Part shown: positions 1 to 42,530 of the stretch, in pieces
Numbering within the stretch: position 1 is the first letter of the stretch
How the letters are laid out: each line of letters opens with the position of its first letter
Assembly (NCBI GenBank): GCA_028277205.1
Contig: JANQGT010000019.1
Location: 1 to 42,530, forward strand
Direction of reading: 5' to 3'
Source: Candidatus Altimarinota bacterium
GTDB lineage: Bacteria > Patescibacteriota > Gracilibacteria > BD1-5 > UBA2023
Length of the DNA: 42,530 bases
The notes under the pieces: model-generated
Seen by the model: the letters and a program-made list of their open reading frames with translations, nothing else
The model's database searches: none
What the model was told of the DNA's origin: nothing
Program-made: the position numbers and the translations under genes

Positions 1-498
1 ATCCGAAAGACACGAAAAACACAGTGCGCGCAGCTCGTCAATGCCGCGACGATGTGCCGCACTCGTGATAGCAAAATGAGAAAATCCGAGCGAGAGCGCT
101 TCGTACGCCGAGAGTGCACGCTCGAGACTGTCCGCTTTATTTGCGGCGAGGATCACCGGAATATCGGTTTTTCGCAGTCTCTGGGCGATCCACTCGTCCT
201 CTCTCGTGATACGATCGTACTCGACGACGAAAATGATCACGTCGGACTCTGCGATCGAGCGCTCCACTCGCGCCTGAATATCGGTGAGGATCGCATCATC
301 TTCACCGAAAGTAAGCCCACCAGAGTCGCGGAGCATCGCCCTGACACGCCCACTCTCGTCTCGGAACGGATGCTCTACGATATCGCGCGTCGTACCCGCC
401 TCGTCCGCGGTGATCACGATACGCTGTCCCGAGAGCGCATTGAAGAGGCTTGACTTTCAGACATTCGGACGACCGACGATGGTGATGATTTTCGACAT
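1..498 (-). CDS. der: Ribosome-assembly GTPase Der (EngA), N-terminal part, runs off the window
   Basis: Der is an essential tandem GTPase needed for maturation of the 50S ribosomal subunit. The 166 codons seen cover the first G domain. The G1 P-loop reads GRPNVGKSSLFNAL, the G2 region is GTTRD, G3 is DSGG and the G4 motif is ANKAD. The glycine just before the P-loop lysine is encoded by TGA, which is strong evidence for TGA = Gly. The ATG at 498 gives the usual Der N-terminus with the P-loop about ten residues in. No Shine-Dalgarno is visible. The second G domain and KH-like domain lie outside the window. Der is preferred over Era because of the GRPNVGKS form and spacing; only the first half is seen. 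Confidence 0.9.
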
Positions 499-552
499 GC
501 GATTCGCGATATGTGACAAAGCCCGCAGTATACTCGAAATTTGCAAAATCAC

Positions 553-580
553 TTGGCTTTTTCAGATTTTTTCATATCAT
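553..580 (+). promoter_or_regulatory. Promoter of tRNA-Arg
   Basis: TTGGCT (553-558), a 16-nt spacer and TATCAT (575-580) end 12 nt before the tRNA 5' end. The spacing matches the TTGNNN-16-TATACT pattern repeated across the window. Confidence 0.6.
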
Positions 581-592
581 TTTCTGGCTCTC

Positions 593-669
593 GCTCCCTT
601 AGCTCAATTGGATAGAGTATCGGTCTTCGAAACCGAGGGTTGCAGGTTCGATTCCTGCAGGGAGCACCA
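593..669 (+). tRNA. tRNA-Arg (anticodon TCG)
   Basis: A complete cloverleaf is visible: acceptor GCTCCCT/AGGGAGC, D arm, anticodon stem TCGGT/ACCGA around loop CTTCGAA, T arm GCAGG-TTCGATT-CCTGC, and an encoded CCA end (667-669). Anticodon TCG reads CGA and probably other CGN codons, which are frequent in these genes. Confidence 0.97.
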
Positions 670-948
670 TGAGGTTCTTTGATGACGCGAAAAAATCAAC
701 ATTTTCCCTGCTGCAGTATGGGAAATGTTTCTCATACATTTTCACCTCGCGTGATCATAAGACCCCATGATTTGTGCCTCGATAAAAGCATGCTTTCGAA
801 TACCGGGAAAATCAAGTACGTACATACCTGCAAAACTCAATATGCAGTCTGCAATATGTCGACAAAAGAAAAAGAGCATTGATCGTAAAAAGGGCGAGAC
901 ACTACAGAAGTATTCATGAATGATAAGAACAAGAGACCTATACTGCAA
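670..948. other. Intergenic stretch without a recognised gene
   Basis: Only short uninformative frames are present on either strand and none resembles a known protein. A TATACT at 939-944 lies just upstream of the better promoter at 949-976. Otherwise I see nothing definable here. Confidence 0.5.
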
Positions 949-976
949 TTGCTTTCTTTTCCGGCAGCACTATACT
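949..976 (+). promoter_or_regulatory. Promoter of the GDP-mannose synthase gene
   Basis: TTGCTT (949-954), 16 nt, TATACT (971-976). The predicted start lies near 983, giving a leader of about 20 nt before the ATG at 1003. A second TATACT at 939-944 lacks a good -35 partner. Confidence 0.6.
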
Positions 977-1002
977 AAAGCGCAGTATCCTCTACTCATC
1001 CC

Positions 1003-2370
1003 ATGCACGTCATCATCCTCGCCGGCGGCAGCGGTACCCGTCTCTGGCCCCTCTCGCGGCAGCGCTATCCAAAACAATTCGTCTCGCTCGAAGCGCTCGG
1101 CGGGCGATCGCTCTTTCAGCTGACGCTCGAGCGCGCGCTCAGACTGGCAGATCCCGAAGAGCTGCGCATCGTCGCCGGAGATGAGTATTTTTTTCATATC
1201 GTCAATCAGGCAGCGGAAATCAGCATCCCCCTGAACGAAACCCAGATCCTGCGCGAACCCGCCGGGAAAAACACTCTCCCAGCCATCGCCCTCGGACTGG
1301 AGTCCATAGCACCGGACGCGCCGACTCTCATCCTGCCGTCCGATCACTTTATCGCAGGAGAGTCACGATTTGCCGAGATCGTCCGATATGCCGAGACGTA
1401 CGCACACGATCGTATCATCACTTTCGGGGTCGTACCGACCTATCCGGAGACGGGGTACGGCTACATAGAGCCAGCTGACTTTGGAGCGGAGATTACAGAG
1501 GTACGAAGCTTTCACGAAAAGCCGGACAGTCAGCGCGCAAGCGAATACATCCAGAGTGGTTTTCTCTGGAATGCCGGTATTTTCCTGCTCTCTCCCGCGG
1601 TATTTCGTCGGGAGATCGATCGGGCAAATCCGGAATTTTCGAGCGTATTTTATACGGATGAATCGACAGAAAAACGATTTGAAGCGATAACATCGGAGTC
1701 GATAGACTACGGACTACTGGAAAAATCTCGTACCGTCTCGGTCGCAGAGCTCTCGGGCGTGGAGTGGACGGACCTCGGGAGCTTTGATGCGCTTGCAAAT
1801 TTTTTATGAGCTGTCTCCTCGGAAAAACCGGAAATCATCGAGTACGACGCCCAAAAAAATTTCGCCCTATCGGAGACGCGCGATAAAGTCATCGCGCTCG
1901 TGGGAGTCGACGATCTGGTCGTCATCGATACACCGGATGCCCTGCTCGTCGCGAAAAAGGGCGCCACGCAATGAGCGAAAAGCATCGTAAAATCCCTCGC
2001 GTCCCAGGACCATCCCGCAGCCGATATCGGGCGTACCGTCTACCGCCCGTGGGGCAGCTATACGATCATCGACGAGGGACCCGGATTCAAATCAAAGCGA
2101 CTCACCGTCCTGCCCGGAAAGAAGCTCTCCTCGCAGATGCACCACCACAGAAGCGAGCACTGGGTCGTCGTCTCCGGTACGGCACGTGTCGAGGTGGATG
2201 GAAATTCGATACTGCTGCGGAAAGGAGAGAGCACATTTATCCCGACGGGATCGCAGCACCGCCTGGAAAATCCCGGGAAGATCACGCTGCACCTCATCGA
2301 GAGTCAGATCGGCGACTATCTGGAGGAGGATGATATCGTGCGATTTAGTGATGATTTTGGGAGGGGGTAG
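1003..2370 (+). CDS. manC: Mannose-1-phosphate guanylyltransferase / mannose-6-phosphate isomerase (type II, ManC-like)
   Basis: This enzyme makes GDP-mannose for surface polysaccharides; the two-domain form also isomerises fructose-6-phosphate and mannose-6-phosphate. The N-terminus has the nucleotidyltransferase signature GGSGTRLWPLSRQRYPKQF, followed by FHEKP near residue 170. The C-terminal cupin starts at RPWGSY and carries MHHHRSEHW, matching the metal-binding isomerase domain. At 455 residues it has normal family length. Two in-frame TGA codons (1807 and 1972) read as Gly and keep all three parts in one frame, ending in TAG. In the standard code it would look like three fragments. It stands alone, between tRNA-Arg and a structured repeat. 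Confidence 0.93.
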
Positions 2371-2430
2371 CGATGTCGGATATGGATGGCGATGACTTTC
2401 ACAGAGAGTAAAGAAGAATAGCACCATGAG

Positions 2431-2565
2431 TAAACTCCCACCTGTCAGAAGACAGGGGGCTTTTATCGCCCTGCGGGCGAATTTCAAACTGTGTCCGTCC
2501 TCACTGTCGTTCGGATACTCTCCATCCACCGGTTAGTAAACCGGTGGTTTTGCGGAGGAGGGATA
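2431..2565 (+). repeat. Structured dispersed repeat, copy 1
   Basis: About 135 bp shared at high identity with 35877-36009, in the same orientation. It contains several hairpins: CCTGTC-AGAA-GACAGG (2441-2456), TCGCCC-TGC-GGGCGA (2466-2480), and a nine-pair stem CCACCGGTT/AACCGGTGG with loop AGTA followed by TTTT (2526-2551), which looks like an intrinsic terminator. It sits between the convergent genes manC and rsmG. Between copies the TCGCCC arm becomes TCGTCC, preserving pairing only as G-U in plus-sense RNA. It could be a non-coding RNA, a bidirectional terminator or a non-autonomous mobile element; no transposase is present. Confidence 0.8.
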
Positions 2566-2718
2566 AAAGCGTTTTTGCTATTTTTCTGTAAATCATCCCA
2601 ATGTACGCACGTATTGACGCAAAGGGATCGCAAATACAATGAAGGCAAGCACTATCCAAAATTGCTCACAAAGCCATGAAAATCCCAGCATGTCGATCGA
2701 GAGCTATTGACAAAACAA

Positions 2719-3390
2719 CTATCGAATTTTCACATACCCCAGCACTACCCGCTCCCGCTCGGCGAGGGTATAGTCATACCGATCCGAGAGCGCGAATCCG
2801 AGCTGTCGGCATGCACGCTCGGCGTCCGTCATTTCCTCGTTACTCGGCAGTTTATAGGCATAGAGCATGCCGCCCGGCTTTAGAAACAGCGTCGACCACT
2901 CAAGCAATCTGGGCAGATACGCCGTCGCGCGCGACACCACGAAGTCGTACTGTCCGGCATGCCCGGGTCGTTTTCCGGCTTCCTCAGCTCGACCCCGGAT
3001 GGCGACAGCATTCGAGAGTCCGAGCATCTCGATACATTGTCCGACACATCGCACTTTTTTTCCCACAGAGTCCAGGAGCGTGAGGGCGATATCCGGACAC
3101 ACGATCGCGAGGGGAATACCGGGAAATCCCCCGCCGCTTCAGAGATCGAGACCGCGCCCCGACAGTGCGAATTTTCGCAGGATGATGATACTGTCGACGA
3201 AATGCTTTTCTATGATGGCATCGGGATCGCGGATCGCGGAGAGATTGATCGTCGAATTCATCTCCATGAAAATCCGCAAAAACCGGGATAGCTGCGCCGT
3301 CTGATCAGCGGAAACCGGTATTTCATACTGCTCGAATGCTTCGCGGATTCGTGCTTGGATAGTATCCTCCGAGTGCAACTGTAGCGCCAT
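2719..3390 (-). CDS. rsmG: 16S rRNA (guanine-527 N7) methyltransferase RsmG
   Basis: RsmG methylates N7 of G527 in 16S rRNA using SAM. The 223-residue product has the expected length. Around residue 80 the SAM-binding motif reads LDLGSGGGFPGIPLAI, diagnostic for GidB/RsmG; its first glycine is encoded by TGA at 3139-3141. Downstream are the acidic loop LLDSVGKK and the VSRA motif before a predicted catalytic-fold strand. The ATG at 3390 follows the nfeD stop by three bases, so rsmG is the last gene of an SPFH-nfeD-rsmG transcript. It ends in TAG and converges on manC across the repeat at 2431-2565. Confidence 0.95.
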
Positions 3391-3393
3391 CGA

Positions 3394-3846
3394 CTACGAA
3401 ACAAGCGACACATGAATGACTCCCTCTTTCGTGGAGTCGAGACGCACCTTTTTTCCCGCGGCAAAGGCGTCTGTTATGGAGTCCGCATCTATCAGGTAGT
3501 CGACTCCGTCGATCGTGATTTTATAGTCGCCGTCCATTTCTTTGAGCGTGAATGTCCTGCCCTCATGAGCGGAAATCCCGACCTTTCGGATATCGGGCGG
3601 AGGTGTGAGAAGTTTTGGCAGAAAATACGCAAATGCGCTCGTCGAGATCGCAAAGATAATTCCCTGTATGATCGATATGTCCGTCTCGCCAAATATCCAT
3701 GCATACAGCGCCGTCACGAAACATCCGCCCGCGATCGCGAGTCCGTAAAATGTGACGGTGAGAATCTCCACGATGAGAAAGAAGAGCCCGACCGCTATCC
3801 AGAGCGTGAGAACATCGGCAAACATATCGACCATGAATGGCGTCAT
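3394..3846 (-). CDS. NfeD-like membrane protein
   Basis: A 150-residue protein with two or three hydrophobic segments in its first 75 residues and a short C-terminal beta-rich domain, the layout of short NfeD proteins with an OB-fold tail. These act with stomatin-like SPFH proteins in membrane microdomain organisation. The gene lies ten bases downstream of an SPFH gene on the same strand, the classic NfeD/SPFH pairing, which supports the call more than any single motif. No TGA occurs in frame; it ends in TAG. The ATG at 3846 was chosen because the hydrophobic segment follows directly. Confidence 0.8.
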   Translation of the reverse strand: MTPFMVDMFADVLTLWIAVGLFFLIVEILTVTFYGLAIAGGCFVTALYAWIFGETDISIIQGIIFAISTSAFAYFLPKLLTPPPDIRKVGISAHEGRTFTLKEMDGDYKITIDGVDYLIDADSITDAFAAGKKVRLDSTKEGVIHVSLVS

Positions 3847-3856
3847 ACTCCAAAAA

Positions 3857-4732
3857 TTATTTTACACCAAAGGCTTTCCCGAGAGACGCGAGAATATCCG
3901 AATCGAGAATATACTTTGTATTGCCGCCGCCGAGTGCGTTTTGGATGACGGTGAGCTGCTCTTTCGTCACCGCTTGCCCCTGGAAAAAGTCCTGTGCGGC
4001 TTTTGACTCGAGCTCGAGGGATTTCGCCTCCGCCTCCGCAGCGAGCACACGAGCCTGCGCCTGTCCCTGTGCCTCGAGGATGGCAGCTTCTTTTTCTCCC
4101 TCCGCCTGCAGGATTTTCGATTGTTTGTCTCCCTCGGACTTTGTGATGAGCGACATTTTATATCCCTCCGCCTCCAGGATATCCGCCCGCTTTTCGCGCT
4201 CCGCTTTCATCTGTTTGCTCATCGCCTCCTGGATATCGTGAGGCGGATCCAGACGTTTGATCTCTACGCGCATGACTTTGACTCCCCATTTATTGGTCTC
4301 GCGATCCAGCGACTGGAGGAGCCGACCATTGATCGCTTCACGATTTGAGAGTGTCTCATCCAGCGACATCGTCCCCAGTACCGAGCGCAGATTTGTCTGT
4401 GCCAGATTTACCACCGCCATGAATACGTTTGAGATCTCGTACACCGCTTTGTACGAGTCGATGATCTGGACGTACACCAGCCCGTCCACCGCCACGCCGA
4501 CATTGTCCATCGTGATGATCTGCTGCTCCGGGACATTCACGACCTGCTCGCGGATGTCCACTTTTTTCAGCGACTGGATACCGGGAAATATAAATCGAAT
4601 CCCGGGACCGATCGTACCGGTATACTTTCCGAGTGTCTCGACCAGTCCCTCCTCACCCTGCGAGACCTTTTTGACCGACAGAAACGCGACGATGAGCGCT
4701 CCGACGATGAGTAGATACAAAATCGGATCCAT
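3857..4732 (-). CDS. SPFH/band 7 (stomatin-like, paraslipin-type) membrane protein
   Basis: A 291-residue protein with one N-terminal membrane anchor (MDPILYLLIVGALIVAFL) followed by an SPFH domain (for example GPGIRFIFPG and VDIREQVVNVPEQQIITMDN). A long Ala/Glu/Lys-rich coiled coil occupies roughly residues 180-250, typical of stomatin/paraslipin proteins that oligomerise at the membrane. The ATG at 4732 is preferred over one 66 bases upstream, because it puts the anchor at the N-terminus and because a clear promoter overlaps the upstream candidate. It is the first gene of a unit with nfeD and rsmG. It ends in TAA and has no in-frame TGA. Confidence 0.92.
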   Translation of the reverse strand: MDPILYLLIVGALIVAFLSVKKVSQGEEGLVETLGKYTGTIGPGIRFIFPGIQSLKKVDIREQVVNVPEQQIITMDNVGVAVDGLVYVQIIDSYKAVYEISNVFMAVVNLAQTNLRSVLGTMSLDETLSNREAINGRLLQSLDRETNKWGVKVMRVEIKRLDPPHDIQEAMSKQMKAEREKRADILEAEGYKMSLITKSEGDKQSKILQAEGEKEAAILEAQGQAQARVLAAEAEAKSLELESKAAQDFFQGQAVTKEQLTVIQNALGGGNTKYILDSDILASLGKAFGVK

Positions 4733-4737
4733 AGTAC

Positions 4738-4764
4738 AGTCGGTAAAAAAACAAAAAACCGACT
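4738..4764 (-). promoter_or_regulatory. Inverted repeat at the SPFH transcription start
   Basis: AGTCGGT (4738-4744) and ACCGACT (4758-4764) are perfect inverted arms around an A/T-only loop with one C. The element spans the predicted start site and ends six bases before the ATG. It could be an operator or a leader hairpin; no family is recognised. Confidence 0.35.
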
Positions 4765-4766
4765 CG

Positions 4767-4794
4767 AGTATAGACGAATCGGCGGGAAAATCAA
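4767..4794 (-). promoter_or_regulatory. Promoter of the SPFH-nfeD-rsmG group
   Basis: On the minus strand TTGATT (4794-4789), a 16-nt spacer and TATACT (4772-4767), one of the clearest examples of the window's consensus promoter. Confidence 0.7.
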
Positions 4795-4863
4795 GCATTC
4801 GCTTTTTTAGCTTGGCAGTCGGGATGCGTTCATGCTGCTACTGTGGACAATCGCGCACTTACA

Positions 4864-5409
4864 TTATATCGCCATTCAGTCATCCTTTACACGATCATCA
4901 TGATCTGTACGTTGTCATGGATTGTCATCTTCTTCGGCTGTCCCCAAATTCTTAAGGACTTCGGAAACTCTTATTCATCCGACACCGATAATTTGGAGTG
5001 TACTACCACTGAGCTCTGCTAACGTAGCACATGCTAAAAATCCCTGCACAGAGATGAAGACACATGCAGGAGGTACGTCTGCATCAAGAGGAATAATGAT
5101 CGCGTGCTGATCTCATGCCCCTGGTGTAAGCAGTACAACGAGCCGTCCGGAAAAACGATAAGGAGTCTCAAGTTCATTTCCACATATGTGCGTGATGGTG
5201 CTATTATCTCCGTCTTTTTCTTCCCTTATTCCCGCCTGCTCCCGTGGACATATATCTCTTGATGCTTGTGCGCTTGCATCACTAGGACTCCCGAGCGTCA
5301 GCACTCATAGCACTCCCGCTGCAGCGAGCGTTGTCAATTTGCATGCTTTTCCATGAGGAGTGGCACTGGGAGCACTGGGGCGTGGTGCATCGATAGTAGA
5401 TGTTTCCAT
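4864..5409 (-). CDS. Exported protein of unknown function, readable only with TGA = Gly
   Basis: A 181-residue frame from ATG at 5409 to TAA, containing five in-frame TGA codons and no TAA or TAG. A hydrophobic segment near residues 25-45 (LTTLAAAGVLGVLTLG followed by SPSDASA) looks like a signal peptide, so the rest would be outside the membrane. The mature part holds several cysteines (ICPREQ, HICGNE, ACVF, LACAT) and no motif I recognise. A TATAAT at 5416-5421 lies six bases before the ATG, suggesting a leaderless transcript. In the standard code only pieces of about 60 codons remain, so it would be missed. The signal peptide, promoter and clean long frame support a real gene. Confidence 0.72.
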
Positions 5410-5415
5410 GGGGTG

Positions 5416-5421
5416 ATTATA
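5416..5421 (-). promoter_or_regulatory. Consensus -10 element, probable leaderless transcript
   Basis: TATAAT on the minus strand, six bases upstream of the ATG at 5409. No convincing -35 is seen. Transcription would begin at or next to the start codon. Confidence 0.45.
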
Positions 5422-5494
5422 ACTTTTATCAATTCGCAATATACCCATGGATTTTATCCTGTCAAAAATTTTTTAGACAAAAATTCTTCCCATC

Positions 5495-5522
5495 TTGCAC
5501 CGATAGCTTCTTTCACTATACT
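5495..5522 (+). promoter_or_regulatory. Promoter of yvcK
   Basis: TTGCAC (5495-5500), 16 nt, TATACT (5517-5522), followed by a leader of about 18 nt to the ATG at 5547. Confidence 0.7.
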
Positions 5523-5546
5523 CCAGTATCATCATTCTCACAGTCC

Positions 5547-6536
5547 ATGCCCGTCAATATCACTACCATCGGCGGCGGTGCCGGTACTTTCGCCGTCCTC
5601 TCCAGCCTCAAACAGCACGCGGATTTCAATATCTCGGCGATCGTCTCTGTCGCGGACTCGGGCGGTACGGCGGGGCAGATTCGCGATCAGTTTGGCATAT
5701 TGCCGCCGGGGGACATTCGTCGATCCATCGTGGCACTCGCCGAGGATACCGAGACAGTACGTCGACTGTTTGAGTATCGATTTGATGAGGAGGGTACCAT
5801 CGGCGGAAATAAAATCGGCAATATCCTCCTGGCGGCACTCACAGACATCACGGGTGATTTCGAGCGGGGGGTGGAGATCTGCTCGCGCATGTTTCGTACG
5901 CGGGGGCGTGTCATCCCCGTCACGCTGGAGGACGTGCACCTGGGGGTCACGCTGGAGGACGGGACCGAGATCATCGGCGAAAAATACATCGACATTTCCG
6001 AGTCAAATCCGGGATCGCGCTCACACAATCCGTCGCTGTCGATCAGTCGGGCATTTCTGACGGGAGCCGGCACAGTCAATCCGCGAGCAAGCGAAGCCAT
6101 CCGATTTTCAGACTACGTCATCATCGGTCCGGGCGATCTGTATACCAGCATCGTGGCAAATCTGCTTTGTGCGTGAATGCGCGAGGCACTCGCCGAATCC
6201 AAAGCGCGAGTCATCTATATCTGCAATGCCATGACAAAATACGGCGAGACCTCCCGATTTCGAGTCGAGGATTTCGTGCGGGTGATAGAGGAGTATATCG
6301 GGGATCGCCTCGATTTCGTCATCGCAAACTCATGAAATATCCGTCCCGACATCGCAGAGCGCTACTGGCGCGAGGAAAAAAAAGAACCCCTCACGATCGG
6401 TGATCGAGAGGCATTTTCGGGAAAACGCTACAAGCTCGTGGAGCGTGATCTGGTCAATGAAACGGATATCGTCCGCCATGATCCCGGCAGGCTTTTTGCT
6501 CTCATCCTCGATATCGTCCATGGGTATATCAAATAG
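5547..6536 (+). CDS. yvcK: YvcK/CofD-like protein (gluconeogenesis factor family)
   Basis: YvcK-type proteins bind UDP-sugars and are needed for cell-wall homeostasis and growth on gluconeogenic carbon in Firmicutes; they share a fold with the 2-phospholactate transferase CofD. The N-terminus has the nucleotide-binding GGGAGTFAVL, followed by VSVADSGGTAGQIRDQ and LPPGDIRRSIVAL, both diagnostic, and later the conserved GPGDLYTSI. It has 329 residues, normal length. Two TGA codons read as Gly (6174 and 6333), the first just after GDLYTSIVANLLCA. It ends in TAG and overlaps the next gene by 17 bases. The ATG at 5547 fits the promoter; an upstream in-frame ATG at 5400 lies before the promoter and was rejected. 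Confidence 0.93.
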
Positions 6537-6942
6537 ACTCCGACGCAAATCGCACGCGTCGGTACGCACACTCCTGCGAAAACAGGAGAGATCACTCGCA
6601 CGGATCGACGGCTCGCTCCGGGATATCGCCGAGCGCGGCATCCCCGAGCGACGTCCCAGCCGAGCGCAGGCGTTTCTCCATCAGATACTCCTCGGCATGC
6701 TTTTTGCGATGGGGACAGTGCTGGGACTCGCGCTCATGTCCTGGCTCACCTATACCTATTTTCGTGACAGTGAGGTCATACGGCAGATCATCGAGGATCA
6801 GCTTCGCATTCGAAATTTTGATTTTGATCGTCTGCGCGAGGGAGCCGAGGGATGATACGATTTCCCCGATTTGTTTTGAAAAAGCGCAAATACAGAGACA
6901 GACGAAGAGATGAGTACGCAAACAGGAGAAACGACCGAATAG
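6520..6942 (+). CDS. Small membrane protein, DUF5665-like
   Basis: A 140-residue protein with a basic, amphipathic N-terminal helix region and one membrane segment at about residues 58-82 (LLGMLFAMGTVLGLALMSWL), then a charged tail. The order of coiled N-terminus plus one hydrophobic hairpin resembles DUF5665 proteins, a family of unknown function; I am not certain of the match. The ATG lies inside the last codons of yvcK in another frame, suggesting translational coupling. Two TGA codons (6853 and 6883) are read as Gly, extending the product by about 29 acidic and Thr-rich residues to a TAG. Confidence 0.7.
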
Positions 6943-7022
6943 CGACGAACCGGAAAACAATGATTTTGTACACGGCGACACTCGCAAATCCGCAAAAACT
7001 GAATATACTCTTTTCACCTTTT

Positions 7023-7098
7023 CGGGGACTGGCGCAATTGGTAGCGCACACGCTTTGGGAGCGTGGGGTTGTGAGTTCGAGTCTCGCGTCCCCGACCA
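7023..7098 (+). tRNA. tRNA-Pro (anticodon TGG)
   Basis: Acceptor CGGGGAC/GTCCCCG, D arm with GCGC pairing, anticodon stem ACGC/GCGT around loop TTTGGGA, T arm with TTCGAGT loop, and an encoded CCA (7096-7098). TATACT at 7004-7009 lies 13 bases upstream. Confidence 0.96.
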
Positions 7099-7119
7099 GC
7101 TTACAAACTCATCTAACAC

Positions 7120-7647
7120 ATGAAAGCTGAGACAGTTGTAGAAATTTATTGAAAGCTCAAGAAAATCGGCATACAGATTTGGCTGGATGGCGGATGGGGT
7201 GTTGATGCACTTTTAGGCAAACAAACAAGAGAGCATAACGATATAGATATCATCATACAGAAAAAGGATCTAAAAAATGCAAAAGAGTTTTTTCAAAACC
7301 TTGGATATAAAAGTATACAAAGAGATGATACTCGCTCTTGGAATTTTGTATTAGGCGATGATAATGGCAATGAGATTGATTTTCACGTCATAGAGATAAA
7401 TGAGATGGGTGACGGAATATACGGTCCTAAGGAAAATGGCGATTTTTATCCCGCCAGCTCTCTCATGGCAAGAGGAGCTATCAACAATGCGGATGTACAT
7501 TGTCTATCCGCTGAGTATCAGATTGCTTCACATACAGGATATTCTTTGAAAGAGAAAGACATATTTGATGTAAAAAATCTCTGTAAAAAATTCAAACTGC
7601 CTTTACCAAAGGAATATGAAGAAGTAATTCATAAAGCAAATTCATAA
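7120..7647 (+). CDS. Nucleotidyltransferase, ANT(2'')/LinB-like family
   Basis: A 175-residue protein with WLDGGWGVDALLGKQTREH followed by DIDIII, the active-site block of small nucleotidyltransferases related to aminoglycoside 2''-adenylyltransferase and lincosamide nucleotidyltransferases. The acidic pair in DID would bind the metal. The true substrate cannot be told from sequence, so resistance should not be assumed. Base use differs sharply from the neighbours: it is AT-rich with many AAA, ATA and GAT codons. It starts 22 bases after tRNA-Pro, a common integration position, suggesting transfer. One in-frame TGA lies at codon 10 (Gly in code 25). It ends in TAA before a strong terminator. 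Confidence 0.85.
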
Positions 7648-7650
7648 TCA

Positions 7651-7676
7651 ATCCCCTCCTCCGCGAGGGGATTTTT
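7651..7676 (+). terminator. Intrinsic terminator after the nucleotidyltransferase gene
   Basis: ATCCCCTC (7651-7658) pairs with GAGGGGAT (7665-7672) around a six-base loop, followed by a T run to 7676. Confidence 0.85.
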
Positions 7677-7705
7677 GCACCTCGAAAATAGAGACTCACA
7701 AACAC

Positions 7706-7734
7706 TTGACTCTATAAAAAACATATCGTACTAT
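7706..7734 (+). promoter_or_regulatory. Promoter of the surface-protein locus
   Basis: TTGACT (7706-7711), 17 nt, TACTAT (7729-7734). It would give a leader of about 95 nt before the first lipoprotein gene and could drive the whole run to 16207. Confidence 0.5.
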
Positions 7735-7835
7735 ATCATCGCTCGCGGACTCTATTCTGCCCACCGAGACGTACGTTTTGTCAGCAGCAAAAAAGTCTGA
7801 TAGTATGGAATGGCAAACTCTTTCTTTTGGTTGCC

Positions 7836-8402
7836 ATGCGGATACTCCTCCTCATACTACTCATCACTTCTCTGCTCTCGGGATGCGGAAAGACGACCGA
7901 GGCGCCCGATCCGGACGAGCAAGAGCCAAGTGCATCAAACAGCGCTCCCCGTCTCACGATCGAAAAGCAGTCGGTCCCGAGAAAAAATCCCGCGATCGAA
8001 ACGCTGCCGGGATACAAGCGCACACAGGAAATCGTCGAAAGGGACAATGCGCTCGCAGAGCTCTCGGATCTCACGGCAGAAAATCTCGCGACACAGACGC
8101 GTCTCGCAAGCGATGGAAAAAAGCAACTCTCGAGTCGACGCCTCATCCTCAACTATCTCAAGGAACAAAACGCGTCCACTCCCGAGACATTCCTCAAGGC
8201 ATTTTCCCGAGTTCGCGCATTCGTCGGCAGTCAGGACGTCGTCCTCACAGAAGCCGATATCATGGTCCTCATCGCGAGTCTCCGGATAGAAAAGCCGTCA
8301 TGGGATCTCTGCAAAGACCTCGAAGAGCCAAATACACAAATACAACAATACCCGGATCTCGTCTACCTCCAGCGTGTGTGCGGGATCCCGACATCGAAAT
8401 AG
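7836..8402 (+). CDS. Lipoprotein of the surface locus, first of two related copies
   Basis: A 188-residue protein with a short signal peptide ending in the lipobox LLSGC (cysteine near residue 16), so it should be lipid-anchored. A low-complexity acidic linker follows, then a mostly helical domain. The C-terminal block IEKPSWDLC...YLQRVCG recurs in the lipoprotein at 16289-16843 (IEKPEFNLC...RLERICG), so the two are paralogues. Its two conserved cysteines could form a disulfide. The gene precedes two giant exported proteins by 21 bases and is probably cotranscribed with them. The family is not one I recognise. The ATG at 7836 gives a proper signal peptide; a TTG nine bases upstream is possible. 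Confidence 0.8.
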   Translation: MRILLLILLITSLLSGCGKTTEAPDPDEQEPSASNSAPRLTIEKQSVPRKNPAIETLPGYKRTQEIVERDNALAELSDLTAENLATQTRLASDGKKQLSSRRLILNYLKEQNASTPETFLKAFSRVRAFVGSQDVVLTEADIMVLIASLRIEKPSWDLCKDLEEPNTQIQQYPDLVYLQRVCGIPTSK

Positions 8403-8423
8403 TCAGTCCTTACCTCTCGTCCC

Positions 8424-11400
8424 ATGTTTTCGCGAATGTCTCTCACGTTCCTGCTCACGGTCGCATCGTTTGCATCGTTTTTATATCTATCCGATGCGCA
8501 TGCCGCGGCCGTACAGTCTATGAGCGCCGGTATAAAGCGCCAATCGTACACCATCGAGTGGTGCGCCGCTCATCACTCGGAGCTCGTAGATGCGTGATCG
8601 GTGTGTCAGACCGGTTCTTTCGTCACGAATATCGACGTCGAGCGCGGAGCCGGAGAAGTCTGAATCCGACAAGACTGAGCGGGATTTACCTCGGCGACGG
8701 GTGCACTACTCGCAGCACTCAATGCAAATATCGCATCCGAAGACAGTGCGCGCACCGGTACGGGCATGAACGCGGACGCTCCGGGCGTACCGTTTTTCCT
8801 CGACAATAACGGCAACGGATTTACCATAAAGTGAGAAGGAGTCGTCACCGTCCACCTCTACTCCGAGGACTACGCCGGCAATATCGCCCACAGCTGGGTA
8901 CGATACAAAGTCGATAAAACCGCACCGGACTTTGAAATCAAGGCACTCTCGGAGACATCGGATCTCGCCTACACGGCAAACGAAACCTACACCGTCGCGC
9001 AGATGGTGGGACGACGGGATATGTGGACGCAGACGAGCAGCGGAGCTGCATACGACGATCCGGCGCTCGGCACGGGTGAGTGTGGAAACTACTGCTCCAG
9101 TGTCGTCCCTGCCGAGGCAGAGCGACGCGCCATCCATGACAGAAGCGAACAGTACGGACTCTATTTCCGCGATCCGGCGGATAATGTGAGCTTTACCGTG
9201 CATACCGAGGCGGATGATTCGTACGACGGATACCTCACTGCAGAGACCGCCTCCGGCATGTCGCTCGTCTCCGGGATACGAAAAGCCACGCTGCTCACGA
9301 AAGACGGTGTGCCCATCCAGGACGATCTCTCGCTCTCCGGCAGCAATATCACGCTATCGACGCAGTATCTCATCGATAATCTGCAAAACTCGCAAAACAC
9401 CTACATTCTCCGTCTGTATGACAATACGGCGGGACGATGAGGACTCGACGAGGGAAACTACTCCGAAGTCGCCTTTCGGGCGATACGCGACAATACCGCA
9501 CCAAACATGGGCGGAAACGGACTCGCCGGTACCGACGGCGATACGGCGATACAAAATCTCATAGCATTCGCTGATGACGAGACCGCCTACGACACGACCA
9601 TATACGACAGCGGCGCGTACTTTTCCCGATTTTTCGCGGCAAACGATACGCACACGATCGCATACAGCGTCGAGGATATCGGGATCACGGGAGACGGGAC
9701 GACTACCGGCACGGGCTGCAGCGAGCATCGATACTGCAATTCGGGAGTGGCAGAGTCCGGATTTTATATAGAGCAGGCGGACAATCCGACGGAAAACGCG
9801 CTCGCGTTTACGCTTTCCTCGCGCTTTTCCGCGAGCGGCAGTGTCGTCTATGACTTTTCGGATGTCGACGGCGATCTCTCCGATCGAAATCAATACCGGT
9901 ATTATTCCTCGCGCTGGCGCAATCCCCTGGGAGCAAACGAAGTCTGCGATCTCGTGGGAAACTGTATCACGCCCGAGATCACATTTCGAGTCGTCGCAGG
10001 AGCAGCGGATACGACGCGCAGTCAGCTCTCGGTCGGGACGCATGCGCTCTCCTCCGAGGGAAAAATGCTCGCAAACGGTACGAATGCCTACTCGCTTGCC
10101 TATACGCTCTCGGATCAGTATGAAAACCGGGTCGTACCGGTCCGATCCGCGGAAAACCCGGGAAATCCCATCATAAAAACCGTCTCGTCCACACTGAATT
10201 TTACCAATAATCTCGCGCTCAATCAGCTCACAAACACGCCCTCCGGAGACAAACGCGTGACCATCACGGATCTGGAAACCGACAATACGGCGGGTGGCGG
10301 ATGAGCATTTACCGATGCAGTCAATACCGGATCGACCGTCACGATATCCGAGGGTATCGAGACCGCGAGCGGTGCTCCACTGCCAAACGGACGCTACGAG
10401 ATCACGCTCGCGTCCCGCGTCCCCTCCTACGGCATGTATCCGTTTCTCTCGACATCCAGTATCCTCTCGCTCGACAGTCTCGCCGTCTCGGCATCGGGAT
10501 CGGCGGATGCGGATATCCAGTATCCGAAAACCGGTACGGGACGTCTCGGATTTTTCTCGGAGGATTTCATCTTTGCCGGGACGGACGATATCGTCTCGCC
10601 GGATACCGGAGATCTCTCATTTGCAGGAGGTACGCGCAGCATGTCTCTGGACGAAGACGCGTACGGAACTCCGACGCTCTCCGGTGCCACATCGGCACTC
10701 GCGGATCTGTCTTCGCGTCGTCTGCGATTTGAGTACGCGCCGAGAGCGCTCTACCTCATCTCGGATATGGGGGTGATGACAGAGGGAATATTTTCCGAGC
10801 ACGAAAAGCGACTCTACGCCGTCGACAGCTCGATAGGGCTGGACGAGTACAATGCCTACGACAAATACCTGATCGCCCACGAAACCGATCAGCACGAAGA
10901 CGGAGTATTCGATGTACGATTTCAGGCGGAGGGAGTGACGAGCGATATCAATCCCGGAGTGCGAACGACGACATTTCGCCCTGATGATACGATATTCGGC
11001 AGCTCGGCACCCACATTTCACAGCGTCGATATTCTAAATGTCTCGAGCACCGGAAAGACCGTCGGCGTACAGATGCTGTCCATACCGGGAGAAACGTACG
11101 ATATCGACAGCATTCGCACCGGATTCGCGAGTGCTCTCGCCTACGATGTATCATGAGACACCGTACTGCTGCCGGCATATGGAAAAAATCTCGCCGACGG
11201 ACTCGGCAACAGTCTCAATGATTTCGACATGGCACGTCATTTCTTTTCCGACGACTACACGATCACGGACGACAGTCTAAATATGGCACTACTGCACGGC
11301 GGTAGCAGCGTCGTCTCGGATATCGCCGTCACGGGAGTCATCAGCACCGACTCCACGACGAGAATCACGGATGACGATGGTAGTCAAAAGGGAGCCGTAT

Positions 11401-12353
11401 ACGTCGAGGAAGACATGAGCCGCTCCGAGATACTGGCGGATATAAAGCACAATGTCGAGATCGCGAGTGCGGGACTCCTGTCATCGGACAGCTCCTCCGG
11501 AAAGCGATGGTGCGACGGGACGAGCTCGCCGTTTACCGCTGATCAGTCCTTTCTGGACTGAGTTGCCGATGATCACTGCACACTCGAAATTCAGGGTGAG
11601 ACGATTTCATTTATCGATGGAGACGCGGTGATAGACTGCGGCATGTCCGCATGCTCTACGGACACGATGCGCACCATAGTCGTCCGCGACGGATCGCTCG
11701 AGCTGCGATCGGATGCGACGACACTCGGCAGCGACGGACAGCTGCTACTGGTATCGCTCGCCGAGGGATGACTCCAAAATCTCACGATCGACACGACCGC
11801 CACCGTTGACCCGACAGAGAGCAATAAAGCAGGATGGATATTCGTCAATCCCGATATTACAAATATCGATGCATTCCTCGTCGCACAGGGACCGATCGTC
11901 TCCTACTCGGACGCGATGGACGCGCAAAACTACTATACTCGCTCAAACGCTCAAGACGACGAACTGCGAAATCAGCTGCATATATTCGGAAGCGTGCTCT
12001 CGCTGAATAATATCGGATGATCCCGACAGGAGCCGCCGTCATGTCCCTACATCGTAGAAAACTGCAGCGAAGACACCGCCCCGATTTTCGATCTCGCGTA
12101 TATACGACGCTTTGTGCTCGTCACCGAGTCGACATTCACCGGCGAGGTGACCGACACCGATCTCGTGCCCTACCACCCATCCGGACCCACGACCGCGAAG
12201 CGATCCGGCGGACTCACCGGCACGGACGACACCTGCTCTATGAGCTCGGGATTGCGATGCATCACCGATCCGGATTTCCAGACGAGTCCGACATTCATCG
12301 AGCGCGACGCGCGCTGGAGCTCGAGCCCGAGCATTCTCTTCGAAAATCGCTAA
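8424..12353 (+). CDS. Giant exported protein with Ig-like segments
   Basis: One frame of 1309 residues if TGA is Gly: ten in-frame TGA codons, no TAA or TAG until 12353. It begins with a signal peptide (MSLTFLLTVASFASFLYL, then SDAHA). Ig/cadherin-like boundaries are suggested by VDKTAPDF near residue 170 and DNTAPN near residue 355, common in bacterial surface Ig-like repeats. The rest is Thr/Ser/Asp/Gly-rich beta-type sequence with scattered cysteine pairs (GECGNYC, DCGMSAC, CPYIVENC). No C-terminal anchor, sortase motif or membrane segment is visible. It follows the lipoprotein by 21 bases and precedes the Kelch protein by 35. A role in adhesion or host contact is inferred from architecture only. 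Confidence 0.85.
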
Positions 12354-12388
12354 TCTCATAATCTCAACACCTTTTCATTTTTCGTCCT

Positions 12389-15300
12389 ATGTTCCGCCGA
12401 ATTTTTGCTCTACTTCTCGCTCTCGTCGTGATATTTCAAAATATCGCTCCTGCAATCTCACCGATAGCCGCGGCAGACGATACGGCAGCGCCGTCCGTCC
12501 ACCTCAGCGACTCCGGGCGAGTCTTTTCTGACGATGATTCGCAGTGGTGCAATACCGAAAAATACCGCGGCGAATGAGACTACGACACCTACGGTACCGG
12601 ATCAAATCCGTCACTGTCAGGCTGCGAATACTACAAGTCTCGCGCTCGCCACGACGACGAGAGCGATCCGGCGCCCGATCTCCTGGAGGAGCTGGATATC
12701 ACGCTCGCCGATCCGTCGGGGATCTATGACGCATATATCGAGCTCGGGATGTGTGAAGCCACCTACACACTCGATACGGGACCGATAGAAACCCAGCAAA
12801 CCGAATCAACGACGATCACGGGAACAGGAGGAATGTGGAGTGAGCGATACGGCTATACGAGCCTCGAATTTGACGGCAAAATGTGGGTACTCGGAGGACA
12901 TGATGGCAGCCACCTCAACGACGTCTGGTATTCGGAGGACGGAGTGAATTGGTATCAGACGACGGGGAGTGCGGGGTGGTCACCTAGACGCAAACACACT
13001 AGTTTTGTTTATGATAACAAAATGTGGGTGATGGGAGGAAGGGATTGAAATACGAATTTTCGAAATGATGTTTGGTATTCAGAGGATGGAATCAATTGGA
13101 CACAGGTGACGGGAAGTGCGGGGTGGTCAAAGCGCTGGGGCCATGCAAGTGTAGTACACAATGGGAAGATGTGGGTGATGGGAGGGTATGCAAATGCAAG
13201 ATACTATAATGACGTCTGGTACTCAGAGGATGGGGCAAACTGGACGCGGGTGACGGGAAGTGCGGGGTGGTCAAAGCGCCATTCACATACGAGTATCTCA
13301 TACGACGACAAGATATGGGTGATGGGAGGATATGATGGAACTCCCTATAAAAATGACATCTGGTACTCCACGGACGGAGTCAGCTGGACGCGGGCGACAG
13401 GGAGTGCGGGGTGGACAAGGCGCTATTCACATACGAGTATCTCATACGACGACAAGATATGGGTGATGGGGGGATCTCACACAAGCATGGGTACTGATGA
13501 AAATGACGTCTGGTACTCTACGGATGGAGTCAGCTGGACGCAGGCGACCGCGAGTGCGGGGTGGTCGGGAAGAAATGATCATGTCATACTCGTATACGAC
13601 AATAAGATGTGGGTGATGGGGGGACATATTTATGGTGACTCGGCACGATACGACGATGTCTGGTACTCCGAGGACGGTATCGACTGGTACGATGCCGAGG
13701 TTGATCCGCCTATAGTTAGCTCTAGAATTAGTACGAGCATAGTGAGCGGAGTCATCCCAAATAGCATGACACTCCTCTACGATGCCGAATCAACCGTCAA
13801 TGGCAATACTTACGCTTCCCTCCTCTCGACATTTGGCGTCAGTCGTCTGGATGAGTGTCTGACCGAGGGACAAAATTTCCTGCGTGTGACGGCGACAGAC
13901 GACACCGACGCACGAAATGCGACGACATTCGATCTCTCGACCGAGAGCCGATTTATCAATATCGATACCTCCGCACCGGCATTTCGGCTCTCCGGAGACG
14001 CGGCGACAGTAGCGGAGTCCAGCGACGATGCGGCGTGTTTTGATAGCGGCATCACGATAGACGGACTATGGACAAACTATCATCCGGGTGGAAATCTGGA
14101 GTCGGTAGACGTATTCAAAACCGGTACCGGTACAGCAAGCTGCGGAACCTGTACGACATTTACCACCGAGCAGGTAAACTGTAATACTCTCACGACGATC
14201 TCCGCGCATGCAAATGCCGTATGGACACTCCCGTCCGGCGTCGATCCTGCGACCGGTATTTTCACCGCGCAGATGTGTAATGGAGAGTTTCCTCTCTACG
14301 ACGCAAACAGCTCCTGTGTCTGGGGCTGCTCGGGAGATTTCGCGCGCGATGAGTCTCTGGATACATGTGTACCCCTGCCGGAGACCGTATCGTACGATCC
14401 GTACGGCGTCGTCTGCGACGAGCGCTACGAGTACGATGAAGATACGGACACGTGTACATTTATCACGCAGGAGGCAGTGGCGCTTGGCGAGGGACTCTTT
14501 ATCCTCATGGATGATCCAACCGGAAAAGAGGTCCACGCCGCGACCCTCCGCGATACACCCATCGATACGAACGGCAGCCTCATGCCGGCGGAGACGTGCG
14601 TGACGGAGATGTGGAGCGAGCGATTTTCATACACGGGTCTCGAATTTGACGGCAAAATGTGGGTGATGGGGGGATACGGTGGCGGTAACGTATACAGCGA
14701 CGTCTGGTATTCGGAGGACGGAGTAACCTGGACACAGGCGACGGGGAGTGCGCCGTGGAATGGGCGCTTCGGTCACCAGAGCCTCGTCTACGACGACAAA
14801 ATGTGGGTGATCGGAGGATATGATTGAATCGTGAGCGGAAGTCATCTCGCATACTATAGGGATGTCTGGTACTCTACGGATGGGATAAACTGGACGCAGG
14901 CGACGGGGAGTGCACCGTGGCAAATACGATCAAATCATGTCACTGTCGTATTTGATGGGAAGATGTGGCTGCTGGGAGGATGGCAGGGTGATGCTACTGC
15001 CGGCGGCGGTACGAAAAACGACGTCTGGTACTCGACGGATGGGGCAAACTGGACACAAGTCACCTCGAGCGCACCGTGGGGAAGACGAACGAGTCATAGT
15101 GCCGTCGTGCATGACGGCAAGATATGGATCGTATGAGGAACATACATTGAATTTATCAACGGTATCTATACCGGTCCCCGCCATGCCAAGAGAGACATCT
15201 GGTATTCGGAGGACGGGGTGAGCTGGACACAGGCAGCGACAAATGTGGACTGGCTGGATATCCAGACCGCCGCCATTCCGATCGTGAGTCATGATGGCAA

Positions 15301-16207
15301 AATGTGGGTGATCGGAGGGGGAGAAGCGAATGCCGCAACCAATGACGTTCACTACTCCCTCGACGGCGAGACATGGACGGAGGCGGGAGCGAAGTGGAGC
15401 GAGCGACCAGAACACCAAAGTGTTACCTACGATGGAAAAATGTGGGTGATGGGGGGACGTAGAGATGGTGAGGATCTCAATGATGTCTGGTACTCTGAGG
15501 ATGGTGTGAGCTGGACGCAGGCGACGGGGAGTGCAGGGTGGGAATGAAGACATAGTCATGTAAGCATAGTACATGATAGCAAGATGTGGGTGATGGGGGG
15601 GTCTGGTAGTGGTAAGAATCTCAATGATGTCTGGTACTCTACCGACGGTATAAACTGGACAGAGGCGACGGCAAGTGCGGCATGGTCAGCAAGAAATGAT
15701 CATGTCGTACTCGCATACGACGATAAAATGTGGGTGATGGGAGGATCTTGAAAGAACGACGTCTGGTACTCTACCAACGGCATCAACTGGACACAGGCAA
15801 CCGCGAGTGCTGGGTGGTCGACAAGATATGAGCACAGCGGCGGCGTCTACGACAACAAAATGTGGGTGATGGGGGGATCTCACAGAAGTAGTGATACTGA
15901 TGAAAATGATGTCTGGTACTCCACCGACGGCGTCAACTGGACAGAGGCGACGGCAAGTGCGGCATGGTCAGCAAGAAATGATCATGTCGTACTCGCATAC
16001 GACGATAAAATGTGGGTGATGGGGGGGCACAAATATGATGGTTCGGCATATTACAACGACGTCTGGTACTCCGAGGACGGCATCGACTGGTACGAGCCGA
16101 CTGCGGCTCCGAAATACGCAACCTATCAATACGACGAGAGTGAGTCCATGTCCGTACCGTCAGTCAGCAGCGATATGACCTTTCCAGTCAGAAAATCGTG
16201 CCGGTAG
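12389..16207 (+). CDS. Giant exported Kelch-type repeat protein
   Basis: A 1272-residue frame with six TGA-Gly codons ending in TAG. The N-terminus is a signal peptide (MFRRIFALLLALVVIFQ...). Two blocks of Kelch-like units follow: six at about residues 150-434 and ten at about 740-1234, each about 45-50 residues with the core MWVMGG and DVWYS.DG..W. Such units form beta-propeller blades that bind proteins or sugars. Between the blocks lies a cysteine-rich region with a TSAPAF-type Ig boundary. Three TGA codons fall where sister units have glycine-rich turns, for example GGYD-Gly. Neighbouring units are nearly identical in DNA. No membrane anchor is seen at the C-terminus. Confidence 0.9.
15641..16025 (+). 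repeat. Recent DNA-level duplication within the Kelch repeats
   Basis: The stretch from about 15656 to 15742 recurs almost unchanged at about 15936-16022, including silent positions (gacggcaagtgcggcatgg and the following bases). The copies are 280 bp apart, two blades, so an unequal exchange or slippage event is recent compared with the other blades. Confidence 0.8.
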
Positions 16208-16236
16208 TCACCGCAAAAACACCCGCCAATAAAGCA

Positions 16237-16264
16237 TTGCAATTCGAATACGTACTCGTATACT
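16237..16264 (+). promoter_or_regulatory. Promoter of the second lipoprotein
   Basis: TTGCAA (16237-16242), 16 nt, TATACT (16259-16264), 24 bases before the ATG at 16289. The second lipoprotein can therefore be expressed independently of the giant genes. Confidence 0.65.
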
Positions 16265-16288
16265 GCTTACTTTTTATCACTCTTTCCT

Positions 16289-16843
16289 ATGATCCGTTTA
16301 GTGCTCCTGTTATTTGTCACAGCATTCGTGGCATCCTGTACCGCAGACGAGTCAGCTCGTCCGACAGACGACGGCGACATGCCCGCGAATGAAGTGATGC
16401 GCGATAGCGAAGAGACGATCGTGCCCGAGGATCCCAGACCCGTCGGTACCGATCTGACTCCGGACAATATCACGACCCAAGCCGAAGACGACGCCGAGAC
16501 CGGAGGGCGTCGGCTCGTGGATCGATCGCTCTTTGTGTTTTATCTCGTGGAAAATGCGACCGAGAGTATCGACTCGCTCATGGATGGACTGACAGAGGTA
16601 CGCCGACGTATGGCGGACGAAGACATCACACCGAACGAGACGGACATGGATGTGATCGTCGCGGGTGTGCGCATCGAAAAACCGGAATTCAATCTCTGCG
16701 AACAATTTCAATCGAGTCGCGATACACTGGATACCGAGCATCCGGACTATACGCGCCTGGAGCGCATATGCGGGATGCTGTCTGAAAATGGCACCGATGA
16801 TGAGACGACAGACGACGCAGCAGGAGAAACAGGAGGAGAGTAG
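16289..16843 (+). CDS. Lipoprotein of the surface locus, second related copy
   Basis: A 184-residue protein with a signal peptide and lipobox (FVASC, cysteine near residue 17). An acidic, Thr-rich linker leads into a helical domain whose end, VRIEKPEFNLC...RLERICG, matches the lipoprotein at 7836-8402. The tail is very acidic (DDETTDDAAGETGGE). It has its own promoter and is followed 20 bases later by a strong terminator. The two copies bracket the giant proteins, so a structural or anchoring role in the same surface assembly is plausible but unproven. No in-frame TGA; ends in TAG. Confidence 0.8.
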   Translation: MIRLVLLLFVTAFVASCTADESARPTDDGDMPANEVMRDSEETIVPEDPRPVGTDLTPDNITTQAEDDAETGGRRLVDRSLFVFYLVENATESIDSLMDGLTEVRRRMADEDITPNETDMDVIVAGVRIEKPEFNLCEQFQSSRDTLDTEHPDYTRLERICGMLSENGTDDETTDDAAGETGGE

Positions 16844-16863
16844 CCTCATCGTATACGACGATT

Positions 16864-16889
16864 TCCCCGCCTTTCCGGCGGGGATTTTT
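16864..16889 (+). terminator. Intrinsic terminator closing the surface locus
   Basis: TCCCCGCC (16864-16871) and GGCGGGGA (16877-16884) pair around a five-base loop, followed by TTTTT (16885-16889). Confidence 0.88.
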
Positions 16890-17029
16890 GCAGTGTAAAC
16901 GTGAGGCGTGTTTATTTTTTCGTGTCGTGCAGGAGTTTGAAACACTCATCACCCATGAGCGCATCGACTATTTTCCGAGCATGCTAATACTCACAAAAAG
17001 CCGGACTGCACGCATTTTCAAATACCGCT

Positions 17030-17668
17030 CTACACCGGCAGCGACATATTTGATTCTTTCTTTCCCCGGCGCTCGTCACCGGATTTCGCATCCAGGAGAG
17101 CTCGGTACTCCTCCAGCGCGCCCGTATCTCCCTGCACGTGCTCGACGTACGTCCGCTTCATGAGTTCGCGTTTTTCCGCCCGGTATTTCAGCGCGGTGCC
17201 CGCCAGGATGACGATGCCGCCTGTCAGCACGATCGCCACAGCATTGCCGATCTCGACCTGCGTGAGGTACGTGGAGTACCCGCGAATACTGTGAAATATG
17301 GAAAATGCAAGCAACAGTACGCACGCACCGACCCCCGAAAAAACCGCATTATCGGAAAAACCCCAGCGCATTTTGGATTTCAGGCGCTCCTTGTTTTTGT
17401 TTGAAAGCAGCAGAAAGAGGAGTATACTAAGAAGCAGCGTCACAGTATAGCCGATGTAGCCGGCGGCGAGAGAAAACGCATTGTACGAAATGGCGGGATC
17501 GAGCGTCCGAAACCACTCGAAAAAAAGCCCCGAAAACACGATCGCCGCTCCGAAAAATATGAGACGCTCGCTTCACGACAGATGCAAAAAGTGAAACGTG
17601 ATGCGATTGACAGCATTGAAAATGCGCTGATTGAGCCGACGACTCCTGGAATGTGTCCTATAATTCAT
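17030..17668 (-). CDS. Four-helix membrane protein of unknown function
   Basis: A 212-residue protein whose N-terminal 42 residues are recovered only by reading TGA at 17573-17575 as Gly. Four hydrophobic segments are visible: LIFFGAAIVFSGLFF, NAFSLAAGYIGYTVTLLLSILLFLLL, NAVFSGVGACVLLLAFSIF and IGNAVAIVLTGGIVILAGTAL. A charged cytoplasmic tail rich in Lys, Arg and Glu follows. No family is recognised. It diverges from the pilin group with only eight bases between start codons, so the two promoters must overlap the opposite genes. This arrangement hints at a link to the pilus genes. It ends in TAG. Confidence 0.7.
17659..17664 (+). promoter_or_regulatory. -10 element of the prepilin group
   Basis: TATAAT lies 12 bases before the ATG at 17677, giving a leader of about five bases or none. 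No clear -35. The element lies within the first codons of the divergent membrane gene. Confidence 0.5.
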
Positions 17669-17676
17669 AGACAAAA

Positions 17677-18012
17677 ATGTCGCAAGAAACTCCAAACCGC
17701 CCCCCTCGGACGAATACCGTCATTATATTCATGACGCTTTGTTTGCAATTCGTTTTGACGATATTTCAGACGGTGCGCGTCTTTGTGCGCTCGCTCCTCT
17801 TTGGAGAGCAAAAACCCGTCCCGGAAAACCGGCTTTTGGACATGATAAATTTCGCGCTGAATACCGGTCCGAGAGGATTTTGGCGAAAGCCGACCGGTAT
17901 CAATGCCGGACGAAGCCTCGGAGCATTTGTCCGCTATGTATTTTACAAAGAATCGAGCTTTACACCGCTCGCGCCGTCCGACTCCAATACCCGAAAGCAT
18001 GAAAAGAAATAG
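17677..18012 (+). CDS. Small membrane protein leading the prepilin group
   Basis: A 111-residue protein with one membrane segment at about residues 15-45 (TVIIFMTLCLQFVLTIFQTV) and a basic soluble tail. It overlaps the following prepilin gene by 14 bases in another frame, which suggests coupled translation. No known family is recognised and there is no prepilin cleavage site, so it is not itself a pilin. It ends in TAG with no in-frame TGA. The small size, overlap and -10 box support it as a real gene. Confidence 0.65.
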   Translation: MSQETPNRPPRTNTVIIFMTLCLQFVLTIFQTVRVFVRSLLFGEQKPVPENRLLDMINFALNTGPRGFWRKPTGINAGRSLGAFVRYVFYKESSFTPLAPSDSNTRKHEKK

Positions 18013-19132
18013 TCCGTATGGCGGATTTACATTCGTGGAGATGATCGTCTCTGTCACGCTGTTTGCGCTCACGCTCGTGCTTGCGTTCGATACATTTGGA
18101 AATATCGGGGTCTCACGACACACAGTCGCCTCCCGAGCGGAAATCAATCAGGATGTGTACGAGACCATCGAGACCCTCTTTGTGCTCATCAAAGAGGGCG
18201 GCGGCATCGACTACGAAGAGTACTGGAATCGGCGGGCGGTCGGCTATACGCTCGACGCCGGGCACTACCGCGACCAGACCGGATACGGAAACTACGGGTC
18301 GGGCGGTATCCCCGGGACGTCCAACTATGGAGACTGGTACTACTACTGTGCGAGCGGTACGGGCGGGACGCTCATGGGGACGGACGGATGTCTGAATGCG
18401 GGAGAGCCGCAGCGGTACGGACAGTATGCGTACCAATTCATCGACTACAATTCAAATGCGGACGACGATACCGCGGACTGCCTGCTGGCAGGTCTGCCGA
18501 ATATCGAGCCGGGCGACGAGGACTGCAGCGGGAGCATACGATTCGATGATGATGACGAGACGCTCGCACAGGGTCCGGAGGTATTTTCGGGATCGACCGC
18601 GCTCAAAGAGCTCTACCTCATAAAAACCGAGCCGCGCTACGAGCGCGTCTATTTTCGGCATATATACCGCCAGGATCCCGCCGTCGCGGGAAATCCGAGC
18701 TTTCCCTGCGACACCGCGACAGGCTCGGGCGCCGGATGCATCGGCAATATCCAGATCCTGCGAATGACCGGACACGACCTCGGAAAGACGCACTCTGCGG
18801 CATGACAGGCGGTCGGACTGTACGATGGACTCATCGATACGTGGCAGTGTCATCCCGACTTTGCATGTGCAAATCCAGCCAATGTCGCGATGGGAATGGA
18901 CACTGAATGGGTAGATCTCTTTCCCGATACGATCAATGTGAGCGATATCGCGTTTTATATCACGCCGAATAAAAACTACGAATACGCATGGCGGGAAAAT
19001 ACGCAGGATATAAAGTCAAGCGAACAAGTGCGCATATCCATGACAATAGGACACTCCTGGGCAAATCGACAGCAGATCCAAACGACAAATCCGAATATCA
19101 CGATCACCACTACGATCAATCTCACTCCATAG
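17999..19132 (+). CDS. Type IV prepilin-like protein (GFTFVE class)
   Basis: A 377-residue protein with a short basic leader and the prepilin peptidase signature GFTFVEMIVSVTLFALTLVL, in which the glycine before Phe marks the cleavage site and Glu sits at mature position 5. This is the N-terminal helix of type IV pilins and pseudopilins. The large C-terminal part is Gly/Tyr/Asp-rich with several cysteines (YYYCAS, TDGCLN, FPCDT, AGCIG). Its length suggests a minor or tip pilin rather than the major subunit. One TGA (18803) reads as Gly. The stop TAG is three bases before the next start. No assembly ATPase or prepilin peptidase gene is in the window. Confidence 0.85.
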
Positions 19133-19135
19133 CCT

Positions 19136-20038
19136 ATGCCACGGTATTCACGACGCGGGGGCGCGCTGCTCGTCACCATGGTGCTCACGCTCCTCTCCAT
19201 CGTCGCCGTCCTCTATCTCGTCGATGCGATCCTGCCCAGTGTCCGGCTCGTGCGCGGTATCGAAAATGCCAATCTCGCCTACTACGAGGCACGAACCGGG
19301 ATAGAGCTCGCGCTCGCGGAAATGAGCCGAGACGACCCCGACTATGAAAATACAGCCAGCTCCGGCTCGACACTGGCGAGTGGAGTAGAGTACGAGATCG
19401 ACGCCGCCGCTACGACGATCCCCTCTCCCGGACGCGGCAATAGCGAATACAGCTCCGACTGGAATAAAATCGGAAAACACGATCCGCTGGAGCTGCGCAT
19501 AGACAGCGCCACCATCGACTGGATGGGCGTGGAGTTTGATTTTCGTGTACCGGACGTAGACGGCAGCGGTACCGGTATACTGCTCTCATGAACCGGTACC
19601 GACGCCCTCATGACGTGGACGCTCTCCGGTGATGGAAAAACCCTCGTCGCAAGCGGAAGCAGTATCACCATCGCCGACGTCAATGCCGGCACACTCGCGA
19701 TCGACTGACGTACCGGACGCTACGGATACGGATCGGGGGCGACACTTGTGGATTTTTATAATGACACGGGGAGCATCGGAGGACTGGGAAACTGCGACAC
19801 CTCTGCATGCCTGCTGAGACTGACGGTCAATCGCGATCTGCTCATCGACCCGGACGGACGGGGAGATCGATCGATTCCCTACCTCGAGTATCAGATCACC
19901 GGATTCAATGAGCCGATCGCCGAGCAATACGCCACCATTCGCGCCGACGGATTTTACTGAGGGTATCGTCGCCGTATCGAGCGGCAGATCCCCCAGTTTA
20001 CGACGAGCACGTCGATAGATTTTACGGTATTTCAGTAG
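19136..20038 (+). CDS. PilX-like minor pilin/pseudopilin
   Basis: A 300-residue protein beginning RRGGALLVTMVLTLLSIVAVLYL, a short basic leader and hydrophobic helix like those of PilX-type minor pilins, which often lack the canonical Glu5. The stretch ANLAYYEARTGIELALAEM after the helix is typical of PilX N-terminal domains, where residues resembling AxxAAEAGI occur. Three TGA codons (19589, 19706 and 19958) read as Gly inside the beta-rich C-terminal part. It follows the prepilin gene by three bases, and its TAG directly abuts the ATG of the pseudouridine synthase gene, so all belong to one transcript. Confidence 0.75.
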
Positions 20039-21043
20039 ATGCCGATCATACACATCACGCAAAACGATGCGGGACAGACACTGGAGAAATTTCTAAAAAA
20101 GCTCCTGCCAAACGCCGCACTCGCACTCATCCATACACTACTGAGAAAAAAACGAGTCCGGGTAAACGATGAAACAGTCGAGAAAAAATACCGGCTCGTC
20201 CCGGGTGATACGGTCTCCATCGCGCTGTCGGAGGAGGATTTTTCGCGACTGTCGGAGCGCACACCAAAGAGGCTATATCAGCAGCGACAGCTAGAGACGG
20301 ATACGATCGTCTATGAGGACAGAGGGCTTTTGATCATCAATAAAAATCCCGGTATCGCCGTGCACCCGGGCGACCACAAATCCGACGAGCCGTCGCTCAT
20401 CGAGCTCGTGCACGACTATCTCTCGGATCGTCTCAATTCGCTGACATTTCGTCCGGCGCTCGTCCATCGTCTCGATCGCGACACGTCCGGACTCATCATC
20501 ATCGCAAAGACGAAACCGGTTTTGGATCGGATGAGCAAAGCATTTCGCGAGAGCACGGTACAAAAAACCTACCTCGCCGTGACCGTCGGAGAGCCATCGC
20601 AGGACTCATGAATCATCGATGCTCCACTCCTGCGACACGACACGCCTACCGGTCCAAAGATGATGATCGATCCTCGCGGGCAGTCGGCGCGCACGCGCTA
20701 TCGCATCATACGGAGGGACGTCCGAGACCGGTATACGCTCGTGGAGTGTACACCCGAAACCGGTCGCACACACCAGATCCGCGCGCATCTGGCGCATCTC
20801 GGGTGTCCCATCCTCGGTGATTCGCGCTATGGTGACGAGCAGGAAAATTCGTACGCACGGCGGCACCTGGGCATCGTGCGGCACATGCTGCATGCGGCGG
20901 TGATTTCATTTCGGCATCCGATCAAGGATGTGCTCGTGACGTATCGTGCGAGACTGAAAGAGGATATGCGAATGCTCGTGGGAGAGGATTTGAATACACG
21001 AGAATTCGCTAAACAGTCGGATCATCCGCGCTCCGGTCGATAG
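20039..21043 (+). CDS. RluA/RluD-family 23S rRNA pseudouridine synthase
   Basis: A 334-residue enzyme that isomerises specific uridines to pseudouridine, most likely in 23S rRNA. An N-terminal S4-like RNA-binding region covers about residues 1-65. The catalytic motif [16 protein letters not shown], with Asp in HRLDRDTSG, lies near residue 145. Later come [22 protein letters not shown] and the C-terminal block of the family. One TGA (20609) reads as Gly between the catalytic and C-terminal parts. The start is fused to the stop of the preceding pilin gene (TAGATG). Whether it is RluC, RluD or another member cannot be settled here. Confidence 0.92.
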
Positions 21044-21061
21044 AGTGAGAGCGCTTTTTTC
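21028..21061 (+). terminator. Probable terminator overlapping the end of the pseudouridine synthase gene
   Basis: GCGCTC (21028-21033) pairs with GAGCGC (21049-21054) across a 15-base loop containing the stop codon, followed by TTTTTT. Convergent with rsmA. Confidence 0.55.
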
Positions 21062-21092
21062 TTGGACAAACAGTACATTTTGTCTCTCTATA

Positions 21093-21944
21093 CTATCATC
21101 GAGATGCAGCCTGTCCACCGATGAGCAGATCGGTAATCGGACGAATGTCCATATGTCTCAATATCTCCCGCCACGCATCCAGCCCCAGCGTCTCGGCCCG
21201 CGCATCGGCAGGAAATCCCATATCGCAAAGCAAGGTTTCGATACGAATTTTCCCATCGGGATCAGTCGCGAGATTGCTCGAGAGCTTTTTTCGCGGATGA
21301 GAAAATCCTCGGCGCAAAAGCTGGAGGAGTGCATGATCGGGCGCATCGGTCGACACGGTCAGCGCGATCACACTCGATTCCACCTTTGGTGCGGGAGAAA
21401 ACGCGCGAGCGCTCACATGTCGGATGAGCTGCCTATGCGAGCACCGTGCGGCGATGGCGAGCGAGAGCGACGAATGTCGACCGTCGACCTCCAGGATTTT
21501 TTCTGCGACTTCGCGCTGGATGAGCGCTACCATCCGCTCGGGCGGATGTTTCACCTCGTACAAAAATCGAAAGAGAATCGGTGATGTGATATAGTACGGG
21601 ATATTTGCGATGATGTCGTACGGCTCGCTCGGCGGATCATAGTGCAGGATATCCGCATGGTGGATGCGGATTTTCTCAGCGGATGCAGTCCACTCCTCTT
21701 GCTTTCGTTTTTCCAGATGCGCTATCAAATCCCGATCCAGCTCTACCAGATCGAGGCGCGCAGGATGATGGGACAAAAGCACCTCTGTCAGCGCTCCGTA
21801 TCCCGGTCCGATCTCCACGATATACCGGTCCGAGACCGGGATCGCACCGGCAATATCATCGAGCGCTCGGCGATCCGTGAGAAAATTTTGCCCGAGCGAT
21901 TTTTTCGCGCGGTGTGGTGGGGATGAATTTTCTGGCACGTACAT
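21093..21944 (-). CDS. rsmA: 16S rRNA dimethyladenosine transferase RsmA (KsgA)
   Basis: RsmA dimethylates two adjacent adenines near the 3' end of 16S rRNA. The 283-residue protein starts with KKSLGQNFLTD, then motif I EIGPGYGALTEVLL, the acidic loop LVELDRDL, the ADILHYD segment and the catalytic NIPYYITSPILF (NIPY, normally NLPY). The C-terminal block FSPAPKVESSVIAL and RRGFSHPRKKLSSNL are also typical. The ATG at 21944 is preferred because upstream residues look like readthrough of the preceding spacer. The coding frame meets TGA (21098-21096), read as Gly, immediately followed by the TAG stop. It starts four bases after the stop of the upstream exported-protein gene. Confidence 0.95.
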
Positions 21945-21948
21945 CGGG

Positions 21949-22698
21949 CTAAAACGGTCCCGTGATGACCTGCTTGGTCTTCGACGGCATTTTATCCCGG
22001 ACGACGGAGAGCTGCCCGACAAATATCATCATCTTGCCAGCCAGACGCTCAAAGGCATTGTGCGTATCGCGCATGAGCTGGGATTTTCCCGACTCGTACG
22101 CGGAGACTGCAGAGCGTCCCGCCACGATCCACGCCGCTTCGCGGTAGGCGGCGAGCTTTTTTCGGACTAGGGTTTCGCAGCGACTCAGCGAAGAATTTTG
22201 CGTCAGATACTGTGCGATATCCCCCTCGGTCGTCACCTCGCCAAAATGCTTTATGGCTTCGGAGAGGACATTTTGGCATCATGCTCTATATCGATCCGAA
22301 AACACTCCCCCACCGTCAAAGCTCGACGCGATCGACTCGCTGACATCGGATATGGGCGTCGCTCCCGAGTTTTCGAGACCTGCCACATAGTCCTCTGCAT
22401 CGGCGTCTATCTGCTGAAATATGAGATCCAAAATCACCTGATACGCCACATCAAAATCGCTCCCGCCCGATTTTCCGCTCACACACAGAAAGTCTATGAT
22501 ATTGCCGCGCCGGGTCTCGGGTGTAGACAGACACTCGTCGATCTGCGCACTGTACTCGGATTCGCGGGGAAATGTCGCCTCATCGAGCACATCCGCATCG
22601 TCTCCGTTCTGCGCGAGCGTGAGCGAAAACGGCACGCAAAATGCGAGCGCGATCATCACAGGCAGTAGAAAATTAGCGTTTCGCGGGGTCGTGTCCAT
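21949..22698 (-). CDS. Exported protein of unknown function upstream of rsmA
   Basis: A 249-residue protein with a signal peptide (NANFLLPVMIALAFCVPFSLTLAQ). The mature part is largely helical, with cysteines in pairs (DECLSTPE, DFLCVSG, GCQNVL, SRCETL) that may form disulfides. A TGA at 22279-22281 reads as Gly and joins two halves that would otherwise look separate. No family is recognised. It overlaps the upstream small membrane gene by 26 bases and is followed after four bases by rsmA, so it is in the middle of a four-gene transcript. It ends in TAG. Confidence 0.78.
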
Positions 22699-22966
22699 AG
22701 CGGATAGCGTGATAGAGCCGGGGAAAAAAACCCGGTTTTTTGGATGGTCGGGAGTTTTCGGGGGAGTCGGATTCCGGTTTTTCGGCGTGTGGATTTTCAG
22801 TGGCGAGAGTCCCTTTTTCGTCCTTTTTGTGTCGGGCGCGATTTATCCCGTAGATAGAGGCGAGCACTCCGCCCAGCAGCACTCCCGTGATCAAGAAATC
22901 CGCACGCTTGAGCGAGAGTTTTTTTTCGGTGTCGGGAGATTTTTCAGAGCGTTTTTTTCCAAACAT
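22673..22966 (-). CDS. Small single-span membrane protein
   Basis: A 97-residue protein with a Lys-rich N-terminus, one membrane segment at about residues 23-42 (ADFLITGVLLGGVLASIYGI) and a charged Pro/Glu/Lys-rich tail. The layout resembles YtxH-like small envelope proteins, but no defining motif is present. It lies 12 bases after hsp20 and overlaps the next gene by 26 bases. It ends in TAA with no TGA. Confidence 0.65.
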   Translation of the reverse strand: MFGKKRSEKSPDTEKKLSLKRADFLITGVLLGGVLASIYGINRARHKKDEKGTLATENPHAEKPESDSPENSRPSKKPGFFPRLYHAIRYGHDPAKR

Positions 22967-22978
22967 GGCACGGGAAAA

Positions 22979-23407
22979 TTAGCCTTCGAGTTTGTCGATT
23001 TTGATGGTTTTCGTGGGAAACTGGAGCTTTGGAATTTCGAGGGTCAGCAGATTATTTGTGATCGTGGCGCGGATTTTATTGAGCGCCAGATTTTCCGGTA
23101 AGATGACCGACCGCGAAAACGGACCGAAAAAACACTCCTCTACGAGTATTTTCGCGGCGTCGGAGTAGACCGCGGGTCTCTCGCGATTTCCGGAGAGAGT
23201 CAGGATATTGTGCGAGAGATTGACATTGATATCGTCGGTGTCCACACCCGCGATGGGCGCGACGATGACGATGGAGCGCTCCGTCTCAAATATATCGATG
23301 GCGATCTGTCCCACAGTCGCCTGATCCACCTCCTCCTCAGAGAGAGAGATGGGCATGTCCTCGGCTGTAGCATCACGACCCTCGCCGACGCGAAATATCT
23401 CAAACAT
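22979..23407 (-). CDS. Small heat-shock protein, Hsp20/alpha-crystallin family
   Basis: A 142-residue ATP-independent chaperone that holds unfolding proteins. The alpha-crystallin domain spans about residues 34-130: it starts at AIDIFETERSIVIVAPIAGV, passes DDINVNLSHNILTLSGNRE and ends with the strand NNLLTLEIPK, where the IXI-like tail KTIKIDKLEG follows. FGPFSRSVILPENL is the conserved middle block. No in-frame TGA; ends in TAA. It is the first gene of the minus-strand group that includes rsmA, with a good promoter just upstream. Confidence 0.93.
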   Translation of the reverse strand: MFEIFRVGEGRDATAEDMPISLSEEEVDQATVGQIAIDIFETERSIVIVAPIAGVDTDDINVNLSHNILTLSGNRERPAVYSDAAKILVEECFFGPFSRSVILPENLALNKIRATITNNLLTLEIPKLQFPTKTIKIDKLEG

Positions 23408-23430
23408 ATGCGGTAAAAAGAAGTCCCCTC

Positions 23431-23457
23431 ATTGTATCCGTCATCGCAAAAAGTCAA
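23431..23457 (-). promoter_or_regulatory. Promoter of hsp20
   Basis: On the minus strand TTGACT (23457-23452), a 15-nt spacer and TACAAT (23436-23431), about 24 bases before the ATG. Confidence 0.55.
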
Positions 23458-23508
23458 AGGGGGTTTTGGTGAGATACCCCCTCACACACTACAAAAAGAT
23501 CCTCATGA

Positions 23509-23700
23509 TTAGCGCTCTGCCATCATCTCTGTCAGTCCCGACAGATGACACTCGATAGCGTCCTGCATATTTTCCCGGATCTCGTCTATAGTGTCCCCCG
23601 CAGTGAAACACCCCGGCAGCTCCAGCACCTCGGCGTACAGCGAGCCATCATCCTCATGATATACCTGTATGTGAAACTGAAAAGGTATCGTATCCTGCAT
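23509..23700 (-). CDS. HicB-like antitoxin-family protein, solitary
   Basis: A 63-residue protein matching the short HicB-like fold: FQVYHEDDGSLYAEVLELPGCFTAGDTIDEIRENMQDAIECHL-type organisation with the LPGC and GDT/EA landmarks. Such proteins neutralise HicA mRNA interferases, but many copies are solitary. No hicA gene is visible next to it, and no DNA-binding tail is present. It borders the small-RNA array and is transcribed away from it. TATAGT lies about seven bases upstream of the ATG. Ends in TAA. Confidence 0.75.
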   Translation of the reverse strand: MQDTIPFQFHIQVYHEDDGSLYAEVLELPGCFTAGDTIDEIRENMQDAIECHLSGLTEMMAER

Positions 23701-23779
23701 CCCGAGACTATACGATAGAAAATATCATCCTCATCCTACCGACAAATCGATAAAAATACAAGAATAATCCAGCAGAAAT

Positions 23780-23806
23780 TTGCGAAATGGGAAAAAGGGG
23801 TATACT
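23780..23806 (+). promoter_or_regulatory. Promoter of array RNA 1
   Basis: TTGCGA (23780-23785), 15 nt, TATACT (23801-23806). Confidence 0.65.
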
Positions 23807-23810
23807 GGAT

Positions 23811-23988
23811 GTGCCAAATTTTTCCAATCACGGATTATTTTTTCATTCAAAATTCCCAAAGAGCCAAAAGACGGGTAACCGTCCGCGCTCTTTGAGAATT
23901 GCGCAAGTAATCCGCATTGAGGAAAAGTTTGGCGACCTAGGACGGTTGCCCGCTTTTGCGTGCACTGTCGGTCACCTACTTCTTCACT
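23811..23988 (+). ncRNA. Array RNA 1, rod-shaped with GNRA-capped tip
   Basis: About 178 nt. Closing helix GCCAAA/TTTGGC, then the constant T-G wobble, then unit-specific helices TTTTCC/GGAAAA, GGATTA/TAATCC and AAAGAG/CTCTTT. The tip is GACGG-GTAA-CCGTC. The 3' domain (from GGCGACC at about 23931) has an inner hairpin GCCCGC-TTTT-GCGTGC and pairing GACGG/CTGTC. Ends are predicted from the promoter and from conservation, not measured. No ORF. Confidence 0.8.
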
Positions 23989-24045
23989 ATTCTCTCATGG
24001 ATACGTCGTAAATCCAACATTCTCGCCAGTATTCTCCCCAGTATT

Positions 24046-24072
24046 TTGACACTGGGAAAAACCGGGTATACT
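24046..24072 (+). promoter_or_regulatory. Promoter of array RNA 2
   Basis: TTGACA (24046-24051), 15 nt, TATACT (24067-24072). CCAGTATT copies upstream are inverted relative to ATACTGG at the -10. Confidence 0.75.
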
Positions 24073-24076
24073 GGGT

Positions 24077-24261
24077 GTGCCAGATTTACATGATTATACA
24101 ATGTGGAGGTGTGGATTTTATGTTTCCAAACCCTTGAAGAATTTGACGGGTGACCGTCCCGTTCTTTGGGGGTTGTACGCACAACCACATTGAGTGTAAG
24201 TCTGGCGACCTAGGACGGTTGCCCGCTTTTGCGTGCACTGTCGGTCACCTACTTCTTCACT
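24077..24261 (+). ncRNA. Array RNA 2, rod-shaped with GNRA-capped tip
   Basis: About 185 nt. Closing helix GCCAGA/TCTGGC with T-G wobble, then TTACA/TGTAA, CAATGTGG/CCACATTG, AACCC/GGGTT and AAGAA/TTCTT. Tip GACGG-GTGA-CCGTC. The 3' domain is identical to RNA 1, although the rod sequence is unrelated. An alternative local hairpin GGTTGT-ACGC-ACAACC exists in the 3' arm. Confidence 0.82.
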
Positions 24262-24319
24262 GTCTGCTCTATGAATACGTCGTAAATCCAACATTCTCGC
24301 CAGTATTCTCCCCAGTATT

Positions 24320-24346
24320 TTGACACTGGGAAAAACCGGGTATACT
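24320..24346 (+). promoter_or_regulatory. Promoter of array RNA 3
   Basis: TTGACA (24320-24325), 15 nt, TATACT (24341-24346), with the same upstream spacer as RNA 2. Confidence 0.75.
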
Positions 24347-24350
24347 GGGT

Positions 24351-24548
24351 GTGCCAGATTTGCTTATCAATAAACGAACGTTTTTTTGTCCGTGTAAGAT
24401 CCGTATCAATAGAAGACAAAGGCGGGCGACCGTCCACGTCTTCCATTGATACGCGCGTGGAAACACAAAAGCGTTCAATATTGAAGGCAAGTCTGGCGAC
24501 CTAGGACGGTCGTCCGTTTCGGCGTATCGTCTCGCCTACTTCTTCACT
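24351..24548 (+). ncRNA. Array RNA 3, rod-shaped with GNRA-capped tip
   Basis: About 198 nt. Closing helix GCCAGA/TCTGGC with T-G wobble, then TTGC/GCAA, TCAATA/TATTGA, GAACG/CGTTC, TTTTTGT/ACAAAA, GTATCAAT/ATTGATAC and GAAGAC/GTCTTC. Tip GGCGG-GCGA-CCGTC. The 3' domain is shortened in its distal half and carries GACGGTCG, the exact complement of the tip sequence CGACCGTC. Confidence 0.82.
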
Positions 24549-24606
24549 GTCTGCTCTATGAATACATCATAATCCGAATTTTCACCAGTATTTCCCTTGG
24601 CAGTCT

Positions 24607-24633
24607 TTGACATTGTCTGAAATGGGATATACT
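24607..24633 (+). promoter_or_regulatory. Promoter of array RNA 4
   Basis: TTGACA (24607-24612), 15 nt, TATACT (24628-24633), second spacer type (GAAATGGGA before the -10). Confidence 0.72.
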
Positions 24634-24637
24634 GGGT

Positions 24638-24804
24638 GTGCCAAATCCCTACTAGCTATTCTCGTACTTTGTGAGTACGTCGGCATTGACGGGCGACCGT
24701 CTGCTACGTCTTGCTGATATACTCACGCGGGAATGTAGGGGTTTGGCGACCAAAAGGCGGTCGTCCGCTTTTGCGTACATTGCCGTCACCATCACTTTTT
24801 CACT
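24638..24804 (+). ncRNA. Array RNA 4, rod-shaped with GNRA-capped tip
   Basis: About 167 nt, the shortest and most diverged. Closing helix GCCAAA/TTTGGC with T-G wobble, then CCCTAC/GTAGGG and GTGAGTA/TACTCAC. Tip GACGG-GCGA-CCGTC. In the 3' domain GACGG/CTGTC is replaced by GGCGG/TTGCC and GCCCGC/GCGTGC by GTCCGC/GCGTAC, both compensatory. The 3' end reads CACTTTTTCACT instead of CTACTTCTTCACT. Confidence 0.8.
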
Positions 24805-24862
24805 ATTCTCTCATGGATACGTCGTAAATCCAACATTCTCACCAGTATTCCCCCCAGTATTT

Positions 24863-24889
24863 TTGACACTGGAAAAAACCGGGTATACT
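24863..24889 (+). promoter_or_regulatory. Promoter of array RNA 5
   Basis: TTGACA (24863-24868), 15 nt, TATACT (24884-24889), first spacer type. Confidence 0.75.
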
Positions 24890-24893
24890 GGTC

Positions 24894-25101
24894 GTGCCAG
24901 ATTTTTCTCACGAAAAGGCAAGGATTGCTACTTTCGTGTCTTCAGACTCATTTTTCTTTAGTACAGAAAAAAGACGGGCGACCGTTCGCTTCCTGTACTA
25001 AGGAATTGCGAAAAGCGATCCTTTTTCGGAGAAAAGTCTGGCGACCTAGGACGGTCGTCCGTTTTGACGTACGGACACTGTCGGTCGCCTACTTCTTCAC
25101 T
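24894..25101 (+). ncRNA. Array RNA 5, rod-shaped with GNRA-capped tip
   Basis: About 208 nt, the longest. Closing helix GCCAGA/TCTGGC with T-G wobble, then TTTTCTC/GAGAAAA, CGAAAAGG/CCTTTTTCG, GGATTGCT/AGCGATCC and TTAGTACAG/CTGTACTAA. Tip GACGG-GCGA-CCGTT. The inner 3' hairpin is lengthened to CGTCCGT/ACGTACG with the same C-T mismatch position as in the other units. Confidence 0.82.
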
Positions 25102-25159
25102 ATTCTCTCATGGACACATCATAAATCTGCATTTCCCGCCGTATTTCCCTTTGCAGTCT

Positions 25160-25186
25160 TTGGCATTGTCTGAAATGGGATATACT
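25160..25186 (+). promoter_or_regulatory. Promoter of array RNA 6
   Basis: TTGGCA (25160-25165), 15 nt, TATACT (25181-25186), second spacer type. Confidence 0.7.
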
Positions 25187-25190
25187 GGGT

Positions 25191-25376
25191 GTGCCAAATC
25201 ACTATTGATAACCAGAGGTTTTTTCGGCAATTTTCGTATGGACAGATACACGCAGGTAGGGATGGGTGACCGTCCATCCTGTGTGTACCATACGGTATAT
25301 CTCTGGGATAGTGGTTTGGCGACCGAGGACGGTTGCCCACTTTTGTGTGTGCTGTCATGGTCGCCTACTTTCTCAC
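25191..25376 (+). ncRNA. Array RNA 6, rod-shaped with GNRA-capped tip
   Basis: About 186 nt. Closing helix GCCAAA/TTTGGC with T-G wobble, then CACTAT/ATAGTG, CCAGAG/CTCTGG, GTATGG/CCATAC and TACACGCAGG/CCTGTGTGTA. Tip GATGG-GTGA-CCGTC, with a compensating T-G pair. The 3' domain has GGCGACC and GGTCGCC as perfect complements. A small ORF starts ten bases after the predicted end. Confidence 0.82.
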
Positions 25377-25385
25377 TTTTTCTCT

Positions 25386-25676
25386 ATGCCGCACGCATGA
25401 GCCGGGTCCCAGCACGATCGCGATCGCGATCACGATCATGAGTCAGAGTCCCATCACGGTAGCCATTCTGATCACGATCATGAGTCAGAGTCCCAGCACG
25501 ATAGCCATTCTGATCACGATCCCGAGCGGGATTTTGATCCCGATCCGCATGTCGAGATGGACTACCGTCGTGAGTATTTTATCCTGCTACAGGAGCATAT
25601 GATTATGAAAAAATACTTTCAGACTCTCGTCGGAGACTACGCAGAAATCTTTTTGAAATCAAAAAGAAAAAAGTAG
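25386..25676 (+). CDS. His/Asp/Ser-rich small protein next to the RNA array
   Basis: A 96-residue frame with one TGA-Gly at codon 5 and a TAG stop. Residues 8-55 are almost only His, Asp, Glu and Ser (HDHESES, SHSDHDHES), built from a 42-bp tandem duplication, and could bind metal ions. The second half (MDYRREYFILLQEHMIMKKYFQTLVGDYAEIF) looks like an ordinary helical domain with a Lys-rich end. It begins ten bases after the last array RNA, so it could be read by transcription running out of the array. No family is recognised. Low complexity lowers confidence, although the clean frame through both parts argues for translation. Confidence 0.6.
25428..25511 (+). repeat. Two 42-bp tandem repeats
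   Basis: Copies 25428-25469 and 25470-25511 differ at only two positions (cccatcacggtag versus cccagcacgatag). The length is a multiple of three, so the repeat extends the His/Asp-rich protein in frame. Confidence 0.9.
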
Positions 25677-25747
25677 AGTACTCGCTTGGATTTGTAAATT
25701 TTCATCTTTATTCTTCATTCTTCCCTATTTTCTATTCTCATTTCACT

Positions 25748-26005
25748 ATGGATATCGATACTGTCTGCTACATCGTCGTCCCATTTCACTGGACGTTTTG
25801 GATTGCATTTGCATTGTTTCTCATCCTGTCTATCGCGTGGTATCTGTCGGTGCGTATACTGATACGCGCCGAGGCTGGTACGATCATAGATCTCTACATA
25901 GAGGAGCGTGGTCGCAGAAACGATGCAATGTACAAGCAAAGACTAAATATATGGGAGATGGCAGCCGAGGACGAGAGAAAAAGGAGAGAGAAAGAATCCC
26001 AGTAG
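25748..26005 (+). CDS. Small single-span membrane protein
   Basis: An 85-residue protein with one strong hydrophobic helix at about residues 15-38 (FWIAFALFLILSIAWYLSV), then a charged helical tail rich in Arg, Glu and Met. No family is recognised. It stands between the RNA array with its microprotein and the LytR-CpsA-Psr gene, and ends in TAG. The ATG at 25748 lies directly before the hydrophobic segment. Confidence 0.6.
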   Translation: MDIDTVCYIVVPFHWTFWIAFALFLILSIAWYLSVRILIRAEAGTIIDLYIEERGRRNDAMYKQRLNIWEMAAEDERKRREKESQ

Positions 26006-26022
26006 CGGGATGATTCGGGAGC

Positions 26023-26050
26023 TTGTGTTTTATCCGAAAATCTCTACAAT
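26023..26050 (+). promoter_or_regulatory. Promoter of the cell-wall pair
   Basis: TTGTGT (26023-26028), 16 nt, TACAAT (26045-26050), about 36 bases before the ATG at 26086. It probably drives the LCP and penicillin-binding protein genes. Confidence 0.6.
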
Positions 26051-26085
26051 CAATTCGCTTTGCCGATTTTGTCCGCGATCACCAA

Positions 26086-27531
26086 ATGGGATTTCAAAAA
26101 AAGCCCCTCTCCCCGAAGCCCCGACCGTTTTCGGGCATTGACATCCGCTACAGCCTCGCACGCCGTCAGGGTCTGCGCACGGGATTTTTCATGGGGGTGA
26201 TAGCATTGTCGTTTCTCTTTTTCTTTGCGCTGTCCACGATCACGCGCATTTCGGGATTTGATCTGTCGCTGCAGGCGATGCGCGCGCTCATGCCTCTGAC
26301 GCTGGTCACGTCCGCCGATACCGAGATAGAGACTCCGGATATCATCAATATCCTGGTGACCGGACGCGGCGGCGGATGGCATGACGCTCCCGATCTCACG
26401 GATACGATCATGCTTGCCTCGCTGAGTTTTCAGACAAAGACGGTGTCACTCCTGTCTATCCCGCGCGATCTGTACGTAGAGTATCCCACGGGCGGACGCG
26501 GTCGCATAAACGAAGTGTACATGCGTGCGATCGATGCCGGGCAGACGACCGATCAGGCGATGTACACCCTCGGCGAAAAAATCACCGAAATCACGGGAGA
26601 GCCGGTGCATCGCTACGTCGCCGCCGACTTTGCAGGATTTATAAAAGTGGTGGATATCCTGGGCGGAGTGACGGTGGATATCCCCGAGGACTTCGTAGAT
26701 ACGGCGTACCCCGATGGAAACTGGGGATATACGACCTTTCGTCTGGATGACGGCGTGCAGATCCTGGACGGCGAGACCGCCCTGAAATACGTGCGCTCTC
26801 GACACTCCACCAGTGATTTCGATCGCTCGCTGCGACAGCAGACCGTCCTGCGCGCGCTGCGGGATCGAGCGTTTGAGATGGAAAATCTGACGAGCCCCTC
26901 TACCATAAAGTCTCTCTACTATGCGGTAGAGGAGCATATAGAGACGGATATCCCGGTTGCCGATCTGCTCTTTTTTGCCAATTTCGCGCGCACGATAGAC
27001 TCGGAGCATATCCTGTCGTTCAATCTCAATGATACGTGTTTTCAGGGGTACGCGTACTGTCAGACGGGCGGATTTCTCTACGCACCAAATCGCGACTGGT
27101 TTGGCGGGATGAGCATCCTGCTGCCGGACGGTGCGACCGCGCAGGACATCGCCGAGTACTCTCGCATCCGCCGATACGCCAATCTCATCGTGCACTACCC
27201 GGACATGTTTTTAGAAAAAACGCCCCTCGTATTTATCAATACGACCAGAAACTCCGGGATCGCCGCGCGCTACGCGCTCATGCTCCGGCGATACGGATTT
27301 AGCATGTCGGAGCGGGATGCTCTTTTTTCCAATCGGGACGGAGTCGAGGAGACATTCGTCCACTACGTCCCGAATGAAAACACCGCAAACTGAACGCTCG
27401 AGGCGCTCGAGACGATCATCCTGCGACCGGCAAAATCCGGAAGCGGGGCGTATTTTGCCCAGACGGACGCAGCTACCGCACCCATAGAAATCGTCATCGG
27501 AGAGGACTATGATCTCTTTTTGGAGTACTAG
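26086..27531 (+). CDS. LytR-CpsA-Psr (LCP) family cell-envelope ligase
   Basis: LCP proteins attach undecaprenyl-linked glycopolymers to peptidoglycan or envelope proteins. The 481-residue product has a cytoplasmic basic N-terminus, one membrane helix near residues 27-50 (GFFMGVIALSFLFFFAL), then an LCP core: ILVTGRGGG, DLTDTIMLASL, VSLLSIPRDLYVEYP, RINEVYMRA, DILGGVTVDIPEDF and ALKYVRSRHSTSDFDRSLRQQ. The RSRH...DFDR arginines and aspartates bind the pyrophosphate. A C-terminal LytR_C-like region (VFINTTRNSGIAARYALML) follows. One TGA (27391) reads as Gly. It ends in TAG 15 bases before the penicillin-binding protein gene. Confidence 0.93.
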
Positions 27532-27546
27532 TATCCATCACGAAAT

Positions 27547-30500
27547 ATGCCGAAACACTCCCCGGATTTCACGACTCGCCGCATTCCCGTGACGCGCAGA
27601 AAGCGCAGCATAGAGCCCATCGCAAAGCACCGGCGAATTTTTGCGAGGGTGCTTTTGGTGATGGTATTTGTATTTATCGCCGTCACGGCGGGCTCGGGGG
27701 CGTACGTCTACTTTGCATATCTGGCGGATCTGCCGTCCATCCGCACGCTCGAGGCGCAAAATTTTCCCGAAAGCTCCATCATCTACGACCGCGAGGGAAA
27801 TGAGCTGTATAATCTCTACACCGAGGAAAAACGCCGCTACGTCCGCTACGACGACATCAGCACCCATATGATCGACGCCATCGTGAGCGCCGAGGACAAG
27901 ACGTTTTTTGAAAACCGGGGCGTGGATTTTCGGGGGCTCGCGCGATCGGGACTCGACTATCTGACCGGAAAGACCGAGCGAATTTCCGGGACGTCCACGA
28001 TCAGCCAGCAGCTTATTCGAAATGTATTTCTGACAAATGAGCGCTCCGTCGAACGAAAGCTCAAGGAAATGTACCTGTCGTTTCTCATGACCTCCACCTA
28101 TTCGAAAGAGCAGGTGCTGGAAATGTATCTCAATAAGATCAGCTTTGGCAGCAATGCCTACGGAGTCGAGCAGGCGGCACGTACGTTTTTCGCGGCGACT
28201 GCGGGAGAGCTGGATGTCCTCCAGAGCGCCATCCTCGCCTCCATCCCGAAATGACCGACATCCTACTCGCCCTACACGCAGCGCGAGCGACTCATGGGCG
28301 GTGCGTACCTCGTACGATCGACCGAGCAAAGTGCATCCCGGGACTTTCTGCTGTCAAAAGAAAATCCCGATATCTATGCTCCCTACACCGAGGCACTGTT
28401 CACATTTCTCACAAATTTGCGATTTTCCCGAGTGGACGGCGACTCCGTCCGGCTCTGCGGCATCGAGGAGACGGCGCTCGATCGAGAATTTGGCATTCGC
28501 GAGGGATGCGCTCTGCTCGACTACTCGGAGCTTTTATCGTTTCTCAATGCGATCCGCATAGACGAGAGCAATCTCCGGGGTATCGATCTGCCGGAGGAGA
28601 TCCGCGGACACAGCATCGAGTACGATACCGGCAGAAAAGACTTTGTGCTCGGACGCATGCTGGAGGACGATCGTATCACGAGTGCAGAGTACATAAACGC
28701 TCTCATTGACTCGGTGCGCTTTTCATTTGAGCCGTATCGGGAAAATATCATCCATCCGCACTTCGTTTTTTACGTACAGGAGTATCTGGAGGATCAGTAC
28801 GGTCCCGAGTTTTTAAAACAGGGCGGACTGCATATTCACACGACACTCGATCCGGATCTGCAGAGCGAGGCGGAGCGTATCATCGATGAGCGCGCCGAGA
28901 TAAACAGCGAACGCTACGACGCGCGCGATGCGGGACTCGTATCGATCGATAATGAGACGGGGCAGATCGTGGCGATGGTCGGCGGCGCCAACTATTTCGC
29001 TGAGCGGGAGGGTGCGAATGTCAATATCATCACGTCGACGCGGCAGCCCGGATCCAGCTTCAAACCGATCGTATACGCCCTCGCTTTCGCAAAAGAAGCT
29101 GTCGGTGACAAGACGCCCGTCTATGATATTCCCACGAAATTCGGCGACTGGGAGCCGGAAAATTTCGATGGAAAATTTCTCGGGAAAATATCGGTCGCAC
29201 AGGCGCTCGGCGCCTCCCGAAACATTCCGGCAGCAAAGATGTTTTCGGTCGCAGGCGACGAGTCCGATATCGTCACATTTTCCAAAACGCTCGGGATTTC
29301 CTCTCTGGACGAAGGCACGACATATGGCAATCCGCTCGCCATCGGGACGGGCGAGCTGGAGCCGCTGGAGCTCGCGCGCGCCTACTCGGTCTTTGCAAAT
29401 CTAGGACTCAAACGCGAGACCACCCCCATCCTCAGGATCGAGGATCAGCGCGGCAATACGCTCGAGCGATTTATTCCCGATCGGGGATCACAGGTGTTTT
29501 CAGCGCCGGCGGCGTATATCCTCACCGAGATTTTGGCGGATCCCGCGTATCGTCCGGGCGACTTTTGGAAACAGTCGCTCAGCATCCCGGATCATATCGT
29601 CGCGGCAAAGACCGGTACGTCAAACATGCAAACACAGCAGGACGGACGCGAAACCATCCTCCCGCGAGATCTCTGGACGGTAGGGTATTCGCGGTACTAT
29701 ACGACCGTCGTCTGGACGGGAAATGTGGACGGCGAGCCTGCAAATATCCAGGCGACGGGACTCTCGTGCGCCGCTCCCATCTGGAAGACATACATGGAAT
29801 TTGCTCATGAGAGCCTGGATCAGCGCGAATTCGAGCGACCGGAGGAGCTGCGAACGGCGACGATATCAGCCATCACCGGAAAGCTCGCGACGAGTGCGAC
29901 ACCCGTCAATCAGCGGGTCTCGAGCATGTTTGCGGTGGAGCCGGAGGAGTTTGAAAATGTCGGCGAAGAGGTGAGTGTCGACATCCTCTGCGACGGACGC
30001 GTGACGAGTGCGACGCCGAGCGACGCCATCCATCGATGATACCTCATGGATATGGATCCCGTCATCGAGCACCACGAGGACTCATGGCTCTCGGATGCGC
30101 ACGCATACATCCGGGAAAACACTGCTTTGAATCCGGGCACTGCTCCCTCGAGTCCGCTCATATTTCGCTATGATCCCGATCGTAGCTGTCCGCGCCCCAT
30201 CTCACGACTGTCGCAGATCGAGGTCAGTACAAATTTCGAGGATGGCTCGACCCGACCCATCGGCGCAAATTTCGTGCAGATCGCCTACCGCGCAGACAAT
30301 CCGATCATCAGACTCGAGCTGTATCGAAACAACTCCCTGGTACATACCATCCCGATCCCCGAACAGCGCGAGGGCGTCTATGTAGACGAGGACATGCAGT
30401 TTGGTGCGGAGTTTCGGGGTGAGCACGAGATCCGCGTACGCGCCATCGACCGCTACTACTACGCGGGCGAGACGAGCGTAGAGGTGCGATTTGATCGGGA

Positions 30501-30801
30501 TACGACCGCCCCGGTCATCACGACGAAAAATCCAGCTTCAGGTGATCGCGGTATCAGCGTATACGACGACCAGTTTTTCAATCTGCGATTTCAGGTGACA
30601 GACCCCTCTCCCGTCATCGCGGTCAATCTCTATCTGGACGGCGAACTCTTTCGCATCCTCGGAGCGGGGCGTGATTTTTCACTGCCGATAAACGAAGCTC
30701 GTGATTTCGACATCGGGACGTATCGACTGGGCATCGAGGCGGTGGATGCCGCGAGAAACCGAGGATATGAGGAGATAGAGCTGCGAGTGTTGCCACAGTA
30801 G
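27547..30801 (+). CDS. Class A penicillin-binding protein (bifunctional PBP1A-type)
   Basis: This enzyme polymerises glycan strands and cross-links peptides. After a basic N-terminus and one membrane helix (about residues 32-55) comes the glycosyltransferase domain, with AEDKTFFENRGVDFRGLARS and GTSTISQQLIRNVFL containing the catalytic Glu. The transpeptidase domain has SSFKP (catalytic Ser), SRN and KTGTS. At 1084 residues it is long because, after a TGA-Gly at 30037, about 250 residues continue with an Ig-like tail (DRDTTAPVITTKNPAS...). Another TGA-Gly is at 28251. A standard-code reading would give three pieces. It follows the LCP gene by 15 bases; shared envelope assembly is likely. Confidence 0.95.
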
Positions 30802-31034
30802 TGTTTTCGAGAGAGGATGGCTCTCGAGCGAGAGTACAGCACACCATGGTGCAGTCATCGAGCTATGAGGCTTGTTTGCGTATATCCTGTACTCATAATA
30901 TATGCTGAGTGGATTTGTATCGCAAGCGCAATCGCTTTGGATCGAGAGGATAATCCGCAGCAAAGAGACTGTTTTCGAAACACCGCAAGGATGATTGATT
31001 TTTCTCTAAAAAATCCTACACTCGACAAAAAACC

Positions 31035-31628
31035 ATGCCCCAAACTCTCAAACGCCTCATCGATCTCATCGCCTTTTTGCCGGGCATCGGCGAGAAAACC
31101 GCGACGAAACTGGCACTCTTTCTCCTGCGGGCGAATGGCGCGTATGTAAAAAATTTCGCCGAATGCCTCTCGCACCTGCACTCGGATCTGCACGAGTGCG
31201 CGCGCTGCCACGCCGTGACGGACCGTACGGACGAGCTTTGTGCGATCTGTCGCGATCCGCGACGACAGACGAGCGTGCTCTGCGTCGTAGAGGAGTATAT
31301 CGATCTTCTCGCCATCGAGCGGCTCTCACTGCACTCGGGCGGCTACCACGTCCTGGGGGGTGTCATCTCCCCCGTAAACGGCATACTGGCGGACGATCTG
31401 CATATCAAAAGTCTATTTACGAGAATAGAAAACGAGCCGATAGACGAGATCATCCTGGCGACAAATGCCAATCTGGAGGGCGAAGCAACGGCGCTGTATA
31501 TCACGGAGCGACTGCCGAGAGCGCACGAGGTGAAAATCACCCGCCTCTCGCGCGGACTGCCGAATGCCGGATATATAGAGTACGCGGACGACGTCACCCT
31601 CGTAAATGCCTTTCGTGAGCGGCGGTAG
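31035..31628 (+). CDS. recR: Recombination mediator RecR
   Basis: RecR works with RecO, and in many bacteria RecF, to load RecA on gapped DNA. The 197-residue protein has normal length: an N-terminal helix-hairpin-helix (LPGIGEKTATKLALFLL), a four-cysteine zinc motif (CARCHAVTDRTDELCAICRD), and a Toprim domain with VVEEYIDLLAIE and the glycine-rich YHVLGGVISP. Downstream are EIILATNANLEGEATALYI and the Walker-like SRGLPNAGYIEY. No in-frame TGA; ends in TAG. It precedes rsmI by 38 bases on the same strand. Confidence 0.97.
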   Translation: MPQTLKRLIDLIAFLPGIGEKTATKLALFLLRANGAYVKNFAECLSHLHSDLHECARCHAVTDRTDELCAICRDPRRQTSVLCVVEEYIDLLAIERLSLHSGGYHVLGGVISPVNGILADDLHIKSLFTRIENEPIDEIILATNANLEGEATALYITERLPRAHEVKITRLSRGLPNAGYIEYADDVTLVNAFRERR

Positions 31629-31666
31629 TCGCTTTTCTCTGAATGTATCAATAGACTGTGCCGCCC

Positions 31667-32332
31667 ATGCTCTCCGTCGTCTCGACCCCTATCGGAAATC
31701 TAGAGGATATCACCTATCGCGCGATTCGTACGCTGCGCGAAGCGGATCTCATCGCCTGCGAGGATACGCGCACCACCGCAAAGCTCCTGCGCGCCTACGA
31801 TATCACCACTCCGACGACGAGCTATCACAGCCACACGAGTACGCGAAAAATCGACACCCTGATCACCGAACTGTCCGCAGGAAAGCATATCGCCCTCGTC
31901 TCGGATGCGGGCACGCCAGGTGTGAGCGATCCCGGATTTTCGCTCATACGCAGCGCCATCGAGGCGGGCATCCCGGTCTCGCCGATACCCGGAGCGTCGG
32001 CACTGCTTTCGGGGCTGGTCGGTGCGGGATTTGACACGCATCAGTTTTGCTATCTCGGATTTCTCCCCGTGAAAAAGGGACGCAAGACTACACTCGAATA
32101 TATCGCCACACTCCCCTACACGCTCGTCATATACGAGTCTGTGCATAGGATCATAAAGACTCTTTCGGAGTTTGAGACATATTTTTGAGGCGATCGGAGA
32201 ATCGCCATCGGACGAGAGCTGACAAAGCACTACGAAGAATTTATCCGCGGGACGATCGCAGAAGTCCGGAAACATTTTGAGGCCGCCACGACAAAGGGCG
32301 AATTTGTCATCGTGGTGGAGGCGTATCGCTAG
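31667..32332 (+). CDS. rsmI: 16S rRNA 2'-O-ribose C1402 methyltransferase RsmI
   Basis: RsmI methylates the ribose of C1402 in 16S rRNA. The 221-residue SAM enzyme shows STPIGNLEDITYRAI, ACEDTRTT, the SYHSH loop, VSDAGTPGVSDPG and IPGASALLSGLVGAG, all hallmarks of the RsmI/YraL family. GFLPVKKGRKTT and RELTKHYEEFIRGT follow. TGA at 32186 reads as Gly in YFGGDRR, matching the conserved FG of RsmI. The ATG at 31667 was chosen; an in-frame GTG nine bases earlier is also possible. Ends in TAG. In the standard code it would lose its last 48 residues. Confidence 0.95.
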
Positions 32333-32792
32333 ACAGCGGCGACGATTGTCTCGTTGACAATCAGTCCAATCAATAGTCTCGTGACAAGACCGCAGGATAT
32401 ATTTTTCATCCGAAAATATCGCATAAAGAATCAAGGCTCGATATCTCACGACCGGTTTCCTAGCAGTAATCCGGCAGAGAATGTTCTTGTTTTCTGAGAT
32501 TTCGTTATCATACAGTATTGCTACATTGATCGGAAAAACGGATTTTTTCGAATAAACCGGTACCATGAATTTTTGTGACTAAAAATCGCTTTTTTCGCCA
32601 TTTGTATCAGCAGCCCCTGAAACTATACAGGGTAGTTTACCGTCTCTGGTCAGACATGTAAAACCGGAGATTTTCACACTGTCCCTCTGTGAGCAAATCC
32701 TGTGACAAACCCTCAAAAATAGTGAGATGATAATCATCCGAGAATGTCATTTGAAAATCTACACAGGACGCTAATCCCGCCCTTTCAAAGCG
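32333..32792. other. Intergenic stretch between convergent rsmI and yraN
   Basis: About 460 bp, visibly more AT-rich than the flanking genes. A perfect seven-pair hairpin GATTGTC-TCGTT-GACAATC starts at 32345 but lacks a T run. No tRNA, long frame or known RNA is recognised. Confidence 0.5.
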
Positions 32793-33146
32793 TTATCCCT
32801 CCCATATCACCATCCTCTCCCACACTCAGTCGCCCGCATCCCACAGGAGCGCCTCCATCCGGTACGACTCGACGCCGTGCTCTGCGACGTAGGCATCCAC
32901 CGCCCGCCGCATCCGCTCGATTTTTCGGTCGGTGATGGACTCCGCCGCCGTGCCAAATCGATTGCTCGACCGGTATTTCACCTCGACGAAAACGACCGTG
33001 CCGTCCGGATCCCGGGCGATGATGTCCACCTCTCCGCCTACGACCGAGAAATTTCGTGCGCGGATCTCATACCCGACCGAGCGCAGATAGCGAGCCGCCG
33101 AATCCTCCGCCTGGTCGCCGCGCGCTCGTCGAGACGGCATTTGCAT
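32793..33146 (-). CDS. yraN: UPF0102 family protein YraN (nuclease-like fold)
   Basis: A 117-residue protein with GDQAEDSAARYL, ARNFSVVGGEVDIIARD and VVFVEVKYRSSNRFG. These match the UPF0102/YraN family, which keeps an endonuclease-like E-VDII-D...EVK active-site pattern; its biological role is unknown. A TGA near the C-terminus (32828-32826) reads as Gly and extends the protein by about 11 residues to TAA. The ATG at 33146 was chosen; another lies two codons in. It lies 15 bases after the TraC-like gene and is probably in the same transcript. Confidence 0.88.
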
Positions 33147-33161
33147 CAGAAAGACTGAAGA

Positions 33162-33887
33162 CTAGGAAACGATATTGATATCCGACAGATCAGAGCGGAT
33201 CTTTAGCTCGGAGCCGAGTTTCGGATTGTAGTAGGCGATGAAGAGACGAACAAGCTCGTCCTTTTCGACGACGTGTGCTTTGAGTCCGATGGATTCGAGG
33301 CTGGATCGTATCGTCTGGACGCGCTCGAGATTCGCCTTTTTCAGGCGATCGGCGCTCCGGCGTTTTTCCCGGATGGAGGAGACACTCTCCTCCTGCGACA
33401 GCGCCGACCAAAAATTTTGAAATATCCCGAAGACCGATAGGTCCCGTACGCTCTTTCCCTCATCACCGTCGTACGGCACGACGATATAAAAATCCTTTCG
33501 CATGATCTGTGCGAGATCGATGAGATTCGACAAAAATGAAATATACTGATACGTCTGCTCCTGCAGTAGTGAATTTGTCTGCTTGACAGCGAGATTTTTG
33601 AGCTTTAGGATATAGGATTCGATATCGACCTTTAGCGAGCGGACGACGATCTGGATGGGAAATCGCAAGGAATTAAGAAATCGCTGGTACGCGTGGATGA
33701 TGGCATCTTGCTCTTCTTCGCTTTTGAGATTGAAATTCAGTGCCTGCACCCGCACCACCATCCGAGACGAGCCGTCCTTCATGAGGACGAGATTGTCCCG
33801 GATCTCACTAAACGGAAGGTAACGCTGTGTGGTGGCGTCTTTTGCGATCGCTTTCTCGGATCGGACGGAGCCTTTCGGGTCTTTCAT
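33162..33887 (-). CDS. TraC-like protein associated with PrgI
   Basis: A 241-residue soluble protein resembling the N-terminal, non-ATPase part of TraC/VirB4-type conjugation proteins. The start reads RYLPFSEIRDNLVLMKDGSSRMVVRV, with ALNFNLKSEEEQDAIIHAYQRFLNSL following, as in the TraC-like domain proteins often placed next to PrgI in CPR genomes. No Walker motif is present, so it is not an ATPase. The stop is TAG. PrgI is just upstream with 15 bases between. The call rests on family resemblance and the gene pair rather than on a catalytic motif. Confidence 0.6.
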   Translation of the reverse strand: MKDPKGSVRSEKAIAKDATTQRYLPFSEIRDNLVLMKDGSSRMVVRVQALNFNLKSEEEQDAIIHAYQRFLNSLRFPIQIVVRSLKVDIESYILKLKNLAVKQTNSLLQEQTYQYISFLSNLIDLAQIMRKDFYIVVPYDGDEGKSVRDLSVFGIFQNFWSALSQEESVSSIREKRRSADRLKKANLERVQTIRSSLESIGLKAHVVEKDELVRLFIAYYNPKLGSELKIRSDLSDINIVS

Positions 33888-33902
33888 GCGACTGTACGAT
33901 CA

Positions 33903-34316
33903 TTATAGTTTATCAAGCTGATCCTCGATCGTCTCGTAGATCTCGTAGCTTGCTTTGTTTGCGCTCGTCTGCTCCGGCTGTCCGTGAGCGACGATGTAGC
34001 CCACCTCGAGCGCCGAGTAGCTATCCACCCCCTGCGACCAGACGCGCTGCTCATTGTTTAGGTACATTCGCAGGGCATTGAGGATAAACGGCAGAAACGT
34101 CATCTCGCTCGCCCGAAAGAGCGCGATCATGACGCCCGCACCGAGCACGAGTCCCGCGGGGACGAGCGCTATCTCGCCGCCGACATTTCGCTCCAGCGAC
34201 TCAAATATCGAGTAGGCGATACCACCAGCGATGAGGATGATGACGAGCTGTCGCAGGGACAGCCCGAGGAAAATCGTGTCCTCGTTTTCGATCTGGACGG
34301 GGATTTTGTACTGCAT
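33903..34316 (-). CDS. PrgI family membrane protein
   Basis: A 137-residue protein with MQYKIPVQIENEDTIFLGLS, the typical PrgI N-terminus, and two membrane segments, LRQLVIILIAGGIAYSIF and VPAGLVLGAGVMIALFRA, followed by a soluble tail. PrgI proteins belong to type IV secretion/conjugation gene clusters of Gram-positives and are frequent in CPR genomes. The ATG at 34316 is chosen because the conserved domain begins there; longer frames up to 34430 look like readthrough. No other secretion gene (VirB4 ATPase, VirD4, VirB6) is in the window. Ends in TAA. Confidence 0.78.
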   Translation of the reverse strand: MQYKIPVQIENEDTIFLGLSLRQLVIILIAGGIAYSIFESLERNVGGEIALVPAGLVLGAGVMIALFRASEMTFLPFILNALRMYLNNEQRVWSQGVDSYSALEVGYIVAHGQPEQTSANKASYEIYETIEDQLDKL

Positions 34317-34463
34317 GGGCGCGAGGGCTTTTGCGGAGAGTATATGCGATGTTGGGTAATTTTGCAAACCGGGGAAAATAATCGACGCATTCATAACATT
34401 TTTCCGAACGTCTCTTTTTAGTATATACACTATTGACGATATGGAATATATATATCATCACTC

Positions 34464-34751
34464 ATGTATTTTCTCACTATGAATGCCATGAATACGCCTG
34501 ATGAAAAATTTCCCGATACGTCCGAATTTGATACGAGAATCAATGCCCTACTTCAAGCGGTGCACGACGAGTTCTTTGCGAGTTTGGTCAATTTTATAGA
34601 GAAAAACTGTAAATTGATGAAAGAGCAGGGACATGATCCGGAGGAAATCCGCGAGACACGAGAGAAAGCTCTAGGGCGTTTACGTGAGGGCTCAGAGCGA
34701 GTTCATCGTATTCTTTGCGATGATGCTACCCCGGATGATATTTTTCGATAG
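34464..34751 (+). CDS. Small acidic soluble protein of unknown function
   Basis: A 95-residue protein, rich in Glu, Asp and Arg and mostly helical (LLQAVHDEFFASLVNFIEKN, EIRETREKALGRLREGSERV). No known domain. It is divergent from prgI and precedes secF by 138 bases, with a promoter between them, so it is a separate transcript. In-frame ATGs at 34479 and 34488 are alternative starts. Ends in TAG with no TGA. Confidence 0.6.
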   Translation: MYFLTMNAMNTPDEKFPDTSEFDTRINALLQAVHDEFFASLVNFIEKNCKLMKEQGHDPEEIRETREKALGRLREGSERVHRILCDDATPDDIFR

Positions 34752-34793
34752 TTTGCCAACACTATCCTCCCCCGTCTCCGCAAAGACTTTTTT

Positions 34794-34821
34794 TTGACTT
34801 TCAGCGCCTTCGCCGTATAAA
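34794..34821 (+). promoter_or_regulatory. Promoter of secF
   Basis: TTGACT (34794-34799), 16 nt, TATAAA (34816-34821), then a leader of about 60 nt to the ATG at 34890. Confidence 0.65.
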
Positions 34822-34889
34822 TGGTGCGTATTTTGAGGGTCGTATTTGCTTTGGCTCGCATTCGACTTTTGGATCACCTTTTTTCCATC

Positions 34890-35864
34890 ATGGCATTCGA
34901 CTTCATTCGCACTCGCATCGTCGCCTACGCGGCAGCACTCGTGCTCGTACTCTTTTCGTTTTCGGCGCCGTTTTTACTGGATTTCAATCTCGGGATCGAC
35001 ATGACGGGCGGCATCCTCATAGAGTATACGCACGAGATCCCCGTCGATATCGAGCGAGTGCGGACGATAGCAGAGGAGACTGTCGAGTCGCTCGATGCCG
35101 ACACCCGCGCACTCATCAATGCCACCAGTGCCTATGCGATCGCATGAGAGCGAAAATTTGCGATGGAGATAGGATTTACCGAGGGCAGCGAACGCACCGA
35201 GAGCGAGATCGAGTCCGCGAAAATCGCGACACGCGACACGCTGGATGCAGCGCTCGATGATGCTTTTTCCGATGCCGACATCACCCGCAGCCGGTATGTG
35301 AATATCGGCGAATCGTTTGGTGCATACATCCGCGAGACGGCGTACCTGACCCTCGCTATCGCGATCGTCGGTATCACGCTGTATATCGTGTATGCCTTTT
35401 GGGGCACGATGAAGGGGGCGTCCAGTTTCACATTTGCACTCGTCACGATCGCCACTCTCGCGCACGACGTCATTATCACTTTCGGGCTGTATTTGCTTGC
35501 GTCGAGTATCTGGCAGCAGTTTAGCGTCGACACGTTTTTCGTCACGGCGATGCTGACCGTACTGGGATACTCTATCAATGACACCATCGTCATCCTGGAT
35601 CGCATCCGCGCCAATGTAAAGCTCCCGGAAAACAAAAACAAGCGATTTTCAGATATCGTGAATGCCGCCGTCAACGATACGCTGACCCGATCACTGTACA
35701 CCTCCGTCACGGTACTCTTTGTACTCGTCGCGCTGTTTTTTCTGGGACCGGATGCGCTGTCGGGATTTTCTCTGGCGCTCATCATCGGGACGATCGTCGG
35801 GACGTATTCGTCCGTATTTATCGCGGCGCCGATGCTCTTTGATTTTCGGGGGGAGGAGAAATAG
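34890..35864 (+). CDS. secF: Protein translocase subunit SecF
   Basis: SecF, with SecD, uses the proton gradient to complete protein export through SecYEG. The 324-residue protein has six membrane segments as expected: a first helix, a periplasmic domain starting with FNLGIDMTGGILIEY, then five helices including SFTFALVTIATLAHDVIITFG and the conserved LGYSINDTIVILDRIRAN. TGA at 35145 reads as Gly. It ends in TAG. secD is not adjacent; a SecF without a linked SecD in this window is notable but not proof of loss. A longer start at 34821 overlaps the promoter and was rejected. Confidence 0.95.
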
Positions 35865-35876
35865 ACAATGTCATTA

Positions 35877-36009
35877 TAAACTACCCCGGTCAGTGGATAG
35901 GGGGCTTTTATCGTCCTGCGGGCGAGTTTCAAGCTACGTTCGTCCTCACTATCGTTCGGATGCTCTCCATCCACCGGTCAGTAAACCGGTGGCTTTCCGG
36001 GGGAATTTA
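35877..36009 (+). repeat. Structured dispersed repeat, copy 2
   Basis: About 133 bp matching 2431-2565 in the same orientation. It has the same terminal hairpin CCACCGGT/ACCGGTGG (35971-35978 with 35985-35992), whose loop changes from TAGTA to CAGTAA, and the internal TCGTCC/GGGCGA stem with a G-U pair. Imperfect inverted ends occur: TAAACTACCCCGG at the left and CCGGGGGAATTTA at the right. It lies between secF and ftsK, which converge, and its right end runs into the ftsK stop codon. Confidence 0.8.
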
Positions 36010-38220
36010 TAACACCTCTCTCGGCTTACTGCCATCCGCGGGACCGACGACACCAAGCTCCTCCAGGATATCCATCACCCGCGCGGCGCGCGCATAGCCC
36101 AGCTTCATGCGACGCTGGAGCATGGATGTGGATGCCTTTCACGACTCGCGTACGAGGCGCGTCGCCTCCTCGATGATGGCGGGATCTTCGTCGTGCTCCC
36201 CTCCCTGCGCACCGGAAACTCACGATTTTTCTCCCATAGTGATCGACTCGTCATACAGCTCCTCCAGCATAGCGGGATCGATGGTGCGACGGACATGATG
36301 GACGATGCTTTCGACTTCTTCTGTCTCGACGAGTACGCCCTGGATACGCTCCGGTGCCAGACTCCCGGACGGTGCGTAGAGCATGTCTCCGTATCCGAGC
36401 AGATCCTCGGCTCCCGCGCGATCGAGGATGGTGCGCGAGTCCACGAGGCTCGCCACGGTAAAGGCTATGCGGGAGGGGATATTCGCCTTGATGAGACCGG
36501 TGATGACATCGACAGACGGACGCTGCGTCGCGATGACGAGGTGCATACCCACGGCGCGCGCCATCTGCGCGATGCGGGCGATCGACATTTCCACCTCCTT
36601 TTTATTGCCGCTCATCATGAGGTCCGCCAGCTCGTCTATGACGATGACGATATTCGGCAGGCGGTCTTTTTTTGTGACTTTGCGATTGTACTCAGCGATA
36701 TTTCGAGCGCGCTGCTTTTGCAGCAGATCATAGCGGGAGAGCATCTCCGTCACGCTCCATTTGAGGGCATTGAGAGCTTTGTCGGCGTCCGTGATGACGG
36801 GCGCCAGCAGATGCGGAATACCGTGGTAAATCCCGAGCTCCACGCGCTTTGGATCGACCATGATCATCCGCAGATCGCTCGGTGAATTTTTATACAGCAG
36901 AGACACCAAAAATCCATTCATCCCCACCGATTTTCCCGATCCGGTCTGTCATGCGATCAGCAGATGCGGCATTTTGGCCAGGTCTCAGACTATGAAATCG
37001 CCGTTGATATTTTTCCCTACTATGAGAGCGAGATTGGATTTGTGATGCTGAAACTCCCGACTCTCGATCACCTCGCGGATGCGGACGGTTTGGCGTTCGT
37101 CGTTGGGGACTTCTACACCGACGAGTCCGAGCCCCGGGATCGGCGCCTGGATGCGGACGGATTTTGCCCTGAGCGCGAGTGTCAAATCTTTTTTGAGATT
37201 TTCGATACGCGAGAGCTTCACGCCCTCCGCCGGCTTCAGTCGATACTGGATGACGGTCGGTCCGATCTTTTGTCCTGCCATCTCTACCTCCACGCGAAAC
37301 TGCAGGAGCGCCCGCTCGATTTCATAGCTCTTGCGTCGTACCTCGTCCATATCGACAGGATGACCGTCCCGACCCTGAGTCAGCAGTTCGCTCGACGGAA
37401 AATCCCACACTCCGAAATCGGGTGCCGGTTTGGCATTTGACTCGGAAATTTCTGTAGCCGGTTTTTGTGTTTTTCATACCGGTTTTTGTCCGGCATTGTC
37501 GTTTTTGGACGTCTGCGTATCCGCCCTTTCGACCGGGATTTTCATCTCGGATACCGGTTTTTTTATTTGCGTCGAGGGTGTATCTGGGACATTTTTCGCT
37601 TTTCTGAGGGCTTCGATTTCTCGCTCCAGATCCTGCATCCGAGACTCGTGCGCGCTTTTTTGTACACCGAGAGGAGCGGACTTTGTACCGGTTTTTACCG
37701 GCGCGCTGGAGGAGGCACCGATATCGGGAATGAGATCGCCGGGACTCGGGATCGCCGAGCCTGCGATCGAAACAAGCGTACGCGGATGAATATCATAGGC
37801 GAGCACGAGGGAAAACAAAAGCAACACCGAGAGCAGAAAACCGGCAGCGATATCCCCAAACCACCCGCCGAAAACCCGGTGCAAATCAAAAATACCGACG
37901 ACGATACCGGGCTCCAGATAGGACACGAGCGACACACTGGAGATCCAAAACAGCAGGAGTCCGAGCGCACGCACCGACGACCAGCCCACACGTCCGAGCG
38001 CGAGCAGGATGCCGAGCAGTCCCGTCGACACCGAGAAAAGCCATCGATACTGGGGTCCGTACAGATACTCGAAAACAGGAATGAGCAGGCGCCCCGCAGC
38101 ACTCTCGGTATTTGAAAAAAAGGCGACGAGAGCGGCAAACACGAGCGCGACTCCGATGATGACATCACGCTGTCCCGTCGTGAGTCGAAAGCCTGCGGAT
38201 TTTCGTTTTTTTCTGGGCAT
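36007..38220 (-). CDS. ftsK: DNA translocase FtsK
   Basis: FtsK pumps DNA at the septum and helps resolve chromosome dimers. The 737-residue protein has four N-terminal membrane helices (starting [22 protein letters not shown]), a Pro/Lys/Thr-rich linker near residues 195-280, then the motor: [11 protein letters not shown][11 protein letters not shown] (Walker A region), [13 protein letters not shown] (Walker B) and [24 protein letters not shown]. The end has the winged-helix gamma domain, [25 protein letters not shown] and [12 protein letters not shown]. Five TGA codons are read as Gly, including the one two residues before QTGSGKS and one in the gamma-domain SGKAS. It ends in TAA, at the edge of the repeat. 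Confidence 0.97.
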
Positions 38221-38240
38221 AGCGATAAATACAGGAGACG

Positions 38241-38268
38241 AGTATACGAAAAAGCGCCTCGCGGGCAA
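38241..38268 (-). promoter_or_regulatory. Promoter of ftsK
   Basis: On the minus strand TTGCCC (38268-38263), 16 nt, TATACT (38246-38241), 21 bases before the ATG. It overlaps the divergent promoter at 38274-38301 only by adjacency. Confidence 0.65.
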
Positions 38269-38273
38269 ACCGC

Positions 38274-38301
38274 TTGATTTTCTACGGATCTGCGGTATAA
38301 A
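38274..38301 (+). promoter_or_regulatory. Promoter of the membrane gene divergent from ftsK
   Basis: TTGATT (38274-38279), 16 nt, TATAAA (38296-38301), about 39 bases before the ATG at 38340. Confidence 0.62.
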
Positions 38302-38339
38302 CGCACCACTATTTTCACACATCCCCCGATCCGAAAAAC

Positions 38340-38927
38340 ATGAATCAAATCATAAAAATCGTCAATTTCCTCAAGAAACGACCGACGGACCGCACGATAC
38401 GCATCATTCGCATCCTCTACGCACTCGCGCTTTTCGCGGTGCTCGGGTTCGGATTGTTCGATTATCGGGTGGAGGCGTTCGGATATTTCGATCCGACGGT
38501 CGATACAGTCGTCCGGTACGCACTCTTTGTCATACCGGTTTTTTGGCTCGTGTGGGGAGCGATACCGGTCTGTCTGCTGCACCGCCGCACGATGAAACGC
38601 ATCATGATGGGACTCGGGATATTTCTCATGATATTCTCGATACTATTTATAGAAAAATCGACAATCCCTTCCGAGGACGCGAACGAACCGGTCGGCGATG
38701 AAATACCTCCCGGAGTGATTTCGGATGACATCGCGAAAACCGGTACGTGAGTCGACTACGAATCCCTGCTCGCCGAGTCTAAAGAAGACCTTGCAGACGG
38801 ACGAATTCCCGCTGGCACGCTCCTGTTTTTCTTCGGACTTTTCTCGCTCGCGCTGGGAATCACGAGTAAATTTGTCACGTCAAAGTGTCTGAAATACCGG
38901 GAGGAAATCCGGGTGATACGGGTGTAA
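38340..38927 (+). CDS. Four-helix membrane protein of unknown function
   Basis: A 195-residue protein with a basic N-terminus and four hydrophobic segments (IIRILYALALFAVLGFGLF, VVRYALFVIPVFWLVWGAIP, IMMGLGIFLMIFSILFI and TLLFFFGLFSLALGI). An acidic linker of about 45 residues separates the third and fourth. A TGA at 38748 reads as Gly within that linker; without it the last helix is lost. No family is recognised. It diverges from ftsK with its own promoter, ends in TAA, and converges with the NUDIX pair. Confidence 0.72.
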
Positions 38928-38945
38928 AGACGGGATGTCGGCACG

Positions 38946-39395
38946 CTACGACTCCCATCCGTATTCGCTGTACCCGATGCCTTTTTGAATCATGTCGAGA
39001 GCATGACGAACGTACGGGATTGTATTTTCCGGCAATGCGTCGAGAGAGAACCACGAGAGATCATCGCATTTGTCCGGCTCCATATTGGTGATTTCTCACT
39101 CCCATTTTTCACAGAAAAAGAAGACATTGAGACGTGGCAGCTTTGTCGGTGTGTCGTTTCTGCGGTGCATGACATGCACGACTTGCAAGTCCTCACTGCG
39201 AATCGCAATCCCCGCTTCTTCATGCGCTTCGCGGATCATTCACTCGCTATACGACTCTCCCGTCTCTACGTGCCCCGCGACGAGCGAATACCACCCGTTC
39301 CAACTGCTTGTCTGAAAGCGGCGCGAGAGCAGGATGCGACTATCCCACATGAGTACGAGATAGGCGACGGGGACGACGGCATGGCGCTGCTGCAT
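38946..39395 (-). CDS. NUDIX hydrolase, second of a tandem pair
   Basis: NUDIX hydrolases cleave nucleoside diphosphates linked to another group. The 149-residue product has the Nudix box [11 protein letters not shown][14 protein letters not shown], with the metal-binding REAHEE core. Two TGA codons read as Gly, one inside the box (paralogue has Cys) and one in WE-Gly-EITNMEP, shared with the paralogue. The first 70 residues differ considerably from the gene at 39414-39866, whereas the last third is nearly identical in DNA. Starts [15 protein letters not shown], aligned with [16 protein letters not shown] of the paralogue. Substrate unknown; ends in TAG. Confidence 0.9.
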
Positions 39396-39413
39396 AGAGA
39401 CATTCGAAAGTAT

Positions 39414-39866
39414 CTAATCACTCCACCCGTACTCACTATACCCTATGTTCTTTTGCATCATCGCAAGAGCATAGCGGACGTACGGGATTGTATTTTCCGG
39501 CAATGCGTCGAGAGAGAACCACGAGAGATCATCACACTTTTCTGGCTCCATATTGGTGATTTCTCACTCCCACCGATCGCAGAGAAAAAAGACATCGACG
39601 CGCTCTGTTTCGGTCTCATACTCACTCTTTCGATGCATGATATGCGCCACCCGTACATCCTCGGAGTGAATCACGATCCCCGCTTCTTCATACGCTTCGC
39701 GGATCATACACTGCGTGAATGTCTCGCTCGCCTCCACGTGCCCCGCGATCATAGAGTACCATCCGTCGCGGTAGCCGGTATTGTAGCGGCGGGAGAGCAG
39801 GACTCGACCGCTATCCTCCAAAACCAAGTAGGAAGCGGGGATGACGGTATGACGTTCTTTTGGCAT
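39414..39866 (-). CDS. NUDIX hydrolase, first of a tandem pair
   Basis: A 150-residue NUDIX protein with box [23 protein letters not shown], carrying the REAYEE metal-binding core, and one TGA-Gly (39564) in WE[13 protein letters not shown]. It lies 18 bases upstream of its paralogue. The 3' third (ITNMEP to YSEYGW) is almost identical to the paralogue at the DNA level, suggesting recent duplication or gene conversion. The ATG at 39866 is chosen because it aligns with the paralogue's start. Downstream of the DUF1801 gene by 28 bases; ends in TAG. Confidence 0.9.
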
Positions 39867-39894
39867 AGCGACGACTCTACAGACAAATAAAGCT

Positions 39895-40254
39895 TTATGC
39901 AGCAGGCGAGATTTGCGCGACGAAAGACGCCACTTCTTTATCCGCGATATCATCGAAAGTCCGGAGCTTTATGTGGCGACGAAATTTTCCAGCGCCCTCT
40001 AGAAATTTTTTCGGATCGTTCATTGCAAATCCATTTCCAAACTCAAACGATACATGATTTTTGCGCACGAAAAGACCGCCGAAATCCCCCTGTAAACAAA
40101 ACATGATGCCGCCGTACATCATTTTCTCGCTTGTCTTCGGATGTATGTGAAAAACGATTTCACGAAGTTTTTGCAGTATCATGTACTGCTCATATTCGCA
40201 CATTTTCACCCCTTCGAGAAATTTTTGTACCTGAGGATCCGCGGATGGTTTCAT
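39895..40254 (-). CDS. DUF1801 family protein (YdhG-like)
   Basis: A 119-residue protein with LREIVFHIHPKTSEKMMYGGIMFCLQGDFGGL-type organisation, then HVSFEFGNGFAMNDPKKFLEGAGKFRRHIKL, the signature of DUF1801/YdhG proteins, which share a small alpha-beta fold and whose function is not established. No in-frame TGA; ends in TAA. Part of a minus-strand run with the NUDIX genes downstream and a small membrane gene upstream. Confidence 0.82.
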   Translation of the reverse strand: MKPSADPQVQKFLEGVKMCEYEQYMILQKLREIVFHIHPKTSEKMMYGGIMFCLQGDFGGLFVRKNHVSFEFGNGFAMNDPKKFLEGAGKFRRHIKLRTFDDIADKEVASFVAQISPAA

Positions 40255-40284
40255 GGGTATTTTTTCGCTTTAGCGCAGATACAA

Positions 40285-40623
40285 CTATATCCAGTATCAT
40301 CGCAAATACAAAAAATATATCCTGCCAAACAACAAAAAAAACAGCTTTTTTAGCTGTACATCCCGATAGGCAAAAACTGTTTTGTAGTAGTGGGGATGTG
40401 AATTGCGTATCGCTACACTATTTCTTTTATCGAGATTGCAAATGATCACGAAAACAAACAATGATACAGACACCAAAAATACAAAAAAACCGGTAATCAC
40501 GATCATCGGAGTAAACACGCTGAGCCATTCAAAAGCATTCGTCGCCGGCTCGATCACTGTCACTCCGATCAAGACCGCGACCAGCAAGAGGAGACTGACA
40601 ACGAGGAGGTTCTTGTGCTGCAT
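40285..40623 (-). CDS. Small two-helix membrane protein (uncertain 3' end)
   Basis: A 112-residue frame with two strong hydrophobic segments (LLVVSLLLLVAVLIGVTVI and VITGFFVFLVSVSLFVFVII). Reading TGA (40299-40297) as Gly extends it to a TAG. An intrinsic-terminator-like hairpin with a T run (40335-40358) lies within the C-terminal codons, which is odd: either the frame really ends earlier or the hairpin is fortuitous. The two helices argue for a real protein; the C-terminal third is doubtful. Confidence 0.5.
40335..40358 (-). terminator. Terminator-like hairpin inside the small membrane frame
   Basis: On the minus strand ACAGCT (40358-40353), loop AAAAA, AGCTGT (40347-40342), followed by a run of T (40341-40335). 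Confidence 0.6.
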
Positions 40624-40640
40624 GCTATTGTTTTGCGTAA

Positions 40641-40717
<77 letters not shown>

Positions 40718-40784
40718 TGGAAACAAACAAGGCATACAGACGAAAAATTGCGCGCGTATGCCTCCTGTATGTGCGATATTTTTA

Positions 40785-40861
40785 TGGAGCGGGTGATGGG
40801 ACTCGAACCCACAACACTCTGCTTGGAAGGCAGGAACTCTAGCCAATTGAGCTACACCCGC
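40785..40861 (-). tRNA. tRNA-Gly (anticodon TCC)
   Basis: Minus strand. Acceptor GCGGGTG/CACCCGC, anticodon loop CTTCCAA, T arm with TTCGAGT loop, encoded CCA at 40787-40785. This is the normal GGN-reading tRNA-Gly. It is not the TCA-anticodon tRNA-Gly that must exist elsewhere in the genome to read TGA. Confidence 0.96.
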
Positions 40862-40992
40862 GCAAAAAGTACGAGCATTGTATGGAGTGCTCTGGAAAAG
40901 TCAAAAAAATCTTGGAGGATATTTTCACTCTGGGAAAAATACCGGAAACGAGTACACTCTCGGACACAGTATTTTCAAACAGTCGTGCACGC

Positions 40993-41862
40993 ATGAGTCG
41001 GAGCCTGCAATTTGTCCTCATCACGATAGCCGCACTCGCGATCCTCTGGATGCTGCTCTCCATCTTTTTCGATTTCGTCGTCCGGATGACGATGTTTCCG
41101 GCAGTCGGTTTCGAGTCGACCGAGATCGATCCGGCATTTCGCAAAGCGTACGCGGCAGAGCATATCACCATCGATACGGATGCGGGCGATGCCGTCTCTG
41201 CACTGTATTTCACATGAGGGGATCGGGGACTCATCCTGTATTTTCATGGAAACGGCGAACGCCTGAATGATGTGCAGTATGAGATGGAGACGTTTGCGCT
41301 CGAGGGATTTAGCGTGCTCGCCATCGACTACCCGGGATACGGCGAGAGCACCGGCGTACCCAGCCGAGAGGCAAATACAGCGAGTCTAAAAGCCGTATAC
41401 GAATACAGTACGAATACACGCAAATACGATGCAGAAAAGATCATCTGCGTCGGATACTCGGTCGGGACGGCGATGGCGATAGCCCTCGCAGATATGCATC
41501 CACCGGCGGGTATCGTGCTCTTTGCGCCGTTTTCCAGTGATCGGGATATGGCGGCGCATATATTTTGATTTGATATATACGGACTTTTTTTTCAGTCGGC
41601 GCACTACTCGTCCATCGAGATCGCAGAAACGCTCGACATGCCCGTGCTCGTAATCCATGGGACAGCCGATGCCACCATCCCGTACGGCATGGGAGAGGCG
41701 ATATTCGCAGCATTTGAGAGTACGGATAAACAATTTGTCTCTCTGCCCGATACAGGACACGATGACATTTTCATGCATATGGGCAGCACGACACTCAAAG
41801 ACGCGTTTACTGCGTTTTTTTCAGTCGCGATTCCCGACAGTCATCTCGTCTGAAATGAATAA
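40993..41862 (+). CDS. Membrane-anchored alpha/beta hydrolase
   Basis: A 289-residue protein with one N-terminal membrane helix (FVLITIAALAILWMLLSIFF), then an alpha/beta hydrolase fold. YFHGNGE forms the oxyanion region, the nucleophile elbow is GYSVG near residue 157, the acid lies in HGTADATIPY and the base is His in DTGHDD. It resembles ABHD13/BEM46-type serine hydrolases; the substrate is unknown. Three TGA codons read as Gly, one just before GDRGLILYFHGNG and one three residues before the TAA stop. The end overlaps the helicase start by eight bases. The ATG at 40993 was preferred over upstream ones because the membrane helix follows directly. Confidence 0.9.
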
Positions 41863-42530
41863 CGATACTGCCTTTGACATCGCCTACGCCTCCCTGAATG
41901 CCGAGCAGAGAATGGCAGTCAATACGATCTACGGACCGGTCATGGTCGTCGCCGGACCCGGCACCGGAAAGACGCAGATCATCGCCCTGAGGGCTGCGAA
42001 TATCCTGCGCTCTACGGATGCACGCGGTGAAAATATTCTCATCACGACCTTTACCGAGGCGGGTGTCACCTCCATAAAAAAACGGCTCGCACACATCGTC
42101 GGCGCGGACGCCTATCGCATCTGGGTCGGGACGTTTCACAGCTTTTGTCGGATGGTCATAGAGCGCTATCCGGAGCAATTCGCGGATGTCCGACTCTCGC
42201 GTCAGATCGACGATATCGAGGGCTATGAGATCATGGAGGATATCCTCTCGTCAGCCAGTGCGCCACTGCTCTCACCTCCCGCCGACCCCTATCGCTACGT
42301 CGGAAAAATCCTCTCATCCATCGCCCGCCTCAAACAAGAAAATCACGACCCGGAGAGATTTCGCAGAGTGATCACGCTGCAGGCGCAGGAGTATGCGAAC
42401 ACTCTCGCCGATATCAAACCGACGCTCAAGAAGTACGAAAAAACAAAAGCCGACCAGGAAAAGCACCTGCAAAAACTCGATGAGCTCGCGCAAATATACG
42501 ATGCGTACGAGGCATATCTGCGGGAAAAGG
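41855..42530 (+). CDS. UvrD/PcrA-type superfamily 1 DNA helicase, N-terminal part, runs off the window
   Basis: The 225 codons seen cover the first ATPase domain of a superfamily 1 3'-5' helicase of the UvrD/Rep/PcrA group. SLNAEQRMAV is the Q-motif, VVAGPGTGKTQIIALRAANIL the Walker A motif, LITTFTEAGVTSIKKRL motif Ia and GTFHSFC motif Ib. After that come a helical 1B-type insertion and a Lys-rich coiled region at the window edge. The start overlaps the hydrolase stop, suggesting coupling. The AGPGTGKTQ form is frequent in CPR UvrD-like proteins. No TGA so far; the C-terminal helicase motifs lie outside. Confidence 0.92.
   Translation, partial: MNNDTAFDIAYASLNAEQRMAVNTIYGPVMVVAGPGTGKTQIIALRAANILRSTDARGENILITTFTEAGVTSIKKRLAHIVGADAYRIWVGTFHSFCRMVIERYPEQFADVRLSRQIDDIEGYEIMEDILSSASAPLLSPPADPYRYVGKILSSIARLKQENHDPERFRRVITLQAQEYANTLADIKPTLKKYEKTKADQEKHLQKLDELAQIYDAYEAYLREK

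Follow-up and report, generated by a model that had tools for sequence, protein, structure and literature searches.

A tandem array of six promoter-led units

The window is the whole stretch of DNA analysed, 42,530 nt of contig JANQGT010000019.1 from Candidatus Altimarinota bacterium. Positions 23780–25376 hold six tandem units on the forward strand, whose RNAs are predicted to start at 23812, 24078, 24352, 24639, 24895 and 25192, with start-to-start spacings of 266, 274, 287, 256 and 297 bases. In each unit, a –35 and a –10 element separated by a 15-nt spacer precede TGCCA(A/G)A, which marks the approximate transcription start. A long rod follows, then the segment TGGCGACC...GGACGGTYGYCC, and on the 3′ side of this segment a short U-tract and pyrimidine-rich sequence lead to an ATG. 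The original prediction had described six units of 256–297 bp, each with a TTGNNN-15-TATACT promoter and a TGCCARA start, and both descriptions hold for every unit. The promoter of unit 1 (TTGCGA-15-TATACT) occupies 23780–23806 (+ strand), and the –10 boxes of units 2–6 lie at 24067, 24341, 24628, 24884 and 25181 in the same layout. A –10-like box a few bases before TGCC is also present in most of the relatives inspected.

The RNA of unit 1 (23812–23959, + strand) comprises a closing helix, P1 (TGCCAAATTTTTCC / GGAAAAGTTTGGC), a bent rod, a long-range helix, S2, and the U-tract; its S2 strands are GGGTAACCGTCC (23873–23884) and GGACGGTTGCCC (23940–23951). The RNAs of the other units, all on the + strand, are unit 2 (24078–24232; S2 strands 24148–24159 and 24213–24224), unit 3 (24352–24523; 24424–24435 and 24504–24515), unit 4 (24639–24774; 24691–24702 and 24755–24766), unit 5 (24895–25068; 24976–24987 and 25049–25060) and unit 6 (25192–25346; 25264–25275 and 25327–25338). 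Folding predicts 40–58 pairs in each of the six rods. The RNAs had been drawn at 167–208 nt, reaching to the pyrimidine-rich end; the RNA is retained, but a shorter core that ends at the U-tract, 136–174 nt from TGCCA, is more likely. The U-tracts in this genome are short (CGCTTTTG, CGTTTCG), and termination there may therefore be weak.

Behind the last unit of every array stands a real gene, in the window gene A (25386–25676, + strand, genetic code 25). Gene A encodes a small acidic and His-rich protein (MPHAGAGS...) with a helical C-terminus and matches no Pfam family. Paralogues stand behind four other arrays of the same genome (on contigs C5, C10, C17 and C20) and probably behind a fifth; the MPHAGAGS-like start and the helical end are conserved among them, and the acidic/His-rich stretch is hypervariable. 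Gene A is usually followed by gene B (here 25748–26005, + strand), which encodes 85 amino acids with one predicted membrane segment and has a near-identical copy after a C20 array. The internal units of the genome instead lead an ATG with an ORF of two or four codons (MP, MDTS, MNTS, MGTS, MDTT). In the window these are M-D-T-S-stop after unit 1 (23997–24011), followed by MNTS at 24271–24285 and 24558–24572 and MDTS at 24813–24827 and 25110–25124, all on the + strand.

The genome (G000; 1.06 Mb, 52 contigs) reads well with TGA as glycine, as in Gracilibacteria/Absconditabacteria. A search with the 3′ domain finds 27 places, corresponding to about 27 units in seven arrays; the six further arrays lie on contigs C5 (two), C10, C17 and C20 (two), and two extra copies stand at the ends of contigs C4 and C21. 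Contigs C5, C10, C20, C21 and C4 of G000 break inside or beside arrays, and C5 and C10 begin identically. Because several arrays begin at contig ends, the assembly is broken there; the array sizes given are minimum values, and the true number of units is probably higher.

The rod tip pairs with the 3′ domain

The tip of the rod and the 3′ domain are the two strands of S2, which together with P1 makes each RNA a pseudoknot. S2 measures 11–25 bp in 85/85 members and differs greatly in sequence between lineages; the lowest S2 score among these members is 27, compared with a 95th percentile of 19 in shuffled sequences. Its 3′ strand starts 3–15 nt after P1 and runs directly into the U-tract, which lies behind S2 in all lineages inspected, and its 5′ strand often starts A-rich, facing the U-tract. 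The original prediction had pointed to a constant GNRA-capped tip and a constant 3′ domain. Both are present, but the pairing of the two was overlooked, and the GNRA loop is not a conserved element, reading GUAG in G001 and being replaced in other genomes. Every unit has a tip GGGYRAYCGTCC that is complementary to GGACGGTYGYCC, and the tip is kept because of this complementarity. The tip's own stem shows one-sided changes only, and 7 of 26 units have lost the outer pair of this stem.

Variants of the two S2 strands change together, as in GGGCAATCGTTC with GAACGGTTGCCC (C5_14841) and CCGTCT with AGACGG (C5_702), and other genomes pair GGGCGACTTATGT with ACATAAGTCGCCC and GGAGTAATTATCC with GGATAATTACTCC. 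Among the units, 99.4% of cells between tip and 3′ domain are paired and four pairs are changed on both sides (0/500 shuffles); in the 26 units of G000 and G001, the best fit of a tip or terminator strand is to the partner from its own unit (0/20,000 permutations). Across 38 sequences, double changes occur in 10 of the 12 S2 pairs (83 cells, 94.7% paired), and P1 shows 106 double-change cells, 96.9% of them paired, neither result being reached in 500 shuffles. Sliding S2 or P1 by 1–3 columns collapses the covariation signal. P1 reads UGCCARAU.../...GUUUGGC, then GAC or GAAC, and a U·G wobble occupies its seventh pair in 32/37 sequences.

A local hairpin, GGCRACC/GGTYGYCC, was considered as the main 3′ structure and rejected, as it shows no double changes and is absent from many relatives. 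It fits all units of the window's genome and is possibly an alternative state.

Relatives in the phylum and a copy in a phage contig

A full-length covariance model (R2) finds members in 13/77 genomes of the order. A model built from 38 members (R3) matches 35/353 genomes of the class, in four families, and 1/380 genomes in a sample of the phylum, the latter from another class; inspection by eye of this member reveals P1, GCGAC, S2 (TGCGGCTATTTAC with GTAAATAGTCGCA) and TTTTTG. In all, the family occurs in 36 or more genomes, which belong to a single bacterial phylum, and the copies in other genomes are mostly single. A covariance model, a search of other genomes and a look for further arrays had been proposed as checks on the original prediction, and all three gave positive results.

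A descriptor consisting only of P1, GCGA(A)C, S2 and the U's matches 120/127 member loci, none in 1.76 Mb of unrelated bacterial DNA and one in 4.56 Mb of viral DNA. Terminator-only pattern scans of genome contigs and of viral contigs were discarded, as they return chance matches. The single viral match is a complete copy in contig IMGVR_UViG_3300029968_000082 (L305:2139–2277); P1 patterns occur in about 200 viral contigs, of which only this one passed P1, S2 and U-tract together. The phage copy stands behind a Bacteroidota-like TACCTTTG box and is convergent with the adjoining gene, which matches phage tape-measure families and has relatives in Parabacteroides, Riemerella and Bacteroides phages. 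The phage collection contains no DNA match to this copy, and 393 Bacteroidales genomes yield no full-length match, only three partial ones that do not include the 3′ strand.

These searches, together with the covariation, bear on the idea that palindromic, low-information repeats have been over-read as structure. Minimum-free-energy folds alone would not exclude chance, and opposite-strand model matches do occur, a consequence of the palindromic rods. The covariation, however, survives both shuffle and slide controls, the arms described below pass cis/trans permutation tests, and the descriptor counts and the Bacteroidales genomes separate member loci from unrelated DNA. We consider such an artefact extremely improbable.

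The arms keep pairing and geometry

Between P1 and the tip, the two arms of a unit pair with each other, as the original prediction had stated. In the 26 units of G000 and G001, the duplex energy of arms from the same unit is –28.7 kcal/mol, compared with –13.9 kcal/mol for arms taken from different units; the cis partner is the best of its row in 23 of the 26 units, and 0/20,000 permutations are as good. Restricting the comparison to the inner arms gives the same cis preference in 23 units of the window's genome, and also in 62 members that include other genomes. G-U pairs make up about 11% of arm pairs, as expected of drift under a pairing constraint and not of freshly made palindromes. The claim that the arms share no sequence between units stands for most of them, but some keep traces of ancestry: for example, the arms of C17_6234 are related to those of C5_14540 and of window unit 2. 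Selection on shape rather than on sequence, also part of the original prediction, is supported by the covariation in P1 and S2.

The geometry of the rod is kept as well. Among the 85 members, the rod measures 41.3 ± 4.9 bp. Its largest asymmetric bulge falls on the 5′ side in 82 of them and is placed at 0.49 ± 0.10 of the rod length. This main bulge is U-rich, with a median of 11 nt and none opposite, and a TTTT run is found in the 5′ arm of 73/85 members, compared with 34/85 for the 3′ arm. The rod consists of two limbs of about 20 bp each with a hinge between them, and given this mid-rod bulge it could fold back on itself. A bend at the hinge, inferred from the sequences, would lay the tip beside the base and let S2 form.

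The flanks are 98–99% identical between units although the arms differ, a pattern that would be explained if the rods were recombination sites or cassettes folded as single-stranded DNA, in the manner of integron attC sites. Array ends that coincide with contig breaks and a serine recombinase behind two copies fit such a DNA-level element. Exchange or conversion among near-identical spacers is nevertheless enough to explain identical flanks around different arms, given old divergence and the existence of related arms. Promoter, U-tract and start codon are moreover placed as for an RNA across lineages, copies elsewhere are mostly single, and the conserved ends are not attC R-boxes: on direct reading, RYYYAAC/GTTRRRY is absent from the ends of P1. 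A role at the DNA level is accordingly very unlikely. CRISPR and attC arrays resemble the window in having unique inserts in tandem between near-identical flanks, but each insert here is a self-paired rod that carries a promoter of its own, and the checked genes adjoining the array include no recognisable cas or integrase gene.

The RNAs stand as leaders before co-oriented genes

The downstream gene is co-oriented with the RNA in 49/52 loci, compared with 25/51 for the upstream gene. Most of the genes behind are for secreted or surface proteins. The products include type IV pilin-like and S-layer proteins, lipoproteins and further exported proteins, as well as zinc-ribbon proteins, DNA methyltransferases of the EcoRI and other types, and two serine recombinases. 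An N-terminal hydrophobic segment is present in 32/50 targets and in 19/82 background ORFs, the background being drawn from G000 and G001 loci only. Genes for EcoRI-type adenine methyltransferases follow the leader immediately at L245, L254 and L258 (genomes G031, G118 and G116; two families). Most start codons behind the leaders are preceded by a pyrimidine-rich stretch (e.g. TTTTTTCACTTTTTTATAT) and not by a purine-rich Shine-Dalgarno sequence.

This placement is the point at which a cis-acting leader and a trans-acting RNA part. In the latter case, the closed pseudoknot, locked at its two ends, would act as a stand-alone small RNA or RNP scaffold, S2 and the U-tract would be its own terminator, and the genes behind would be incidental or reached by read-through. 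It is the strongest competitor of the leader reading, since the phage copy and a few of the units lack a gene of their own, and a purely cis-acting regulator would have no need of such units: unit 1 of the G001:C15 array and units of the two-unit G026 arrays have no ORF before the next promoter, and no co-oriented gene follows the Bacteroidota-type phage copy. The many copies with separate promoters in one genome also agree with it. The co-orientation of downstream but not upstream genes, the enrichment of envelope genes among the targets and the gap of only 14–28 nt to the ATG in many members of family f5 argue against it, and we regard a trans-acting role as unlikely, though a serious contender. 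The suggestion that the array encodes diversified decoys or guides fares poorly for related reasons, the RNAs being leaders directly before co-oriented genes and mostly single copies in other genomes.

The distance to the start codon also bears on a translational role, in which S2, extended by pairing of the A-tract with the U-tract, would hide a U-rich ribosome landing region, the window's mini-ORFs would be initiation sites kept active, and translation rather than termination would be regulated. The pyrimidine-rich stretches before starts in this clade, a U-tract that ends 2 nt before the ATG in G009 and G018, and the ten distinct four-codon mini-ORF versions of the window's genome, which vary mostly at third codon positions, are in keeping with this. 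In many members, however, 60–170 nt separate the U-tract from the start codon, and some carry a second classical terminator in between. Regulation of translation alone is therefore improbable, and more so than action in trans.

A candidate attenuator closed by the rod tip

On the sequence evidence, we favour, with moderate confidence, a reading of each unit as a cis-acting leader RNA, probably an attenuator, in which the tip of the rod closes the terminator stem. The leader lies between a promoter and a co-oriented gene, and a terminator-like stem runs into a U-tract in the lineages inspected, the U-tracts of the window being weak. S2 and the U-tract would form an intrinsic terminator, or else a cover for the U-rich start region, and the gene behind would be expressed or not according to whether tip and 3′ strand meet. 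A read-through fold would arise where a downstream strand competes for the 3′ strand of S2 (D) or for the 3′ strand of P1. In G026, G018 and G022, a downstream strand, GAGCGATTATC, is able to pair with D; the same strand also folds into a U-tailed hairpin, a second terminator. In many members of the GCGAAC type (L245, L243, L239, L241, L266, L204, L213, L264, L265, L259 and L260), TGTTYGCCARAAC... behind the U-tract pairs with the 3′ strand of P1 over 13–18 bp. Such competing strands are clear in some lineages only and not in the window; together with the terminator-like S2, they are the reason for taking the RNA as a two-state attenuator, in which the tip either meets D or does not.

The arms would act as levers, of which only length, hinge position and stiffness matter, and this would explain why their sequence is free while their pairing is constrained. 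In the window, the leader would have been multiplied in tandem before genes A and B, and every copy has a separate promoter and start codon. A bolder version, which we put forward only tentatively, is that of a shape-only regulatory RNA: a hinged, two-limbed lever that bends its tip onto its own terminator strand and senses a signal common to surface, pilin and DNA-methyltransferase genes of host-dependent bacteria, forming arrays in one genus and occurring in at least one phage of another phylum.

Comparison with known RNAs

At the gathering thresholds of Rfam release 15, the window matches tRNAs only, and when the array, the phage copy and eight related loci are scanned by E-value, only chance matches result. 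The open literature searched describes no RNA motif from these bacteria and no family of this plan, and the original view that no described RNA family has it is borne out by the absence of an Rfam match.

Attenuators of the trp type and of pT181 repC likewise combine a 5′ leader, strands with two alternative pairings and a U-tract terminator beside the controlled gene. No leader peptide or antisense gene was found here, in contrast, and the apical loop of a long rod supplies the 5′ strand of the terminator, which makes the OFF stem a pseudoknot. In riboswitches with a loop-to-3′-strand pseudoknot, such as the cobalamin kissing loop, an apical loop pairs with the downstream expression platform, and the pairing of an apical loop with a downstream strand is shared by the present RNAs. 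They differ from riboswitches in lacking a large ligand pocket of conserved sequence: nothing resembling a conserved ligand-binding core can be seen, and only GCCARAU/GUUUGGC-GAC and the U-rich bulge are kept. 6S RNA and bacterial SRP RNA are also long bulged rods transcribed from their own promoters, but the present RNAs differ from both in the long-range S2 and the leader position, and the Rfam scans give no match to either, the 6S covariance model included.

FopS (RF04319) comprises paralogous sRNAs with many copies per genome, one of them reported in a phage, and consists of a single-stranded seed and a terminator hairpin (PMC11697453). The many paralogous copies per genome and the phage copy are common to both families. 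FopS was nonetheless set aside, as its seed-and-hairpin plan differs and the RF04319 match is only at chance level and on the opposite strand. Leader attenuators and loop-to-3′-strand pseudoknots are thus known kinds, and what is new is this architecture with its shape-only conservation.

If S2 is a terminator, it would be an intrinsic one with its 5′ strand placed at the far end of a 40-bp rod, and it would have to be asked how a stem of this kind could close quickly enough behind the polymerase. The family is also a clear example from nature of selection acting on RNA geometry while sequence is nearly free. To our knowledge, hardly anything has been described of how these reduced, host-dependent bacteria control their genes, and the targets of the leaders, namely pilins, S-layer proteins, lipoproteins and DNA methyltransferases, are candidates for a part in contact with the host cell.
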